This document shows, one piece after another, positions 1-64,000 of a DNA stretch of 64,000 nt (position 1 is its first letter; every line of letters starts with the position of its first letter). This DNA is from Celeribacter sp. PS-C1. Its GTDB lineage: Bacteria; Pseudomonadota; Alphaproteobacteria; Rhodobacterales; Rhodobacteraceae. The notes under the pieces are model-generated. The model worked only from the letters and a program-made list of their open reading frames with translations. It was not told where the DNA came from and did not search any database. A program made the position numbers and the translations under genes. The stretch covers positions 124,001-188,000 of the forward strand of contig NZ_JAHXRW010000006.1 in the NCBI RefSeq assembly GCF_019429625.1, written 5' to 3'.

Positions 1-974
1 CGCGGATCGTTTTCCAAGACTTCTGAGAACAAACGCGCCGCGTCCTCGACGAAAATCGGATTGGCGGCGTTAAGCTCTGCGAAGGCCTGTTCGTCCTCAC
101 GTTTGACCATGACTTGCGTCTCGGTCGGCACCGCTTTGCGACAGAGGTCAATGAGATCTTCGAACCAAAGCGTATCCTGCTGGTTCTTCACCTCGACCGA
201 AATCCGCGCCACGGAGCGTTGCGAATGCGGTGTCGCGAGCTGGTGCCGGGTGCGGCGGGCATGTTCGGAAAGTTCAAGAGAACAGGGGCACGTGGAGCTA
301 TAAACATAGTCCAGATGCATGATTTCTGTCATTTTACCGGCGACTTCCACAAGCTCCAGCGCGATGTCGTAATACTGGTAACCCTCAAGACCGGAGCGCA
401 GAGACGGCCGTTTCACCGGGAAGGAAAACCGCATCTGGATGCGCGCATCGAAACTGTCGAGATCGCTTTGATAATCGCGCAGCGCGGCTTGGATCACGTC
501 GAAGGAAAAGCTGCGCTCGGCGTGTTTGTAGAACGACCGCATGATCCGGGACATGTTGATGCCCTTCTTCTCTGCTTCCAAAGACACGGTGCCGGTAACA
601 GAAGTCTCAAGTGTCAGATCGCCGCCACCATTCAAGCTGTCGCGGGTGCGGAACCGGATCGGCAGGCGGAAATTCGAGATGCCGACGTGCTGGATTTGCC
701 GCTTGGCGCCCTTGATCAGGCTCTCCGGTCCGTTTTGCAAATCCGGCAGGCCTTCCTTATAGGCCTCGTCGACCTCGAAATCTTCCGGGTAAGCGCGGCG
801 CAGCGCCGGGTAGTTTGCGAAATCATTGGCCTCGGGCAAAAGCCGCGCGATGGCCGGATCAAGCTCCGCAACTTCGGTCGGCGTCGCCGATTTGGCCCAA
901 TCGCGCAGGGTCTCGAGAGCGGCCTCAGCGGCCGCCCGGTTGTTTTTTTCAAGATCGCTGGTCTGCATGTTCAT
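1..974 (-). CDS. folE2: GTP cyclohydrolase FolE2 (type IB), 3' end outside window
   Basis: Cytosolic enzyme that converts GTP to 7,8-dihydroneopterin triphosphate, the first step of folate (and queuosine) synthesis. About 324 codons are visible and the C-terminus runs off the left edge. I read the family blocks IQHVGISNFRLPI, KGINMSRIMRSFY and the metal-site region SSTCPCS, which identify the type IB (COG1469) enzyme rather than FolE. The start is ATG at 974 (MNMQTSD); a second in-frame ATG lies at 968 and a GGGGA sits upstream. Type IB enzymes use metals other than zinc and are often induced under zinc limitation in other bacteria; no clear Zur box was found here. It reads away from metZ. 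Confidence 0.93.
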   Translation of the reverse strand, partial: MNMQTSDLEKNNRAAAEAALETLRDWAKSATPTEVAELDPAIARLLPEANDFANYPALRRAYPEDFEVDEAYKEGLPDLQNGPESLIKGAKRQIQHVGISNFRLPIRFRTRDSLNGGGDLTLETSVTGTVSLEAEKKGINMSRIMRSFYKHAERSFSFDVIQAALRDYQSDLDSFDARIQMRFSFPVKRPSLRSGLEGYQYYDIALELVEVAGKMTEIMHLDYVYSSTCPCSLELSEHARRTRHQLATPHSQRSVARISVEVKNQQDTLWFEDLIDLCRKAVPTETQVMVKREDEQAFAELNAANPIFVEDAARLFSEVLENDP

Positions 975-1088
975 CCGCACATCCCCACAGATTGGCCCAA
1001 AGGCTGGCGTGAAAGCTCGGCCCTGACGCTGAGCCTCATATAAGAGGTTTCACTCATTTTACCAATACGAAGGAGATTTGCTTCTGGA

Positions 1089-2273
1089 TCAAACCGCTTC
1101 GAGTGCGTTTAGAATATCCGCAATGATGTCTTCGCCGTCCTCAAGACCCATCGAGAGCCGCACCAGGCCGTCGGTCAGGCCCAATTCCGGGCGCTTCTCG
1201 ACTGGAACGTTCTTGTGAGTCGTGGTGCAGGGGTGCGTCGCGATGGATTTCGCATCGGCGAAATTGTTCGACAGGGTGAAGACCTCAAGCGCGTTGAGGA
1301 ATTTGAACGCCGCCCCCTTGCCGCCCTTGAGGTCCACGGTGATCACCGTGCCTGCGGCCTCGGATTGCGTTTTGGCCAGCTCATATTGCGGGTGCGACTT
1401 GTAGGACGGGTAGCGCACGGAGTTGAGCGCCGGATGGCCATCCAGAGCCTCGCACAGCTTCATCGCCGTCTCCGCCTGACGCCGCACGCGCAGGTCGAGC
1501 GTGTCGAGGGATTTGAGTTGAATCCAGGCGTTGAACGGCGAAATCGCCCCGCCGGTGTGTTTGATATACATCTCCACGGGACCACGGATCAGCTCACGGT
1601 CGCCCGCGATGATACCGCCGAGACAGCGCCCCTGCCCATCCACATGTTTGGTCGTGGAATAGATGATCAGGTCGGCCCCGGCCTCTTTCGCGTAGGAGAA
1701 AATCGGCGTGCACATGGCGTTGTCGACCACGACCAGCGCACCGACCGCATGGGCCAGATCACAGACGGCTTTGAGATCGATGACCTCCAGCGTCGGGTTG
1801 GAAATGCTTTCGCAGAACACGGCTTTGGTGTCGGGACGGATCGCGGCCTTCCACTCGTCCAGATTGGTGCCATCGACCAAAGTGGTCTCGACGCCGAATT
1901 TTGGCAGAACTTCGGTGACGATGTAAAGACAGGAGCCAAAGAGCGCCTTCGAAGACACCAGATGATCGCCCGCTTTCAGCACGGACATCAGAGCGCCCGC
2001 CACGGCGGCCATGCCGGAGGCGGTCGCGAACGCGTCTTCACAGCCCTCAATCGCGGCCATCCGATCCTCGAACATGCGGGTCGTCGGGTTGCCGTAACGG
2101 GCGTAGATGAACTCGTCTTCGCCTTGGTTGACGAACCGCGCCTCAGCGGCCTCGGCGGTGTCATAGACAAAGCCCTGCGTCAGGAACAAGGCCTCGGAGA
2201 CCTCGCCATACTGCGAGCGGCGCACGCCGTCATGGATGAGTTTGGTTTGGGTTTTCCAGCTGTCTTTCGCCAT
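1089..2273 (-). CDS. metZ: O-succinylhomoserine sulfhydrylase
   Basis: PLP enzyme of the Cys/Met metabolism family that makes homocysteine from O-succinylhomoserine and sulfide, in the direct sulfhydrylation route to methionine. 394 residues. YARYGNPT lies at about 57-64, the PLP-contacting Asp of VVVDNAM near 184, and the Schiff-base lysine in YSTTKHVDG at 209. The ATG at 2273 has AAGGGA 8 bases upstream. Upstream in-frame codons exist, but they run through the terminator hairpin and riboswitch, so the short start is right. Being behind a SAM-II riboswitch fits the methionine role and favours MetZ over cystathionine gamma-synthase. Confidence 0.93.
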   Translation of the reverse strand: MAKDSWKTQTKLIHDGVRRSQYGEVSEALFLTQGFVYDTAEAAEARFVNQGEDEFIYARYGNPTTRMFEDRMAAIEGCEDAFATASGMAAVAGALMSVLKAGDHLVSSKALFGSCLYIVTEVLPKFGVETTLVDGTNLDEWKAAIRPDTKAVFCESISNPTLEVIDLKAVCDLAHAVGALVVVDNAMCTPIFSYAKEAGADLIIYSTTKHVDGQGRCLGGIIAGDRELIRGPVEMYIKHTGGAISPFNAWIQLKSLDTLDLRVRRQAETAMKLCEALDGHPALNSVRYPSYKSHPQYELAKTQSEAAGTVITVDLKGGKGAAFKFLNALEVFTLSNNFADAKSIATHPCTTTHKNVPVEKRPELGLTDGLVRLSMGLEDGEDIIADILNALEAV

Positions 2274-2292
2274 TTGCGCGATCCCTTTCGAC

Positions 2293-2324
2293 AAAAAAGC
2301 CCCCTCTCGATCAAGAGCGGGGGC
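2293..2324 (-). terminator. Intrinsic terminator in metZ leader (attenuator)
   Basis: On the minus strand a GC-rich hairpin (CCCCC arm at 2323-2319, GGGGG arm at 2304-2300, with TCT/AGA inner pairing) is followed at once by six T (2298-2293). It ends only about 20 bases before the metZ ATG, downstream of the SAM-II aptamer, so it can serve as the expression platform. Confidence 0.85.
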
Positions 2325-2359
2325 GCGGCGGGTTCTGACCAACCCAGCGTCTCGTCCTG

Positions 2360-2416
2360 ACCTCTTTAGCGGTGTTTTTAGCGTGGCCCGCAATCCGGAG
2401 AACAAATCGCCACGTG
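2360..2416 (-). promoter_or_regulatory. SAM-II riboswitch aptamer upstream of metZ
   Basis: The minus strand shows a perfect 6-bp P1 stem, CGTGGC (2414-2409) with GCCACG (2387-2382). The loop begins GATTT and carries ATTGC. The 3' tail has the conserved GCTAAA at 2370-2365. GCGG in the loop (2391-2388) can pair with CCGC (2372-2369) to make the H-type pseudoknot. These are the defining elements of the SAM-II (metA motif) class, known in alphaproteobacteria upstream of methionine genes including metZ. SAM binding is expected to lower metZ expression. Confidence 0.93.
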
Positions 2417-2580
2417 GTCATCTCATAGGCGGGGTACAAATCCTGCGACATCCTGTCAAGCTCATGACCGATGCACCCGCTCTCGTTAACAAAGATTCAC
2501 CCCCCTGTCGCAGCATCGTGACACTTCTCGCGCATATCAAACGCAGGGAAGACAATCGGGTGCAACAGAGGGTGGCGAAC

Positions 2581-3504
2581 ATGCCCCTTTTGAAGATCAA
2601 CACAGATGGGCCCTTTCTGCCCGCAGGCACCGCCTTGGTGCTGCGCGAAGCTCTGGCGAAGACGCCACAGGGCGCGCCGATCATCATCTGCATTCATGGC
2701 TACAAATTCTCGCCCCGCGTGCCTCAACACGACCCGCATGATCATATTCTCGCGCTTGATCCCGGCCTGACCTGCCGCAAGGCGCTCAGCTGGCCGCGCG
2801 GGCTTGGCTTTGGCACCGGTCGCTCGGACGAAGGGTTGTGCATCGCGCTCGGTTGGCAGGCCCGCGGCTCGATCTGGCAGGCGTATTCTGAGGCCCGCGC
2901 CACCGGCGAGGCTTTGGCGCGACTGATCTGGAAACTCGACCGGCCTGTTCATCTGATGGGCCACTCCTTGGGCGCGCGCGTGATCCTCTCGGCCCTTCCG
3001 CATCTGCCCGAAGGAGCCGTACGGCGGGCGATTCTCCTCTCCGCCGCCGAGTTCCGCTCCACCGCCGAACAGGCCCTCGACAGCGCTGCCGGGCGCAAAG
3101 CGGAGGTTCTGAACGTCACCTCACGCGAAAATGATCTCTTTGATGCGCTCTTTGAGATGGCGCTCGTTCCCGATCATGCCCCCGCTCGTTCACTGGGCGC
3201 GGGGTTGGGGCAATCGCATCGCGGCTGGTGTGACATCCAGATCGACGATGCGGCGACGCGCGCCACATTGGCCCGTCTGGGCTACGACATTCCCGCAGCG
3301 GATAAGAAGATCTGTCACTGGTCCCCCTATCTGCGTGATGGCGTGTTCGAGTTTTACCGCACCGCTCTGCGTCACCCCGAACGCCTGCCGATGGGCTTGT
3401 TACAAAAGGCGCTGCCGGCCACGCCCTCGCCGCGGTTTTCACATCTTTTGCCAGTGTTTTCCTTTGCTTCGCCCTTGTCCTTTTCGCGCAAAGCGTCATC
3501 CTGA
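2581..3504 (+). CDS. Alpha/beta hydrolase
   Basis: Putative cytosolic serine hydrolase of 307 residues. I see the oxyanion region CIHGYKF near 38-43 and the nucleophile elbow GHSLGA with Ser129. Substrate unknown. The chosen ATG has GAGGGTGG 5 bases upstream; an in-frame ATG at 2464 would add 39 residues that look non-homologous and sit in the divergent metZ promoter region. The C-terminus ends in a basic, phenylalanine-rich tail. It is followed by a GST-like gene 52 bases downstream on the same strand. Confidence 0.8.
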   Translation: MPLLKINTDGPFLPAGTALVLREALAKTPQGAPIIICIHGYKFSPRVPQHDPHDHILALDPGLTCRKALSWPRGLGFGTGRSDEGLCIALGWQARGSIWQAYSEARATGEALARLIWKLDRPVHLMGHSLGARVILSALPHLPEGAVRRAILLSAAEFRSTAEQALDSAAGRKAEVLNVTSRENDLFDALFEMALVPDHAPARSLGAGLGQSHRGWCDIQIDDAATRATLARLGYDIPAADKKICHWSPYLRDGVFEFYRTALRHPERLPMGLLQKALPATPSPRFSHLLPVFSFASPLSFSRKASS

Positions 3505-3556
3505 GGCAAACCCCATCCCCGCGTGAGCGGATGGGAGAGAACAACGGATAAGGCAA

Positions 3557-4276
3557 ATGATCGACACCCCCATTACGCTCCACTACTGGCCGACGCCCAA
3601 CGGCTGGAAAATCGCCATCGCGCTTGAAGAGATGGACCTGCCATACGAGGTCAAACTGGTGAACATCGGCGCGGGCGAGCAGTTTGAGCCAGAGTTTCTC
3701 AAAATCTCACCCAACAACCGCATGCCCGCGATCGTCGACCCGGAAGGCCCGGGCGGGCGGCCGATTTCGATCTTTGAATCGGGCGCAATCCTACAATATC
3801 TCGCGCGCAAATCAGGTCAGTTCTATGGCGGCGGCGAGCGCGATCAGGTCGCCGTCGATCAGTGGCTGATGTGGCAAATGGGCGGGCTTGGGCCCATGGC
3901 CGGACAGGCGCATCACTTTTTGAGCTACGCGCCCAATATGGAGCCGCCGAACGACCTGCCCTATGCCAAAAACCGCTATCGCAACGAAGTTGCCCGGCTT
4001 TACGGCGTGCTCGACCGGCGTCTGGCCGAGGAGGAATTCGTCGCGGGCGATTTCTATTCCATCGCCGATATGGCGATCTGGCCCTGGGCGTCTTTGTGGG
4101 AAAAACAGGAACAAAGCCTCGATGACAAACCGCATCTGAAACGCTGGATCGCACGCATTGCTTCGCGCCCGGCCGTGCAGCGCGGACGCGCCTTGGCGGC
4201 CGAAAAACGCACGGAAACGGCGCATGACAAAGAGGCCCAGAAGATCCTCTTCGGTCAGGGCGGAGCGCAAAAGTGA
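3557..4276 (+). CDS. Glutathione S-transferase family protein (YfcG/YghU-like)
   Basis: 239-residue thioredoxin-fold GST. The N-terminal domain has TPNGWKI near residues 12-18, the usual active-site stretch of Nu-class (YfcG/YghU) disulfide-bond oxidoreductases. MPAIVDP near 56-62 has the cis-Pro, and the glutathione-binding ESGAILQYLA follows near 75-84. The helical C-terminal domain follows with normal length. Likely a glutathione-dependent disulfide reductase or peroxidase. Its stop TGA overlaps the GTG start of the next gene, suggesting translational coupling. Confidence 0.87.
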   Translation: MIDTPITLHYWPTPNGWKIAIALEEMDLPYEVKLVNIGAGEQFEPEFLKISPNNRMPAIVDPEGPGGRPISIFESGAILQYLARKSGQFYGGGERDQVAVDQWLMWQMGGLGPMAGQAHHFLSYAPNMEPPNDLPYAKNRYRNEVARLYGVLDRRLAEEEFVAGDFYSIADMAIWPWASLWEKQEQSLDDKPHLKRWIARIASRPAVQRGRALAAEKRTETAHDKEAQKILFGQGGAQK

Positions 4277-5385
4277 TCCTCACCCGGCGGGAGATGATCC
4301 TGGGCAGCAGCGCGCTGAGTTTGAGCGCCTGTTCCGTGCCCTTGATGAACACCCCGCCGGAGGCCCAGGCCACGCAGACGCGCGACCTTCTGGTCGTCAC
4401 AAACCGCGTTGTGTCGCAGGACCCGCAGCAGGTCTTTGAAGCCGCCCGCTCCGACACGCGGTTCTTTTGCGACTATCAAATTTCTGTGCCATCTGATCGT
4501 CGCCCCGGCGAGTTCTCCTTCCCCCGCACGCCTCTCGATCCCGAGCGGCAGTTTTTCGTAGCGGACAGCCAACGTTTTGAAGCAGAGCCCGATTTCCGAC
4601 ATGTCCTAAACCAACGCATCAGAGCCCAGCCCAAGGGCGAGCGCGGCGTTGTGCTCTTCGTCCATGGCTACAACGTCTCCTACCCCGGCGCCGTGTTCCG
4701 CGCTGCGCAGATCGCGACGGATTTTGAACTGGATCAGCCGATGGTGCTGTTTTCCTGGCCATCTGCGGGACGCATCTCCCGCTATGCCTATGACCGAGAT
4801 TCCGTCCTTTTTGCCCGTAAATCACTGGCACAGACCCTGCATGATCTGGCGCGTTCTCAGGCCGAACAGATCACCATTCTGGCACATTCCATGGGCGGGC
4901 TTTTGACGATGGAGGCGCTCAAACGTCTCGCGCTCGAAGGCGACCGCGAGACGCTGGACCGGCTTAACGGTGTGGTTCTGGTGCAAGCCGACATTGACAT
5001 CGATTTGTTTCGCTCACAGGTCACCGATCTGCGCCCCTATGACGTCGAACTCGCGGTCTTCGCCTCGCGCCGGGATCGGGCTTTGAAACTGTCTTCTGTT
5101 CTGACGGGCGGGCATCCACGCGTTGGCGAGGCGGAAAATATCGAAGAGTTGCGGCAGCTTGGCGTTCTGGTCGTCGACACCACAATCGCGCCCCGTCCCG
5201 GTCCGCTGGGGCATTCCGCGCTTATGCAATCGCCCGAGCTTTTATCGATCATCGCCTCGCGCAGCTTTGTCGACCGCATTGTCGGCGGCGCACCCGGACA
5301 GGATATTCTGATCGAGGGTCTGAGCCTCACCGGCTCTGCCGCCTTGGCGATTGCCTATCTGCCCTACACGATCACAGGGACCTAG
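4273..5385 (+). CDS. Lipoprotein alpha/beta hydrolase (DUF900 type)
   Basis: 370 residues. The start is GTG at 4273, overlapping the preceding TGA (GTGA). An in-frame ATG at 4294 would cut into the signal. The N-terminus is a lipoprotein signal with lipobox LSAC and Cys20. The hydrolase core has LFVHGYN near 128-134 and the nucleophile elbow AHSMGG with Ser206, the arrangement of the DUF900 family. Likely anchored in the cell envelope; substrate unknown. Together with the upstream GST and hydrolase it forms a + strand group. Confidence 0.83.
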   Translation: MILTRREMILGSSALSLSACSVPLMNTPPEAQATQTRDLLVVTNRVVSQDPQQVFEAARSDTRFFCDYQISVPSDRRPGEFSFPRTPLDPERQFFVADSQRFEAEPDFRHVLNQRIRAQPKGERGVVLFVHGYNVSYPGAVFRAAQIATDFELDQPMVLFSWPSAGRISRYAYDRDSVLFARKSLAQTLHDLARSQAEQITILAHSMGGLLTMEALKRLALEGDRETLDRLNGVVLVQADIDIDLFRSQVTDLRPYDVELAVFASRRDRALKLSSVLTGGHPRVGEAENIEELRQLGVLVVDTTIAPRPGPLGHSALMQSPELLSIIASRSFVDRIVGGAPGQDILIEGLSLTGSAALAIAYLPYTITGT

Positions 5386-5391
5386 ACGCGA

Positions 5392-6009
5392 TTACTCCGC
5401 TGCGTCCTTATCCGCCTCTTCGGTCGAATGCCGCGCCATCAATCCGCTTTGTGCCATGAAAAACAACAGCATAGCGATCGGCAAGCCAAAGGTCTTGAAC
5501 TTCACCCAAGTGTCGGTCGTGAGGGTCCGCCAGATCACCTCATTGGCGACGGCCAGACCGAAGAAAAACAGCATCATGCGAAATTCGAGTTTGCGCCATC
5601 CCTCGGCGTCCAAGGGCATCACCTCGCCCAGAACCAATGAGAGATAGCTTTTCGAGCGCATCAATCCGACGCCCAGAATGGCCCCGAACATGATGTAAAT
5701 CATCGTCGGCTTCATCTTGAAAAACCGCTCGTCATTGAGCCAGATCGTGAGGCCCCCGAAGACGACCACCAGCACCAGCGTCATGATCTGCATCGCCGAC
5801 AGCTTGCCGGTTAGACGCCACAGGATCAGGGTGGAGAGCGCCAAAAGCGGGATAAACGCCGCCGTCATCACGATGAACCCGGAATATTCCGTGCCCCCGA
5901 TAGTGAACACATGGTCCCGCAGCGCGATATAGCCCGCGAAAAACGCCAAAATCGGCCCCATTTCGAGAACCGGTTTCACCCAAGGCTTGATCTGCTTTTC
6001 GTCTGACAT
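5392..6009 (-). CDS. ispZ: Inner membrane-spanning protein YciB / septation protein IspZ
   Basis: 205-residue polytopic membrane protein of the YciB/IspZ family. The N-terminus is typical (KPVLEMGPILAFFAGY), there are about five or six hydrophobic segments, and the family's NEVIWR stretch lies near 155. Members are implicated in intracellular septation and cell-envelope integrity; the biochemical role is unsettled. It starts 9 bases after the EamA gene stop and is the last gene of the ftsY operon. It converges with the DUF900 gene with only 6 bases between. Confidence 0.9.
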   Translation of the reverse strand: MSDEKQIKPWVKPVLEMGPILAFFAGYIALRDHVFTIGGTEYSGFIVMTAAFIPLLALSTLILWRLTGKLSAMQIMTLVLVVVFGGLTIWLNDERFFKMKPTMIYIMFGAILGVGLMRSKSYLSLVLGEVMPLDAEGWRKLEFRMMLFFFGLAVANEVIWRTLTTDTWVKFKTFGLPIAMLLFFMAQSGLMARHSTEEADKDAAE

Positions 6010-6018
6010 GCGCGCTCC

Positions 6019-6921
6019 TTATCCACCCATCTCAACTATGACCGCGCCCAAGGCAATCAAGGCCATGAGGGACAATCTTCTCGGCCCCACCTTTTCGCCC
6101 AACACGATCCAGCCGATGAGGGCCGCGAAAACGGTGGAGGTCTCGCGCAGCACAGCCGCCTCGCCCACGTTATCAAGACGGGTCGCCAACATGATACAGC
6201 CAAAGGAAAAATAGGCCACAATGCCGCCAAAGAACCCCTTAACTGCCAATGGCCCGAGCGCCGGCTTTTCGACCATATTCCGATAGCGCAGAAACGCCAC
6301 CACAGGCATCACCAAACCGTCGAGGAAGAAGAACCACGCCAAAAACGTGAACGGATCGGCGGTCGAGCGGATGCCGTAAGCGTCATAGGTCGTGTAAAGC
6401 GCCACGAAAGCGCCAGTCAGAACCGCCAGCATCAAGGCGGGAACCATGGTCTCACGCCCGACCGTGATGGTCCTGAGGTTGTAGATCGCGAGCCCGAAGA
6501 TGCCGGAAATCAACACCAAGACGCCGAGCCATTGCACCAAGGTGAAATGTTCGCCAAACACGAATCCGGCCGCGACCACCGCAAAAAGCGGCCCCGAGCC
6601 ACGCACCACGGGATAGACGACCGTGTAGGCGCCCATGGTGTAGGTGTATCCCTGCGCGACTTTATAGCCCATGTGGATCACGAACATGCCGAGGAAAATC
6701 AACCACATATGTGGCTCCGGCCAAGGCACAACGAACAACGCGAAAGGCGCGGCCATGATACAGTAAAAGAAATCCATCGCACCGCGGGACAGCCATGGAT
6801 CGTGCCGCCCCTTTTGTAACGCCCCGAAGAGCGCATGCAAAAACGCGGCCATAAGCGCCAGAATCAGCGCTGCCTGGTGGCCCGTTTCCGTGCCTTCAAG
6901 AGAAAGAATGAAGTCGCTCAT
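6019..6921 (-). CDS. EamA/DMT family transporter
   Basis: 300-residue integral membrane protein with about ten hydrophobic segments in two EamA-like halves, typical of drug/metabolite transporters that export metabolites or amino acids. Substrate unknown. It ends with a short cytosolic tail after the repeat ALIGWIVLGE, a common EamA second-half motif. It lies between the small ftsY-linked protein and ispZ on the same strand, an order common in Rhodobacterales. Confidence 0.85.
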   Translation of the reverse strand: MSDFILSLEGTETGHQAALILALMAAFLHALFGALQKGRHDPWLSRGAMDFFYCIMAAPFALFVVPWPEPHMWLIFLGMFVIHMGYKVAQGYTYTMGAYTVVYPVVRGSGPLFAVVAAGFVFGEHFTLVQWLGVLVLISGIFGLAIYNLRTITVGRETMVPALMLAVLTGAFVALYTTYDAYGIRSTADPFTFLAWFFFLDGLVMPVVAFLRYRNMVEKPALGPLAVKGFFGGIVAYFSFGCIMLATRLDNVGEAAVLRETSTVFAALIGWIVLGEKVGPRRLSLMALIALGAVIVEMGG

Positions 6922-6990
6922 GTGATCCTGCTACCCCCAGCCCCCTAAAAGGTCCAGAGCCAGAAACCGCACAGCGACTGAGCGCATACC

Positions 6991-7419
6991 TCAGGCCGCG
7001 CGCGGATCGGAGCGCGTGAGCCCCGGCATATCAGAATAGGGATTCGGCACCAGCATGCCGTCGGTCGCCTCGATAAACGGATAGGCCGGGTCCAGATAGC
7101 CCGCCGTGATCAGCGCTTCTTCCAGCGTGCGGATCACGAAATCGGTGCGGAACTCCGGCAGAACCCCCATGCCCCAGATGCGGGCCGGGCGGTCTTCACG
7201 GTCAGGGTCCACCACCAACATGGCCGTGCCCACCAAACGCTCGCCCTGAACCACCACCATTTCGGCGTAAAGCTCACGGTCCTCCGGCCAGTCCTCGGCC
7301 GTGTCGTCCGGGCAGACCGGGTGGTCGAAAAACAGCTCCTGAATCGCCTCGCGTCGTTCCAGCGGGTTCCCACAGGAGACCCAGCTCTGGGGACCAATGG
7401 CGTGCAGAATTTCGAGCAT
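6991..7419 (-). CDS. Conserved protein of unknown function linked to ftsY
   Basis: 142 residues, soluble and acidic, with no signal peptide. I do not recognise a domain. It opens MLEILHAIGPQSWVSCGNP and contains many Trp/Pro/Asp residues; a central strand pattern (VVVQGERLVGTAMLVV) could suggest an acetyltransferase-like fold, but no acetyl-CoA P-loop is visible. The ATG at 7419 overlaps the ftsY stop (TGATG), so translation is probably coupled to ftsY. Confidence 0.7.
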   Translation of the reverse strand: MLEILHAIGPQSWVSCGNPLERREAIQELFFDHPVCPDDTAEDWPEDRELYAEMVVVQGERLVGTAMLVVDPDREDRPARIWGMGVLPEFRTDFVIRTLEEALITAGYLDPAYPFIEATDGMLVPNPYSDMPGLTRSDPRAA

Positions 7420-8777
7420 CAAACCTCCAGACCCGTCAGGGCCGCGGCAAATTCTTCGGGGTCGAAGGGGGCGAGATCGTCAATCTGTTCGCCCACGCCA
7501 ATCGCATGGATCGGAAGACCGAATTTATCGGCCAGACTGACCAGAACCCCACCCTTGGCGGTCCCATCGAGTTTCGTCATGACAAGGCCGGAGACATCCG
7601 CGATCTTCTGGAAAATCTCGACCTGAGAAACCGCGTTTTGCCCTGTCGTGGCGTCGAGCACAAGCAAAGTGTTGTGCGGCGCGGTTTCGTCCTTTTTGCG
7701 GATCACCCGGACGATCTTGGCCAGTTCTTCCATCAGGTCGGCGCGGTTCTGCAACCGGCCCGCCGTGTCGATCATCAACAGATCGGCGCCGGTCTCCTGC
7801 GCCTTGGTCATCGCGTCAAAGGCCAGACTTGCCGGATCGGAGCCCTCGGGCGCAGTTAGAACCGGCACACCGGCGCGCTCGCCCCAGACCTGCAACTGTT
7901 CAACAGCCGCCGCACGGAAAGTATCGCCCGCCGCGATCACCACGGATTTACCGGCCGCGCGGAATTGGCTGGCGAGTTTGCCGATGGTGGTGGTCTTGCC
8001 CGAACCGTTCACGCCGACAACCAGCACAACCTGCGGCGTCTTCGTGTAGATCGGCATCGGTTTGGCCACCGGCTCCATGATCCGCGCGACTTCCTGGGCC
8101 ATCAGGCGCTTGATTTCTTCAACCGAAAGTTTCTTGCCATAGCGCCCCTCGGCCATGGCTGCGGTCACCCGCATCGAGGTCTCGACCCCCATATCGGCGG
8201 TGATCAACAACTCTTCGAGCTGTTCGAGCATATCGTCATCCAGCGCGCGGCGGATGACGGTCTTTGTCTCTTTACGGCCCAGAAGGCGCCCCAAGAAGCC
8301 CGGTTTGACGGTCTCGGACAGAGTTTGAGCGGGTGTTTCGATCACGGTCTCAACCGGGATTTCAACCGGCATCTCGACAGGAACTTCGACCGGCACCTGC
8401 ACGGGCATTTCAAGCGGGGCAACTTCGGACGGCGGCGTGACATCCGGCTCCGGAGCACCCGGAAGATCGACAGGAAGCTCTTGCGGCACATCCGTCGGCA
8501 GTTCTTCCGGCAGAGGCGCGGGGGGTGTTTCCGGCGCCGGCTCAGGGATCGGCTGCGGCTCGGGCTCAGGCTCGTATTCTGGTGTCGGCAACGGTTCCGG
8601 CGTCACATCCGGGGCAGCGGGCGGCTCCGGCGCTTTCGGTTCAGCCGCGACCTCTTCGACATAGGCCTCCTCGACGCTGCTTTCCTCGCCACCGTCCTCG
8701 ACAATGGCTTCCAACCCTTCGTCGAGTTTCGACGAGGTTTTCATCAGACGGGATTTCAGTTTTGAAAAAAGCGACAT
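7419..8777 (-). CDS. ftsY: Signal recognition particle receptor FtsY
   Basis: SRP receptor GTPase that docks ribosome-nascent-chain complexes at the membrane. 452 residues. Residues 20-160 are an acidic, proline-rich A domain with repeats such as VPVEVPVEMPVEIPVE. The N domain runs about 165-240. The G domain has GVNGSGKTTT at 255-264, DTFRAAA at 285-291, DTAGR at 337-341 and TKLDGTAKGG at 401-410. The ATG at 8777 has GGAGG 4 bases upstream; more upstream in-frame codons lack homology. First gene of the ftsY / small protein / EamA / ispZ operon. Confidence 0.95.
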   Translation of the reverse strand: MSLFSKLKSRLMKTSSKLDEGLEAIVEDGGEESSVEEAYVEEVAAEPKAPEPPAAPDVTPEPLPTPEYEPEPEPQPIPEPAPETPPAPLPEELPTDVPQELPVDLPGAPEPDVTPPSEVAPLEMPVQVPVEVPVEMPVEIPVETVIETPAQTLSETVKPGFLGRLLGRKETKTVIRRALDDDMLEQLEELLITADMGVETSMRVTAAMAEGRYGKKLSVEEIKRLMAQEVARIMEPVAKPMPIYTKTPQVVLVVGVNGSGKTTTIGKLASQFRAAGKSVVIAAGDTFRAAAVEQLQVWGERAGVPVLTAPEGSDPASLAFDAMTKAQETGADLLMIDTAGRLQNRADLMEELAKIVRVIRKKDETAPHNTLLVLDATTGQNAVSQVEIFQKIADVSGLVMTKLDGTAKGGVLVSLADKFGLPIHAIGVGEQIDDLAPFDPEEFAAALTGLEV

Positions 8778-8818
8778 GGGGCCTCCGTTCCTGTCGTCAC
8801 TTAATCGGTCTTGGCCCT

Positions 8819-9460
8819 TTATGAAAGCCCCCAAACGCGTGGAACAAAGGCCAAAAGGATCGCCCCCTGACCGCAAATATAGAGGATCCATAGCAGATAG
8901 CCCGCGCCTCGCGCCGTCTGCGTTCCGGGCTTCATCCGAAAGAGTTGGAGCGACAGAATGAGATCGGAGAGCAAGAACAAGACAGCTCCGAGGCTGGCCA
9001 AACGCCAGGTCTCCGGCAGGCTGAGCGCCAGCACCGTCATGACCGAAATGAGCAGAACATAGACGCGGACTGGCCCGCGCAAAGCGCCTGTATGGGGCGC
9101 CAGCCAAACTTCCGTCGACAACGCGACACCGGCAAGCATGACAACACCCGGCCAAAAGAGGCCGTCGACCTCAGTCCAAAACAGAAAGACGTAGCAGAGA
9201 TGCGCGAGCGCAAAGCTGACAAGCCCGATGAGAAAAGCCCGATCCCCCTCACGTGACAGCGCCAGATCGCCCAGCGCCGATAAAATCAGTCCGAATATTA
9301 ACCAAGATGACCCGCCATGAAGAAACGCCATCAGCGCGAAGAGGCTCAATGGCACTGTCTTGATCCCGCTGCGCCAAAGCGCCGGCGCGCGCCCGGTCAA
9401 AGGCAGGTAGGCCAAAGCACTCGCCCCAGCCAAGCCCCATAAAATTATGTCCAAAATCAC
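8819..9460 (-). CDS. Lysoplasmalogenase-like YhhN family membrane protein
   Basis: 213-residue, eight-helix membrane protein of the YhhN/TMEM86 family, whose members hydrolyse lysoplasmalogens. The family block SALGDLALSREGDRAFLIGL lies near 61-80 with its acidic residues. The given start is GTG at 9460. A TTG at 9454 is better spaced (7 bases) from the GGAGG at 9462-9466, so either could be used. It is divergent from the AlkB-like gene, with the two starts only 85 bases apart. Confidence 0.82.
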   Translation of the reverse strand: MILDIILWGLAGASALAYLPLTGRAPALWRSGIKTVPLSLFALMAFLHGGSSWLIFGLILSALGDLALSREGDRAFLIGLVSFALAHLCYVFLFWTEVDGLFWPGVVMLAGVALSTEVWLAPHTGALRGPVRVYVLLISVMTVLALSLPETWRLASLGAVLFLLSDLILSLQLFRMKPGTQTARGAGYLLWILYICGQGAILLAFVPRVWGLS

Positions 9461-9545
9461 CCCTCCCCGCCGTCTGAGCCACAGGTTTCGCTTTTGCAGA
9501 CCACAGGCTCATGCCTATAGTCAGCACAGATTTAAAGGGACGTCC

Positions 9546-10616
9546 ATGACACAAACTCCGCCGCGCAAGACCGCCCACATCATACGTTTTTTCGCGGTCA
9601 CGACGCTGGCGCCCGTGGCGCTTTTGGCCTTGGGCGCAGTGTTTGGCGGGCTTTGGGCCGTGGCGGGTTTTCTCTATATGACGGCTCTGGCTTATTCTCT
9701 CGATCAGCTCGTCGTCCTAGCCCGTGATCCTGAAAACCCGGAGGCCGAATTTCCCGACGCCAACGCGCTCTCAACCGTTCTGGCGCTTTCGCATTTCGCT
9801 CTTTTGCCTCTGGCCGTCTGGGCGCTCTCCAATGGACACCTCGCATTTTGGGAAAGGCTCTTTGTGTTCTTCGGCATGGGATTGTTCTTTGGACAGGTGT
9901 CGAACTCCAACGCGCACGAGCTGGTGCATCGCTCCAATCGGACGCTCCGCCGTATGGGCACATGGGTCTATATCACGCTGTTATTCGGCCATCACGCCAC
10001 TGCGCATGTCCGTGTGCATCACCGTTATGCGGCCACCGCCCGAGACCCGAATTCCGCGCCTCTCGGCATGAGCTATTACCGCTTTCTGCCCCGCGCCTGG
10101 TTCGGGTCGTTCCGAGCCGGTCTGCGCGAAGAAAACGCGATGCGCGCGCATGCCGGATCGACCGATCTGCACCCTTACGTGCTTTATGTCGGCGGCGCGG
10201 TCGTCTGTCTCGCTCTGGCCTATCTCATTGGCGGTTTCACAGGCGTTTTCAAATACATGCTGCTCGCGGGCTATGCCTCCTCTCAGCTTATGCTTTCGGA
10301 TTATGTGCAGCACTACGGGCTCCGCCGTCGCGAAATGACTCCCGGAAAATTCGAACCCGTCGGCGCAGGGCATAGCTGGAACAGCCCGCAATGGTTCACG
10401 TCTTTTCTGATGCTCAACGCCCCTCGGCATTCCGATCACCACGCCCATCCGATGAAACCCTATCCTGCGCTGGAGCTTACGGACGAGATGCCGCAACTGC
10501 CGCACTCACTTCCGGCCATGGCAACGCTGGCGCTGATCCCGCCGTTGTGGCGCAAAGTTATGGACACCCGCGTGGCGCGTCTACAGGAGACCACAGCCTC
10601 ACAACACGCCGGTTAA
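9546..10616 (+). CDS. AlkB-like membrane alkane hydroxylase / fatty acid desaturase family
   Basis: 356-residue integral membrane di-iron protein. I see the histidine boxes HELVH (124-128), HHATAHVRVHH (149-159) and HSDHH (295-299), plus DYVQHYGL near 252-259, which corresponds to the alkane-hydroxylase NYxEHYG block. Hydrophobic segments lie at about 15-50, 75-95, 105-120 and 215-250. It is likely a terminal alkane or related lipid-chain hydroxylase. No rubredoxin gene is adjacent, and it is slightly short for classic AlkB, so the substrate is open. Start is ATG at 9546. Confidence 0.8.
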   Translation: MTQTPPRKTAHIIRFFAVTTLAPVALLALGAVFGGLWAVAGFLYMTALAYSLDQLVVLARDPENPEAEFPDANALSTVLALSHFALLPLAVWALSNGHLAFWERLFVFFGMGLFFGQVSNSNAHELVHRSNRTLRRMGTWVYITLLFGHHATAHVRVHHRYAATARDPNSAPLGMSYYRFLPRAWFGSFRAGLREENAMRAHAGSTDLHPYVLYVGGAVVCLALAYLIGGFTGVFKYMLLAGYASSQLMLSDYVQHYGLRRREMTPGKFEPVGAGHSWNSPQWFTSFLMLNAPRHSDHHAHPMKPYPALELTDEMPQLPHSLPAMATLALIPPLWRKVMDTRVARLQETTASQHAG

Positions 10617-10628
10617 CCAGCTGTTAAG
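10613..10628. promoter_or_regulatory. CtrA-like motif (TTAA-N7-TTAA)
   Basis: TTAA at 10613-10616 and TTAA at 10624-10627 with exactly 7 bases between. On the minus strand it reads TTAA-N7-TTAAC, the full CtrA consensus. It overlaps the stop of the AlkB-like gene and precedes the small exported-protein gene. Short motif, so occurrence by chance is possible. Confidence 0.35.
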
Positions 10629-10671
10629 AATGTGAGTGGAGCGACTCGTCGCCCTGTGTCATGGTTGCCAA

Positions 10672-11070
10672 ATGATGAAGACCTGCATCCTCCCCCTCGC
10701 TTGCGCGCTCTTGAGCGCCACGGTGGCCTTTGCCGATCCTCTCACTGGCGAAGAATTCGACGCCTACGCGACAGGGAAAACCCTGACCTTCGCAGAAGAC
10801 GGACAACCTTACGGCGCGGAGGAATATCTGCCGGGAAATCGCGTGCGATGGGCCTTTGATCAGGACACTTGCAAAGAGGGCATTTGGTACGAACGCGAAC
10901 AGGACATTTGTTTCGTCTACGAGGATGGCCTTGCGCCGCAATGCTGGCAGTTTTTCGTCGAAAGCGACAAGCTCAAAGCCGTGTTCCAGGGCGACAGCGG
11001 CACGGAGCTTTATGAGGCCTGGGCCTCGGACGGGCCCTTGGCCTGTATGGGGCCTCAAGTCGGGGTCTAG
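10672..11070 (+). CDS. Small exported protein of unknown function
   Basis: 132 residues with a clear signal peptide (two start codons, ATGATG, then a hydrophobic core ending AFA before DPL). The mature part has four cysteines (in DTCKE, DICFV, QCWQF and LACMG), consistent with a periplasmic disulfide-bonded fold. No domain recognised. The Shine-Dalgarno is weak. A TTAA-N7-TTAA motif at 10613-10627 lies 45-60 bases upstream. Confidence 0.7.
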   Translation: MMKTCILPLACALLSATVAFADPLTGEEFDAYATGKTLTFAEDGQPYGAEEYLPGNRVRWAFDQDTCKEGIWYEREQDICFVYEDGLAPQCWQFFVESDKLKAVFQGDSGTELYEAWASDGPLACMGPQVGV

Positions 11071-11127
11071 GCACCGCCCGTCCCACAGGCATGCCAGGAG
11101 GACAGGCTCGCCCCACAGCTTACCCAC

Positions 11128-11170
11128 GTTAACCTTAGCCGGTGTTAAGGTTAACCAGATTAAGGTTAAC
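11128..11170. repeat. Inverted and direct TTAAGGTTAAC repeats between convergent genes
   Basis: Arms GTTAACCTTA (11128-11137) and TAAGGTTAAC (11146-11155) form a perfect 10-bp inverted repeat with an 8-base spacer. A further TTAAGGTTAAC at 11160-11170 repeats 11145-11155 directly with period 15. The block lies in the 183-base gap between the + strand exported-protein gene and the end of xseA. It has no T-run typical of a terminator. Confidence 0.75.
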
Positions 11171-11253
11171 GCGTGAGAGCAACGAAACGCCGACAGAGCG
11201 CCGGAACCGCAGCCAGATAGGCGGAACCCCACCATATCAAATGGCGTCGTTTC

Positions 11254-12825
11254 TCAGAACAAACTGCCCTGAGCGGGCCCGCCACCTGAACCCGGCTCTT
11301 TCTTGGCCTTAGGCTTGGCAGGCTTCGATGCCACGCCGCCACCGATCTGCACACGACCGTCGGCGAATTGCACCTCATGCATCCGCGCTGCCTCCTTGGC
11401 CGAGGTGACAACCCCGCCCTCGGCATCGCGCACCACGGCATAACCACGTTTCAACGTCTCCTCATAAGACAGCGCCGACAACATGCCCGCGCGCTGATCC
11501 AATGCGGCCCGCCAGCGATGGGTCTGGCCTTGAGCGGCGCGTGCGAACCGGTCCGAGAGCTGTGTCAGATCGCGGCGGGCCTGAACCGTTGTACGCGACA
11601 CCGTTGCGGGCGACAGTCGCGCCGCCAAGCGATCAAGATCACGCCGATGTTGCCCCGCGCCGCGCGCCAAAGCGGGTGCAAGCCGCAGGAACAAAGTGGA
11701 CAATCGGTCCTTCTGGGCCGCCATCCGCCCTCGCAGCATCGAGGGCCGCAGCACGGTCGCCGCCTCGGACAGCGCCAGCCGCCGGTTGCGCACGCCGTTG
11801 ATCAGGGCCTGCGTCAGGCGCAGATCGATCTGATCGACACGCTGACGCGGCCCATCGAGCAGGCGGTCTTTCTGCGGCAAAGCCCGGCTCAGATCGCGCA
11901 ACCGTTGACGGCGCAGCTCGACACCACTGTTCAAAGCCCGCTCCATCCGGGCACGCAATTCCTGAATGGTGACCCACAATTCGCGCCGCACCGGTACGGC
12001 CAGTTCGGCGGCGGCGGTCGGTGTCGGCGCACGTTTGTCGGAGGCGAAATCGATCAGCGTCGTGTCGGTCTCGTGGCCGACAGCGGAGATCAGCGGAATT
12101 GCGGAGTCTGCCGCCGCACGCACCACGATTTCTTCGTTGAAACCCCAGAGGTCCTCGACCGAGCCACCACCCCGCGCGACAATAATAAGGTCAGGCCGCG
12201 GGATCGCGCCGCCTTCGGGCAGAGCGTTAAATCCCCGAATGCCTGCCGCAACTTCGGCGGCACTTTTCTGTCCCTGCACCGCCACCGGCCAGATCAGCAC
12301 ATGACGCGGAAAGCGGTCGCTCAGCCGGTGCAGAATATCGCGGATCACCGCGCCTGAGGGCGAGGTCACCACTCCGATCACCTCCGGCAACCACGGCAGA
12401 GGTTTCTTGCGGGAGGCATCGAACAGCCCCTCGGCCGCCAGCGCTTTTTTGCGCTTTTCCAGCATCGCCATAAGCGCGCCCGCGCCGGCCGGTTCGACAT
12501 TATCGACGATGATCTGATAGCGCGAACCGCCGGGGAAAGTCGTCATCCGGCCCGTGGCGATGACCTCCATCCCCTCTTCCGGCTGCACCTCCATCCGCGC
12601 GACCTGGCCTTTCCAGCTCACGGCGTTGATGACCGCTTTTTCGTCCTTCAGGTCGAAATACAAATGCCCCGAACGAGGCCGCGACACGCGCCCCACCTCG
12701 GCCCGCACCCGCACATAGCCGAATTCGCCCTCGATCATCGCCTTCACCGCGCCCGAAAGCTCGGAGACGGAAAATTCCGGCGCGTTAGAAGATTTGGGGC
12801 TTTCGTCCTCGAAAAGATCGGACAT
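11254..12825 (-). CDS. xseA: Exodeoxyribonuclease VII large subunit
   Basis: 523-residue large subunit of the single-strand-specific exonuclease VII. The N-terminal OB fold (FSVSELSGAVKAMIEGEFGYVRVRAEV) is at about 18-110. The catalytic domain carries VVTSPSGAVIRDILHR, IVARGGGSVEDLWGFNEE and SAVGHETDTTLIDFASD near 150-270. A long coiled-coil region follows. The C-terminus is lysine/proline-rich and ends in QGSLF. ATG at 12825 with GGAGG 6 bases upstream. Divergent from purD by 87 bases. The small subunit xseB is not in the window. Confidence 0.95.
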   Translation of the reverse strand: MSDLFEDESPKSSNAPEFSVSELSGAVKAMIEGEFGYVRVRAEVGRVSRPRSGHLYFDLKDEKAVINAVSWKGQVARMEVQPEEGMEVIATGRMTTFPGGSRYQIIVDNVEPAGAGALMAMLEKRKKALAAEGLFDASRKKPLPWLPEVIGVVTSPSGAVIRDILHRLSDRFPRHVLIWPVAVQGQKSAAEVAAGIRGFNALPEGGAIPRPDLIIVARGGGSVEDLWGFNEEIVVRAAADSAIPLISAVGHETDTTLIDFASDKRAPTPTAAAELAVPVRRELWVTIQELRARMERALNSGVELRRQRLRDLSRALPQKDRLLDGPRQRVDQIDLRLTQALINGVRNRRLALSEAATVLRPSMLRGRMAAQKDRLSTLFLRLAPALARGAGQHRRDLDRLAARLSPATVSRTTVQARRDLTQLSDRFARAAQGQTHRWRAALDQRAGMLSALSYEETLKRGYAVVRDAEGGVVTSAKEAARMHEVQFADGRVQIGGGVASKPAKPKAKKEPGSGGGPAQGSLF

Positions 12826-12912
12826 GTTTGGCCTCCGGGGGCTGCTCGTGCTTGTGTCAAACTCTCGGTGACCTTAGAACGCGCGCAAGCAAAGGTGAAG
12901 CGGAGAGCGTTG

Positions 12913-14178
12913 ATGAACATTCTGATCCTCGGCAGCGGCGGGCGCGAACATGCGTTGGCCTGGGCGGTGATGCAAAACCCGAAATGCGACAAGCTGATCG
13001 TGGCGCCGGGCAATGCGGGCATCGCGAAGATCGCGGAATGCGCGTCTTTCGACATCAATGACGGCCCGGCTGTGGTGTCTTTTGTCGAAGAAAACGCCAT
13101 TGATTTCGTCGTCATCGGCCCCGAAGCGCCGCTGGCCGCAGGTGTCGCGGACGATCTGCGCGCGGCGGGGGTTCTGACCTTCGGACCGTCTAAACTGGCT
13201 GCGCAGCTTGAGGCCTCGAAAGGCTTCACCAAAGAGATTTGTGACGCCTCGGGTGCGCCGACTGCAGATTACGCGCGCTTTGACGACGCGGAGAAGGCCA
13301 AGGCCTATATCCGCACGCAAGGCGCGCCCATCGTGGTGAAGGCCGACGGTCTGGCGGCCGGCAAAGGCGTGATCGTGGCGATGGACGAGGCGACCGCTTT
13401 GGACGCGATCGACGACATGTTCGGCGGGGCCTTTGGCGGCGCGGGTGCGGAGGTCGTGATCGAGGAATTCATGGAGGGCGAAGAGGCCTCCTGGTTCATT
13501 CTCTGCGACGGCGAAAACGTCCTGCCCATCGGCACGGCGCAGGATCACAAGCGCGTTGGTGATGGCGACACGGGACTGAACACCGGCGGCATGGGCGCCT
13601 ATTCGCCCGCGCCGGTGATGACCGACGGCGTGATCCAAAAAGCCATGGACGAGATCGTCAAACCGACCGTCAAAGAGATGGCCAAACGCGGCATGCCCTA
13701 TCAGGGCGTGCTCTATGCAGGCTTCATGATCAAAGACGGCCAGCCGCGCCTTGTCGAATACAACTGCCGCTTTGGCGACCCGGAATGTCAGGTGCTGATG
13801 ATGCGTCTGGGCGCGCAGGCGCTCGATCTGATGCTGGCAACCGCCGAAGGGACGCTTGATCAGGCCAAGGTGAACTGGGCGGACGATCACGCGATGACCG
13901 TTGTGATGGCGGCGAAGGGCTATCCCGGCACCTATGAGAAAGGCTCTGCAATCAAGGGCTTGGACGCGCTCCCCGAGGACAGCATGAACATGGTGTTCCA
14001 CGCGGGCACGGCCGAAAAAGACGGCCAGATTGTCGCGACCGGCGGACGGGTGCTGAACGTGACTGCGCGTGGCGACAGCCTGCAAGACGCGCGCGACCGT
14101 GCCTATGCCATGATAGATCAGATTGATTGGCCCGAAGGCTTCAACCGGTCCGATATCGGCTGGCGTGCGCTGAAATAA
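12913..14178 (+). CDS. purD: Phosphoribosylamine--glycine ligase
   Basis: 421-residue ATP-grasp ligase (GAR synthetase), second step of purine synthesis: phosphoribosylamine + glycine + ATP to GAR. It opens MNILILGSGGREHALAW; APGNAG lies near 35-40, the ATP-grasp core GAPIVVKADGLAAGKGV near 136-152, and the metal-binding VEYNCRFGDPECQ near 280-292. ATG at 12913 with GGAG 9 bases upstream; open codons further upstream overlap xseA antisense and are not coding. Confidence 0.95.
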   Translation: MNILILGSGGREHALAWAVMQNPKCDKLIVAPGNAGIAKIAECASFDINDGPAVVSFVEENAIDFVVIGPEAPLAAGVADDLRAAGVLTFGPSKLAAQLEASKGFTKEICDASGAPTADYARFDDAEKAKAYIRTQGAPIVVKADGLAAGKGVIVAMDEATALDAIDDMFGGAFGGAGAEVVIEEFMEGEEASWFILCDGENVLPIGTAQDHKRVGDGDTGLNTGGMGAYSPAPVMTDGVIQKAMDEIVKPTVKEMAKRGMPYQGVLYAGFMIKDGQPRLVEYNCRFGDPECQVLMMRLGAQALDLMLATAEGTLDQAKVNWADDHAMTVVMAAKGYPGTYEKGSAIKGLDALPEDSMNMVFHAGTAEKDGQIVATGGRVLNVTARGDSLQDARDRAYAMIDQIDWPEGFNRSDIGWRALK

Positions 14179-14212
14179 TACGGCGAAATAAATCTGGTGA
14201 CACGGGTTTCGG

Positions 14213-14228
14213 TTAAGCCCGTGTTAAC
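14213..14228 (+). promoter_or_regulatory. CtrA-like box TTAA-N7-TTAAC
   Basis: TTAA at 14213-14216, 7 bases, then TTAAC at 14224-14228: an exact match to the full CtrA consensus known from alphaproteobacteria. It sits 35 bases behind purD and just before the possible small RNA. It also overlaps a CACGGG/CCCGTG hairpin (14201-14223), which may instead act on the purD transcript end. Confidence 0.4.
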
Positions 14229-14232
14229 CTTA

Positions 14233-14380
14233 CCCGTGGCATAACCACGTTGCGAAATGCACCAACGGCTCGAATGGCCATCTGGTTTGCCCCCTCACGG
14301 TTCGAAACTTCGGTGCACAAGTCCGGTTGCGGCTGTCGCGACAGAATAGAGGCGCGCTCGAACGGCGCGCCTTTTCTTTT
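14233..14380 (+). ncRNA. Candidate small RNA ending in an intrinsic terminator
   Basis: No open frame here looks coding. The segment has successive pairings: CGTGG/CCACG (14235-14249), TGCACC (14258-14263) with GGTGCA (14312-14317), and a CTGTCGCGACAG palindrome near 14333. It ends in a strong intrinsic terminator at 14351-14380. A CtrA-like box lies directly upstream. I do not recognise an RNA family; it could also be a processed 3' UTR of purD. Confidence 0.35.
14351..14380 (+). terminator. Intrinsic terminator
   Basis: GGCGCGC (14351-14357), 7-base loop, GCGCGCC (14365-14371), then TTTTCTTTT. It terminates either purD transcripts or the candidate small RNA. Confidence 0.85.
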
Positions 14381-14410
14381 GCCGTATTTCTTATGAAATG
14401 ACGCGTATTT

Positions 14411-14458
14411 GGGGGCCAGCCCCCGCACCCCCGGGATATTTCCAGACAAAAGAAGCGC
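14411..14458 (-). repeat. REP-like element, copy 1
   Basis: GGGGGC-CA-GCCCCC hairpin (14411-14424) followed by a conserved-looking tail (14428-14458) that reads, on the opposite strand, GCTTCTTTTGTCTGG then AAATATCCCGGG. The reverse complement of this tail recurs at 14606-14639 with about 2 mismatches over 27 bases, so the two copies face each other 150 bases apart. Confidence 0.7.
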
Positions 14459-14538
14459 TATTCACCAGCTATTAACCTTAACCCGTCATGCTGCATACAC
14501 GGTACAGGCGGGGACGCCGATGACCGTGACGGAAGAAG

Positions 14539-14575
14539 CCCTCTGTCCTCGTGAGTTTGCTCAGGGGACAGAGGG
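14539..14575. repeat. Long perfect hairpin in gene-free region
   Basis: CCCTCTGTCC (14539-14548) pairs perfectly with GGACAGAGGG (14566-14575). TGAG/CTCA inside the loop extends the helix. No T-run follows, so it is not a standard terminator. It lies between the two REP-like copies and is preceded by a short ATG frame without coding character. Confidence 0.7.
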
Positions 14576-14605
14576 AAACGCCAAGGCCTCTGATCGGATG
14601 AGGGC

Positions 14606-14675
14606 GCGTGCTTCTTTTGTCTTTAAATATCCCGGGGTGAATGGCCTGAAAGGCCAGAGGGGCAGCGCCCCTTTT
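14606..14675 (+). repeat. REP-like element, copy 2
   Basis: Tail at 14606-14639 (GCTTCTTTTGTCTTT then AAATATCCCGGGG), followed by hairpins GGCCT/AGGCC (14643-14655) and GGGGC/GCCCC (14659-14671) with TTTT. It is the inverted partner of the element at 14411-14458 and reaches the stop codon of the minus-strand gene. It may double as a transcription stop for + strand readthrough. Confidence 0.7.
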
Positions 14676-15386
14676 AAGGACAGGTCAGGAACGGCGCGAA
14701 AGACGCAGGGCCGTCATAAGGGGCAACTGGCGTTGAAACCAATTCACCCGCTTGCCAGCGCGTCTCGACAATTTGTGTCCAATCTGCATCTGCTGTGAGG
14801 ATCACAGGCGTCTCATCAGGACACCAGCGCACGCCGCCTTCAATATCCCCCGCGCCGAAATGATGGTTGGTCAGACCGGAAAGCCGCGCCGAGGGCACCA
14901 ACATGCCTTCTCGCGACAGATCGACCGGCAGAAGCACCAGCTCTTTCTTGAGATGCGGACGGTCAACATAGGCGATCTCCTCCACCCCATCGCCATCGAA
15001 GTCGGCAATGCCCGCGATCGCGAGCCAGCGGTGGCGTTGGCCGATGGGGGCGCTGGCCTTGGCCGGGATCAGGCGGGCTTGATCGTCAAGGAACCAGACC
15101 TGTACCCAGGCGCCGGTGACAAAGCCGCTGACGACCGTCACCACCTCCGGCGCGCCGTCGCCATTGAAATCATGAAGCCGGGGCGCGGTATCTTCGAAAA
15201 CGCTTTTCTTGAAAGAGGCCTCGCGCGTGGTGCCGTCGTCCAGCGTGACAACAAGACGGGCATATTCGCCGTTCGCAACGGCTCCGTGGCCATAGACCTC
15301 CGTCGGTTCCGCATAATGCGCGCCGTTGATCGTGGCGGCGGCAAGGGGACTGGCCACCAAGGAAAGCAAAGCGGCCAGTTTCAGCA

Positions 15387-15387
<1 letters not shown>
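14674..15387 (-). CDS. Exported FG-GAP/VCBS-like repeat protein
   Basis: 237 residues with a signal peptide (MLKLAALLSLVASPLAAA). Two calcium-binding-loop type repeats are visible: HDFNGDGAPEVV near 73-84 and ADFDGDGVEEIAYV near 126-139, typical of integrin-alpha/FG-GAP-like beta-propeller blades. Likely periplasmic; role unknown. Its ATG overlaps the ferredoxin stop (TGATG), so it is translated with the ferredoxin. The same gene order is worth checking in relatives. Confidence 0.75.
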
Positions 15388-16026
<639 letters not shown>

Positions 16027-16554
16027 ATGACAGGACGAGTTTCACGAAGGCCGATTGCGCTCTTTTTGGCGAGTGCCGTGTTGGCGGCCTGCCAAATGGC
16101 CACGACGGATGAGGAAATCCTGCGCGCCTCAGAGACCCCTGGCGCCCCACCGGGCGCCGATCCCGATGCCTGTTACGCGCGTCATGTGACGCCTGCGATC
16201 ATTGAAACCGTCACGGAACAGGTATTGGTGCAACCACCGCAGATCGATGTCTCGGGCGCCGTCACCTACCCGGCGGTCTATCGCACCGAAACCCGGCAAG
16301 AGATTGTGCGCGAACGCAAGGAATTGTGGTTCGAAACGCTTTGCCGCGAAGAGTGGACGCCAGACTTCATCGCCTCAGTGCAACGCGCCTTGGCCGCGCG
16401 CGACCTATACCACGGTCAGGCTCATGGCCGCATGGATCAAGGTACGCGTCGAGCGATCCGGGCCTATCAGCTTGAACAGGGAGTAGACAGCGATGTGCTG
16501 TCCTTGGCTGCGGCCCGTCAACTGGGCCTCAAGGAAGTGCCGCGCGAAGAATAG
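16027..16554 (+). CDS. Lipoprotein with peptidoglycan-binding-like domain
   Basis: 175 residues. Lipoprotein signal with lipobox LAAC (Cys22). The middle has ITETVTEQ-type and YRTETRQEIVRERKE stretches. The C-terminal 60 residues (SVQRALAARDLYHGQAHGRM then TRRAIRAYQ) match a PG_binding_1-like three-helix domain. Probably anchored in the outer or inner membrane facing the peptidoglycan. ATG at 16027; open codons upstream lack a signal. Followed by a bidirectional terminator shared with degP. Confidence 0.8.
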   Translation: MTGRVSRRPIALFLASAVLAACQMATTDEEILRASETPGAPPGADPDACYARHVTPAIIETVTEQVLVQPPQIDVSGAVTYPAVYRTETRQEIVRERKELWFETLCREEWTPDFIASVQRALAARDLYHGQAHGRMDQGTRRAIRAYQLEQGVDSDVLSLAAARQLGLKEVPREE

Positions 16555-16588
16555 CGCCGCACCTGCTGCCCAGCCCCGAAACGAAAAA

Positions 16589-16611
16589 GGCGGCCTCGAG
16601 AGGCCGCCTTT
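16589..16611. terminator. Bidirectional intrinsic terminator
   Basis: GGCGGCCTC (16589-16597) and GAGGCCGCC (16600-16608), flanked by A5 on the left and T3 on the right, between the convergent lipoprotein and degP genes. Confidence 0.85.
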
Positions 16612-16632
16612 CGCATGTCACACAAAGCGAAG

Positions 16633-18126
16633 TTACTCGCCCACGCCGAGCGCCACAAAGCGCGGTTCACCGGCGCGGCGCACCAGAAGCAGAACGGTTT
16701 TGCGCCCGGCCTCCTGCGCCTCTTCGATGCGAGCCTCGAGATCGGACAGGCTCGTGAGTTTTTGCTGACCGGCCTCGGTGATCACGTCACCGGCGCGCAG
16801 GCCTTTGGTGAAGGCCTCGGAGGCCTCGTCCACTTCGACCACGGCCAGACCGGTGGTCCCGGCGGACACGCCCAGTTCTTCGCGCAGGGTGTCGTCAAGC
16901 GGCTGAAGCGTCATGCCCATCATGGACACCGTCTCGGGCGCTTGCGGCGTCATGCCGTCGCCTTCACTCGGGAATGCGGTGTTCTCGGCCTCTTCGCGAC
17001 GCCCCAGAGTGACCATCAGCGTCTTGGTCTTGCCATCACGGAACACGACGACGCGCACGGCCTTGCCGACCTCGGTTTCGCCGACGGTGCGCACGAGACC
17101 ACGATCGTCTTCGACGTCTTTGCCGTCAAAGGACAAGATCACGTCACCGCTCTCGATGCCTGCCTCTTTCGAGGGGCCTTCCGGCACGTCAGTAACCAGA
17201 GCACCTTTGACCTCTTCGAGCCCCATGGCTTCGGCCACGTCATCGGTCACGCGTTGGATGCGCACACCCAACCAGCCGCGACGGGTTTCACCGAATTCCT
17301 TGAGCTGGTCGACCACTTTGGTCACCACGTTCGAGGCCATCGAGAAGCCGATACCGATGGAACCGCCATTGGGAGACAGGATTGCGGTGTTCACACCGAT
17401 CACCTGACCGTCCATGTTGAAGAGCGGGCCACCGGAGTTGCCGCGGTTGATGGCGGCGTCGGTCTGGATGTAATCGTCATAGGCACCCGACAGTGCACGG
17501 CCGCGTTGCGACACGATGCCGGCAGAGACGGAAAAGCCTTGGCCCAGCGGGTTGCCCATGGCCATGACCCAATCGCCCACACGGGCGACATCGCTGTCGC
17601 CGAAAGGCACAAATTTCAGCGGCTGTTCGCTGTCGACTTTCAACACGGCGATGTCGGTTTTCGGGTCAGTGCCGACCAGCGTCGCGGGCAAAGTGAAGCC
17701 TTCGAAGAATTCGATCTCGATCTCGTCGGCGCCTTCGATCACGTGGTTGTTCGTGACGATGTAGCCGTCCTCAGAGATCACAAAGCCAGAGCCCAGCGCC
17801 TGCGAACGACGCGGAGCCTGACCGCCGGGGCCGTTGCGCTCCATGAAATCGCGGAAGAAATCTTCAAAGGGCGAGCCTTCCGGCACGATCGGCTGTTGAT
17901 TGGTCGACGCCTCAACCACGGTGGTGGTGGTGATGTTGACCACGGCCGGGCTGACCTTGTCCGCGAGATCGGCAAAGCTTTCCGGCGCCCCGCGCGCCTC
18001 TGCCGCGATGGTTTGGAACATGATCGCGAGAGCGCCCATCAGCGCCATAACCATCATGCGCAAACCAGCGCGCGTGTCCTGAGGGGTGAAAGTGACGGCG
18101 CGAGCCTGTGTCACGGCCTGTGTCAT
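16633..18126 (-). CDS. degP: Do-family periplasmic serine protease (DegP/HtrA)
   Basis: 497 residues. An N-terminal hydrophobic segment (about 21-43) ends at AEA, a signal peptide for export. The trypsin-like domain shows the triad His128 (TNNHV), Asp158 (TDIAVLKV) and Ser231 (GNSGGPLF). Two PDZ domains follow at about 285-375 and 400-490. It degrades and chaperones misfolded envelope proteins. GGAGG precedes the ATG. It lies downstream of hflK-hflC on the same strand, separated by a terminator and 373 bases, the common alphaproteobacterial arrangement. Confidence 0.94.
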   Translation of the reverse strand: MTQAVTQARAVTFTPQDTRAGLRMMVMALMGALAIMFQTIAAEARGAPESFADLADKVSPAVVNITTTTVVEASTNQQPIVPEGSPFEDFFRDFMERNGPGGQAPRRSQALGSGFVISEDGYIVTNNHVIEGADEIEIEFFEGFTLPATLVGTDPKTDIAVLKVDSEQPLKFVPFGDSDVARVGDWVMAMGNPLGQGFSVSAGIVSQRGRALSGAYDDYIQTDAAINRGNSGGPLFNMDGQVIGVNTAILSPNGGSIGIGFSMASNVVTKVVDQLKEFGETRRGWLGVRIQRVTDDVAEAMGLEEVKGALVTDVPEGPSKEAGIESGDVILSFDGKDVEDDRGLVRTVGETEVGKAVRVVVFRDGKTKTLMVTLGRREEAENTAFPSEGDGMTPQAPETVSMMGMTLQPLDDTLREELGVSAGTTGLAVVEVDEASEAFTKGLRAGDVITEAGQQKLTSLSDLEARIEEAQEAGRKTVLLLVRRAGEPRFVALGVGE

Positions 18127-18449
18127 AGGTCAAATATCCTCCGTATGATGCGCCTTGGGGAGCATTCCTCCCGATCTGCGGCGCGGCGACTGTCCTCAGG
18201 GGTACAAATAGGGGCTTATCGACACAACTCAATGTCGGTCGCGTTCAGTCAACAGCATGTGAGCGGGGTGTGACAAGGAGAAAGGCGGTGGCTTTGCGGG
18301 GAATTCGGGGGCGCAGAGGTCACCTCACGCGATCTTGTGCGGATCGCCTATCTGCGCAGGCCGCAAGCCCATTGTCTCGACGCCATTCAGGCCCGTCTCA
18401 CTAAAATCGATGCCGATAAAAAAAGCCTGATCACGGCGCCTTCGAAAGA
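18127..18449. other. Gene-free region upstream of degP
   Basis: About 320 bases that should contain the degP promoter. No convincing open frame, repeat or operator was seen. Confidence 0.5.
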
Positions 18450-18477
18450 AAAAAGGGGCCCGAAACAGGCCCCTTTT
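18450..18477 (-). terminator. Intrinsic terminator after hflC
   Basis: On the minus strand GGGGCC (18473-18468), 7-base loop, GGCCCC (18460-18455), followed by a T-run. It ends the hflK-hflC transcript. Confidence 0.88.
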
Positions 18478-18499
18478 CAATACTTTGCCGATTTGAGGC

Positions 18500-19375
18500 T
18501 TAGCGCCCCGCGTCAGACTTCAGATAATCAAAGAACTCGCTGTCCGGCGACAGAACCATCGTCGTGTTCGACCCTTTGAGGCCCTGACGATAGGCATCCA
18601 GCGACCGGTAGAATTCAAAGAACTCCGGGTCCGCACCATAGGCATCGGCATAAATCCGGTTCTTTTCCGCATCGGCTTCACCGCGGGTGATCTCAGCCTG
18701 ACGACGCGCGTCGGATTCAAGCTCGACCACGGTCCGGTCGGCCTGCGCGCGCACACGCTGTGCCGCCTCTTGACCACGCGCACGTTCGTCGGCGGCTTCA
18801 CGGGCCCGCTCAGCGCTCATCCGGGCGAAGGTCGCGTCAAGGTTCTGATCCGGCAGGAAGGTTTGTTTCAGACGCACGTCCACAACCTCGACACCAAGAG
18901 ACAAAGCCTGTGCACGAGCAGAGTCGCGAATGCGTTCCATCAGTTGTGCCCGGTCATCGGAGAGGATGGTCGAAGACGTCACACTGTCCGAACCCAGCAC
19001 CTCACGCACACGGGCGTTCAGGATGCCCTGCAGACGATCCTCGGCCAGCGCGATACCGCCGGTGGACACGGCCTGACGGAAACGCACCACATCGGAAATG
19101 CGGTAGCGCGCGAACGCATCGACCAGAAGGCGACGGTCATCCGAAGGCGTGACCTCGATCTCTGGTGTTTCCAGCGAGAGGATGCGGTCGTCGTAGTAAA
19201 CGACTTCCTGAATGAAGGGCACTTTAAAGGCGAGACCCGGGTCTTCCTTCACGGATTTAATCTGACCGAATTGCAGCACCAGCGCCTTTTGGCGTTCGTC
19301 CACGATAAAGAGCGAGGACATCACCAGCACGATCACGACAAAGATCAGGCCGAAAAAAATGGGAAGTTTCTTCAT
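18500..19375 (-). CDS. hflC: Protease modulator HflC
   Basis: 291-residue SPFH/band-7 protein that, with HflK, forms the membrane cage regulating FtsH. N-terminal membrane anchor at about 4-24, then the SPFH domain (QFGQIKSVKEDPGLAFKVPF near 35-55) and a helical, Arg/Glu-rich coiled coil at about 190-245. Length is normal. Its ATG overlaps the hflK stop (TGATG). Confidence 0.93.
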   Translation of the reverse strand: MKKLPIFFGLIFVVIVLVMSSLFIVDERQKALVLQFGQIKSVKEDPGLAFKVPFIQEVVYYDDRILSLETPEIEVTPSDDRRLLVDAFARYRISDVVRFRQAVSTGGIALAEDRLQGILNARVREVLGSDSVTSSTILSDDRAQLMERIRDSARAQALSLGVEVVDVRLKQTFLPDQNLDATFARMSAERAREAADERARGQEAAQRVRAQADRTVVELESDARRQAEITRGEADAEKNRIYADAYGADPEFFEFYRSLDAYRQGLKGSNTTMVLSPDSEFFDYLKSDAGR

Positions 19376-20526
19376 CAGTTCGCTCCCTCATCGGTGGTAC
19401 TGCGGCGCAGTTCATTGAGCGGCAGATAGGGTACAACGCCTTGCCCGTTACCGGTGGTGTCGTCGAGGATGATCTTATCCATGCCGCCATAGACCTCTTC
19501 GATCGCCTCAAGATAGAGACGTTTGCGCGTCACATCGGGGGCGTTCTGATATTCGGTCAAAACGGCGGAGAAGCGCGAGGCCTGACCTTCGGCGTCGTTC
19601 ACGACCTGCGCACGGTAGGCTTCGGCCTCTTCGAGGATTTGCGCCGCCGTACCACGCGCGCCAGCCAGCACGGTGTTGGCATAGGCGTCGGCCTGACGGA
19701 CCAGACGGTCGCGTTCCTGTTCGGCGGCCTGCACGTCGCGGAAATCATCGATGACTTCTTGCGGCGGGTCGGCCTTGTCGAGGTTGACGCGGATCACGTT
19801 GATGCCGCTGTCATAGCTGTCGAGCGTGTTCTGGATAAGCGTCATCGCGTTGTCGGCGATCAGGCCACGGTCCCGGTTGAGGATCGGTGCCAGCTCAGAA
19901 GCCGCGATGATCTCACGCATCGAGGATTCCGACACAGCCTGAACGGTGGCACGCGGGTCGGCCAGATTGAACAGATATTGCGCCGGATCGTTGATGTTCC
20001 AGACCACCTGGAAATCGATGTCGACGATGTTTTCGTCCGTGGTCAGCATCAGACCCGAGCTGCCCTGACCGGCGGTGCCGATGTTCTCTGTACGCTCGCC
20101 GGTGACGATGACTTTTTCATAGCTCACGAGCGGCCAGGGGGCGAAGTTCAGACCCGGCTGACCGATTTTGTAGAAATCACCGAGGAACAGTTCAACGGAC
20201 TGCTCTTCGGGTTTCACGGTGTAGAAAGAGGAAAAGGCCCAAAGACCGATGGCGCCCAGCACAGCGAGGCCGATCATGCCCTTGGACACGCCCGGACCTT
20301 CGCCGCCGGGACCGCCGGAGCGGCCATTGCCGCCGCCTTTGCCGCCCATCAGCACCTTCAGGTACTCGTTGCCCTTGTTGAGCATTTCGTCGATTTCGGG
20401 GATTTGCGGCTGGTCGCCCGGACGGCGATTGCCGCCGTTGCCACGGTTGTCTCCCCCACGGTTATCTCCTCCGGTCGGGCGATTGCCACCGCCGCCGCCC
20501 CAAGGTCCGCCATTGTTGCTGGCCAT
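19375..20526 (-). CDS. hflK: FtsH protease activity modulator HflK
   Basis: 383 residues. The N-terminus is Gly/Asn/Arg-rich (about 1-40) as usual for HflK. A glycine-rich stretch near 65-80 is followed by one membrane span (about 85-105) and the SPFH domain. PGLNFAPWPL lies near 127-136 and the coiled-coil tail is rich in Ala/Glu/Arg. ATG at 20526 (MASNNGG) is preceded by GAGG; a TTG three codons earlier is less likely. Partner of HflC in the same operon. Confidence 0.93.
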   Translation of the reverse strand: MASNNGGPWGGGGGNRPTGGDNRGGDNRGNGGNRRPGDQPQIPEIDEMLNKGNEYLKVLMGGKGGGNGRSGGPGGEGPGVSKGMIGLAVLGAIGLWAFSSFYTVKPEEQSVELFLGDFYKIGQPGLNFAPWPLVSYEKVIVTGERTENIGTAGQGSSGLMLTTDENIVDIDFQVVWNINDPAQYLFNLADPRATVQAVSESSMREIIAASELAPILNRDRGLIADNAMTLIQNTLDSYDSGINVIRVNLDKADPPQEVIDDFRDVQAAEQERDRLVRQADAYANTVLAGARGTAAQILEEAEAYRAQVVNDAEGQASRFSAVLTEYQNAPDVTRKRLYLEAIEEVYGGMDKIILDDTTGNGQGVVPYLPLNELRRSTTDEGAN

Positions 20527-20666
20527 TAAGGTCAAGTCCTCTCTCGTATGGGTCTGGCCCGGCAGAAAAATCCTGTCGGGCCAAGGCTCCTGTGTAACCT
20601 GTTCGTTCTAGGGCCGGGTTTCAAGGGGGCGAAGGTGTCGCAGCCCGTTTAAATCCCCGCAATCCT

Positions 20667-22028
20667 TCACTTATGAACGCGGATCGGCTCTTTCATGAGG
20701 ACGATCTCTTCGGCCATGGTCGGGTGCACCGCCACGGTGGCGTCGAAATCTTCCTTCGTGGCGCCCATTTTCACCGCCACACCCGCAAGCTGGATCATTT
20801 CGCCCGCATGCGGCGCGATGATGTGACAGCCCAAAACCTTGCGCGTGTCAGAGCAGACGATGAGTTTGAACATCACGCGTTCATTTTTCTCGATAAAGCT
20901 GTTCTGCATCGGGCGGAAGGCGGCGGAATAGACCTCGACAGGGCCCTCTTCGCGGGCTTGCTCTTCGGTCAGACCCACGGCGCCATATTCCGGCTGGGTG
21001 AAGATCGCGGAAGGCACATTGGCGTGGTCGGGCTTCATCGGATTGCCTTTGAACACGGTCTCGTGGAAAGCCACCGCCTCGCGGATCGCCACCGGCGTCA
21101 GTTGGATACGGTCGGTCACATCGCCCACGGCGAAGATCGAGGGGATATTGGTCTGGGAATACTCATCCACCTTGACCTCACCATAGCGCCCCATCTCGAC
21201 ACCCGCGTCTTCGAGGCCCAGCCCCGCCGTCGCCGGCTTGCGGCCCGTGGCGTAGAGCACCACATCAAAGGTGCCTTCGCGGCCATCCGTGGCCTTGACC
21301 CAGATGCCATCGTCACGTTTTTCCAAACGCTCCACATCGGTGCCGACATGCAGGTTGATGCCCTGCCCGTCAATCAGTTCCGCGATATGACCGCGTGCCT
21401 CGTCATCAAAGCCGCGCAGGATTTGCGCTCCGCGGTAATATTGCGTCACGTCCGAACCGAGACCGTTGAAGATGCAGGCGAATTCGCAAGCGATATATCC
21501 GCCGCCGACAATCAGGATGCGTTTCGGCAGTTCGGGAATGTCGAAAATCTCGTTTGAGGTGATCGCCAGTTCGATCCCCGGCACATTGTCCGGCACAAAG
21601 GGCGTGCCGCCCACAGCGATCAGGATGTGTTTCGCGGTCTTCTCCGTCCCATCGGCCAGCACGACCGTGTGCGGGTCTTTGACGGTGGCGCGCTGGTGCA
21701 AAATTTCGACCCCCGCGTTGCCGGCATTCTTGGTATAGATGCCTTCAAGACGCGACAGTTCAGCCTTCAGGTTGTCTTGGAAATGCGCCCAGTCGAACTG
21801 GCCGATGCGGATGTCCCAGCCGTATTTCTTACCATCTTCCGCATGACCGGAATATTGCGAGGCGAAGACCATGAGTTTCTTCGGCACACAGCCGCGAATG
21901 ACACAGGTGCCGCCCATGCGAAATTCTTCCGCCATCGCCACCTTTTGCCCGCCAGCCGCCGTCAAGCGCGCCGCGCGCACGCCGCCAGAGCCACCGCCGA
22001 TCACAAAGAGATCATAGTCGAAATCCAT
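20667..22028 (-). CDS. gor: Glutathione-disulfide reductase
   Basis: 453-residue FAD/NADPH pyridine-nucleotide disulfide oxidoreductase that regenerates reduced glutathione. FAD-binding GGGSGGVRAAR is at about 11-21 and the redox-active GTCVIRGC has Cys42 and Cys47. The NADPH site GGGYIACEF lies near 175-183, FAVGDVTDR near 300-308, and the C-terminal VHPTMAEE supplies the His/Glu pair. ATG at 22028; upstream codons lack homology. Cytosolic. Confidence 0.94.
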   Translation of the reverse strand: MDFDYDLFVIGGGSGGVRAARLTAAGGQKVAMAEEFRMGGTCVIRGCVPKKLMVFASQYSGHAEDGKKYGWDIRIGQFDWAHFQDNLKAELSRLEGIYTKNAGNAGVEILHQRATVKDPHTVVLADGTEKTAKHILIAVGGTPFVPDNVPGIELAITSNEIFDIPELPKRILIVGGGYIACEFACIFNGLGSDVTQYYRGAQILRGFDDEARGHIAELIDGQGINLHVGTDVERLEKRDDGIWVKATDGREGTFDVVLYATGRKPATAGLGLEDAGVEMGRYGEVKVDEYSQTNIPSIFAVGDVTDRIQLTPVAIREAVAFHETVFKGNPMKPDHANVPSAIFTQPEYGAVGLTEEQAREEGPVEVYSAAFRPMQNSFIEKNERVMFKLIVCSDTRKVLGCHIIAPHAGEMIQLAGVAVKMGATKEDFDATVAVHPTMAEEIVLMKEPIRVHK

Positions 22029-22224
22029 CAGTCCCGCCTTTTGAACAATTCTAAAGTTGTGACAGATGTAGGCGGTTTGCCCGCAAAGGAAAACCCCGCG
22101 AAAGCCGCATGGGGTCCTTGCGGTTATGGTCAGGCGATGAGACGCAGTGCCCTCCACGACACGCGCAACTTGCACAATATACCGCCAAGGTGAACAGATC
22201 ACTTCGGCGACTTGTTATAAATAC

Positions 22225-22626
22225 TTACAAATTATAGAAACTGACAGATTTTGTCTTCACCCATGCCACCAAACGCATATGAAGATCATATCGCTCACTC
22301 TCGCTTCCGACCGGCGGCGTTTTATTCCGAAAAGTCGACGCGACGCTCAGGGTCACTTCACCGTTTTGTCCATGTTCCGCGGAAATCTCTGTCGATGGCT
22401 GTCCGAATTGATCCGGGAAGCGACATATTGTGGAGCGCTCCTCAACAGAGCAACGGCCTCCCATTTCGGGCATCTGCTCTAGAAGCTGAGCCTTGGTTTC
22501 CCTGTAGACCTCTGCTTCATGTAACGCGTCGTCTTTCAAGACCACTTCGAAACGACTAAAGGTCTCGCCTTGGCATCCGCTCAAACAACCGAGCGCGGCA
22601 AGAAATAGTATAGACCGCAATATCAT
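22225..22626 (-). CDS. Small lipoprotein of unknown function
   Basis: About 133 residues. Lipoprotein signal with lipobox LSGC (Cys18 from ATG 22626). The mature part is polar with two cysteines (RCSVEERSTIC). ATG at 22626 abuts AAAGGAG, too close for good initiation. The TTG at 22620 sits 6 bases from the same Shine-Dalgarno and may be the real start. Base composition (22140-22720) is visibly more AT-rich than the neighbours, a hint of transfer. No relatives recognised. Confidence 0.6.
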   Translation of the reverse strand: MILRSILFLAALGCLSGCQGETFSRFEVVLKDDALHEAEVYRETKAQLLEQMPEMGGRCSVEERSTICRFPDQFGQPSTEISAEHGQNGEVTLSVASTFRNKTPPVGSESERYDLHMRLVAWVKTKSVSFYNL

Positions 22627-22736
22627 CTCCTTTAAAATGTCACCCGCTTGCGCAGGTCGCAGAGTAAATTTTAGCTTCAAAAATCCTGCCTAGAAACATC
22701 TCAAAAGCCGGTTCCCAAAGGGCAAGTTTTTGGGTC

Positions 22737-23522
22737 TCAGTCGAGATCAGCGAAAATATTTTCGCTCTCTTCGAATTCGACCCGATCCTCGCTCTCCTCA
22801 CCGGAGATAATGTCGCGTATCGTCACCCGCCCGTCACCATGGCCAATGATCACCTTGTCGCAAATATCGATGAAGAGCCCGTTTTCCACCACGCCGGGGA
22901 TCTGATTGAGCACGAGCGCGAGTTGCCGCGCGTTGCCGATCCGTTGCAAATGAAGATCGATGATATGGTTGCCTTCGTCGGTCACATAAGCCGCTTCACC
23001 ATTCATTCGAAGCGTCGACTGATGACCCAAAACCTCCATCGCCACCAATGTTTCCTCCACAAGCGCCTTCGTCGTCTGCCAGCCAAAGGGGATCACCTCG
23101 ACGGGCAGAGGAAAGGCGCCCAGCGTATCGACCTGTTTGGACACGTCCGAGATGACGATCATCTGATCCGAGGCGGTCGCAACGATTTTCTCCTGCAACA
23201 ACGCACCGCCTCCGCCCTTGATCAGGTTCAACTCGCCGTCGAATTCGTCCGCGCCGTCAATCGTCAGATCAAGCCATTTCGCCTCATCCAGAGAGATCAC
23301 CCTAATTCCCTGCTGACGCGCCAGCTCCGCCGTGCGCGACGAGGTCGGGACCCCCACGATATTGAGCCCCTCTTCGCGCACCAGCTCGCCCAGACAACGC
23401 ACCATCCACTCGGCGGTCGAGCCGGTGCCCAGCCCAATCTTCATCCCGTCCTCGACATAATCCATCGCCTTTTTCGCGGCGACGAACTTGGCGGTGTCGA
23501 TAGGAGACAGCGTGTCGGACAT
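22737..23522 (-). CDS. rpiA: Ribose-5-phosphate isomerase A
   Basis: 261-residue RpiA that interconverts ribose-5-P and ribulose-5-P. Family blocks: GLGTGSTAEWMV (about 29-40), TSSRTAELARQQG (64-76), TIDGADEFD (about 91-99, acidic catalytic residues) and KGGGGALLQEKI (about 104-115, with the lysine). The ATG at 23522 gives the normal length plus an acidic C-terminal tail of about 25 residues (GEESEDRVEFEESENIFADLD-like). Same strand as gor and the small lipoprotein. Confidence 0.94.
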   Translation of the reverse strand: MSDTLSPIDTAKFVAAKKAMDYVEDGMKIGLGTGSTAEWMVRCLGELVREEGLNIVGVPTSSRTAELARQQGIRVISLDEAKWLDLTIDGADEFDGELNLIKGGGGALLQEKIVATASDQMIVISDVSKQVDTLGAFPLPVEVIPFGWQTTKALVEETLVAMEVLGHQSTLRMNGEAAYVTDEGNHIIDLHLQRIGNARQLALVLNQIPGVVENGLFIDICDKVIIGHGDGRVTIRDIISGEESEDRVEFEESENIFADLD

Positions 23523-23705
23523 GGGAAAACTCCGATTTGAACTCAGGCGGCAAGGTTGTGGCGCATTCCTGCCGGTTATAGGCCCGCGCGGCTTGTTTTG
23601 ATAGATAAATTCAAGCCCCGCGTGACCATTCTCCCGCCCTCTCACTGGACAGCCGCGACAACTGGCGTAGATGATTTCGAAAGACACATGTGCCAGGCTC
23701 TCCCC

Positions 23706-24074
23706 ATGACGGACCGGATCGTGAAATTCATTCATCTGACGCTTGGCGCGCTCTGCGTGGTGCTGGGCTTTATCGGCGTGTTCCTACCGGTGATGCCGAC
23801 CACGATTTTTCTCATCCTTGCCGCCTTCTTTTTCACCAAAGGTTCGCCGCGCCTGCGCCAGTGGTTGTTGGATCACGGTCATTTCGGCCCCGGCATCCGC
23901 GCGTGGGAAGAGACCGGCGCTATTCCAAGGCGGATCAAGGCGCTTTCGATCACGATGATGCTGTCGAGCTTTATCCCGACGTTGATCCTGCGCATCGCCC
24001 CGCTCTTTCTGGGGCTTCAAGCCACTCTCATCGCCATCGGTGCGCTCTACATTTTGACGCGACCGGACGCGTGA
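23706..24074 (+). CDS. YbaN/DUF454 family inner membrane protein
   Basis: 122 residues. Three or four hydrophobic segments; the family signature FLPVMPTTIFLILAAFFF lies near 26-43 with SPRLRQWL after it. Function unknown for the family. ATG at 23706; a slightly longer start at 23688 (MCQALP) is possible. Divergent from rpiA. Confidence 0.83.
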   Translation: MTDRIVKFIHLTLGALCVVLGFIGVFLPVMPTTIFLILAAFFFTKGSPRLRQWLLDHGHFGPGIRAWEETGAIPRRIKALSITMMLSSFIPTLILRIAPLFLGLQATLIAIGALYILTRPDA

Positions 24075-24158
24075 GGTGAGCGTTCGCGCTCACTTCACGG
24101 CCAGAGACGCACAGCCACAACGCTTGCATCCGGCCCAAAGCGCGCGGCAAATGGGCGC

Positions 24159-25091
24159 ATGACACAGACCAGCCCCAAACAAGACCGCCCGCTTCTGGGC
24201 ATGGCAATGATGCTGATTTACTGCGCCGTCGCGCCGGTGATCGACGTCTTTGCCAAGCTCGCCGCCGCCGAACATGCGGTCGGCCAGATCACTGCCGCGC
24301 GGTTTCTGGTGCAGGGCGCTCTGTTGTTGCCCATCGCCTTGACGATGCGTTTGCCGATGCTGCACTCGGCCCGAGATGCGGCGCTGATTTTTCTGCGCGG
24401 TCTGTTCACGCTGGCGGCGACCTTTGCCTTTGTATGGGCCGTGTCGATCATGCCCTTGGCCGATGCGCTGGCGATCACTTTTGTCGAGCCCTTCATCATC
24501 CTGTTTCTCGGCTGGATGTTGTTTGGCGAAGAGGTCGGCCCGCGCCGTATCCTTGCCGCTTTGGTCGGCTTTGTCGGAGTGTTGATCGTCGTGCGCCCCG
24601 GCCTATTGAATTTCGGCTCCGCAGCACTTTTGCCGCTCGCCGCCGGGTTCTTTTTCTCTTGCTACATGTTGGTGACGCGGGCCTTGCGCCACTATCATCC
24701 CGTTGCGCTACAAAGCACCACCGCGCTTGCCGCCCTTATCGTCGCGCTGCCTTTGCTGGTGATCTTCGATGGTTCTGGCGGCCCCCTTGACCCTGTGATG
24801 CCACAGGGCATTTTTTGGCTCTGGCTCATTGGCGTCGGCATTGCCGCCACGCTGTCGCATCAGGGGCTAACGCTCGCACTCACCCTCGCGCCCTCGGCCA
24901 CCGTCGCGCCTTTGGCCTATCTGGAGCTGGCGTTCTCGACGCTCGCGGGGTTGTTGATCTTTGGCGATTTTCCGTCGCCCATGGTTTGGCTCGGCATCGC
25001 GGTGATCGTCGCCGCAGGGCTTTACCTGATCCATCGCGAGCGGGTGAACCTGAAGAAGCCTGCCGTGCCGGGCGACCCGACCGCCTTCTAA
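24159..25091 (+). CDS. EamA/DMT family transporter
   Basis: 310 residues, ten hydrophobic segments in two EamA repeats. The first half ends with PFIILFLGWMLFGEEVGPRR (about 109-128) and the second with LELAFSTLAGLLIFGDFP. Probable metabolite exporter, substrate unknown. It converges with the thiamine pyrophosphokinase gene, the stops overlapping by 4 bases. Not closely similar to the other EamA protein at 6019-6921. Confidence 0.85.
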   Translation: MTQTSPKQDRPLLGMAMMLIYCAVAPVIDVFAKLAAAEHAVGQITAARFLVQGALLLPIALTMRLPMLHSARDAALIFLRGLFTLAATFAFVWAVSIMPLADALAITFVEPFIILFLGWMLFGEEVGPRRILAALVGFVGVLIVVRPGLLNFGSAALLPLAAGFFFSCYMLVTRALRHYHPVALQSTTALAALIVALPLLVIFDGSGGPLDPVMPQGIFWLWLIGVGIAATLSHQGLTLALTLAPSATVAPLAYLELAFSTLAGLLIFGDFPSPMVWLGIAVIVAAGLYLIHRERVNLKKPAVPGDPTAF

Positions 25092-25789
25092 AGCGAGGAT
25101 TCGTCCGGCCAGTCCGGCGCCGCGATCAGCCGCGCCACCAGCTCCGCGTCACAATTTTCACGCGGCAGAATCACCATCATCCCCGGCTGGTCAAATTCCA
25201 GACGGACTTCTGTCTCAACCGCCTCGTTCGAGGTGCCGATTCGACCGTCCGGCGCGAAATCCAAACCCTTGATCGGCCAGCGCAGTCCCTTAGAGCGCCC
25301 AGTCACCGCCGCCATCGGAAAGAGCGACACGCGTTGCCCTCGCTCGACTCTGAGCACAAGCTCCGGCGGCGCCATGAAACACACATCTTCCGCCCCCAAA
25401 ATCACGCAGCGTTTGTTCGGAAACCGTGTCAGTGTTGCGTAAACCGCCAATTCATGATCAATCCGTGCGCCGGTAAAGCCCACACAAAAGATCATCGGCG
25501 CCACCACCCGCGTCAGGCATTTTTCGAAATCCGTGCTGTCTTGTTCGGGCACATGAATCAGGCGTTCTTCAGGGATCTTTGCGCGCGTCTCAGCCGTCAG
25601 ACTGTCGAAATCACCGATGACTCGCTCAGGGCGATGGCCAAGCGCCAAAGCCCGCCCCGCCGCACCATCCGCCGCGACAAGACAGGGCGCGTGCACAATC
25701 GTGTCATGCAGCAACCTGTCACAAATTGTGCCCCCTCCGAGCAAAGTGACGTTTTTCTCAGTGATTAGAACGGGTTCGATGGTTTTCAT
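25088..25789 (-). CDS. Thiamine pyrophosphokinase
   Basis: 233 residues. The family blocks AADGAAGRAL (about 39-48), GDFDSL (about 59-64), QDSTDFEKCL (about 82-91) and TGARIDHELA (about 105-114) are the ATP/Mg and thiamine site of thiamine diphosphokinase, which makes the cofactor TPP from thiamine. No thi-box riboswitch was seen upstream. Start is ATG at 25789. Confidence 0.87.
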   Translation of the reverse strand: MKTIEPVLITEKNVTLLGGGTICDRLLHDTIVHAPCLVAADGAAGRALALGHRPERVIGDFDSLTAETRAKIPEERLIHVPEQDSTDFEKCLTRVVAPMIFCVGFTGARIDHELAVYATLTRFPNKRCVILGAEDVCFMAPPELVLRVERGQRVSLFPMAAVTGRSKGLRWPIKGLDFAPDGRIGTSNEAVETEVRLEFDQPGMMVILPRENCDAELVARLIAAPDWPDESSL

Positions 25790-25853
25790 AAGAAACGGTT
25801 AACCCCTTTGCCACATTTTGGACAGGAAAAGATCACGACCATTTCCTTGTTCT

Positions 25854-25869
25854 GTTCCGATTTCGGAAC
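25854..25869. promoter_or_regulatory. Inverted repeat upstream of acidic-protein gene
   Basis: GTTCCG (25854-25859), ATTT, CGGAAC (25864-25869): a perfect 6-bp dyad 52 bases before the start of the 789-residue protein gene. It could be an operator or a leader hairpin. Confidence 0.4.
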
Positions 25870-25921
25870 CAATTCATGGTAAACAAGGAGCTGCTGAGCA
25901 AGTCAGAAAGCGAGTTGAGGC

Positions 25922-28291
25922 ATGGTAAGTGACAGTAAAATTCTGACCGTATCCTATGGGACTTTCTCCTGTACGCTGGAGGGATTCGACGATCCCTTCA
26001 ACACGATGCGGTCCATCGCGGAATATTTCCGCGATCTTGCAGCCGACGACCGGTACTTCGGCGCGGAGCCTCCGACGCCGGACCCGCAGATGCTGAGTTC
26101 TATCGCGGAAAAAGAAATCCAGCGCCGGGTCGAGGCCCGCGTGCAAGAGGGAGGTCTGGTCCTGCGTCAGATGGGCGAAGGTCAAGGCGCGGTAAGTGCC
26201 GAAACTGCGCCGCACGCTGCCCCCGTCCGATCCGCCCCTGTCGAGAACGCGCCGACCCCGGCTCCGGCCCCTGAAGCTGCCTCCGTCGTGGCCCCTCAGG
26301 AAGCGCCCAAGGAAGATGTGAAACCGGTTGCTGCTCAGCCCGCCCCCCGCACCGCGCCCACGTCTCCTGCCGCTCCCTCTGCCACGCCTTCTCTGGCTGC
26401 GGGCAGTTCCATCGCCGACAAACTCGAGCGCATCCGCGCCGCCGTCGCTCAGCGCAACCAAGCCGATTTCGCCGAAGATCAAAGCGATTCCATGAATTTC
26501 GGCGCCCCGCTGGCCAAAGAGCCCGTGCAGGACGTCGCGGAAGAGGCCGAAGAGATCATCGAAGAGGCGTCCCCCGTCGAAACCTCCCTCGAGGCGATTG
26601 AAGACGCGGTTGCCGAAGATGTCGCTGAGGAAGTTGTCGCAGAGGCTGACATCGAAGAGCCTCAGATCGAGGAAAGCGTCGAAGAGATTGCTCTCGAAGA
26701 GGCGCAGGACGCCGAGCCTGAAGTCGACATGATCACGCCGGAGGCCCCTGCCCCCGAGGCCGAAGCCGAAGCCGAAGCCGAAGCCGAAGCCGAAGCCGAA
26801 GCCGAAGCCGAAGCCGAAGCCGAAGCCGAAGCCGAAGCCGAAGCCGAAGCCGAAGCCGAAGCCGAAGCCGAAGCCGAAGCCGAAGAAGTGTCCAGCACGG
26901 CAGCCCCGTTTCAAGAGGCTGCAGCTATCCTGGCCGAAATGAATGCCGAGATCGCCGCTGAGGATCTGGACGAACCGGAAGAGGTCGAAACTGTCGCACT
27001 CGAAGAAATCGAAGAGGACGCCGTTGAGGCCGAAGCTGATGAAGACGAGACCCTCGGCAACGTTCTGTCCTCGCTGACGGACGAGACCCCGGAAGAGGCC
27101 TTCGAAGAGATCGAAGAGCAAGAGACCCCGTTTCAGGATGCCGATACAGATCTGCACGAAATGGACCCGAATCTGGCCGCCGACATCGCCGAGGCGACCC
27201 GCCCGGCGGATGAGGCGTCCGACGAGGTCGAAGACGAGGGTGCAAATGACCCATTGCGCCGCGTGCGCGCCCGTGTCGTGAAAATGCGCCGCGCTGATTT
27301 CGAGGCAGAGGCTGAGGCCGACGCAGAGGACGCGGATATCGACAGCGTGGAAACGGCTGCAGAAGCAGACGCCGACGACGCTCTCGCCGCCGAACTGAGC
27401 CGCGAGTTGGGTTCCTCCACGCTCGACGCTGAGGACGAAGACGATCTGATGCGTGAGCTCGCCGAAGTCTCCGCCATTGGCGCAGAGACGGACGAAACCG
27501 AGACCGCTGACGACGCAGAACCGGAAACGACCCTCTTCGAAGACAACACGACCTCGGAGGACACCACGGAAGAGGATGGAGCGGACGCCACCAATGTGTT
27601 CGACGCCTCCGACGCCTCCATGTCGCGCCTGATGGACGAGACGGATCGCGAAATGGCAAAGGGCGAAAACACCCGCCGCCGTAACGCAATCCAGCACCTC
27701 AAGGCCGCCGTGGGCGCCATCCGCGCCGAGAAAGCGGACAAAAACAAAAAGGTCGAGGAAGACGAAGCCCAAGATTACAAAGAAGATCTGGCCCGCGTCG
27801 TGCGCCCGACCCGTCCGGAAGGCATCCAACAGACCCGTCGGAACCTGCCGCCCCTGATGCTGGTCTCCGAACAGCGAATCGACTCGCCGACCGAGGTCCC
27901 CGGTGGTGCAAACATCACCCCCGTGCGCCCGCGCCGGGTGTCGCGCAGCGCCTTGGCCGTGCAGGAGACGGAGAACTTCGACGAAGCCGATGCCATCTCA
28001 TCGAATGCCCCCGAGAGCGGCACGAGCTTTGCCGATTTCGCCGAATCTCAGGGCGCCGAAAGCCTGCCGGAACTGTTGGAGGCGGCCACCGCCTATTGCA
28101 AATTCGTGCAGGGCCGCGAAACCGTGACACGCCCGCAGATCATGCATCTGGCACAAGAGGCGATGCCCGAGGAGCTGCCGGTCGAAGAGCGCCTGCGTTC
28201 CTTCGGTCAGCTCCTGCGCCAAGGCAAGATCCGCAAGCTGAGCCGCGGCCAATTCTCGGTCGCCGAAAGCACCCGGTTCAAACCGAACTGA
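25922..28291 (+). CDS. Large acidic Glu/Ala-repeat protein, function unknown
   Basis: 789 residues. A folded-looking N-terminal domain (about 1-80: ILTVSYGTFSCTLEGFDDPF) is followed by a Pro/Ala linker and a very acidic, probably disordered middle (about 180-620). That middle contains 21 consecutive Glu-Ala pairs at about 279-320. A basic patch RRVRARVVKMRR lies near 442-453, and a second globular region is at about 690-789 (LPELLEAATAYCKFVQGRE and so on). No signal peptide or membrane span, so probably cytosolic. Similar N-terminal domains occur in other Rhodobacterales proteins of unknown role. GAGG precedes the ATG. Confidence 0.75.
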   Translation: MVSDSKILTVSYGTFSCTLEGFDDPFNTMRSIAEYFRDLAADDRYFGAEPPTPDPQMLSSIAEKEIQRRVEARVQEGGLVLRQMGEGQGAVSAETAPHAAPVRSAPVENAPTPAPAPEAASVVAPQEAPKEDVKPVAAQPAPRTAPTSPAAPSATPSLAAGSSIADKLERIRAAVAQRNQADFAEDQSDSMNFGAPLAKEPVQDVAEEAEEIIEEASPVETSLEAIEDAVAEDVAEEVVAEADIEEPQIEESVEEIALEEAQDAEPEVDMITPEAPAPEAEAEAEAEAEAEAEAEAEAEAEAEAEAEAEAEAEAEAEAEAEEVSSTAAPFQEAAAILAEMNAEIAAEDLDEPEEVETVALEEIEEDAVEAEADEDETLGNVLSSLTDETPEEAFEEIEEQETPFQDADTDLHEMDPNLAADIAEATRPADEASDEVEDEGANDPLRRVRARVVKMRRADFEAEAEADAEDADIDSVETAAEADADDALAAELSRELGSSTLDAEDEDDLMRELAEVSAIGAETDETETADDAEPETTLFEDNTTSEDTTEEDGADATNVFDASDASMSRLMDETDREMAKGENTRRRNAIQHLKAAVGAIRAEKADKNKKVEEDEAQDYKEDLARVVRPTRPEGIQQTRRNLPPLMLVSEQRIDSPTEVPGGANITPVRPRRVSRSALAVQETENFDEADAISSNAPESGTSFADFAESQGAESLPELLEAATAYCKFVQGRETVTRPQIMHLAQEAMPEELPVEERLRSFGQLLRQGKIRKLSRGQFSVAESTRFKPN
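26762..26881 (+). repeat. In-frame microsatellite (GAAGCC)20
   Basis: Twenty perfect tandem copies of GAAGCC, preceded by one GAGGCC, coding for Glu-Ala. The unit is a multiple of 3, so slippage changes length without breaking the frame. Perfect nucleotide identity, despite free choice of synonymous codons, implies recent expansion. Confidence 0.97.
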
Positions 28292-28316
28292 GCCTCGCGC
28301 CGATCACAACAAAAAA

Positions 28317-28340
28317 GGCCGTCCCTTGGGGCGGCCTTTT
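28317..28340. terminator. Bidirectional intrinsic terminator
   Basis: GGCCGTCCC / GGGGCGGCC hairpin with a TT loop (28317-28336), A6 before and T4 after, between the acidic-protein gene and the convergent DUF2842 gene. Confidence 0.87.
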
Positions 28341-28359
28341 GCTTTCGCGGTTTTGCTCT

Positions 28360-28599
28360 TCAGCTGTCTTGGTCTTGCTTGGACGGCGCGTCCGGATCGG
28401 CCTGACCGATGCCTTTGAACACCGCCTTGAGCGGAAAGGCCCAAAGCACGCCAAGCCCGACATAGATGCCAAACTCGACCCAGATCGAGGGGCGCTCAAA
28501 CAGGTTCACGAGCGTGACCGCCAGCACGATATAGGCCGGCAGCCCCAGCACCAGAACCAAAAGCGCCAGACGGCGCCGGGCTTTGTAGCTCAGCGCCAT
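28360..28599 (-). CDS. DUF2842 family small membrane protein
   Basis: 79 residues. The start ALSYKARRRLALLVLVLGLP and two membrane segments (about 10-31 and 40-60) with the linking RPSIWVEF stretch fit DUF2842, an alphaproteobacterial family of unknown role. Its ATG lies 4 bases after the purA stop, so it is cotranscribed with purA. Confidence 0.8.
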   Translation of the reverse strand: MALSYKARRRLALLVLVLGLPAYIVLAVTLVNLFERPSIWVEFGIYVGLGVLWAFPLKAVFKGIGQADPDAPSKQDQDS

Positions 28600-28603
28600 C
28601 GGA

Positions 28604-29899
28604 TCAATCCACGAAGGGATCGGTCACGAGGATCGTGTCTTCGCGCTCGGGGCTGGTGGACAGCAAAGCCACCGGACACTCGATCAGCTCTTCGACGCGG
28701 CGGACGTATTTCACCGCGTTCGCCGGCAGATCGTTCCAAGAGCGCGCGCCTTCAGTCGACTCGGACCAGCCCGGCATTTCCTCGTAGATCGGCTTGCAGC
28801 GCGCCTGTTCTTCCGCGGCAGTCGGCAGATAATCGAGCGTCTTGCCGTCCAGCTCATAGCCCACGCAGATCTTCAGCGTCTCGAAGCCGTCGAGAACGTC
28901 GAGCTTCGTAAACGAAATCCCGGTCACGCCCGAGGTCGCGCAGGTCTGACGCACCAGAGCGGCGTCAAACCAGCCACAGCGGCGCTGACGTCCGGTGACG
29001 GTGCCGAACTCATGCCCACGCTCGCCCAGACGCTGACCATCCGCATCTTTCAGCTCGGTCGGGAACGGACCCTCGCCCACGCGGGTGGTGTAGGCTTTGA
29101 CGATGCCCAGAACATAGTTGATCGCATTCGGGCCAAGACCCACGCCCGTCGCCGCCTGACCGGCGATGACGTTAGACGAGGTCACAAAGGGATAGGTGCC
29201 GAAATCGATGTCCAACAGCGCGCCTTGGGCGCCTTCGAAGAGGATGCGTTTGCCCTCTTTGCGCTTTTCGTTCAGCACTTTCCAAACGGGCGCTGCGTAG
29301 GGCAGGATTTCTTTGGCGATCTCTTTGAGATCATTGATCAAACGCTCGCGATCCACCGGCTCGATGCCGAGACCCTTGCGCAGCGGATCATGGTGCTGAA
29401 GCGCACGGTCGACGCGGGCGATCAACGTCTCTTCGTCGGCCAGATCGGCCACACGCACGGAGCGGCGGCCCACTTTATCCTCGTAAGCCGGGCCAATGCC
29501 GCGGCCGGTGGTGCCAATCTTGGTGCCTTTCGACGCAGCCTCTTCGCGGGCGCGGTCCAATTCGCCGTGGATCGGCAGGATCAGCGGCGTGTTCTCCGCG
29601 ATCATCAGCGTCTCCGGCGTGATCTCGACGCCCTGCTCGCGGATCGAGGCGATCTCTTTCACGAGGTGCCAAGGATCGAGCACGACACCGTTGCCGATGA
29701 CCGACAGCTTACCGCCGCGCACCACACCAGACGGCAGCGCGTTCAGCTTGTAAACCTTGCCGTCGATGACGAGCGTGTGGCCCGCGTTATGACCGCCCTG
29801 AAAGCGCGCGATCACATCTGCGCGCTCGGAGAGCCAGTCCACGATCTTGCCTTTTCCCTCGTCACCCCATTGGGCGCCGACAACGACGACGTTAGCCAT
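28604..29899 (-). CDS. purA: Adenylosuccinate synthetase
   Basis: 431 residues; catalyses IMP + Asp + GTP to adenylosuccinate, the first step of AMP synthesis. Family motifs: [15 protein letters not shown] (8-22, P-loop and catalytic Asp), GGHNAGHT (about 35-42, catalytic His), [13 protein letters not shown] near 128-140, and [31 protein letters not shown] split over about 262-292. Cytosolic. Transcribed with the DUF2842 gene. Confidence 0.96.
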
Positions 29900-30145
29900 A
29901 GTGAGTCCTTATGATCGGATGAAAACCCGTCGCTGTATAGCGACCCACACCGGCTGATGAAACCATTAAATCGAGCGCGCAATCACGACCGGCCACCGTA
30001 GAGAAAATTGCCGCCGCTTTCCGGGCGGACAGCGGCAGCGTTCTTAACCAGGCTTTGATCCATCACTCACTTCGACCTTACACAACTTAAACTGCCTTAC
30101 GGTGACACGTTATATACGGCGCTTTTGGAGATCGAGGCGGGCGAT
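29900..30145. other. Gene-free region between purA and secG
   Basis: It should hold the divergent purA and secG promoters. A TATATA at about 30111 could be part of a secG -10 region. An interrupted GCCGC/GCGGC pairing occurs near 30010-30034. No coding frame seen. Confidence 0.4.
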
Positions 30146-30205
30146 GGTCGCGCAAAAGCCACGCCCTTGGCTTTTGGCCCTCCATTCGGGGTTGCGCGAT
30201 CGCAT
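30141..30205 (+). ncRNA. Candidate structured leader RNA upstream of secG
   Basis: An outer stem TCGCGCAA (30148-30155) with TTGCGCGA (30192-30199), extendable by GCGA/TCGC across a bulge, encloses two hairpins. The first is AAGCC/GGCTT (30156-30173), the second CCC/GGG (30178-30190). This makes a three-way junction about 50 bases before the secG ATG. No known class recognised. Confidence 0.45.
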
Positions 30206-30251
30206 GAGACCCCTTAAGTAGCCCCATCGAACGTCCCCAAAGGCCTGATCC

Positions 30252-30614
30252 ATGGAAAATGTCATTCTCGTCATCCACCTGATCCTCGCGCTATGCCTCA
30301 TTGGCATTGTGCTTTTGCAGCGATCCGAAGGTGGCGGCCTTGGCATGGGCGGTGGCGGCGACGTCATGACGGGCCGCGCGGCAGCGACTGCTCTGGGCAA
30401 GCTGACCTGGATTTTCGCCATCGGCTTTATCGCAACGTCGATCACCTTGACAGTTCTGGCGCGCCAAGAGGCCGCAAGCTCCTCCGTGATGGATGGGGTT
30501 GTGCTTGATGATGCGGCACCGGCCTCCACGGATGCGCCCGCGTTGCCGTCCGGGTCCGATCTGTTGCCGCCGTCGTCTTCGGACGCACCGCTGGCTCCGC
30601 CGCGCGCCGACTAA
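30252..30614 (+). CDS. secG: Preprotein translocase subunit SecG
   Basis: 120 residues. Two membrane spans (about 2-21 and 52-72) flank a glycine-rich loop (SEGGGLGMGGGGDVMTGRAA, near 25-44), the SecG signature. It assists SecYE-mediated export. The C-terminal 45 residues are an Ala/Pro/Ser-rich tail, common in alphaproteobacterial SecG. Confidence 0.92.
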   Translation: MENVILVIHLILALCLIGIVLLQRSEGGGLGMGGGGDVMTGRAAATALGKLTWIFAIGFIATSITLTVLARQEAASSSVMDGVVLDDAAPASTDAPALPSGSDLLPPSSSDAPLAPPRAD

Positions 30615-30687
30615 GCGCGGGACTTTCGGGCAGGTGATCATCGCGCGCCCGGACTGATCTTTCTCAAAGATTAACAAGACCTTGAGA

Positions 30688-30710
30688 GTTGAGGGGAAAT
30701 TCCCCTCAAC
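30688..30710. repeat. Perfect inverted repeat after secG
   Basis: GTTGAGGGG (30688-30696) and CCCCTCAAC (30702-30710) with AAATT between; perfect 9-bp stem (11 bp if the AA/TT are counted). No T-run follows. It may be a secG 3' end or a pyrG operator. Confidence 0.75.
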
Positions 30711-30758
30711 ATGTTGCGGTTTGGTTGCGCGGGGTGGCCGAATCTGTTACTTCTTAAA

Positions 30759-30874
30759 TCCCGTGAACAACGTTGTTTTGAGCAGGGGCCAGCCGGTCGA
30801 AAGATCGGCGCAAATGGTCATTGGAGCAACGTTTAGAACAAGAATTCGGACTATCACGGGAGCATCTCCAGCCC
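30759..30874 (+). promoter_or_regulatory. pyrG leader with possible Shine-Dalgarno masking stem
   Basis: TCCCGTGA (30759-30766) can pair with TCACGGGA (30854-30861), which contains the GGGAG that is the best Shine-Dalgarno candidate for pyrG. GGAG can also pair with the nearby CTCC (about 30865). The rest of the 260-base gap shows no gene. Confidence 0.35.
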
Positions 30875-32518
30875 ATGGCACGCTACGTATTCATCACCGG
30901 CGGTGTGGTTTCTTCTCTTGGCAAAGGTCTCGCCTCTGCCGCCTTGGGCGCATTGCTGCAGGCCCGTGGCTATTCGGTGCGGTTGCGCAAGCTGGACCCC
31001 TACCTGAACGTCGACCCCGGCACGATGAGCCCGTTTGAGCATGGCGAGGTTTTCGTCACCGACGATGGTGCGGAGACCGATCTTGACCTCGGTCACTACG
31101 AGCGTTTCACCGGCGTCTCGGCCCGGTCGACCGATTCCGTGTCCTCCGGTCGCATCTACACCAATGTGTTGGAGAAAGAGCGTCGCGGCGATTACCTCGG
31201 CAAGACGATTCAGGTGATTCCGCATGTCACCAACGAGATCAAAGACTTCCTCGCCGTTGGCGATGATGAGGTCGATTTCATGCTCTGCGAGATCGGCGGG
31301 ACCGTGGGCGACATCGAAGGTCTGCCCTTTTTCGAAGCCATCCGCCAGTTCGCCCAAGACCGCCCGCGCGGCCAGTGTATCTTCATGCACCTGACGCTGC
31401 TGCCCTACATCGCAGCTTCCGGCGAGCTGAAAACCAAACCGACACAGCACTCCGTAAAAGAGTTGCGCACCATCGGCCTCCAGCCGAACGTGCTTGTGTG
31501 CCGGTCCGAGCATCCGATCCCTGAGAAAGAGCGCGAAAAGATCGCTCTGTTCTGTAACGTCCGCAAAGAGGACGTGATCGCGGCCCCCGATCTGAAATCC
31601 ATTTACGAAGCCCCGCTGGCCTATCACCGCGAAGGTCTTGATCAGGCCGTGCTCGACGCCTTCAACATCGCGCCGGCGCCGAAGCCCGACCTGTCGGTCT
31701 GGCATGACGTGGCCGACCGGATTTTCAACCCCGAGGGCGAGGTCAAAGTCGCCATCGTCGGCAAATATGTCCAGCTCGAAGACGCCTATAAATCCATCGC
31801 AGAAGCACTCACCCACGGTGGCATGGCCAACCGGGTGAAGGTCAATGTGGAATGGGTCGATGCGGAAACCTTCGACAGCGAAGACGCAGCGCCGCATCTT
31901 GAGGGCTTCGACGCCATCCTCGTGCCCGGCGGCTTTGGCGAGCGCGGCACCGAAGGCAAGATCAAAGCGGCGCAATTCGCCCGCGAGCGCAAAGTGCCCT
32001 ATCTCGGCATCTGCCTCGGCATGCAAATGGCCGTGATCGAAGCGGCGCGGAACCTCGCGGGGATCACCACCGCTGGCTCCGAGGAATTCGACCATGAAGC
32101 CGGGAAAAAGCGTTTCGAGCCGGTGGTGTACCACCTCAAAGAATGGGTGCAGGGCAATCACACCGTCCAGCGCAAGGCCGATGACGACAAAGGCGGCACC
32201 ATGCGTCTTGGTGCCTATACCGCGAGCCTCAAAGAGGGCTCGAAAGTCGCCGAGATTTACGGTTCGACCAAGATCGAGGAACGTCACCGTCACCGCTATG
32301 AGGTGGACACGAAATACCGTGAACAGCTTGAAAAATGCGGGCTGATCTTCTCCGGCATGTCGCCGGACGGGCGCCTGCCTGAGATTGTCGAAGCCACGGA
32401 TCATCCCTGGTACATCGGCGTGCAATATCACCCGGAGCTGAAGTCCAAACCCTTCGCACCGGCGCCGCTGTTCCGCGACTTTATCCGCGCGGCGAAAGAG
32501 AATTCGCGGCTGGTGTGA
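30875..32518 (+). CDS. pyrG: CTP synthase
   Basis: 547 residues; makes CTP from UTP with glutamine as amine donor. The synthase domain opens [20 protein letters not shown] (P-loop, 3-22) and includes [15 protein letters not shown] near 140-154. The C-terminal class I amidotransferase domain has the nucleophile in CLGMQMAV (near 379-386) and YHPELKS near 518 with His and Glu. ATG at 30875; upstream in-frame codons lack homology. Followed by a terminator. Confidence 0.96.
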
Positions 32519-32542
32519 GGCTGGCGATAGAGATTTGAAAAA

Positions 32543-32565
32543 GGCGCCCTTCGGGGCGCCTTTTT
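32543..32565 (+). terminator. Intrinsic terminator after pyrG
   Basis: GGCGCCC (32543-32549), TTCG loop, GGGCGCC (32554-32560), then T5. A-tract before it allows function on both strands, for pyrG and the opposing small gene. Confidence 0.9.
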
Positions 32566-32569
32566 GCAT

Positions 32570-32803
32570 TCAATGCAGGCTCAGAAGCACCTCAATATCG
32601 CGCAAGGACAGACGCTGCATCAGCTGACGCTCTTCACCGTTCAGCGCCTTGCCCTCATCAATGGCCTCTTTGACCAGAATCGCGATCTCCGCTGTCGACT
32701 GGTAGTAAAGCTCAGGATGCGCCTCGCTCAGCGCCGTGACCAAGCGGGTCAGTGTTCGTTTCTGTTTCTCAGAGTCGAGGTCGGATTTTTTATCCTGAAG
32801 CAT
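32570..32803 (-). CDS. Small conserved helical protein of unknown function
   Basis: 77 residues, charged and predicted mostly helical, no signal or membrane span. C-terminus ends EERQLMQRLSLRDIEVLLSLH. No domain recognised. AAAGGGG lies 7 bases upstream of the ATG, and the gene converges with pyrG across the terminator, which supports it being a real gene. Confidence 0.65.
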   Translation of the reverse strand: MLQDKKSDLDSEKQKRTLTRLVTALSEAHPELYYQSTAEIAILVKEAIDEGKALNGEERQLMQRLSLRDIEVLLSLH

Positions 32804-32931
32804 GGCGTGCCCCTTTCGCTTTGACGTGACGACTTGATCCCAGTTTAACCAGTTATGATTGCGATAAAATTGATTTCACGCATCCGTCCCGACAATCTTT
32901 CAGCCAGAGCGAAATCCATAACTGCGACAGC

Positions 32932-33570
32932 TCACTCCGCGGCGCTGCCCGAAGGGAAGCTGCCAAGCGCCTGCGCCAGATCGACGCCCTGTTCGCCCGA
33001 CTGCATCAGCCCAGCATAAGTGCCCTGCCGGTCCGCAGCGCTTTTGTGCTGGTTCACCTTCCATTTGCCCTCAAGCCTGGACACCCGGAACCGCACCCCC
33101 ACAATGCCACGTTTCAGCGCCGCCACATAGGGCACGGGAGCGTCGGACACGGCCCATGGCTCCGCGCGTCCCACTTCGTGCCGGTTGGTCAGCGCCTCGA
33201 GATGCGCGCCAAGCCCCTCCGGGTCGTTGAACGCCTCGAACGCGCCATGGGCATGCACCACGATATAGGCCCAGGTTGGCACGACTTTGCCATCCACCTG
33301 TTTCGAGGGGTAAAATGACGGCGAGACATAGGCTTGCGGCCCCTGAAAAATCAAAACCGATCGCGCGCCCGTCAGTTTCCAATGCGCATTGGCACGCGCC
33401 AGATGGGTTTCGATCACAGTCGAGCCGGCCTCCTCGCGCACCACAACAGGCACATGAGAAATTTCGATGCCTTCGTCATGCGGCGTGACAAGAGAGGCAA
33501 AGCCGATCTCCGTCATCACATGGCGCAGCGTGGCGGGGTCGTCGATGGCGGAATTGTTCGGTCGATACAT
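32932..33570 (-). CDS. PaiB-family FMN-binding protein
   Basis: 212 residues. Opens MYRPNN and contains HLARANAHWK (about 56-65) and YVSPSFYPSK near 81-90, the PaiB/FMN-binding split-barrel signature. The Bacillus member was named as a regulator of sporulation/protease genes; in proteobacteria the role is probably flavin- or heme-linked and unknown. No HTH seen. Cytosolic. Confidence 0.85.
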   Translation of the reverse strand: MYRPNNSAIDDPATLRHVMTEIGFASLVTPHDEGIEISHVPVVVREEAGSTVIETHLARANAHWKLTGARSVLIFQGPQAYVSPSFYPSKQVDGKVVPTWAYIVVHAHGAFEAFNDPEGLGAHLEALTNRHEVGRAEPWAVSDAPVPYVAALKRGIVGVRFRVSRLEGKWKVNQHKSAADRQGTYAGLMQSGEQGVDLAQALGSFPSGSAAE

Positions 33571-33644
33571 GGCGCGGCCTCCTGTTGCTCCGGCCCTATC
33601 ACGCCTGCCCCTTCATAGCAGCAAGAAAGACTCAAAAAAGCGGA

Positions 33645-34088
33645 TCACCCGCGCAGGTCTTTCGGGCTTTCCATTACGATATAAGACGTGATCGAGGCCA
33701 CATTCGGAACGGTGCCCAAAACCTCGGTATGGAAGCGTTTGTAAGCGTTCAAATCCGCAGCCTCGACACGCAGCAGATACTCAAACGCGCCCGCAATGTT
33801 GTGGCATTCCTTAACCTCGAAGGCGGTCTCCATCGCCGCCTCAAAGCCTTTCTGCGACGCCTTATTGTGCTCCGAGAGACCGACGGTGATATAGGCCAGA
33901 AACCCTTGGCCGACCTGATCGCGATCAATGACGGCCCGATAGCCCCGGATCACGCCTGAGCGCTCAAGTTCACTCACGCGCCGCGAGGTGGCCGATGGCG
34001 ACAGCCCGATGCGCTCGGCCAGATCGAGATTGCTCAATCGCCCGTCTCGCCCCAACTCACGCAATATCTTTTCGTCAATGAGATCCAT
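33645..34088 (-). CDS. Lrp/AsnC family transcriptional regulator
   Basis: 147 residues. N-terminal winged HTH (DEKILRELGRDGRLSNLDLA then ERIGLSPSATSRRV, about 5-40) and C-terminal RAM ligand domain with AFEYLLRVEA near 109-118. Divergent from the LysE-type exporter with 83 bases between, the usual arrangement for an amino-acid-responsive regulator controlling its own exporter. Ligand unknown. Confidence 0.92.
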   Translation of the reverse strand: MDLIDEKILRELGRDGRLSNLDLAERIGLSPSATSRRVSELERSGVIRGYRAVIDRDQVGQGFLAYITVGLSEHNKASQKGFEAAMETAFEVKECHNIAGAFEYLLRVEAADLNAYKRFHTEVLGTVPNVASITSYIVMESPKDLRG

Positions 34089-34117
34089 AACCGTGCTTCA
34101 TTGCAAAATACCCTCAC

Positions 34118-34138
34118 TTGCACACAACATTTGCACAC
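34118..34138. promoter_or_regulatory. Direct TTGCACAC repeats between lrp and lysE genes
   Basis: TTGCACAC at 34118-34125 and again at 34131-34138, period 13, with TTGCAAAA further left at 34101. The position between the divergent starts suits an Lrp-type binding region. Confidence 0.45.
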
Positions 34139-34171
34139 CCATTGCGTCGGAGAAAGCGTAATCTCGCCGCC

Positions 34172-34765
34172 ATGGACATGACACTTTTCTTCGCCCTTCT
34201 GGCTTTCGCTTTCGTCACCTCGGTCACGCCGGGGCCGAACAACCTGATGCTTCTGGCCTCGGGCGCCAATTTTGGCCTGAACCGGACGCTGCCGCATATG
34301 GTCGGGATCACGCTCGGGTTTACCTCGATGGTCTTTATCGTGGGCTTAGGCTTGGCGGAGGCCTTTGAGACCTTTCCGCTGTTGCGTCAGGTCATGCTGG
34401 TCGTCGCCGTGCTCTACATGCTCTGGCTCGCGTGGAAAATCGCGCATGCCACCGCGCCGAAAGAAGGCGAGACGAGTGGCAAGCCTCTCACGACTTTGCA
34501 AGCTGCAGCCTTTCAATGGGTCAATCCGAAGGCCTGGATCATGGCCATCGGTGCGCAGACCAACTACGCGCAGGACACGACCTGGCTGGCAGCGGGGATC
34601 GTCGCCATCGGGTTTATGCTTATGAACGTGCCTGCGATCACCATCTGGGCCTGGCTCGGTCAAGAAATGCGCCGAATTCTGACCAATCCGCGCCGTTTGG
34701 TGGCGTTTAACTGGACAATGGCCGCTCTTTTGGTCGCCTCCTTACTGCCGATCCTTTTCCATTAA
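34172..34765 (+). CDS. LysE/RhtB family amino acid exporter
   Basis: 197 residues, about six membrane spans. The family signature SVTPGPNNLMLLASGANFGL is at about 15-34 and NPKAWIMAIGA near 130-140. Likely exports an amino acid or analogue out of the cytosol. Starts considered: ATG 34172 (MDMTLFF) or ATG 34178. Paired with the divergent Lrp-type regulator. Confidence 0.9.
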   Translation: MDMTLFFALLAFAFVTSVTPGPNNLMLLASGANFGLNRTLPHMVGITLGFTSMVFIVGLGLAEAFETFPLLRQVMLVVAVLYMLWLAWKIAHATAPKEGETSGKPLTTLQAAAFQWVNPKAWIMAIGAQTNYAQDTTWLAAGIVAIGFMLMNVPAITIWAWLGQEMRRILTNPRRLVAFNWTMAALLVASLLPILFH

Positions 34766-34846
34766 GAAACCGTCATATATGAGTGGTTAAAGCAGCCATG
34801 ATTTTGCGCTGCGCGATGCGGTTTTACAGAGGGAGACGGAGCGATC

Positions 34847-35758
34847 ATGAGCTTTGACAAGGAAGCCCAGGACTGGTTGGAAGCGGAACTCGCGGACACG
34901 TTGGACGAGGAATGGGAAATCGAGCTTGAGGACTCCATCCTATCGCGTGAAATCAAGAAGATATATCAAAAAGAGCATCCTGACATGCTCGAGCGCTCGG
35001 TCTATTTCCGCGAACTGCTGCGGCTTCAGGCCGAGTTGATCAAGCTGCACGATTGGGTGGAAGAAACCGGTCAAAAGGTTGTTGTTCTGTTCGAAGGCCG
35101 CGACTCGGCGGGCAAGGGCGGCGTGATCAAACGCATCACCCAGCGCCTCAATCCGCGTGTCGTGCGCGTCGTCGCACTGCCTGCGCCCTCTGATCGTGAA
35201 AAGTCGCAATGGTATTTCCAGCGCTACGTGCCGCACCTGCCGGCGGCGGGAGAAATGGTGCTATTTGACCGCTCTTGGTACAACCGCTCGGGCGTCGAGC
35301 GCGTCATGGGGTTTGCCGATGAGGATCAGGTCGAACAGTTCTTTCAGGACGTTCCCGAATTCGAACGCATGTTGGTGCGCTCCGGGATCAAGGTGATCAA
35401 ATACTGGTTCTCGATCACCGACGAAGAACAGCAGATGCGCTTTCTCATGCGCATTCACGACCCGATGAAACAGTGGAAACTGTCGCCGATGGACCTGCAA
35501 TCGCGCATCCGGTGGGAAGATTACACCAAGGCGAAGGAAGACACCTTCTTCCGCACCAACATCCCCGAGGCGCCATGGTATATTGTCGAAGGCAACGACA
35601 AGAAACGCGCGCGTCTGAATTGCATCGACCACCTGCTGTCGCTCTTCGATTACGAAGAGATCCCGCATGAGGACGTCCACCTGCCTGAGCGGATTTACAA
35701 GAAAGACTACGAGCGCGCCGTGTTGCCGCCGGAGCTCTACGTGCCGCGGAAATACTGA
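34847..35758 (+). CDS. ppk2: Polyphosphate kinase 2
   Basis: 303 residues. Walker A GRDSAGKGG (84-92), lid-region residues PSDREKSQWYFQRYV (114-128) and Walker B DRSWYNRSG (141-149) identify a PPK2 enzyme that uses polyphosphate to phosphorylate nucleoside diphosphates (class I-like by length). The N-terminal 45 residues are acidic. Cytosolic. No ppk1 or ppx nearby. Terminator follows. Confidence 0.93.
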   Translation: MSFDKEAQDWLEAELADTLDEEWEIELEDSILSREIKKIYQKEHPDMLERSVYFRELLRLQAELIKLHDWVEETGQKVVVLFEGRDSAGKGGVIKRITQRLNPRVVRVVALPAPSDREKSQWYFQRYVPHLPAAGEMVLFDRSWYNRSGVERVMGFADEDQVEQFFQDVPEFERMLVRSGIKVIKYWFSITDEEQQMRFLMRIHDPMKQWKLSPMDLQSRIRWEDYTKAKEDTFFRTNIPEAPWYIVEGNDKKRARLNCIDHLLSLFDYEEIPHEDVHLPERIYKKDYERAVLPPELYVPRKY

Positions 35759-35770
35759 GCCGTATGATCG

Positions 35771-35799
35771 AACGCCCGCAACCTCGCGGGCGTTTGTCT
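35771..35799 (+). terminator. Intrinsic terminator after ppk2
   Basis: AACGCCCGC (35771-35779) and GCGGGCGTT (35786-35794), then TGTCTTT. Confidence 0.85.
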
Positions 35800-35866
35800 T
35801 TGCGCGCGGCAAAGTGATCGAAGCGGCCCCTTTCCCAACGCCGTCCCCCGCCCTATATCCTCTCGC

Positions 35867-36307
35867 ATGTTTGGCGATTTTCTCAAAACCCTGCTGCAAC
35901 CGGCGCCTGCGCCTTTGAAAGACAGTGACGCGCGCCGTGCGATGGCCGCGCTTTTGGTGCGTGTTGCGCGCTCCGATGGCGTTTATGCCCCAGAAGAGGC
36001 GCAGCGGATCGAAAAGCTGTTGATGAGCCGCTATCAACTTGGCCCATTCGAGGCCTCCGCACTCCGTGCCGAGGCGGAACAGCTTGAAGCGGAAGCGCCC
36101 GACACGGTGCGTTTCACCCGCGCGCTGAAAGACGCCGTGCCCTATGAGGAGCGCATCCATGTGATCGAGGGGCTCTGGTCCGTCGTTCTGGCCGACGGGG
36201 TCCGTGATCAGGATGAGGACGCCTTGCTGCGGTTGGTCGCCAATCTGTTGGGCGTCAAAGACCAAGACAGCGCGCTGGCGCGGCAAAGGGTCGAGGCCAG
36301 TCAATAA
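35867..36307 (+). CDS. TerB family protein
   Basis: 146 residues, all-helical. Two TerB half-motifs are visible: VARSDGVYAPEE (about 33-44) and VVLADGVRDQDEDALL (about 106-121), each with the conserved acidic metal-binding positions. Named for tellurite resistance, but solitary members are mostly of unknown role. Cytosolic. Stands alone between ppk2 and the ABC transporter operon. Confidence 0.85.
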   Translation: MFGDFLKTLLQPAPAPLKDSDARRAMAALLVRVARSDGVYAPEEAQRIEKLLMSRYQLGPFEASALRAEAEQLEAEAPDTVRFTRALKDAVPYEERIHVIEGLWSVVLADGVRDQDEDALLRLVANLLGVKDQDSALARQRVEASQ

Positions 36308-36531
36308 GACTGGTATTTGCACCACCCTCTGACGGGAATCGCTTGGCAAAGGCACCGCTCGGAGGCGGCCGCTGACTGACAACCAGAACGCGACACCGCG
36401 TCAAAAATTGCACCAAACCGCGCCTAAGCCCTAAGCGAGAGCCCCCAATTTGATCAAAAACGGGGCAAGACGCTGCGGCAAACTGCCGTTCATAGTTGCA
36501 TCTGCTGAAAGATTAGCCCTAACTCTTGGCG
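36308..36531 (+). promoter_or_regulatory. Upstream region of amino-acid ABC operon with TTTGATCAAA palindrome
   Basis: 224 gene-free bases. A perfect 10-bp palindrome TTTGATCAAA (36449-36458), flanked by A/T and then CCCC/GGGG, lies 74 bases before the ABC ATPase start. The same core recurs at 41235-41252, so it is a likely operator. No clear sigma-70 or sigma-54 box. Confidence 0.5.
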
Positions 36532-37323
36532 ATGCTGACCAAAGATTCAAATTCCGAAACGCCCGTCATCGAAATCCGTGATTTGCACAAATCCTACGGA
36601 GACCTCGAGGTTTTAAAAGGCGTCTCCATGACCGCTCCGCGCGGCCATGTGACCTCGCTCATCGGCTCGTCGGGCTCGGGCAAATCCACGCTCCTGCGCT
36701 GCGCCAACCTGTTGGAGGACAGCCAAAAGGGCGAAATCCTGTTCAATGGCGAACCGATTGCCTGGAAGGGCACGGGCCTCGAACGCCGCCCTGCGGATCG
36801 CAAACAGGTCACCCGCATCCGCACCAACCTCTCGATGGTGTTCCAGCAGTTCAACCTCTGGTCCCACATGACCATCCTGCAAAACGTGATGGAAGCACCG
36901 ATCACGGTGATGGGACGTGACCGCAAAGAGGTCGAGGAAAAGGCCCGGATGTATCTCGACAAGGTCGGCATCGGCGACAAATGCGACGTTTATCCGGCGC
37001 AAATGTCGGGCGGTCAGCAACAGCGGGCGGCGATTGCGCGCGCGCTCTGCATGGAGCCGCAGGCATTGTTGTTCGACGAACCCACCTCCGCGCTCGACCC
37101 GGAGCTTGAACAAGAGGTGATCAAGGTGATCAAGGCGCTGGCCGAAGAGGGCCGCACGATGATCATCGTGACCCATGACATGCGCATGGCCGCGGATATT
37201 TCCGACCATGTCGTGTTCCTCCACAAGGGGCTGATCGAGGAGGAGGGCAAACCGTCCGACCTCTTTGGCGCCCCCAAATCCGAACGGCTCAAACAGTTCC
37301 TCAGCGCGACTGTTCCGGCCTAA
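36532..37323 (+). CDS. Amino acid ABC transporter ATP-binding protein
   Basis: 263 residues. Walker A GSSGSGKST (about 45-53), Q-loop VFQQFNLW, signature MSGGQQQR, Walker B LLFDEPTSALDP and the switch His in IIVTHDMR are all present. Closest to HisP/OccP-type ATPases of polar and basic amino acid importers. ATG at 36532; a TTG two codons earlier is also possible. First gene of the importer operon. Confidence 0.94.
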   Translation: MLTKDSNSETPVIEIRDLHKSYGDLEVLKGVSMTAPRGHVTSLIGSSGSGKSTLLRCANLLEDSQKGEILFNGEPIAWKGTGLERRPADRKQVTRIRTNLSMVFQQFNLWSHMTILQNVMEAPITVMGRDRKEVEEKARMYLDKVGIGDKCDVYPAQMSGGQQQRAAIARALCMEPQALLFDEPTSALDPELEQEVIKVIKALAEEGRTMIIVTHDMRMAADISDHVVFLHKGLIEEEGKPSDLFGAPKSERLKQFLSATVPA

Positions 37324-37351
37324 TCATAAGCGCTATTTACGGGAGACATTC

Positions 37352-38071
37352 ATGAAGAACATCCTTCTTTCCGCCGCCGCCCTCGCCCTTTTGGCAGGTG
37401 CTGCCTCCGCCGACACCATCCGTCTGGGCACCGAGGGCGCCTACCCTCCGTACAACTACATTGACGACAACGGAGAAGTGGCTGGTTTCGAGCGCGTGCT
37501 GGGCGACGAGCTTTGCGCACGCGCCGAGCTGGAATGTGAATGGGTGACCAACGACTGGGATTCGATCATCCCGAACCTTCTGTCCGGCAACTACGATGCC
37601 ATCATCGCAGGCATGTCGATCACCGACGCCCGCAAGGAAAAGATCGACTTTTCCCAAAACTATACCCCGCCGTCCTATTCCTCCTATGCCGCCATGTCTG
37701 ACGGTGTGGACCTCGAAGGCGGCGTGATCGCGGCACAGGCATCGACGATCCAGTCGCAGCACGTTGTCGACACTGGCGCCACCCTTCTGGAATTCCCGTC
37801 CTTCGAGGACAGCCTCGCCGCGATGCTCGCAGGCGAAGCGGATGCGGTCTTTGCAGACAAAGACACGCTCGTACCCGTGGTCGAGGAAGGCACCGCCATG
37901 TGGGTGGGTGAAGACGTCGCCCTGTCCATCGGCATCGGCATGGGCTTCCGCAAATCCGACCCGGAACTGCGCGCCAAATTCGACACGGCCATCGCCTCCA
38001 TGAAGGAAGACGGCACGCTCAACGAGATGATCCTTGAATATCTGGGCGAAGACAGCCCGGTCTTCGAATAA
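37352..38071 (+). CDS. Periplasmic amino-acid-binding protein of ABC importer
   Basis: 239 residues. Signal peptide (about 1-20, ending ASA). The mature protein is a family 3 solute-binding protein: GTEGAYPPYNYID near 25-37, GFERVLGDELCARAELECEW near 43-62, and DAIIAGMSIT near 81-90. It belongs to the lysine/arginine/ornithine/octopine-type group, so the ligand is probably a basic amino acid or a derivative. GGGAG precedes the ATG. Confidence 0.92.
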   Translation: MKNILLSAAALALLAGAASADTIRLGTEGAYPPYNYIDDNGEVAGFERVLGDELCARAELECEWVTNDWDSIIPNLLSGNYDAIIAGMSITDARKEKIDFSQNYTPPSYSSYAAMSDGVDLEGGVIAAQASTIQSQHVVDTGATLLEFPSFEDSLAAMLAGEADAVFADKDTLVPVVEEGTAMWVGEDVALSIGIGMGFRKSDPELRAKFDTAIASMKEDGTLNEMILEYLGEDSPVFE

Positions 38072-38225
38072 TCCCATCTCATGACTTTTCGGGCGGGGCG
38101 CAAACGCGCGCCCTTCCCTTTCCCGATCCCCGCCAAACAGGTGTCCCATCTTTTCCTATTGCGCCGATCCTGACACGCTTGACCGCCTCGCCTGGCTCAG
38201 CTGTTACCTTACGACCGGAAAGCAC

Positions 38226-39038
38226 ATGTCTTTCTACGCCTCCTTCGGGACGGTGCTTTTGCTTTTGGCGGTCACCGCCCCTCTGGCGCTTGGGTTTGGA
38301 TTTGGCGCCGCGGCCGGATCGCGGTCGCATCTTGTTCCGGTGAAATGGCTGTCTAACCTTTATATGGCCATCGTGCGCGGCGTGCCGGACATCGCGTTTT
38401 TCCTGTTTTTCGTCATCGCGCTCGACCAAGGTCTTGAGTGGATGCGCCATCAGGTTCTGTGTTCTGACTGGGATCAGCCGATCCGTCAGGGCAATGATTT
38501 CGTCGTCTGCGCAGCAGCCAAGCTGCCGCAGAACTCCGCCCCCGAGGTCTATCACCAGATTTACGGCTTTGCCCTTGCGGTGCTGACCTTTGCCATCGTC
38601 TTTGGTGCCTTCGCGGGCAATGTGATCGCGGGCGCCTTCAAAGCCGTGCCCCATGGCCAGATCGAGACTGCAGAGGCCTACGGCATGACCAAGCGCCAGA
38701 CCTTTTGGCGCATCATGGTGCCGCAGATGTGGACCTATGCTCTACCGGGTCTGTCGAACCTCTGGATGGTGCTGATCAAGGCCACGCCCCTCTTGTTCCT
38801 TCTGGGTGTTGAGGATGTTGTTTATTGGGCCAAGGAGCTGGGCGGCACCAAGACTGCGCGCTTCACGGATTATCCCCATGGCGACTGGCGGATGTATTAT
38901 TTCTTCGGGCTTCTGGTGTTCTACCTGCTGTTCACCAAAGTCTCCGAAGTGGTCCTGAGCCGCATCACCCGCAAGCTCTCCCACGGTCAGGCCACCGCCG
39001 CAGGCGAAGCCATGCGCAAAGCGGGGGCAGGCGCATGA
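38226..39038 (+). CDS. Amino acid ABC transporter permease (subunit 1)
   Basis: 270 residues from ATG 38226. Five or so membrane spans and the binding-protein-dependent EAA loop AEAYGMTKRQTFWRIMVPQMW (near 151-171, E and A of ETAEAYG). An unusually large loop with two Cys (VLCSDWD, VVCAAA) lies near 75-100. The reading frame stays open for 26 more codons to ATC at 38148, and that stretch reads like a native N-terminus (FSYCADP ... WLSCYLTTGKH), so the annotated start may be too late. Its stop overlaps the next permease start (ATGA). Confidence 0.9.
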   Translation: MSFYASFGTVLLLLAVTAPLALGFGFGAAAGSRSHLVPVKWLSNLYMAIVRGVPDIAFFLFFVIALDQGLEWMRHQVLCSDWDQPIRQGNDFVVCAAAKLPQNSAPEVYHQIYGFALAVLTFAIVFGAFAGNVIAGAFKAVPHGQIETAEAYGMTKRQTFWRIMVPQMWTYALPGLSNLWMVLIKATPLLFLLGVEDVVYWAKELGGTKTARFTDYPHGDWRMYYFFGLLVFYLLFTKVSEVVLSRITRKLSHGQATAAGEAMRKAGAGA

Positions 39039-39841
39039 GCTGTTCAGACACCATCACAAATTACGCATTTCGCTCTTTGGGCTTTGGCGAACGCCGACTG
39101 CCGACTGCCGACATAACGCTCTGCGATCAGTTCACACTGATCGGGTCTGGTATGATCTGGAACATCTATTTCGGCCTTCTGGCGATCCTCTTGGGCTTTT
39201 TCTCGGCGCAGGCGATTGCCTTGGCGAAAGCCTCCTCGAACAAGGCCGTCCGCAAACCCGCCGAATGGTTCATCTTCGTGTTCCGCGGCTCGCCTTTGTT
39301 CATCCAGTTCTTCTTTGGCTACTTCCTGTTCCTGAGCCTCAAGCAGACCTTCCCGACGTTTGACAACCTGACGGACGCCTGGCTGGGTGCCGCCATCGTT
39401 CTTTGGCTCAACACCACCGCCTATTCCGCCGAGATCTTCTTTGGCGCGCTCATGGCGGTGCCGAAAGGCGACCTGGAAAGCGCCGACGCCTATGGCTTCA
39501 CCGGCTGGCCGCGGTTCCGTCGCATCGTCTGGCCGACCATGCTGCGGCTCGCTTGGCCCGCCTATACCAACGAAGCGATCTTTATCTTTCATTCGACCAC
39601 GCTGGTGTTCTTTTCCGGCTTTCCGGCCTTGCAGCAAAAGGGCGACGCGCTTTATTACGCCTCCTATTTTGCCGACAAGACCTTTAACCCCTTCATCCCC
39701 TATCCGATCCTTGCTGGCTATTTCGTGCTGGTGACGCTGTGCATCATCACCGTCTTTGGCCTGATCGGAAAACGGCTGAACCGTCACCTGCCGCAGGCGC
39801 GAGTAAGTCGCCCCCGGCTTATGTCGCAAATTTTCAGATAG
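39035..39841 (+). CDS. Amino acid ABC transporter permease (subunit 2)
   Basis: 268 residues. Five predicted spans and EAA loop SADAYGFTGWPRFRRIVWPT (near 149-168). Its N-terminus carries two cysteines and LCDQFTLIGSGMIWNIYFG. ATG at 39035 overlaps the preceding stop by 4 bases. Pairs with the permease before it to form the HisQM-like channel. Confidence 0.92.
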   Translation: MSCSDTITNYAFRSLGFGERRLPTADITLCDQFTLIGSGMIWNIYFGLLAILLGFFSAQAIALAKASSNKAVRKPAEWFIFVFRGSPLFIQFFFGYFLFLSLKQTFPTFDNLTDAWLGAAIVLWLNTTAYSAEIFFGALMAVPKGDLESADAYGFTGWPRFRRIVWPTMLRLAWPAYTNEAIFIFHSTTLVFFSGFPALQQKGDALYYASYFADKTFNPFIPYPILAGYFVLVTLCIITVFGLIGKRLNRHLPQARVSRPRLMSQIFR

Positions 39842-39850
39842 TGTGCAGAT

Positions 39851-41197
39851 ATGATCTCCCCTCACGGCTGGCTCGCCCAGAACCCCCACGTCAAAACCAT
39901 TCGCGTCGCAGCGGCTGATCTCAACGGTCAGGCCCGAGGCAAACGCATGTCGGCGCGTTTTGCCGATAAGGTCGAGACCGAAGGCACGCGGTTCCCGCTT
40001 TCGGTTCTAAACCTCGACATCTGGGGCGAAGACATTGAGGACAGCCCTCTCGTGTTCGAGAGCGGCGATCAGGACGGGGTGCTTTTGCCGACCGAACGCG
40101 GTTTCCTGCCGCTGCCGTGGCTTCAGGGCGCGCCGACTGCACTTTTGCCGATGTGGATGTTCCTTGAGGATGGCCGCCCGTTTGACGGCGACCCGCGCCA
40201 AGCGCTGGCCCGCGTTCTCGAACGCTACAAGGCGAAGGGTCTGACCCCGGTTGTCGCGACCGAGTTAGAATTCTATCTGGTCGACGACAGTTCACGTCAA
40301 CTACGGGTGCCCCGCTCGCCGCGCTCGGGCAAACGCCGCCCCGGTGCGGAAACGCTGGCGCTGCGCGCGCTCGACGCCTTCGACATTTTCTTCTCGGAAC
40401 TGTTCGAAGCCTGTGAAGCGATGGACATTCCCGCGGACACGGCGATCTCCGAGGCAGGTCTTGGCCAGTTCGAGATCAACCTTGCCCATTCCCCGGACGC
40501 GCTGAAAGCCGCTGACGATGCTTGGCTGTTCAAGCTGATGGTCAAGGGCCTCGCCCGCAAACACGGGTTTGCCGCCTCTTTCATGGCGAAACCCTATGAC
40601 GAATACGCCGGCAACGGCATGCACACCCATTTCTCGATGCTCGATGAGAACGGCGACAATATCTTTGACGATGGCTCAACCGCTGGCACCGACATGATGC
40701 GTCACGCCATCGCGGGTTGCCTTGCCGCGATTCCGGACTCGACCATTCTGTTTGCGCCGCATGGCAATTCCTACGACCGTCTCGTGCCGGGCGCCCATGC
40801 GCCGACGCGGATTTGCTGGGGCTATGACAATCGCACGGCCGCCGTGCGTGTGCCGGGCGGCTCGCACAAGGCCCGCCGGATCGAACACCGTGTGTCGGGA
40901 GGTGACGTGAACCCGCATCTGATGATCGCCGCCATTCTGGGTGCGGCGCTCATCGGCATGGAAGACGAAATGAAAGCCCCGCCGCCGATCACCGGCAACG
41001 CCTACGCGCAAGGCCTTCCGGAGATGCCCGGCGATTGGGGCACAGCGATCGACACCTTTGCCGCCTCGCCCCTAATGAAGCGCATCTTCCCCGCCGAACT
41101 CGTGCGCAACCTGACGCTGACGAAACGCCAAGAGCTGCGCGATTGGACCGAACTGACGCCCGAGGAACAGGTCGAACTCTATCTCGACACGGTATGA
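39851..41197 (+). CDS. Glutamine synthetase-like ligase (first copy)
   Basis: 448 residues. Glutamine-synthetase fold: beta-grasp N-terminal domain, then the catalytic core with TELEFYLVD (about 137-145), EAGLGQFEIN (about 201-210), NGMHTHFSML (about 257-266), RVPGGS near 337-342 and EHRVSGGDVNPHL near 347-359 with the conserved Glu/Asn. The sequence is of the PuuA/GlnA-like ligase type, which joins glutamate to amines, rather than housekeeping GlnA with an adenylylation site. Substrate unknown. 9 bases after the permease stop. Confidence 0.88.
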   Translation: MISPHGWLAQNPHVKTIRVAAADLNGQARGKRMSARFADKVETEGTRFPLSVLNLDIWGEDIEDSPLVFESGDQDGVLLPTERGFLPLPWLQGAPTALLPMWMFLEDGRPFDGDPRQALARVLERYKAKGLTPVVATELEFYLVDDSSRQLRVPRSPRSGKRRPGAETLALRALDAFDIFFSELFEACEAMDIPADTAISEAGLGQFEINLAHSPDALKAADDAWLFKLMVKGLARKHGFAASFMAKPYDEYAGNGMHTHFSMLDENGDNIFDDGSTAGTDMMRHAIAGCLAAIPDSTILFAPHGNSYDRLVPGAHAPTRICWGYDNRTAAVRVPGGSHKARRIEHRVSGGDVNPHLMIAAILGAALIGMEDEMKAPPPITGNAYAQGLPEMPGDWGTAIDTFAASPLMKRIFPAELVRNLTLTKRQELRDWTELTPEEQVELYLDTV

Positions 41198-41234
41198 GTC
41201 AGCACATTCAGCAGGCATATTGAGCATGCCATGA

Positions 41235-41252
41235 GAAATTTGATCAAATTTC
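41235..41252. promoter_or_regulatory. 18-bp perfect palindrome upstream of amidotransferase gene
   Basis: GAAATTTGATCAAATTTC, fully self-complementary, 79 bases before the amidotransferase ATG. Core shared with the palindrome at 36449-36458 before the ABC importer. Suggests a second promoter within the locus under the same regulator. Confidence 0.6.
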
Positions 41253-41330
41253 AGAGTTTCGCCGCCTGCCCCCTTGTCGGGCTTGCGGCGAAACGCTAGC
41301 GTCGGGGCATTCCAACGCTTTTGGTGACTT

Positions 41331-42026
41331 ATGAAACTCGGCATTCTGCAATGCGGACACGCGCCTGACCCCGTCGCGCAAATTCACGGGGATTTCACTT
41401 TGATGTTCAAACGCCTGTTTGATCGCCCGGATTTTTCCTACGAATATTGGGACGTCGAGCATTTGGACTTCCCGATAGGCCCCGAGGACGCCGACGCCTG
41501 GCTTTTGACCGGCTCGAAACACGGCGCCTATGAGGACCATCCCTTTATCGCACCGCTCGAAGCGCTGATCCGCGACATCCATGCCTCAGGCCGCAGGATG
41601 TTGGGTATCTGTTTCGGCCATCAGATCATCGCCAAGGCTCTGGGCGGCACGGTCGAAAAATACGAAGGCGGCTGGGCTCTTGGGCGGCAAGCCTATGACA
41701 TCCCGCCGCTAGGCCATATTCATCTCAACGCTTGGCATCAGGATCAAGTCACGCGCCTGCCCGAAGGGGCCGAGGTGCTGGGCGGCAATGATTTTTGCAC
41801 CAACGCGGCGCTGGTCTATGATGACAGCATCCTGACCATCCAACCGCACCCGGAACTGCGCCCCCCAATCATCGCCGATTACCTCAAGGCGCGCGCGAAT
41901 GACCCCACCTACCCCGCCGATCTGATTGCGCGGGCAAAGGACGAAAACGACAAACCGACCGATGACAAACGCTTCGCGGATCTCATGGCCGCGTTTCTCG
42001 AACAAGGGCGGGAGGCCCTGATCTGA
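41331..42026 (+). CDS. Class I glutamine amidotransferase-like protein
   Basis: 231 residues. Nucleophile elbow GICFGHQII with Cys94, and the His173/Glu175 pair in QPHPE, complete the GATase1 triad. It stands alone without a synthase domain, so it may hydrolyse a gamma-glutamyl amide (as PuuD or similar hydrolases do) or feed ammonia to the neighbouring ligase. It ends with TGATG overlapping the second ligase start. Confidence 0.88.
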   Translation: MKLGILQCGHAPDPVAQIHGDFTLMFKRLFDRPDFSYEYWDVEHLDFPIGPEDADAWLLTGSKHGAYEDHPFIAPLEALIRDIHASGRRMLGICFGHQIIAKALGGTVEKYEGGWALGRQAYDIPPLGHIHLNAWHQDQVTRLPEGAEVLGGNDFCTNAALVYDDSILTIQPHPELRPPIIADYLKARANDPTYPADLIARAKDENDKPTDDKRFADLMAAFLEQGREALI

Positions 42027-43378
42027 TGGAGTTTCTCGACCAACTTCCCGAAGCTGCTTTGGAATATCTCGACGGGCGCAGGCTCGATGAGGTGGAATGT
42101 ATCGTCGCCGATCTGTCCGGCATTGCGCGCGGCAAGGCTATGCCCGCCGCGAAATTCGCCAAACAGTCGCATTTCTACCTACCGAACTCGATCTTCCTCC
42201 AGACCATCAATGGCGATTGGGTCGATGATGCAGAAGCGCCCTTTACCGAGCCCGACATGGTTCTGGTCCCCGACTTCGAGACCGCGACAGCGGCGCCCTG
42301 GACCGGCGATCTGACGCTTCAGGTCATCCACGATGTGCTTGATCAACAAGGCGAGATGGTCCCCACCGCGCCGCGCAACGTCTTGAAACGCGTCGTCCAG
42401 CTTTACCACGATCAGGGCTGGAAACCGATTGTCGCACCGGAGATGGAATTCTTCCTCGTCGCCCGCAACGTCGACCCGAACCAGCCGGTCGAACCCCCGA
42501 TTGGCCGCACCGGTCGCCGCGCGGCCCAGCGTCAGGCCTATTCCATGTCGGCGGTGGACGAGTACGGTCCCATCATCGACGACATCTACGACTTTGCCGA
42601 GGCGCAAGGTCTTGAGATTGACGGCATCCTGCAAGAAGGCGGCGCCGGTCAGATCGAAATGAACCTGCGTCATGGCGATCCGGTCAAGCTGGCCGATGAG
42701 ATGTTCTACTTCAAACGTCTGATCCGCGAGGCCGCACTCCGACACGATTGCTTTGCGACCTTCATGGCAAAGCCCATCCAGGACGAGCCGGGCTCGGCAA
42801 TGCACATCCACCACTCCGTCGTGGACATCAACACGGGCGAAAATATTTTCTCCAACCCGGACGGCTCTGAATCCGAGGCGTTTATGCATTTCATCGCGGG
42901 CCTGCAAAACCACACGCCCTCCGCGATTGCGATGCATGCGCCCTACGTGAACAGCTATCGCCGCTACGTCCGCGATTTCGCAGCGCCCATCAACCTCGAA
43001 TGGGGCCGCGACAACCGCACCACGGGTCTGCGCGTGCCGATCTCCGGGCCTGAGGCACGGCGGATCGAGAACCGTCTGCCGGGCATGGATGTGAACCCTT
43101 ACCTGTCGATCGCGGCCTCTTTGGCCTGCGGCTACCTCGGCCTCATTGAGCGTCGCGAACCGCGCGCGGAATATATTGGCGATGCCTACGCCTCAGCTGA
43201 GGGCATCCCCGACACGCTGTCCCGCGCGCTCGATCTTTTAGAAAACTCCACGCAGATGCAGGATGTTTTGGGCCAGGATTTCATCCGCGTCTACCTTCAG
43301 GTCAAACGTGCCGAAAACGATGCTTATCTTCAGGTCATCAGCCCTTGGGAACGCGAGCATCTCTTGCTCAACGTCTAA
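42026..43378 (+). CDS. Glutamine synthetase-like ligase (second copy)
   Basis: 450 residues; same family as the gene at 39851 but clearly distinct. Motifs: VAPEMEFFLV (about 136-145), EGGAGQIEMN (about 202-211), SAMHIHHSVVD (about 257-267), RVPISGPEARRIENRLPG and NPYLSIAA with catalytic Arg/Glu/Asn. Probably a gamma-glutamyl-amine ligase. Translationally coupled to the amidotransferase. Terminator follows. Confidence 0.88.
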   Translation: MEFLDQLPEAALEYLDGRRLDEVECIVADLSGIARGKAMPAAKFAKQSHFYLPNSIFLQTINGDWVDDAEAPFTEPDMVLVPDFETATAAPWTGDLTLQVIHDVLDQQGEMVPTAPRNVLKRVVQLYHDQGWKPIVAPEMEFFLVARNVDPNQPVEPPIGRTGRRAAQRQAYSMSAVDEYGPIIDDIYDFAEAQGLEIDGILQEGGAGQIEMNLRHGDPVKLADEMFYFKRLIREAALRHDCFATFMAKPIQDEPGSAMHIHHSVVDINTGENIFSNPDGSESEAFMHFIAGLQNHTPSAIAMHAPYVNSYRRYVRDFAAPINLEWGRDNRTTGLRVPISGPEARRIENRLPGMDVNPYLSIAASLACGYLGLIERREPRAEYIGDAYASAEGIPDTLSRALDLLENSTQMQDVLGQDFIRVYLQVKRAENDAYLQVISPWEREHLLLNV

Positions 43379-43397
43379 AGGGTCGGAAGCGACGATC

Positions 43398-43420
43398 AAG
43401 GGGCCTTCGGGCCCTTTTTT
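43398..43420 (+). terminator. Intrinsic terminator after ligase operon
   Basis: AAGGGGCC (43398-43405), TTCG loop, GGCCC, then T6 (43415-43420). Separates the ligase operon from the aminotransferase gene. Confidence 0.87.
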
Positions 43421-43553
43421 CATGCCGATTTACACCGCACTGCAGCATGTGAATTTTTTGCGAAATTCCGCCGGCCCTCACATGCGACACTAGATTTTTA
43501 ACCGTCGAACACTTACAGTAAATCCGAAAGAAGAATTCCAAAAAGGTGAAAAT

Positions 43554-44756
43554 ATGAGTCTCGGGCCCAATGTCTACGACGCCGAACCAATCCCGGAAGA
43601 GGCGCGCGCCATCGTCGAACAGCTGCTGAAATCCGGCGACCTGTTCCGCTACACTGCCGCACAAGACGCTCCCGTGACGCTTTTGGAACAGGAATTCGCC
43701 GAAATGCTGGGTGCGAAATACGCGCTGGCCGTGGCCTCTTGCTCCGCCGCTTTGTTCCTGTCCCTGAAGGCTCTGAACCTGCCGCGCGACGCCAAGGTTC
43801 TGATCCCCGCCTTCACCTTTGCCGCCGTGCCGTCCTCCATCGTGCACGCCGATTGCAAACCGGTGCTCGTGGAATGCGGCGACAACTACCGCATCGATCT
43901 TGAGGATTTCCATGCCAAGATCGAAGACGCCGATGCCGTGATGATCTCCCACATGCGGGGCCACACGTCAGACATGGATGCGATCAAAGCCGCCTGTGAC
44001 GCGAAGAACATCCCGCTGATCGAGGACGCCGCGCATTCGCTTGGCACCGTTTGGGACGGCCAGAACATCGGCACCATCGGCAAGATCGGCTGTTTTTCCT
44101 TCCAGTCCTACAAGCTGTTGAACGCGGGCGAAGGTGGCATCATGATCACCGACGATCCGGAGATTATGGCCCGCGCCGTGATCATGTCGGGCGCCTATGA
44201 GCACAACTGGGGCAAGCACAATCCGCAGCGCGACAATGCGCTGGCCGAAGCCTTCGCCAAATGGCAGAACCAGCTGCCGCTCTACAACACGCGCCTGTCG
44301 AACATGTCCGCGACCCTCGTGCGCCCGCAGTTGGGCGAAGTGCCGCGTCGTGTGGCAGACGGTCGTCGCAACCACGATTACACCGCAGCGCGTCTGGAAA
44401 GCTCGCCGTTTTTGACCGTGCCCGCTAAACTCGACAAAGAGGTCCGCGCGCCCGACAGCCTGCAATTCAACCTCGTCGACTTCACCCGCGAGGAAGCCAT
44501 CGCCTTTCAAAACGCCGCCAAAGCGCGCGGTGTGTCCGTGCAGGTCTTTGGCCTTTCGACCGACAACGCACGTGCGTTCTGGAACTGGAAATTCTTGGGC
44601 GAGACGCCCGATCTGCCGAAAACCCGCGAGATGCTGTCCAAGGCCTGCGACACCCGCCTGCCTGCGCGTTTGACCGAAGAGGATTGCGATTTCATCGCCG
44701 ACGCACTGATTTCCGCGGCGGCAGAAGTGAAAGCGGTAAAAGTCGCCGCCGAGTAA
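43554..44756 (+). CDS. DegT/DnrJ/EryC1/StrS-type aminotransferase
   Basis: 400 residues, PLP-dependent. EDAAHSLG near 157-164 and the PLP lysine Lys187 in SFQSYKLLNAGEGG. Members usually aminate keto-sugars, but here there are no sugar-nucleotide genes. It is preceded by its own AAAAGGTG Shine-Dalgarno and a terminator, so it may be a separate unit. Its position next to the gamma-glutamyl ligases suggests an amine-metabolism role, which is inference. Terminator shared with the opposing LysR gene. Confidence 0.87.
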   Translation: MSLGPNVYDAEPIPEEARAIVEQLLKSGDLFRYTAAQDAPVTLLEQEFAEMLGAKYALAVASCSAALFLSLKALNLPRDAKVLIPAFTFAAVPSSIVHADCKPVLVECGDNYRIDLEDFHAKIEDADAVMISHMRGHTSDMDAIKAACDAKNIPLIEDAAHSLGTVWDGQNIGTIGKIGCFSFQSYKLLNAGEGGIMITDDPEIMARAVIMSGAYEHNWGKHNPQRDNALAEAFAKWQNQLPLYNTRLSNMSATLVRPQLGEVPRRVADGRRNHDYTAARLESSPFLTVPAKLDKEVRAPDSLQFNLVDFTREEAIAFQNAAKARGVSVQVFGLSTDNARAFWNWKFLGETPDLPKTREMLSKACDTRLPARLTEEDCDFIADALISAAAEVKAVKVAAE

Positions 44757-44778
44757 ATCGGCCCCCAAAAGCAAAGAA

Positions 44779-44805
44779 ACGCCTCCCCTCGCGGGAGGCG
44801 TTTTG
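44779..44805. terminator. Bidirectional intrinsic terminator
   Basis: ACGCCTCCC (44779-44787), 5-base loop, GGGAGGCGT (44793-44801), T-run after, A-rich before; between the aminotransferase and LysR genes. Confidence 0.88.
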
Positions 44806-44807
44806 CG

Positions 44808-45752
44808 TTACAAAAGCTTGAGATAGCCACCTAGCCACGGGTATTGCGCTACCACAGGATCGACAACCTGCTCTTGCAACAAAGGCCCCAACTGCTGGAC
44901 AATCTCGGTGGCCATTTCCGACATCCCGTCGCGCCGCACAGTGAGCGAAATTTTCCGCGACAAGGGGGCGACCGGCAAAGGAATCGCCTCGATCTCATCG
45001 GCATATCGCCCAGCATTCAACACGCCAAGAGACGACAAAACCGTCCAGCCCGAGCCGCCCGCCACCATCGCCAAAATCGCGCGGTAGCTGTCCAACTCGA
45101 AGCGATGCGTTAGCGTCATCCCCTCGCTGCTCAGATGCTCCGCCAACATCCGCCCCATCACATGGCGGCGCGTATATTGGATCAGCGGCAGTTTGCCCGG
45201 TGCGTCATGCCGGCCTTTTGGCACCACTGCCACAAACGGGTCCTGCAACAAAGGATGACGTTCGAACCACTCCGCACTCTCGCCCAGCTCAGCCGCCACG
45301 ATCACATCAAGCGCGCGGTTTTCCAACCGATCCAGCAAGCGATGCGACGGCCCGGTCTCCAATTCGAACCGCGTCTCCGTCAGGCGCCCCGCCATCTGCG
45401 TGATCATCATAGGCGTCACGGAGGTTTCGAAGTCCTCGACCATCCCCAAACGCAATTGCCCCAGGTGGCTGAGATCCAACCCCGCAATCTCGGAGCGCGC
45501 GCGGGCCGCTTCCAACAAAATGCTTTGCGCCCGGCGACGCAACACGCGCCCCGCAGGCGTCAGGCTCATTGGACGTTCGCGGCGGTTGATAAGTTCCGTG
45601 CCCAGCGCGGTTTCAAGGTTCGAGATTTGCTGCGACACGGCAGAGGGCGAAGCGCTAAGGCGTTTGGCGGCGGCGGAGACCGAACCTTCTTCTGCCACGG
45701 CGAGGAACACCTCGACCCCCCAGAGCGTCAATCGCCCAACCTTGTCACTCAT
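44808..45752 (-). CDS. LysR family transcriptional regulator
   Basis: 314 residues. N-terminal HTH (EEGSVSAAAKRLSASPSAVSQ, about 21-41) and C-terminal periplasmic-binding-like effector domain. GGGAGG precedes the ATG. It converges with the DegT-type aminotransferase; it may regulate it or the ligase locus, but the operator on the ligase side (TTTGATCAAA) is not a classic T-N11-A LysR box. Ligand unknown. Confidence 0.9.
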   Translation of the reverse strand: MSDKVGRLTLWGVEVFLAVAEEGSVSAAAKRLSASPSAVSQQISNLETALGTELINRRERPMSLTPAGRVLRRRAQSILLEAARARSEIAGLDLSHLGQLRLGMVEDFETSVTPMMITQMAGRLTETRFELETGPSHRLLDRLENRALDVIVAAELGESAEWFERHPLLQDPFVAVVPKGRHDAPGKLPLIQYTRRHVMGRMLAEHLSSEGMTLTHRFELDSYRAILAMVAGGSGWTVLSSLGVLNAGRYADEIEAIPLPVAPLSRKISLTVRRDGMSEMATEIVQQLGPLLQEQVVDPVVAQYPWLGGYLKLL

Positions 45753-45812
45753 CCCAACGACCTCCCATGTCCTTTGTGCCCTAAATACTCAAAAAACCTC
45801 ACAGAAAAAAGA

Positions 45813-45838
45813 AAACCCTGATCCTTGGATCAGGGTTT
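45813..45838. terminator. Perfect 12-bp hairpin, terminator after phaR
   Basis: AAACCCTGATCC (45813-45824) and GGATCAGGGTTT (45827-45838). The phaR side is followed by T-rich sequence on the minus strand (TTTCTTTTTT). Terminates phaR transcription. Confidence 0.87.
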
Positions 45839-45860
45839 GCATCATGTCAAAGCGTCCCAC

Positions 45861-46421
45861 TCATTTCATCTTGGAAAGCTTATCCTGAAGATCCGCGAGC
45901 TGCTTCTTGATCTCGCTCAGGTCTTCCTTGGTCTCCTCCGGCTCAGCGCTCGGGCCCGACCAGTTTTGCCCCATGCCGCTCGCCATTCCGCCAGTCATCG
46001 CCTTGATAAAGGCCTCCTGCTGCGCCTGCAGCGCCTCGAAGCCTGGGATCTGCGTGCCAAAATTCTGCATCATCTGTTCTTGGCCCTGACGCAGCATGTC
46101 AAAGCTTTGCGCCAGAAATTGCGGCACAACGGATTGAATGTCGGTCGTGTAGCTGCGGACAAGATCGGTCAGTACGCCCAAAGGCAGCACGTTTTCGCCC
46201 CGGCTTTCGTGTTCCGCGATGATTTGCAAAAGATATTGGCGGGTCAGGTCATCGCCGGACTTCAGATCAACGATCTGCACATCACGCCCCTCGCGGATAA
46301 ATCCCGCGATGTCTTCAAGCGTCACGTAATCCGAGGTTTCCGTATTATAAAGCCGCCGGGACGCGTAGCGTTTGATCAGCAGCGGCGCAGACGTATCTGC
46401 GTTTTTTTTATCGGTGGCCAT
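45861..46421 (-). CDS. phaR: Polyhydroxyalkanoate synthesis repressor PhaR
   Basis: 186 residues. N-terminal PHB/PHA accumulation regulator DNA-binding domain: LIKRYASRRLYNTETSDYVT (about 15-34) and DVQIVDLKSGDDLTR near 47-61. The C-terminal region is a helical coil. It represses phasin and synthase genes and dissociates when it binds PHA granules. ATG at 46421, preceded by GGAGG-rich sequence. Separated from phaP by a terminator. Confidence 0.93.
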   Translation of the reverse strand: MATDKKNADTSAPLLIKRYASRRLYNTETSDYVTLEDIAGFIREGRDVQIVDLKSGDDLTRQYLLQIIAEHESRGENVLPLGVLTDLVRSYTTDIQSVVPQFLAQSFDMLRQGQEQMMQNFGTQIPGFEALQAQQEAFIKAMTGGMASGMGQNWSGPSAEPEETKEDLSEIKKQLADLQDKLSKMK

Positions 46422-46550
46422 ATTGGGCTCCCCTCCCTTTATTGGCAATGAACCGAGCCTAAGCGAGCAATGCTGCAAAAGCAAAAGAAATCCGGCCGAT
46501 AATGTTAACGCAACCAAGGCGTGCATCGCGGCTCGGAAAGCCATGAAAAA

Positions 46551-46580
46551 ACGGGCCTCCGAGGAGAGAGGCCCGTTTCA
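46551..46580 (-). terminator. Intrinsic terminator between phaP and phaR
   Basis: On the minus strand ACGGGCCTC / GAGGCCCGT arms (46576-46568 and 46559-46551) followed by T6. Ends the phaP transcript. Confidence 0.87.
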
Positions 46581-46642
46581 CGATCCACATTTTCAGGGAG
46601 GAGGAAAAATGTGGAGAAGTTACTCGTACTGAATTCGAACGC

Positions 46643-47086
46643 TTACTTCGCCGTCGCTTTTTTCGCGGCTTTGGTCATTTCATCGGTCGCTTTTTTGGCA
46701 GCGGCGGTCATGTCTTCGCCCATGTCTTTGCCAGCGGCCAGCATCAGCTCGACGGTTTCCATTTGCACTTTCTTAGCCACTTCCGCGAAGGCAGCCATGT
46801 TTTCGGCGGCCATTTCAGCTTGGGCGGAGGCAAAATCGGTCAACGCCTTGGTGTAATCGGTCGGCTCTTCTTTCACGGTGGTGATGTCGGAGACTTTGGT
46901 CAGGGTGTCTTTGGTCCATTTCGAGGAAATCTCGGTGGATTTCTCAGCGGCTTCGATTGCCACTTTGGACATTTTCTCAGCGAGCGAAGCTTGGGTTTTG
47001 AAGCTTTCCTGCATCGCGGACATGTCAATCGGGAAAGAACCCATCATGTCTTTCATCATCTTGGTGAAGTCGTCGGTCTTGGCCAT
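46643..47086 (-). CDS. phaP: Phasin (PHA granule-associated protein)
   Basis: 147 residues, helical and amphipathic, with Ala/Lys-rich C-terminus (TAAAKKATDEMTKAAKKATA). Phasin_2-like. It coats PHA granules. ATG at 47086 follows AGAAGGACT; upstream in-frame codons lack homology. Lies between phaC and phaR, all on the minus strand. Confidence 0.88.
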   Translation of the reverse strand: MAKTDDFTKMMKDMMGSFPIDMSAMQESFKTQASLAEKMSKVAIEAAEKSTEISSKWTKDTLTKVSDITTVKEEPTDYTKALTDFASAQAEMAAENMAAFAEVAKKVQMETVELMLAAGKDMGEDMTAAAKKATDEMTKAAKKATAK

Positions 47087-47197
47087 ATCTCGTAGTCCTT
47101 CTGGTATTTTGCGAAATCGGCCCCTACCGGTTGGTATGGGTTTTCGCTTTGTCTGCGCATCTGAACGCCCGTTCAGCTTGCGTCTGCACAAACAATA

Positions 47198-47243
47198 TGC
47201 ATGCCGCAGTGCAGAAAATCAAGAGATTTATGCTGCGGCGCAG
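47198..47243. promoter_or_regulatory. TGC-rich dyads upstream of phaP: probable PhaR sites
   Basis: CTGC-N3-GCAG at 47233-47243 is a perfect PhaR-type dyad. A second TGC-rich block, CCGC-AGT-GCAG, lies at 47204-47214, and TGCATGC sits just left of it. The sites are about 110-160 bases before the phaP start. Known PhaR from Paracoccus binds such TGC-rich sequences. Confidence 0.55.
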
Positions 47244-47299
47244 AATACACCTAGGAATGTCGAGTTTTCAGGCACTTGCCCAAGAACGAACCAGAAGAT

Positions 47300-49105
47300 T
47301 CAGGGCGTCGCTTGGGATTTAACGTAATTGCCCGGCGCCGGACCGAGGATTTCCGCCCCCGAATCGCCAGGGACCCGCGCAGGGATCATCTTGCCCGACC
47401 GCGCACGTAGCCACTTCTCCCACCGAGGCCACCACGACCCCTCATGGAACTGCGCCTCTGCTTTCCATTCTTGCGGAGACAAAGTCAGATCGGCGTTGGT
47501 GTAATGGCCATATTTCTTTTTCGAAGGCGGATTGACGATGCCCGCGATATGGCCGGACTCGGACAGGATGAATGTCTTGTTCTTCGACCCCATCTGGCGG
47601 ACACCGTTGTAGGAGCTGTCCCAAGCGGCAATGTGGTCCGTCTCACAACCGATGGCACAAAGTGGTACGGTGACTTCGGAGAGATGCACCTTGGTGCCGC
47701 AAATCGGAAAGCCCGTGGTGGCCAGTTCATCGCGCTGGCACAGGCCCCGCAGATATTCCACCGCCATCTTGCCCGGCAGGTTGGTCGCGTCGCCATTCCA
47801 ATACAACAGATCAAAGGCCGGCGGCGCCTCGCCCATCATGTAGCTGCGGATGGCGGGCTGATAGATCAGGTCGTTGGAGCGCAGATAGGAGAATGTCCTG
47901 TTCATATAGAGTGATTTCATCAGGCCGGTACGCTTGGCCTCCGCCTCGATCCCGTCGACGAAATCGTCATCGAGGAACACACCCACCTCGCCCTGATCGG
48001 AGAAATCCGTCAGCGTCGTAAAGAAGGTTGCGGATTTCACTGACGTATCGCCGCGCTGCTTCATCAGGCCCAGCGTGATCGACAGCGTGGTGCCCGCGAT
48101 GCAATAGCCGATGACATTGATCTTCGGCTCTGCGGTGATCGTTTTGACCTGTTCGATCGCCGTCAGGAATCCCTCTTCGACGTAGTCATCCATCCCGACA
48201 TCGGCGTAGCCCTCATTCGGGTTGACCCAAGAGACGACAAAGACCGTGTAGCCCTGCTCCGTGATCCATTTGATCAGCGAATTCTGTTCGCGCAGGTCGA
48301 GGATGTAGAATTTGTTGATCCAGGGCGGAAAGATCAAAAGCGGTGTCTTATGCACCTCTTCGGTCAGGGGCGCATATTGGATCAGTTCGAACATCCGGTT
48401 GCGAAACACCACGGAGCCTTTCGAGGTGCCGATGTTTCCGCCCACCTGAAACGCGTCCTTGTCGGCGAGGTTGACGATCATTTCGCCACTGTGATCTTCG
48501 AGATCGCGCACGAGGTTCTCCAAGCCTCTCACAAGGCTCTCGCCATCGGTCTCGAGCGCTTGCTGTAAAGCATCCGGGTTGGTCGCGAGGAAATTCGTGG
48601 GCGACATCATGTCGATGATCTGCCGGGTAAAATAGTCCACGCGCCGACGATCCCGGGCGTCCATCCCTTCAAGACCGGTGACGGCGTTCTCCATCGACTC
48701 GGCGTTCATCATGTATTGCTGTTTGAGAAAGTTGAAATAGGGGTTGCTCTGCCAGAGCGGGTTCTGGAACCGACGGTCTTTCGGTGTCTCGTCGGGCGGC
48801 GGCGTCAGATCACCTTGGCTGAGCCTCTTCTGCGCTTCGACGTAATGCTTGAGCGTCTTGCCCCAATGGCTCACCTGATGCTCGATCACGCGGGCCGGAT
48901 TGTTCATCATTTCGGCCATGTAGGCACTCGCGGCCTTGAGAAAAAGCTCCTGACTGGGCCCCTGAAGCGCGGGAGGAATCGGCTTTTTCTGAGCCAAAGC
49001 AGAAACAAGTCGCGAAGAAAGCTCTTCGATTTTGACAATATTCTCGTTGAGCTTGTCCAAATCCTGTTGTTTTTCCTGCGTTTTGACCTCTCCATCACGA
49101 GCCAT
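47300..49105 (-). CDS. phaC: Class I poly(3-hydroxyalkanoate) synthase
   Basis: 601 residues. Lipase-like box GYCIAG with catalytic Cys335; Asp in GCETDHIA and His in SGHIAGIVNPP complete the triad. Typical N-terminal region FQNPLWQSNPYFNFLKQQY near 113-131 and WINKFYILDL near 262-271. It polymerises hydroxyacyl-CoA to PHB/PHA. GGAGG lies upstream of the ATG. Divergent from phaZ. Confidence 0.95.
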   Translation of the reverse strand: MARDGEVKTQEKQQDLDKLNENIVKIEELSSRLVSALAQKKPIPPALQGPSQELFLKAASAYMAEMMNNPARVIEHQVSHWGKTLKHYVEAQKRLSQGDLTPPPDETPKDRRFQNPLWQSNPYFNFLKQQYMMNAESMENAVTGLEGMDARDRRRVDYFTRQIIDMMSPTNFLATNPDALQQALETDGESLVRGLENLVRDLEDHSGEMIVNLADKDAFQVGGNIGTSKGSVVFRNRMFELIQYAPLTEEVHKTPLLIFPPWINKFYILDLREQNSLIKWITEQGYTVFVVSWVNPNEGYADVGMDDYVEEGFLTAIEQVKTITAEPKINVIGYCIAGTTLSITLGLMKQRGDTSVKSATFFTTLTDFSDQGEVGVFLDDDFVDGIEAEAKRTGLMKSLYMNRTFSYLRSNDLIYQPAIRSYMMGEAPPAFDLLYWNGDATNLPGKMAVEYLRGLCQRDELATTGFPICGTKVHLSEVTVPLCAIGCETDHIAAWDSSYNGVRQMGSKNKTFILSESGHIAGIVNPPSKKKYGHYTNADLTLSPQEWKAEAQFHEGSWWPRWEKWLRARSGKMIPARVPGDSGAEILGPAPGNYVKSQATP

Positions 49106-49130
49106 CGCGCATCCTCCCCAATTTTTTGCA

Positions 49131-49155
49131 CTTGCAGCATCGAAAAATGCTGTAA
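49131..49155. promoter_or_regulatory. Inverted repeat between phaC and phaZ, possible PhaR operator
   Basis: CTTGCAGCAT (49131-49140) and ATGCTGTAAG (49146-49155), 9 of 10 bases matching as an inverted repeat, TGC-rich like the phaP sites. Positioned between the two divergent starts (49105 and 49278). Confidence 0.5.
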
Positions 49156-49277
49156 GACTATATCAGTTACGATAGCGACAGACTTGTCCTGTGGGAAGAC
49201 GCAGCCGAAGATTGCGATACCGCAGCGCGCACTCTCCCAGAGGTCAGGCCTGTATCACGCACAAACAGGAGGCCCAC

Positions 49278-50552
49278 ATGCGCTTTATGGCAACCTACGA
49301 TCTGATGGAAACGATCCGCAACACCAACCAATGGCTGGGCGCCACCGCTCAGGCCTTTGGCTCTTACCCGGCGGTTGCGATGATGCCCAACCCCGGCATT
49401 CAGTGGCTCACCGCCTGGGGTCAAGTGACCGAACGCGCCTTTTCGCGCATGGTCGCCAAACCCGACTGGGGCATCGGCTCGGTTGTGGGCGAAGATGGGC
49501 GCGATCACCTCGTCGACATTGATGTCGAAGTGGCGAAACCCTTCGGCGATCTGATCCATTTCAAAGTGCAGGGCCGTCAGGAGATGAAACGCCGCGTGCT
49601 TTTGGTCGCGCCGATGTCCGGCCACTACGCCACGCTTTTGCGTTCGACCGTCATCTCGCTCCTGCCCGATTGCGAGGTCTATGTCACCGACTGGCACAAT
49701 GCCCGTGACATTCCGGTCTCCGAAGGCAAATTCGATGTCGAGGACTACACCCTCTACCTCGTCGACTTCATGAAACATCTGGGCCCGAACACCCATGTGA
49801 TCGCCATCTGCCAACCGGCACCGCTGACGCTCGCGGCCACGGCCTATCTCGCCGAAGAAGATCCGAAGGCGCAGCCCCGCTCTCTAACCCTCATCGGGGG
49901 GCCGATCGACCCGGACGCGACACCGACCGAAGTCACAGATTTCGGCAACCGCGTCACCATGGGCCAGCTCGAAAATTCGATGATTCAGCGCGTCGGCTAC
50001 AAATACAAAGGCGTCGGACGCAAGGTCTATCCGGGGCTGTTGCAGCTGTCTTCGTTCATCGCGATGAACATGGACAACCACTCCAAAGCCTTCGCCGACC
50101 AGATCGCGCGCGTCGCCAAAGGTGAGGCGGGCGAACATGACCGCCACAACAAATTCTACGATGAATATCTCGCCGTCATGGATATGACCGCCGAATTCTA
50201 CCTCTCCACCGTCGAGCGCATCTTCAAAGGCCTCGAGATCGCCAAGAACGAATTCGTGGTCGCTGGAAAACGGGTCGACATCGGCAAGATCACCGATGTG
50301 GCAGTGAAAACCGTCGAAGGTGAAAATGACGACATCTCCGCGCCGGGCCAATGTGTCGCCGCGTTGGATCTTTGCACCGGCTTGCCGGACAGCAAAAAGG
50401 CCGCGCATCTCGAACCGGGCGCCGGGCATTACGGGATTTTTGCGGGCAAAAGCTGGCGCAACAACATCCGGCCCTTGGTGCTCGAATTCATCGACGCCAA
50501 TTCCGGCCCGCGCATTGTGGGCGGCAAGGACGCCCAAGCGAAAGCAGGCTAA
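49278..50552 (+). CDS. phaZ: Intracellular polyhydroxyalkanoate depolymerase
   Basis: 424 residues. PHA granule depolymerase family: VAPMSGHYATLLR near 110-122, VYVTDWHNARDIPV near 133-146, CQPAPLTL near 175-182 with the active cysteine, and DLCTGLPDSKKAAHLEPGAGHYG near 369-391. It mobilises stored PHB. ATG at 49278 follows AGGAGG. Divergent from phaC; followed by a terminator. Confidence 0.93.
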   Translation: MRFMATYDLMETIRNTNQWLGATAQAFGSYPAVAMMPNPGIQWLTAWGQVTERAFSRMVAKPDWGIGSVVGEDGRDHLVDIDVEVAKPFGDLIHFKVQGRQEMKRRVLLVAPMSGHYATLLRSTVISLLPDCEVYVTDWHNARDIPVSEGKFDVEDYTLYLVDFMKHLGPNTHVIAICQPAPLTLAATAYLAEEDPKAQPRSLTLIGGPIDPDATPTEVTDFGNRVTMGQLENSMIQRVGYKYKGVGRKVYPGLLQLSSFIAMNMDNHSKAFADQIARVAKGEAGEHDRHNKFYDEYLAVMDMTAEFYLSTVERIFKGLEIAKNEFVVAGKRVDIGKITDVAVKTVEGENDDISAPGQCVAALDLCTGLPDSKKAAHLEPGAGHYGIFAGKSWRNNIRPLVLEFIDANSGPRIVGGKDAQAKAG

Positions 50553-50571
50553 AAGGACGGCACACTCGAAG

Positions 50572-50598
50572 ACGGCGCCGAAGCGCGCCGTTTCTTTG
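50572..50598 (+). terminator. Intrinsic terminator after phaZ
   Basis: ACGGCG (50572-50577) and CGCCGT (50586-50591), 8-base loop, then TTCTTTG. Confidence 0.75.
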
Positions 50599-50621
50599 AA
50601 TATTTCTGCTGCAATGACGAC

Positions 50622-51335
50622 TTAGCGCAGGACAAAGGGGGCCTCGGCCTCCAACCATGTCTTGAGTGCCTGCGAAACGGTGCGCGGCGCCTCCAGCATG
50701 GGTAGGTGCCCGGCCTTTTCTATCAGCACCAGATCTGCACGCGGCATAAGCTGGGCGATAAAGTCCTGACGCCGGGGCGGGCAGACCGTATCGGCCGCGC
50801 CCCCGATCACCAGAGCCGGAATGCGCGCGCGGCGCAGGACGTTTTGATGATCCGGGCGACGTTGCAGGATGCGCGATTGCGTCAAATAAGTCTCAAGCCC
50901 CGCCTCCATCGCCATGTCGAGCCAATGATCGCGAATAGCGTTGCGATGGGGTGACTCATAGAGCGAGGTCGAGGGCAGTTCTTCGAGCAGCACCTCGCCG
51001 TATCGACCGGTCTTGGCCTTGATCATCCGCGGTTCGCGGGCGGCGGCGGCATTGGGCGGCTCGGCCTGGGCAGAACCGGAGATCAACGCGATACGGCTCA
51101 CCCGCCCAGGCGCGCGGCGCAGAATTTCGGTCGCAACAGAAGCCCCGAGATCATGCCCCGCCACCGCGAATTTCGGCGGTGCGACGGCCAACACCGCGTC
51201 GGCCATTTCCGTCAGGTTTTCCCCAATCAAAGGTGCGACCATCACCGCATGGTGGCGGCTCAGATCAATGATCTGATCGGCGAACACCCGGCCATCGGCC
51301 AGAAATCCGGGCAGCAAAACGAGGCTCTCGGTCAT
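50622..51335 (-). CDS. Alpha/beta hydrolase with Asp at the nucleophile position
   Basis: 237 residues. The elbow reads AGHDLGAS with Asp62 in place of the usual serine. The distal Asp is in GGAADTVCP and His in EKAGHLPMLEAP. An Asp nucleophile is typical of epoxide hydrolases and haloalkane dehalogenases. The protein is shorter than those and lacks their DxxG/W oxyanion patterns, so it is either a small relative or a serine hydrolase that lost the serine. Substrate unknown. Confidence 0.8.
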   Translation of the reverse strand: MTESLVLLPGFLADGRVFADQIIDLSRHHAVMVAPLIGENLTEMADAVLAVAPPKFAVAGHDLGASVATEILRRAPGRVSRIALISGSAQAEPPNAAAAREPRMIKAKTGRYGEVLLEELPSTSLYESPHRNAIRDHWLDMAMEAGLETYLTQSRILQRRPDHQNVLRRARIPALVIGGAADTVCPPRRQDFIAQLMPRADLVLIEKAGHLPMLEAPRTVSQALKTWLEAEAPFVLR

Positions 51336-51419
51336 AGATCAATCCACAGAAAAACTTATACTTTTTTTGTCACATGCCGCAGGACGGGCGGTCAAGAAGA
51401 GCACTGATCAACTCTGCGT

Positions 51420-52163
51420 TCATATGCGCGCCAGCACATCAAAGATCGCGGCTTCGATGATTTTAAGGCAATCAACAGTAGAGAACGAATGATCTGCACC
51501 TTTGACCAGCGTCAGGCGGATATCATCGCCCGCCGCATGCTCGAACAGCTGCATCGCCGTCTCGACCGACACCGATGTGTCCGCCGTGCCCTGCAAGAAC
51601 CGCACCGGGAAGGGCAGCGCAAGCGGGCTGCGCAGGATCAGGTGATCACGGCCGTCCTCGATGAGGCGCCGGGTGATCGGATAGGGTTCTGCATAGTCGG
51701 AGGGCACCATGACGACGCCCTCATCCATGAGCGCCTGACGCTGTGCCTCGTCGAACCCGGCCCAGAACCCGTCTTCGGTAAAGTCAGGTGCTGCGGCGAT
51801 GGTGACGAGGCCACCGACGCGCGAGTGAATGCGTCTGCACATCAACAGCGAAATCCAGCCGCCCATGGAGGAACCGACGAGAATTTGCGGGCCGTCCGTC
51901 AACGCTTCGATCACCGCCTGCGCATCCTCGGCCCAGTCGCCAATCGCACCATCGCGAAAGGCCTCAGAGCTTTCGCCATGCCCCGAATAGTCGAACCGCA
52001 AGAAGGGCCGTCCCTGTGCCGCCGCCCATTGTTCCAGCGCGACGGCTTTGGTGCCCGCCATATCTGACATGAACCCGCCAAGGAACACGACGCCCGTGCC
52101 CTCGCCCTCAAGGCGATTGTAGGCGATGCGGCGGCCGGAGGGGGTGTCGAGATAATCGGTCAT
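51420..52163 (-). CDS. Alpha/beta hydrolase (ABHD10/BEM46-like)
   Basis: 247 residues. Serine elbow GSSMGGW (near 93-99), DYSGHGESS near 57-65 and the distal His in GADHSFS. Related to small ABHD10-type thioesterases/carboxylesterases. Starts at ATG 52163 with a Shine-Dalgarno; codons upstream lack homology. Its neighbour on the same strand is an MFS carrier. Confidence 0.85.
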   Translation of the reverse strand: MTDYLDTPSGRRIAYNRLEGEGTGVVFLGGFMSDMAGTKAVALEQWAAAQGRPFLRFDYSGHGESSEAFRDGAIGDWAEDAQAVIEALTDGPQILVGSSMGGWISLLMCRRIHSRVGGLVTIAAAPDFTEDGFWAGFDEAQRQALMDEGVVMVPSDYAEPYPITRRLIEDGRDHLILRSPLALPFPVRFLQGTADTSVSVETAMQLFEHAAGDDIRLTLVKGADHSFSTVDCLKIIEAAIFDVLARI

Positions 52164-52225
52164 GTTGGGCTCCCTTTTGAGATGAGTGCTATCGGTCCTG
52201 CCGAAGGTTTGCAATCAATCGCGCA

Positions 52226-53551
52226 TCAGTCTTTTTCCATGGCGAAGAGCGTAAAGCCCTTTTCGACCTCTTCGAGACGGAAAGCCACTGCAGCGCCCGC
52301 AAACGCCAGACCCGCAAAGGTCAAAAGGGCGGCATGCGGACCGATGGCCGATGCCGCGGCGCCAATGACACCCGACCCCAAAAGGATCACGCCGATCACC
52401 GTGTTGGCAACCGCGGTGTAGGCCGTGCGCTGGTCTTCGGGCGCGAGATCGACAAGGTAGGTGGAGCGACCCTGACGCACGCCGTGATAGCAGATCATGA
52501 GCAGGAATAGCGACAATGGTATGGCCCAAGAGGTCGCGGAGAGCCCCATGAAATCAAGAGCAACGCCAAGCACAAGTGCGGCAGCCCCGAAGAGGCCGGA
52601 AAGCGCCAGAACGGTTTTCGACGAGCGATCCGCCAACCGTCCCCAAACGTAAGACGACAGAAAAGACGCAAGTGCGGAGGCAAGAACGGAAGCCCCCAAG
52701 GCCTCAAACGTGCCATTGCCCGCCTCCGCGCCCAGGACGATCAGATAGGGCGGGGCCAGTGCCGTGCCGGTCAAAAGCCCGCGTGCATAGATAAACCGGC
52801 GCAGCATGGGCTTCTCTTTGAGGAGCTTGAGCTGGGCCAGTACTTTGTCCCGACCTTCTCCGGGGTCCTTTTTCTCGCGCAGAGTGGAAAAGATCACAAA
52901 GGCCAGCCCCCAAAGCACCGCTGCGAGGGCCAGCGCGCCAAGGACCAAAGCATAGCGGTCGACAGGGAAGAAAATGAGCAAGAGCGCGAAAGCCACGACC
53001 ACAATCGAGGACACAGAGCTCGCAGCGCCAGTGACCGCACCGCGCCGGGTCTTGGCGATAGTTTTGCCAAGGATGTCTTTGTAACTGACCGAGGCCACGG
53101 AGCGGGACACCGCCAGAAAGGCGACGGCAACACAGGCCGCGAGGCCCGCCGCCCAACCTGAAAGCGTCAGACCAATGAGCACGAGGGCAGCCGCCGCTAT
53201 CCCCTGCCCCAGACAAGCCAGCGCCCAAGCCCATTTGCGTTGCGCCATGCGGTGAATGCGGGGCGCGGTGAAAAGCTGGGGCAACAAAGCGCCCGCCTCA
53301 CGGATCGGCACCAAAAGCCCGATGAGCGCGGCGGGTGCGCCCAGATGCGACATCAACCATGACAGGACAAGTTTCGGATCGAACAGCCCATCGGCGGATT
53401 TGGTCATCGACAAAGCGCCGACATGGCACAGGAAATTTGTGGGTTCGGCTTGCGTCGCCTGATCGCTCAGACCATTGGCCGTGTCTTGCGCGTCTGCGTC
53501 TCGCAGTTGTGCCCCGCTCAGGGTGCGAAACAGACGCTCGGAAAGAGACAT
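52226..53551 (-). CDS. MFS transporter
   Basis: 441 residues, about twelve predicted membrane spans. After a cytosolic N-terminus of about 55 residues, the first helix pair shows LIGLLVPIREAGALLPQL. The AAVLWGLAFVIFSTLREKKDP region after helix 6 is the central loop. No substrate-specific motif recognised. Divergent from thrS. Confidence 0.85.
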   Translation of the reverse strand: MSLSERLFRTLSGAQLRDADAQDTANGLSDQATQAEPTNFLCHVGALSMTKSADGLFDPKLVLSWLMSHLGAPAALIGLLVPIREAGALLPQLFTAPRIHRMAQRKWAWALACLGQGIAAAALVLIGLTLSGWAAGLAACVAVAFLAVSRSVASVSYKDILGKTIAKTRRGAVTGAASSVSSIVVVAFALLLIFFPVDRYALVLGALALAAVLWGLAFVIFSTLREKKDPGEGRDKVLAQLKLLKEKPMLRRFIYARGLLTGTALAPPYLIVLGAEAGNGTFEALGASVLASALASFLSSYVWGRLADRSSKTVLALSGLFGAAALVLGVALDFMGLSATSWAIPLSLFLLMICYHGVRQGRSTYLVDLAPEDQRTAYTAVANTVIGVILLGSGVIGAAASAIGPHAALLTFAGLAFAGAAVAFRLEEVEKGFTLFAMEKD

Positions 53552-53662
53552 TTGGGAAACCTTTCACATTGACTTTACACATTCAAACGAAGACATAGGG
53601 CAAACACACATACCCGCAACCGGGCGCTTGGTAGGCGCCAAACCGACGAGGAGAGCCACAAT

Positions 53663-55609
53663 ATGGCACCGATTTCTCTCACATTCCCCGATGGCAATTC
53701 CCGCGAGTTTGATGCTGGCGTGACCCCTGCCGATGTGGCCGCAAGCATTTCGAACAGCCTTGCGAAGAAAGCGATCTCCGCGTCCGTCAACGGTCAGCAC
53801 TGGGACCTCCAGTGGCCGATCAACGCGGACGCCCAAATCGCCATTCACACCATGCAAGACGACGCCCCCGCACTTGAACTGATCCGGCATGACCTTGCGC
53901 ATATCATGGCGCGCGCGGTGCAAGAGCTTTGGCCCGATGTCAAAGTGACCATCGGCCCGGTGCGTGACAACGGCTGGTTCTATGACTTCGACCGCGAAGA
54001 GCCGTTCACGCCCGAAGATTTGGGGGCGATCGAAGCGAAGATGAAGGACATCATCAACGCCCGCGAGCCGGTGAAGACCGAAGTGTGGGGCCGTGACGAG
54101 GCGATTGATTATTACAACGCCCGCAATGAGCCGTTCAAAGTCGAACTGGTGAACCGCATTCCCGAGGGTGAGGATTTGCGGATGTATTGGCATGGCGACT
54201 GGCAGGATCTCTGCCGCGGTCCGCATTTGCAACACACCGGCCAAGTGCCTGCGGATGCCTTCAAACTGACCCATGTGGCGGGCGCCTATTGGCTGGGCGA
54301 CAGCTCGCGCCCGATGTTGCAGCGCATCTATGGCGTGGCCTTCAAGAACCGCAAGGATCTGAAGGCCTGGGAACTGATGATGGAAGAGGCCGCCAAGCGC
54401 GATCACCGCAAGCTGGGCAAGGAAATGGACCTGTTCCACATGCAGGAAGAGGCCCCGGGACAGATTTTCTGGCATCCGAACGGCTGGAAAATCTACACCA
54501 CGTTGCAGGACTACATGCGCCGCCAACAGGATCGTGACGGCTATGTCGAGGTGAACACGCCGCAGGTGGTGAACCGCAAGCTCTGGGAAGCCTCGGGGCA
54601 TTGGGACAACTATCAGGAAAACATGTTCATCGTCGAAGTGGACGAGGACCATGCCCGCGAGAAGACCGTCAACGCGCTGAAACCGATGAACTGCCCCTGT
54701 CACGTGCAGGTTTTCAATCAGGGTTTGAAATCCTACCGCGACCTGCCGCTGCGTATGGCCGAATTTGGCTCGTGCAACCGCTATGAACCCTCGGGCGCAC
54801 TGCACGGCATCATGCGCGTGCGCGGCTTCACTCAGGACGACGCGCATATCTTCTGTGAAGAGAAGCACATCGAAGCGGAGACCAAGAAGTTCATCGAGTT
54901 TCTTGCGAAAATCTACGCCGATCTCGGGTTCAACGACTGGTCGATCAAACTTTCGACCCGTCCCGAGAAACGTATCGGTTCGGAAGAAAGCTGGGATCAC
55001 TCCGAGGAGTCTCTGGGCAACGCCTGTAAGGCCGCCGGTTACGACTATGAGATTCAAGAAGGCGAAGGGGCGTTTTACGGACCGAAGCTTGAATTCGTGC
55101 TGACCGACGCGATTGGCCGCGAATGGCAATGTGGCACGCTGCAAGTGGACCCGAACCTGCCGGAGCGTCTGGACGCCAGCTACATCGGTCAGGACGGGGC
55201 GAAACACCGCCCGATCATGTTGCACCGCGCCGTTGTGGGCTCTTTCGAGCGCTTTATCGGCATTCTGATCGAAGAGCACGCGGGCAAACTGCCCTTCTGG
55301 CTCGCGCCCCGTCAGGTCGTTGTGACCACCATCGTCTCCGAGGCGGATGACTACGCCGCCGAGGTCGTGGCCGCCCTCAAAGCCGCCGGAGTGCGCGCCG
55401 AGGCCGACATTCGCAACGAGAAGATCAACTATAAGGTCCGCGAACACAGCCTTGCCAAAGTGCCGGTGATTCTGGCTGTGGGTGCCCGCGAGGTCGAGGA
55501 CAAGACCGTCTCAGTGCGCCGTTTGGGTGAAAAACAGACCGCTATGATGTCACTTTTGGACATCGTGGCTGAGCTGAAAGACGCCGCTCTCGCGCCAGAC
55601 TTGAAATAA
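53663..55609 (+). CDS. thrS: Threonine--tRNA ligase
   Basis: 648 residues. TGS domain (about 1-62), editing SAD domain ([20 protein letters not shown] near 75-94, then the zinc-like HxxxH region), class II catalytic domain with [10 protein letters not shown] (about 341-350, zinc Cys), [10 protein letters not shown] and the motif-3 region, and an anticodon-binding domain from about 550. Normal length. Terminator follows. Confidence 0.96.
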
Positions 55610-55632
55610 TTCAGACACTTCCGAAACGAAAA

Positions 55633-55654
55633 GGCCCCGCTTTGGGGGCCTTTT
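55633..55654 (+). terminator. Intrinsic terminator after thrS
   Basis: GGCCCC (55633-55638) and GGGGCC (55645-55650) with T4, A4 before. Confidence 0.88.
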
Positions 55655-55959
55655 GCATTGCGGCACACGCAATATCGCTTTTTGCGTGAGGATTGTTACA
55701 GGCGGACAGCGGCGGATTTTGGCCGACAAATACTTGAGTATACGCTCAAAATAGCAACCTCGGAAAAATTCGAGAGTTTGAATTCGGGCGTCGCGGACCA
55801 GTTTCGCCATCGGATCAATTCACAAACCCGTTTGTTTCAAACCCTGACACACGCGTCAGGTGACGCCCCCGTGAATGGCCTGTGACCGCCTCAGTCGGCC
55901 AATCTGTGTTCACCGCCACTGACGGCGGAAACGCATGAAACCAACGGGAGACACACCCA
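55655..55959 (+). promoter_or_regulatory. Gene-free region upstream of bufferin operon with dyads
   Basis: About 300 bases with no coding frame. Dyads: TTGAG-N6-CTCAA (55734-55749), CCTGAC-N6-GTCAGG (55843-55860, perfect 6-bp arms) and CCGCC/GGCGG just before the start. The second is a good operator candidate. No exact match to the Caulobacter SigF box (GTAACC-N16-CGAA) was seen. Confidence 0.45.
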
Positions 55960-56265
55960 ATGAGCACTCAATCCAAAACCCTCGCGCTTCTGGGCGCAAT
56001 GACCGCCGCCCTCTCCATCGCGAACGCCGCCTCTGCCCAAGAGCAGGAAAAATGCTTCGGCGTGGCACTGGCCGGTGAGAACGGCTGCGCGGCAGGTCCG
56101 GGTACGACCTGTGCCGGCACCTCGAAGGTCGACTACCAAGGCAACGCCTGGACGCTGGTGCCTGCTGGCACCTGCGCCGACATCGAACTTCCGGCCATGA
56201 TGGACGGCACAGCGCGCATGGGCTCGCTCGAAGCGCTTGACCGCGACCTGCCGATGGACAGCTAA
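55960..56265 (+). CDS. bufA: Bufferin precursor peptide, DUF2282
   Basis: 101 residues. An N-terminal Sec-type signal peptide (about 1-26, ending ASAQ) serves as leader. The core has four cysteines at 32, 43, 51 and 72 in the family pattern [29 protein letters not shown] and PAGTC. In the bufferin family a MNIO enzyme converts some cysteines to thiooxazole-type groups that bind copper. A C-terminal tail ([12 protein letters not shown]) follows. GGGAG precedes the ATG by about 8 bases. First gene of a four-gene operon. Confidence 0.9.
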
Positions 56266-56334
56266 CCGGTTTGGCCCGGCGCGTGACGGACCACATGTGC
56301 CGGGCCAATTTTCGCAAACCTGTAGGAGGCTTCG

Positions 56335-57195
56335 ATGTTGGACCAGACAAAACAGCTGCCGATGGGCGTCGGCGTGGGATATAAATCCAAGCACTTTTCA
56401 AACATTTCCGAGGGGGATCACCCGGTAAAATGGCTCGAAATCCATGCAGAAAACTACATGGGGGAAAAAGGCGCGGCCGGCGGACGTCCGATGGCGCAGC
56501 TGCGCGCGCTCTCAGATCGCTTTCCGATTTCCGTGCATGGTGTGGGGCTTTCTATTGGCGGCGAGGGCCGTCTGGACCCGGATCACCTCGCCCGGCTGAA
56601 ACATCTCATCGACGAGATCAGCCCCGCCTCTTTCTCGGAACATCTCGCCTGGTCAACGCATGACACGGCTTATTTCAACGACCTCTTACCCCTGCCCTAT
56701 ACCGCCAAAACCCTCGCCCGTGTGTGCGATCATATCGACGAGGTGCAGGACCGTTTGGGGCGGCAGATGCTGTTGGAAAATCCGTCCTCCTATCTGGCCT
56801 TCGCCGAAAGCACCTATGGCGAGGTCGAGTTCCTGCGCGCTGTGGTCAAGCGCACCGGCTGCGGGCTTTTGCTCGATGTGAACAATGTTTTCGTCTCCGC
56901 CAACAACCTGCGGATTGACGCCCATGACTATATCGACGCCTTTCCGCATGAGGCCGTGGGGGAAATCCACCTTGGCGGTCATGATGAGGATCAGGACGAA
57001 GACGGCGCGCCGCTTTTGATCGACAGCCACGGTCGCGAGGTCGCCGATCCGGTTTGGCATCTTTACACCTACGCGCTGGCCACCGGCGGGCCGAAGCCGA
57101 CACTCATCGAATGGGACACGGATGTGCCCGAATGGGACGTGCTGGCCTCTGAGGCCGCCCGCGCAGCGCTCCGTCTTGAACAGGTGCTGGTATGA
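56335..57195 (+). CDS. bufB: MNIO-family (DUF692) iron enzyme for bufferin maturation
   Basis: 286 residues, DUF692 TIM-barrel. Likely metal ligands and signature blocks: SVHGV (67-71), SEHLAWS (101-107), LLENPSSYL (147-155), LLLDVNNV (178-185), EIHLGGH (210-216), DSHG (230-233) and EWD (259-261). Known family members use two or three iron atoms to modify cysteines in peptides. AGGAGG precedes the ATG. Immediately follows bufA and overlaps bufC (ATGA). Confidence 0.92.
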   Translation: MLDQTKQLPMGVGVGYKSKHFSNISEGDHPVKWLEIHAENYMGEKGAAGGRPMAQLRALSDRFPISVHGVGLSIGGEGRLDPDHLARLKHLIDEISPASFSEHLAWSTHDTAYFNDLLPLPYTAKTLARVCDHIDEVQDRLGRQMLLENPSSYLAFAESTYGEVEFLRAVVKRTGCGLLLDVNNVFVSANNLRIDAHDYIDAFPHEAVGEIHLGGHDEDQDEDGAPLLIDSHGREVADPVWHLYTYALATGGPKPTLIEWDTDVPEWDVLASEAARAALRLEQVLV

Positions 57196-57926
57196 AACAG
57201 CAAGAGTTCATCCAAGCCGCGCTTGCGCCTGATGCCCCTATTCCGGCAGGGCTTATCACCCCCTCTGGCGCCCCTGCACAGAGGCGCTTTGACGTCTATC
57301 GCAACAACATCATCGTCGGATTGAAAGAAGCCATCGCCGCCTCCTACCCCGCGGTCAAATCTCTCGTCGGAGACGCATTTTTCGAGGCGATGACGGGAGA
57401 CTACGTCCGCGCACATGCACCAAAAACGCCAATCCTGCCACTCTATGGCGATGATTTCGCAGAATTTATCGAGGGCTTTGCTCCGGCCTCCCGTTTGCCC
57501 TATCTCGCCGATGTGGCGCGCCTCGAATTTGCGCTTCGCCAAAGTTATCATGCCGCCGACACGCGCCCGGTGCCGGCGGCGGAGTTTTCTGATCCCTTGT
57601 TGTTCACCCGCCAAGTGGTGCTCGCGCCCACGGTGATCTGGCTCGCGAGCACCTATCCCGTCACGCAATTGCGCCGCTTTACCTTGGACGGCGACAGGCC
57701 ATCCGGCGGGGCGGAGGATGTTCTGATCACCCGCCCGGGCTATGACCCCGTCGCCACGGCCTTCCCTCACGGCACCATCGCCGTGCTTGATGCGCTGCGG
57801 AACGGCATGGCGCTCGCGAATGCCGCCGAGCTTGCGCCTACAGAGCTCGATCTTTCGCAGTTTCTCGGCACGCTTTTGAAAGGCGGCGCCATCATCGACA
57901 TTCTGGAGGGGGATCACGATGTTTAA
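57192..57926 (+). CDS. bufC: DUF2063 partner protein (bufferin operon)
   Basis: 244 residues, DUF2063. N-terminal part has RRFDVYRNNIIVGLKEAIAA then SYPAVKSLVGDAFFEAM (near 31-67), annotated elsewhere as putative DNA-binding but acting as a precursor-recognition partner of DUF692 enzymes. The C-terminal half includes PTVIWLAST and an EDVLITRPG strand. Start ATG 57192 overlaps the bufB stop; its stop overlaps bufD by 8 bases. Confidence 0.9.
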   Translation: MKQQEFIQAALAPDAPIPAGLITPSGAPAQRRFDVYRNNIIVGLKEAIAASYPAVKSLVGDAFFEAMTGDYVRAHAPKTPILPLYGDDFAEFIEGFAPASRLPYLADVARLEFALRQSYHAADTRPVPAAEFSDPLLFTRQVVLAPTVIWLASTYPVTQLRRFTLDGDRPSGGAEDVLITRPGYDPVATAFPHGTIAVLDALRNGMALANAAELAPTELDLSQFLGTLLKGGAIIDILEGDHDV

Positions 57927-58455
57927 AGATCTATGTTCGACCAAGCTCGCCCAGACCAACGCTGTGGCCATGAACGCCCTGCCTCTGCTGGCGCGTCTCA
58001 CATTCGCCGCCGTGTTGCTGCGCTATTTCTGGGCCTCGGCGTTGACCAAATTGGAGGGACCGCTGACCCCGTCCTTCAACGCCTATGCCCAGATTTTCCC
58101 GCGAAAAATGGAGGCGGCAGGCTATGACATTTCGGGCTTTGGTGCTTTTGAATGGCTGGTGATCATGGCGGGAGCCTACGCCGAATTCCTACTGCCTTTG
58201 CTCATCACATTAGGGCTCGCGACCCGGCTGGCCGCACTGGGCATGATCGGCTTTGTCCTCGTGCAAAGCCTCACCGATGTGATCGGGCATGGTCTCGACA
58301 TGGCGAGCATTGGCGCGCTGTTCGACCGGCATTCAGACGCGCTGATCCTCGATCAACGCGCGCTTTGGGGGATGGTCTTGCTTACGCTTGTGGGCCTTGG
58401 CGGAGGTTGGGCCTCATTGGATCGGCTCATTTTCAACCGCCTGAAACACCGTTAA
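57919..58455 (+). CDS. bufD: DoxX family membrane protein (bufferin operon)
   Basis: 178 residues, four predicted membrane spans (about 22-40, 72-95, 100-120, 148-168). DoxX family. Its role in bufferin operons is unclear (electron supply or membrane anchoring are suggested). Overlaps the bufC stop by 8 bases, and converges with the next minus-strand gene over 4 bases. Confidence 0.88.
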   Translation: MFKDLCSTKLAQTNAVAMNALPLLARLTFAAVLLRYFWASALTKLEGPLTPSFNAYAQIFPRKMEAAGYDISGFGAFEWLVIMAGAYAEFLLPLLITLGLATRLAALGMIGFVLVQSLTDVIGHGLDMASIGALFDRHSDALILDQRALWGMVLLTLVGLGGGWASLDRLIFNRLKHR

Positions 58456-58820
58456 AAATGCGCCTTGGCCTCGTCCGGTTTGCCCGCCGCCAGTGCCAAC
58501 AAACCGCCCAACACGCAAAAGCCCAAGGGGAACATGGTAAAGACGTTGAAGCCAAAGCCGACATAGATCAGCCCCGACGCGGCCCACATCAGAACACCGC
58601 CCCAAAGGGCGCGGGCGTGGGCCATGGCGCCACCTGCGATGGCGAGGATCGGGGCCAGAAAGCTCGCCGCCCGGATCAGATCAACATTCGCAACCTGTTC
58701 GAACAACCCTTCGACCTCGCCCCAGCGATCGATCGCCTCGGTATAGCCAAAGCTGAAAAATCCCACAAACATGGCGAGCACGCCGCCCAAAATTCCAAGC
58801 ACAAGCGCCGCGTTGCGCAT
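58452..58820 (-). CDS. Small membrane protein of unknown function
   Basis: 122 residues with about four hydrophobic segments (2-22, 45-65, 72-92, 95-112). No family recognised. Its stop overlaps that of bufD by 4 bases, so the two are unlikely to be cotranscribed. Start ATG 58820 preceded by AGGAGAG. Confidence 0.7.
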   Translation of the reverse strand: MRNAALVLGILGGVLAMFVGFFSFGYTEAIDRWGEVEGLFEQVANVDLIRAASFLAPILAIAGGAMAHARALWGGVLMWAASGLIYVGFGFNVFTMFPLGFCVLGGLLALAAGKPDEAKAHF

Positions 58821-58872
58821 CTTCGCTCTCCTTTACACCTGTCGCTTGCACATAAGACATGTGGAGCCGCGT

Positions 58873-59184
58873 TTAAAGAAGGGCTGCCTGCACATCTTTG
58901 CCCCAGCCGAGATAAAGCTGGCCGTCTTTTTCGATCACCGGTCGCTTCATCAGCGTCGGGTGATCCGTCAAAAGATCGAGCGGCGCGCGGGTGCGCTCTT
59001 CCTCCGAGAGCCCGCGCCAGGTGGTCGAGCGCGTGTTCACCAAAGCCTCACCAAACACCGCATAGAATCGCTCAAGTTGCTCATTGGACAGAGGTTCTGC
59101 GCGAATATCGGTCAACTCAACACCCAGAGACTTCACCGCTTTTCGGCATGTATCACAGGTCTTGATCCCGTAAATCACAGTCAT
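58873..59184 (-). CDS. ArsC/Spx family reductase-like protein
   Basis: 103 residues. Thioredoxin-like fold with N-terminal YGIKTCDTCRKA (about 4-15), CxxC of the ArsC/YffB/Spx group, and PVIEKDGQLYLGW near 84-96. Not the classic arsenate reductase context; relatives are poorly characterised. ATG at 59184 chosen because the upstream in-frame codons lack homology. Confidence 0.83.
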   Translation of the reverse strand: MTVIYGIKTCDTCRKAVKSLGVELTDIRAEPLSNEQLERFYAVFGEALVNTRSTTWRGLSEEERTRAPLDLLTDHPTLMKRPVIEKDGQLYLGWGKDVQAALL

Positions 59185-59415
59185 TTCTCTCTCCTCACTG
59201 GCGGTTTTGGTGGCATTTTGCCCAAATTTCGGCACTTGGCCATGTGTTACGATTTTGTCGCTTGCCTTTATACGGATGTGTTGCACACTCAAAAGCGTGA
59301 CTGCTGACTTTCGAACGACCGCTCCTTTTTACGGGGCAGCAGGAAGACTTGGAAGACCTGGCTGCACCGGCCCGTCGCACGTTGCGGCGGATGAAACGAT
59401 AAGGAGATACGGACT

Positions 59416-59622
59416 ATGCCCACTGGCACCGTGAAATGGTTCAACACCACCAAAGGCTACGGCTTTATTGCACCTGACGATGGCGGCAAGGATGTGTTTG
59501 TGCACATTTCCGCGGTCGAGCGCGCCGGCATGACCGGCCTCGCAGACAACATGAAGATCGGCTACGAACTTCGTGAAGGTCGCGACGGTCGCGCATCCGC
59601 CTCTGAACTTGTCGCGCTTTAA
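59416..59622 (+). CDS. cspA: Cold shock protein (CSD)
   Basis: 68 residues, single cold-shock domain. RNP1 KGYGFI (about 13-18) and RNP2 VFVHIS (about 27-32). Nucleic-acid chaperone, cytosolic. AAGGAG 8 bases before the ATG. A 230-base leader upstream may carry regulatory structure, as in other csp genes, but none was identified. Confidence 0.93.
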   Translation: MPTGTVKWFNTTKGYGFIAPDDGGKDVFVHISAVERAGMTGLADNMKIGYELREGRDGRASASELVAL

Positions 59623-59643
59623 AGCTTTTCGATCTTGAAAGTC

Positions 59644-59682
59644 AGCGGTTCCGGGCGCAGTCTCGGGGCCGCTTTTCTTTTT
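59644..59682 (+). terminator. Intrinsic terminator after cspA
   Basis: AGCGGTTCC (59644-59652) pairs with GGGGCCGCT (59665-59673), two G-T wobbles, followed by TTTCTTTTT. Confidence 0.75.
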
Positions 59683-59692
59683 GGAGATCCCG

Positions 59693-60331
59693 ATGCCTTT
59701 GATCCTGACCTTCGGCGACAGCAACACCCATGGCGTTCAGCCGATGATCACGCGGCCCACCGACTTGCCGCGCCTTACCCGCCGATGGCCGGTGGTGATG
59801 GCCGAAGTTCTGGGATGGGACGTGATCGAAGAGGGGTTGCCGGGGCGCACCTTTGCCTTTCCCGATCCCGAAATGGGTCCGCATATGGATGGGCGGATCG
59901 GGCTGTTCACCGCGCTTGAAAGCCACGGGCCGATTGATGCCTTGACGATCATGCTGGGCACCAACGATCTCAAGGCGCATTTCGAAGCCTCCCCCGCAGA
60001 GATCGCTGCCGCCTGTGCCTTTCACCTCGACGTCGCACTGTCCGAAGAGATGCAGTCCCGCCACGGTGGGTTCGAGCCCTTCCTCATCCTGCCGCCCCGC
60101 CCTCATGCAGCGGGCTGCCTGGCTGAGACCTATATCGGCGCAGCGGACAAAGCGCAGGCGGTTCAGGACGCCATGCGTGCAGAGGCCGACGCCCGCGACG
60201 TGGCCGTCTTTGATGCCAATGAGGTGATTTCCGTCTCTGATCTGGACGGCGTGCATTTTGACGCCGCAGCCCATGAGACCTTGGGTCAGGCCTTCGCCGC
60301 CTTTATCCTGTCGGAAATTGCGGAGGACTGA
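59693..60331 (+). CDS. SGNH/GDSL hydrolase family protein
   Basis: 212 residues. GDSN block with Ser10 (FGDSNTHG), block III LGTNDL near 89-94 and block V DLDGVHFD near 183-190. Likely an esterase or lipase, of unknown substrate. The ATG at 59693 is preceded by GGAG; an upstream TTG codon is less likely. No signal peptide. Confidence 0.87.
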   Translation: MPLILTFGDSNTHGVQPMITRPTDLPRLTRRWPVVMAEVLGWDVIEEGLPGRTFAFPDPEMGPHMDGRIGLFTALESHGPIDALTIMLGTNDLKAHFEASPAEIAAACAFHLDVALSEEMQSRHGGFEPFLILPPRPHAAGCLAETYIGAADKAQAVQDAMRAEADARDVAVFDANEVISVSDLDGVHFDAAAHETLGQAFAAFILSEIAED

Positions 60332-60334
60332 AGC

Positions 60335-60661
60335 TCAGCCGGCGGTCTCCGGTGTGTCCGTCGGCACGAGGTCTTCCCAATATTCGCCCATAGCGACGAT
60401 GCAGCTGTTACCCTCGACATAGGTTTGCACAAGGGTCCAGTCTCCGGATTTGGGATTGGTCCAAATCTCCATCACCGCCTCAGGGCCACGCAGTCCGGCT
60501 CCTGTTTTGACCGCGCCGAATTGGCGGGTGAGTTTCGTATGAATGTCCTCTTTGGTGCCGCAAAGGACGTCGCCGATCAGGCTTTGAGCCTGCACGCCCG
60601 AAACACCGGTTATCGAAACCGCGAAGAGGAAACAGAGAAAAGCTGTGCGTCTGGTGGTCAT
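60335..60661 (-). CDS. Small exported protein of unknown function
   Basis: 108 residues with a signal peptide (about 1-26, ending VQAQ). Mature part has two cysteines and MEIWTNPKSGDWTLVQTYVE. No domain recognised. Its stop is 3 bases past the end of the SGNH hydrolase gene, convergent. Confidence 0.7.
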   Translation of the reverse strand: MTTRRTAFLCFLFAVSITGVSGVQAQSLIGDVLCGTKEDIHTKLTRQFGAVKTGAGLRGPEAVMEIWTNPKSGDWTLVQTYVEGNSCIVAMGEYWEDLVPTDTPETAG

Positions 60662-60725
60662 GCCCCTAATGTAACACAGATATGACAACCACCCTATGAA
60701 ATCTCTGCGCCAATGCAGATCCCGT

Positions 60726-61028
60726 TTAGTTTCCCGACATGTAGATCGTGTCGGGCTGATAAATGGGCGATTTCGGACCGGTCGCCTGCGCGGTGGGCGC
60801 AGGGCTTCGACGCACAACGGGCGCCTCGCCGTAGCCGGTTGCGTTGGGTATTCCACAAGAGATCATGCCCTCGTAGCGGATCGGCTGCGTGCCTGACGGG
60901 CAGAAGTTATCCACCTGTTTTTCATAGGCGAAAAGCTTGACCGAAGGATCGTAGGGCTGCGTCTCCGCGGCAAAAACCGAGCTTGCGCCCAGTGTCACGA
61001 CGAGGGCGGCGATGGCTGACTTCCACAT
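60726..61028 (-). CDS. Small exported protein of unknown function
   Basis: 100 residues. Signal peptide (about 1-21, ending FAA), two cysteines (FCPSG and ISCGI) and a Pro/Ala-rich C-terminus. No domain recognised. AGGAG precedes the ATG by 8 bases. Same strand as the exported protein at 60335-60661 but separated by a 64-base gap. Confidence 0.7.
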   Translation of the reverse strand: MWKSAIAALVVTLGASSVFAAETQPYDPSVKLFAYEKQVDNFCPSGTQPIRYEGMISCGIPNATGYGEAPVVRRSPAPTAQATGPKSPIYQPDTIYMSGN

Positions 61029-61162
61029 GGCTCGAACTCCTGACACGACTTGTTTGTCAAGGATACCTCCGGGCCAGATGTGCAGCAAGGATTGGAGGCG
61101 AAGACGGAATAATTGTTAACAAGAAAGAAACAATCACGCCCCATTCTGCGCATTGGTGCGAC

Positions 61163-61636
61163 TTAGCGCATCCACTCCACAACCTCGCAGCGCGGCGCAT
61201 CCTCGCGGAGCACAACACGGGACACTTCTCGCCAGTCCTTGGGATCGAACGTCGGGAACCATGTGTCTGCGCCTTCGACCTCTGTATCGACCTCGGTGAT
61301 CACCAGCCGATCGGCCAATGGCAGCATCGCCTCGTAGATCCGGAAGCCCCCCATCGCATAGATGCGCGCGCGGCCTTCGGATTGGGCGAAAGCGATGGCG
61401 TCTTCTACCGTCTCAAAGACATGTTCGTGATCGACGCCCTGCCGCGACACCACAAGGTTGAGGCGGTTTTTCAATGGCTTGAATGGCAGACTGTCCCAAG
61501 TATGCCGTCCCATGATCACCGCGCCCCCCATGGTTTCGCGCATGAAGAATTTCAGATCCTCCGGCGCCTCCCACGGGATGGTGTTGTCCTTGCCAATGGC
61601 CCCGTTGCGGTCACGGGCGGCGATAAGCGTAATCAT
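61163..61636 (-). CDS. folA: Dihydrofolate reductase
   Basis: 157 residues. Opens ITLIAARDRNGAIGKDNTIPW (about 2-22, with the conserved catalytic acidic position), MGRHTWDSLP near 42-51 and GGFRIYEAML near 96-105. Recycles tetrahydrofolate needed by thymidylate synthase, whose gene lies 12 bases upstream on the same strand. Confidence 0.94.
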   Translation of the reverse strand: MITLIAARDRNGAIGKDNTIPWEAPEDLKFFMRETMGGAVIMGRHTWDSLPFKPLKNRLNLVVSRQGVDHEHVFETVEDAIAFAQSEGRARIYAMGGFRIYEAMLPLADRLVITEVDTEVEGADTWFPTFDPKDWREVSRVVLREDAPRCEVVEWMR

Positions 61637-61648
61637 CTGTGCGGGTCC

Positions 61649-62449
61649 TTACACGGCCACCGGCGCTTTGATCGCCGGGTCGGGGTCGTAGTCGAGGATT
61701 TCGATGTCCTCATACTTAAAATCAAACAGGCTCTTCACATCAGGGTTGAGACGCAATGTCGGCAACGCCTTCGGCGTGCGTGACAGTTGCAGATCCACCT
61801 GCTCCATGTGGTTGGTGTAGATATGCGCGTCACCGATGGAATGCACGAAGGTGCCCGGTTCATAGCCCGTGACCTGCGCCAGCATCGCGAGCAGAAGCGC
61901 GTAGGAGGCGATGTTGAACGGCACGCCGAGGAACATGTCGGCGGAGCGTTGGTAGAGTTGCAGATGTAGCTTGCCGCCGAGGATTTTCACCTGCCACAGC
62001 GTGTGACAGGGTGGCAGTGCCATATTATCGACCTCCGCCGGGTTCCAGGCGGAGACAATGAGGCGGCGGGAATCGGGAGATTTGCGGATCGCGGCCAGCA
62101 GGTTCTCGATCTGATCAATGGGTCCACGCTCATGCCCTGGCCATTTGCGCCATTGCGCGCCGTAGACCGGACCAAGATCGCCATTCTCATCGGCCCATTC
62201 GTCCCAGATCGAAACGCCGTTCTCTTTCAGGTATCGAATGTTGGTGTCGCCGGAAAGAAACCACAGAAGTTCGTGGATGATAGAGCGCAGATGCAGCTTT
62301 TTCGTGGTCACCATCGGGAAGCCATCGACCAAGTCATAGCGTGCCTGAAGACCGAAATAGGATCGCGTCCCCGTACCTGTGCGGTCGGTGGTGTCGACCC
62401 CGAGAGCTAGGATGGTTTTCAGCTGATCATGGTATTGCTGCACGGGCAT
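61649..62449 (-). CDS. thyA: Thymidylate synthase
   Basis: 266 residues. Catalytic Cys148 in PPCHTLWQ, folate-binding RTGTGTRS near 23-30, and [17 protein letters not shown]-type loop near 82-98. Makes dTMP from dUMP and methylene-THF. Operon thyA-folA. Start ATG 62449, chosen because upstream in-frame codons are non-homologous. Confidence 0.95.
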
Positions 62450-62586
62450 CCCCCAAGATGTAGTGGCGTCAGAGAGTCCAGTCATACAAATGCAAAGGGG
62501 GTTCGCCAAGCAGGAAGAGGACAAAACATGGAATTCGCCCCGAGAAAAGCTAGAGTTCAGGCAAGACAATGACAGGAGGAAGCCGC

Positions 62587-63009
62587 ATGCGCTATCTGCA
62601 CACGATGGTCCGGGTGAAGGATCTGGAAAAAACCATGGCGTTTTTCGAGCTTTTGGGGCTCAAAGAAACCAAACGGATCGACCATGAGGGTGGGCGTTTT
62701 TCGCTGATCTTCATGGCGCCCGAGGGCCAGCCTGAATGCCCGGTGGAACTGACCTACAATTGGGACGGCGACGAGGGCCTTCCTTCTGACAGCCGACATT
62801 TCGGGCATCTGGCCTATGAGGTCGAGGACATTTACGCGCTGTGCCAAAAGCTGATGGACGCGGGCGTGGTGATCAACCGTCCGCCGCGTGACGGACATAT
62901 GGCCTTTGTGCGTTCGCCGGACAATGTGTCTGTCGAATTGTTGCAGAAAGGCGAAAGCCTTGCCCCTGCCGAGCCTTGGGCCTCGATGGAAAACACAGGG
63001 CATTGGTAA
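62587..63009 (+). CDS. gloA: Lactoylglutathione lyase (glyoxalase I)
   Basis: 140 residues, VOC fold. Repeats begin [20 protein letters not shown] (about 2-21) and [20 protein letters not shown] near 79-98, with metal-ligand His and Glu in each half ([21 protein letters not shown]). Detoxifies methylglyoxal with glutathione. AGGAGG 6 bases before the ATG. Terminator follows. Confidence 0.92.
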
Positions 63010-63048
63010 TCCAAAGACGACGAGCCAGCGACCCTATTGAAACGTGGA

Positions 63049-63076
63049 ACGCCTCCCTCTGCAGGGAGGCGTTTTC
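63049..63076. terminator. Bidirectional intrinsic terminator
   Basis: ACGCCTCCCT (63049-63058) and AGGGAGGCGT (63063-63072), T4 after and A-rich before; between gloA and the convergent MarR gene. Confidence 0.87.
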
Positions 63077-63099
63077 CATCATGGGGATCGTTAAATATC

Positions 63100-63597
63100 T
63101 TAATAAATGTAGCGAATCTGATCCGCCCAATACCGCTCGACCCGGCGCAACGCGGTGTTGATGTCCTCAATCCCTTCGGAAGAAATTACACCTTTGCCCT
63201 GCAAACCCTCGGCATGGCGCGCGAAGAGATCGGCGACAGTCACACGCACATGGTTGCCTTTATCGGTCAGCTTGACACGCACAGAGCGACGGTCAATCTC
63301 ACAGCGTTGGTGGTGCATATAGCCCATATCGACGAGTTTCTTGAGGTTATAGGACACGTTCGAGCCCTGATAATACCCACGCGTTTTCAATTCACCGGCG
63401 GTCACCTCATTCTCGCCCACGTTAAACAGCAAAAGTGCCTGAACCGCGTTGATCTCGAGAATGCCAACCCGTTCGAATTCGTCCTTGATCACATCTAGAA
63501 GCAAGCGATGAAGCCGCTCCACGAGGGACAAGGCCTCAAGATATTGAGACATAAACGGGGTCTCTACCGGCTTTACGAATGCTGAATGCATACTCAT
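63100..63597 (-). CDS. MarR family transcriptional regulator (LdtR-like)
   Basis: 165 residues, winged HTH: NAVQALLLFNVGENEVTAGE then LKTRGYYQGSNVSYNLKKLV (about 50-90) and the wing RCEIDRRSVRVKLTDKG. This shape resembles the LdtR group in alphaproteobacteria, which affects osmotic and cell-wall genes. Alternative start at ATG 63591. GGCGGAG precedes 63597. Confidence 0.87.
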   Translation of the reverse strand: MSMHSAFVKPVETPFMSQYLEALSLVERLHRLLLDVIKDEFERVGILEINAVQALLLFNVGENEVTAGELKTRGYYQGSNVSYNLKKLVDMGYMHHQRCEIDRRSVRVKLTDKGNHVRVTVADLFARHAEGLQGKGVISSEGIEDINTALRRVERYWADQIRYIY

Positions 63598-63757
63598 CTG
63601 TTACTCCGCCAATGGCTTTTTCACAGAGCAGATTGACCGTAATTTCCCAAAATTCGGTTAAACAGCTGAGATTTTTGCAATCGAAGCAAATTGATCGAAA
63701 AATTGCCTGACGAGAGCGCAGGATATGACAAGGGTTTGGTAACCTTTGTGGGCCTTC

Positions 63758-64000
63758 TTAGCCTTTCACGCCCCATGACGCGTGATCCGCATCCGCGATC
63801 ACCTTGTCGAGCATCGGCTTCAGGTGCTCCGGCACAGGCTTCAGCCCAGTCGCATAGGACAGAAGATCCTGATCATGCTCATCCATCAGCTGCTCGAATT
63901 CATCAAGCTGCGCCTCATCCATCATCGACAGATGCGCATCGGCATAGCCGCCAATCAAAAGGTCCATCTCCTTGATCCCACGCCGCCAGGCACGAATTTT
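63758..64000 (-). CDS. sdhE: Succinate dehydrogenase assembly factor SdhE, 5' end outside window
   Basis: FAD assembly factor 2 family protein. The frame stays open through the window edge; an internal ATG at 63967 is not the start, because the eleven codons upstream (IRAWRRGIKEMD) match the conserved N-terminus of SdhE (here the usual RSWHRGTKEMD). The remaining block AYATG... (LSYATGLKPVPEHL) is also typical. It attaches FAD to SdhA. About 80 residues visible. Confidence 0.9.
   Translation of the reverse strand, partial: KIRAWRRGIKEMDLLIGGYADAHLSMMDEAQLDEFEQLMDEHDQDLLSYATGLKPVPEHLKPMLDKVIADADHASWGVKG

Follow-up and report, generated by a model that had tools for sequence, protein, structure and literature searches.

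An intact operon of four plus-strand genes, in the order bufA-bufB-bufC-bufD, occupies positions 55960-58455 of the window (the whole 64-kb stretch of DNA that was analysed), as read from open reading frames and Pfam matches. It is an ordinary intact copy of an already known kind of operon, with the following genes and regulatory features.

55845..55858, no strand assigned: upstream palindrome TGACACACGCGTCA of the TNAC-N6-GTNA type, bufA operator; class defined by comparison
55861..55878, plus strand: downstream palindrome TGACG-CCCC-CGTGA (55861-55874) followed by ATGG, the conserved operator core; from the EM motif and whole-genome searches
55900..55905, plus strand: candidate -10 hexamer CAATCT, inferred from the position where relatives have TANNNT; a weak match here
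55960-56265, plus strand: bufA, Buf1 (DUF2282) bufferin precursor, 101 aa; PF10048 at 83.2 bits (cut-off 22.4)
56271..56308, plus strand: bufA-bufB intercistronic hairpin with a 15-bp stem
56335-57195, plus strand: bufB, MNIO bufferin maturase, 286 aa; PF05114 at 342.5 bits (cut-off 25) and NF050167 MNIO_BufB at 373.7 bits (NCBI cut-off 310)
57192-57926, plus strand: bufC, DUF2063 and RRE-type partner protein (PME type 1), 244 aa; PF09836 at 86.7 bits (cut-off 27.2) over residues 3-93
57919-58455, plus strand: bufD, DoxX-family membrane protein, 178 aa; PF07681 at 36.3 bits (cut-off 23.6)

The four open reading frames lie where a preliminary description placed them, with DUF2282, MNIO, DUF2063 and DoxX all above their Pfam cut-offs; HMM searches for DUF2282 and DUF692 both return a match. 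The overlapping stops and starts claimed there are real for bufB/bufC (ATGA) and bufC/bufD (8 bases) and mistaken for bufA/bufB, which stand 69 nt apart across a gap spanned by the hairpin. Compared with three Celeribacter loci, dN/dS is 0.04-0.28 for bufA-D, and the four genes are under purifying selection. Bufferins are described in the literature as a recently recognised, abundant class of copper-buffering peptides. The bufferin-type arrangement first proposed is borne out by the published sequence-level features of Buf1: a four-cysteine DUF2282 precursor, a BufB-class MNIO, a DUF2063 partner and DoxX, in the order bufABCD. In identity and general mode, the locus is very probably a Buf1 bufferin operon.

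The cysteine spacing and C-terminal tail previously read from the precursor are both present. The BufA cysteines are residues 32, 43, 51 and 72 (C-10-C-7-C-20-C), and the translation has, by eye, a basic N-end, a hydrophobic stretch and an ASA/Q-type site, resembling a Sec signal. Precursors are recognised in 79/80 named loci (81 precursors), the one remaining locus, L051, having a record that begins near bufA. Although the search pattern required only at least four cysteines and allowed spacings of 8-12, 4-10 and 12-24, the C-10-C-7-C-20-C spacing recurs in 81/81, which argues that the precursor features are not due to chance. A GSLxxLxRD-type tail closes 79 of the 81.

BufB matches the PDB entry 3bww at 2.8e-43, and 26 of its His/Asp/Glu/Asn positions are invariant in 81/81 sequences. 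Comparison of the BufC sequence with the PDB yields two matches (E 0.36 and 0.7) that were taken as chance, so a fold comparison was needed. The AF2 model of BufC (pLDDT 93.1) best resembles 8hi7 and 8hci (TglHI) and 3dee (NGO1945), with TM 0.54-0.60 over 219-270 columns; these are its only fold matches at E <=0.001. On this predicted structure, BufC resembles known MNIO partners over its length, its RRE half being judged from the whole-length fold match.

Clusters of this kind are widespread, with DUF2282 in 140/198 genus-level genomes of Rhodobacteraceae. The operon is not universal even within its genus, a BufB match being found in 15/19 congeners; the genome of the Celeribacter-like host (G000) carries one DUF2282 and one MNIO. 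Homologues of bufA-D, bufD included, occur in 80/80 named loci, with thrS upstream in 76/80 named relatives and an ArsC-like gene in 74/80.

The chemistry of the operon and its copper role are drawn by analogy from Caulobacter, for which Buf1 chemistry and function are reported (PMC12452194, PMC12668002). BufA would be made as a Sec precursor and presented by the RRE of BufC to the iron enzyme BufB. By homology, BufB would turn the central Cys43 and Cys51 into 5-thiooxazoles, and Cys32 and Cys72 would form a disulphide. For a mature peptide beginning at QEQEK, with the cleavage site placed by eye, the calculated monoisotopic mass is 7662.46 in the reduced, unmodified form, and each modified Cys would lower it by about 4 Da. 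The Sec-exported peptide may then chelate excess copper in the periplasm, with the DoxX protein BufD giving an undefined accessory protection. The operon could conversely serve another stress (oxidative or sulfur stress, gold, silver, cadmium or chromate), its peptide binding another soft metal or scavenging oxidants. Caulobacter homologues are reported to respond to chromate and cadmium (PMC3511200), and the Cupriavidus gig operon to copper, gold and silver, reportedly with no effect on copper resistance there (PMC8224329). DoxX, the family of bufD, has been connected with oxidative or sulfur stress (PMC12452194), and the operator is not tied to a copper regulator in the host. Against a different stress, which is judged quite improbable, stand the shared cysteine spacing of the 81/81 recognised relatives and the Caulobacter SigF regulon, which includes DUF692/DUF2282 clusters and is described as copper-induced, the sigF mutant being copper-sensitive.

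The preliminary description overlooked two features of the locus, an operator upstream of it and a hairpin between bufA and bufB; the literature searches listed no paper on them. Stems of at least 9 bp occur in the bufA-bufB gap of 77/80 loci, against 30/400 coding windows and 27/400 shuffles, and the arm sequences mostly differ among loci. In the window, the hairpin has a z of -3.9; it is not listed by the terminator scan, and a search for known RNA families gives none at the locus up to E 0.5. Placed directly after bufA, the hairpin may stabilise or insulate the bufA transcript, giving more precursor than enzyme.

The less ordinary part of the locus is the conserved operator before the operon, common to many related marine bacteria. 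Its usual form is a set of TNAC-N6-GTNA-type palindromes, mostly tandem copies, that precede a -10-like element and have a 15-bp periodicity (usually two copies 15 bp apart). The EM motif upstream of bufA reaches a log-likelihood of 894, against 79-91 in six shuffled runs that preserved only the single-base composition and used 20 starts, compared with 120 for the real data. Across 198 genomes, 49/68 motif matches have a Buf1 gene downstream whose first Cys codon is 162-206 nt away; these include 21/21 exact matches, every one of which precedes a bufferin gene. In the search for the operator outside Rhodobacteraceae, the exact pattern occurs in 0/385 genomes of the class, five of which are family members.

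By PWM, trained on loci from the same lineages and read at a cut-off of 8 that was chosen ad hoc, the operator is present in 96/137 genus-level genomes. These 137 are the 140 DUF2282 genomes minus G033, G102 and G173, whose precursors the pattern missed; G204 was set operator-positive by hand from its exact match, G026 (two precursors) was counted once, and G141 (short upstream) was left out of one operator comparison. The variant in the window is atypical, scoring 11.4 by PWM where most relatives score 15-23, and the strict operator pattern has no match in the host, even with one mismatch. The site at 55861 is the only TNACGN4CGTNA in the window.

A generic sigma-70 scan of 55600-58700 finds no promoter. 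The conserved upstream block could be the promoter of an unrecognised ECF sigma factor rather than an operator, as its bipartite form suggests, and related loci without the block use a sigF-type GTAAC-N16-CGAA in the same region. This reading is unlikely: the block is palindromic with 15-bp periodicity, and TANNNT starts 21 nt past the motif in 29/56 dereplicated relatives and 20 nt past it in 7/56, a fixed distance in 36/56, consistent with an activator site that precedes a housekeeping -10. The sigF -35 itself, moreover, has a similar palindrome on its 5' side in 9/17 rows (8/16 distinct, rows L068 and L306 being the same sequence). Of the nine sigF rows in the tree, one (L025) comes from a distant locus whose precursor is of another kind. 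For L042, the script took the wrong place; that locus does show a sigF promoter and a palindrome.

SigF-NrsF is the only regulator of bufferins named in the literature passages on which this comparison draws. SigF/NrsF control as in Caulobacter was rejected for the host, whose genome has no NrsF (PF06532) and no GTAAC-N16-CGAA upstream of the operon. Among the 137 genus-level genomes, an adjacent nrsF occurs in 0/96 that are operator-positive and an operator in 0/16 with an adjacent NrsF (Fisher p 3.5e-10); 22/137 have neither operator (PWM >8), strict sigF promoter nor NrsF. Because the two promoter types exclude each other, the family provides a natural experiment on how one metal-stress operon is rewired.

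A CusR/CopR-like copper two-component response regulator is a possible, though doubtful, candidate for the protein that reads the operator. The TNAC-N6-GTNA geometry equals that of the CusR box in E. coli (TGACAAnnTTGTCA) and of the CopR box in P. aeruginosa (CTGACAn5GTAAT). The regulons of CusR are described as very restricted (PMC11195947), as are the exact matches of the strict operator, which fall at bufA alone. In the host, the heavy-metal response regulator profile TIGR01387 has six matches at E <=1e-20, none above the cut-off of 279.2 bits, which leaves the operator with no tie to copper there. The best, at 183.3 bits, is PhoB; the others are CtrA and four proteins without a name over cut-off. 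The palindrome TNAC[AG]-N4-[CT]GTNA is absent from the fetched stretches of all six. A response-regulator gene with a motif match (one mismatch) was found in 1/198 genomes, at L135, and the stretch of its 88% identical host relative is without the motif. A copper two-component regulator is thus not supported by TIGR01387 in the host and was retained as a rival for box geometry alone.

No wider regulon of the palindrome is claimed for the host. With at most one mismatch, YGTGAMTGGCCTGTGA occurs there at the bufA site alone, the backward control also giving one. TSACG-N4-CGTSA occurs at 31 places, each of them listed on both strands, against 5 for the backward control; 22 of these were inspected, in 21 stretches (the remaining 9 include the bufA site), and most lie inside ORFs. 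Places near gene starts include those of a Cation_efflux transporter (L324), an outer-membrane protein (L325) and a Cache histidine kinase (L327), where the best 24-column motif scores are 0.5-2.7. Among the 68 motif matches in the 198 genomes, 19 are not ahead of a bufferin gene, although one of these, L114, is found 78 nt upstream of bufB. An ORF of at least 120 aa on some strand overlaps 18 of the 19, which is weak evidence of chance because it also overlaps L114. The 19 exceed the backward control (4 sites in 198 genomes), so a few could be real.

Transcription would start upstream of bufA, and the promoter there would be governed by a DNA-binding protein whose recognition sites are the TNAC-N6-GTNA-type palindromes. 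These would adjoin the -35 region, an activator-like placement, and the protein would take the place of the Caulobacter SigF-NrsF pair; this regulatory part of the explanation is held with even confidence. In the fuller proposal, which stands equally balanced between right and wrong, the bufferin operon of most of the family, including Celeribacter, Ruegeria, Yoonia and Roseovarius, has left SigF-NrsF. Tandem palindromes of the NACG-N4-CGTGA kind would instead be bound by an undescribed regulator devoted almost wholly to bufferins, with the intercistronic hairpin setting the excess of precursor over enzyme. The similar palindrome beside sigF promoters suggests that SigF might be the part that can be exchanged and this regulator the shared sensor of older origin. 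A conserved, near operon-specific operator offers a handle for finding the sensor by which marine Rhodobacteraceae control their bufferins.

Among known systems, the Caulobacter Buf1 operon (CC3254-CC3257, CCNA_03363-03366) is described with the same bufA-bufB-bufC-doxX order, the same families and a DUF2282 precursor. Its control is reported to run through SigF/NrsF and GTAACC-N16-CGAA, with a second SigF-dependent cluster, whereas the window's genome has no NrsF and upstream palindromes instead. The gig operon of Cupriavidus metallidurans and GIG of Legionella, described as gold- and copper-responsive, are set beside the window's operon by description; the literature counts gig operons among the bufferin clusters (PMC12452194). 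Oxazolin (hvf) and other captophorin clusters likewise pair an MNIO with a DUF2063-RRE partner, and their products are reported as 5-thiooxazoles (PMC12668002); hvf precursors, however, are EGKCG repeats, and the window's BufB, BufC and BufD fall below the HvfB, HvfC and HvfX cut-offs. The palindrome geometry reported for the CusR/CopR boxes of E. coli and Pseudomonas is that of both window palindromes, but the bufA operator differs from those boxes in its inner G/C (NACG..CGTGA) and in its usual two copies 15 bp apart.

Four open reading frames on the forward strand at window 55960-58455 bear out the preliminary description of a bufferin operon, and the BufB-class MNIO scores 373.7 bits against the cut-off of 310 of the NCBIfam bufferin maturase equivalog, staying under the NCBIfam cut-offs of HvfB, ApyH, MbnB and ChrH. 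The overlapping stops and starts described for the operon hold for two of the three junctions, bufB/bufC (ATGA) and bufC/bufD (8 bases), but not for bufA and bufB, because 69 nt separate them. The host genome (G000; 3.87 Mb, 99.96% complete) harbors one DUF2282 protein and one MNIO.

55845-55858, upstream palindrome TGACACACGCGTCA, 5' of bufA
55861-55874, downstream palindrome TGACGCCCCCGTGA, 5' of bufA
55960-56265, forward strand, bufA, DUF2282 precursor
56271-56308, bufA-bufB hairpin with a 15-bp stem
56335-57195, forward strand, bufB, MNIO
57192-57926, forward strand, bufC, putative DUF2063 plus RRE partner
57919-58455, forward strand, bufD, DoxX
58452-58820, reverse strand, 122-aa protein

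BufB aligns with structure 3bww (2.8e-43), and more weakly with the TglH and MbnB structures. At least 97% conservation is found at 31 of its His, Asp, Glu and Asn positions; 26 of these are invariant across all 81 sequences, including H68, H103, E148, D181, N184, H212, H232 and E259, and membership of the MNIO family suggests that the iron ligands are among the conserved positions. The BufC sequence has no convincing relative in the PDB. Its AF2 model (pLDDT 93.1) matches TglHI (8hi7, 8hci) and NGO1945 (3dee) at TM 0.54-0.60, the sole matches at E <=0.001, and because of these model matches BufC is counted as a DUF2063 plus RRE partner.

In the 80 named loci, picked by BufB similarity as the best 80 of 551 relatives among the candidates, so that counts lean to close relatives, BufA, B, C and D homologues occur in 80/80, thrS lies upstream in 76 (within the fetched 4 kb) and an ArsC-like gene downstream in 74. 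The top-scoring named BufB loci are those of Celeribacter litoreus and C. neptunius, which places the host in Celeribacter or near it. Locus L062, one of four without a thrS match, has directly 5' of bufA an ORF (2475-3410) that by eye resembles a cation-diffusion-facilitator transporter. The 122-aa protein of the window, without a Pfam or NCBIfam match, has a homologue next to the operon at 56 of the 80 loci. With a search pattern that demands four Cys, 81 precursors are found in 79/80 loci, all with exactly four Cys at spacing 10-7-20 and 79 with a GSLxxLxRD-type tail. A tandem bufA pair 5' of bufB in L012, L082 and L110 represents precursor duplication, with cores that match exactly or nearly so in L012 and L082 and diverge more in L110. 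In L025 (genome G046, another family), the Cys-rich small protein 5' of a BufB-class MNIO with a long frame (571 aa) has CKG-type repeats, not DUF2282 spacing.

Comparison with three Celeribacter loci puts bufA at a dN/dS of 0.04-0.14 and bufB, C and D at 0.09-0.28, several pairs being close to saturation at synonymous sites; in the comparison with Pacificibacter (L035), dS is saturated for three of the four genes. A BufB match is present in 15 of 19 congeners and, in the relatives set of 61 genomes that includes the host's own, in 40 (39 over cut-off), and DUF2282 in 140 of 198 family genomes taken one per genus. The bufferin operon is common, not universal.

Caulobacter is described as controlling its bufferins through SigF/NrsF, at GTAACC-N16-CGAA (PMC3511200), whereas NrsF was not found in the host genome. 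Among 73 dereplicated bufA upstream sequences from the window and 79 loci, a motif near YGTGANNCACGNNCYGTGAATGG is common (log-likelihood 894 vs 79-91 in six shuffled runs); eight sequences have a score of no more than 8, including five with negative scores. Among 56 motif-bearing sequences, column counts bring out a pair of palindromes at a 15-bp distance, TNACG-N4-CGTGA and NCACG-N4-CGTGA, the latter with an unconserved first base, and 36 of the 56 carry TANNNT 20-21 nt 3' of the motif. The window operator is an atypical member (motif score 11.4), its palindromes lying 16 bp apart, and the strict operator pattern has no match in the window. A search of 198 whole genomes with GTGANNCACRNNNNYGTGARTRG at up to one mismatch gave 68 sites, spread over 62 of the genomes (backward control, 4). 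Of the 68, 49 lie 162-206 nt 5' of the codon for the first Cys in a Buf1 gene; exact sites stand ahead of such a gene in 21/21 cases, one-mismatch sites in 28/47. The exact pattern occurs in 0 of 385 genomes of the class, five of these from the host's family. The Actibacterium loci L067 / L114 have a second operator-like site 78 nt 5' of bufB, within a long (174 nt) bufA-bufB intergenic region. Among the papers listed in literature searches, none, judging by title and abstract opening, concerns the Rhodobacteraceae bufferin operator or its regulator.

The operator and the SigF/NrsF system appear to be alternative states. NrsF and SigF homologues occur in five of the 80 named loci (L040, L042, L068, L079, L080), and GTAACN-N16-CGAA lies 5' of bufA in exactly the same five. 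NrsF matches occur in 29/198 family genomes (28 over cut-off). In the 137 of 140 DUF2282 genomes whose promoters were classified, 96 are operator-positive, none with NrsF adjacent (within 4 kb of bufA) and three with a distant match; none of the 16 with adjacent NrsF is operator-positive. The Fisher p of 3.5e-10 for this association overstates its strength because the genomes are not independent. The sigF-type promoter (spacer 15-17 accepted) is found in 13 genomes, all with NrsF, 12 of them adjacent, and none operator-positive; 22 genomes have neither promoter type and no NrsF. In G126, G161, G172, G173, G178, G198 and G218 the NrsF match lies on a different contig or at a distance from the bufferin genes, being partial in G161 and sub-cut-off with stops in G172; G161, G172 and G198 have the operator at bufA. 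In a quickly built BufB tree (104 rows, many weak branches, one distant sigF row), sigF rows are nested among operator rows; the states need five changes by parsimony, and starred branches force at least three under either label. The tree suggests that the two states have probably been swapped more than once.

A looser palindrome, TNAC-N6-GTNA, lies 5' of bufA in 69/96 operator-class genomes (shuffled mean 3.9), 9/17 sigF/NrsF-adjacent genomes (0.4) and 12/23 remaining genomes (1.0). Within 60 nt 5' of GTAAC it is present in 9/17 sigF rows (8/16 distinct; shuffled mean 0.02), ending 5-6 nt before GTAAC in eight of the nine. Its geometry is shared with the boxes given for CusR, TGACAAnnTTGTCA, and CopR, CTGACAn5GTAAT, in PMC11195947, yet a CusR/CopR-like response regulator is an unlikely operator-binding protein: the host has no TIGR01387 protein over cut-off, its six sub-cut-off matches comprise PhoB, CtrA and four proteins that no named model claims over its cut-off, and none of the six has such a palindrome in its own stretch.

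A stem of at least 9 bp occurs in the 70 nt 3' of bufA in 77/80 loci, window included, compared with 30/400 coding windows and 27/400 shuffles. The 77 hairpins have 68 distinct 5' arms, and z is -2 or lower in 65/79 bufA-bufB intergenic regions; Rfam has no matching family. Most are probably not intrinsic terminators, because T-rich tails occur in only 22 loci and a terminator scan of the window does not return the hairpin. By analogy with Rhodobacter puf mRNA, a precedent for a 3' stabilizer, the hairpin likely acts as one, yielding precursor excess. None of the papers listed in literature searches concerns, judging by title and abstract opening, this hairpin in Rhodobacteraceae bufferin operons.

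Published work on Buf1 describes modification of the two central Cys to thiooxazoles and a disulfide between the outer two, with Sec export preceding copper sequestration (PMC12452194); 5-thiooxazole is reported to be broadly installed by MNIO-PME1 clusters (PMC12668002). In Caulobacter, copper is reported to induce the SigF regulon, and a sigF mutant to be copper-sensitive (PMC8224329). By analogy, the window BufA would carry thiooxazoles at its central Cys and a disulfide between its outer Cys, and would sequester copper after Sec export. As an operon it belongs to the standard Buf1 type, and what is new, in part inferential, is its regulatory content.
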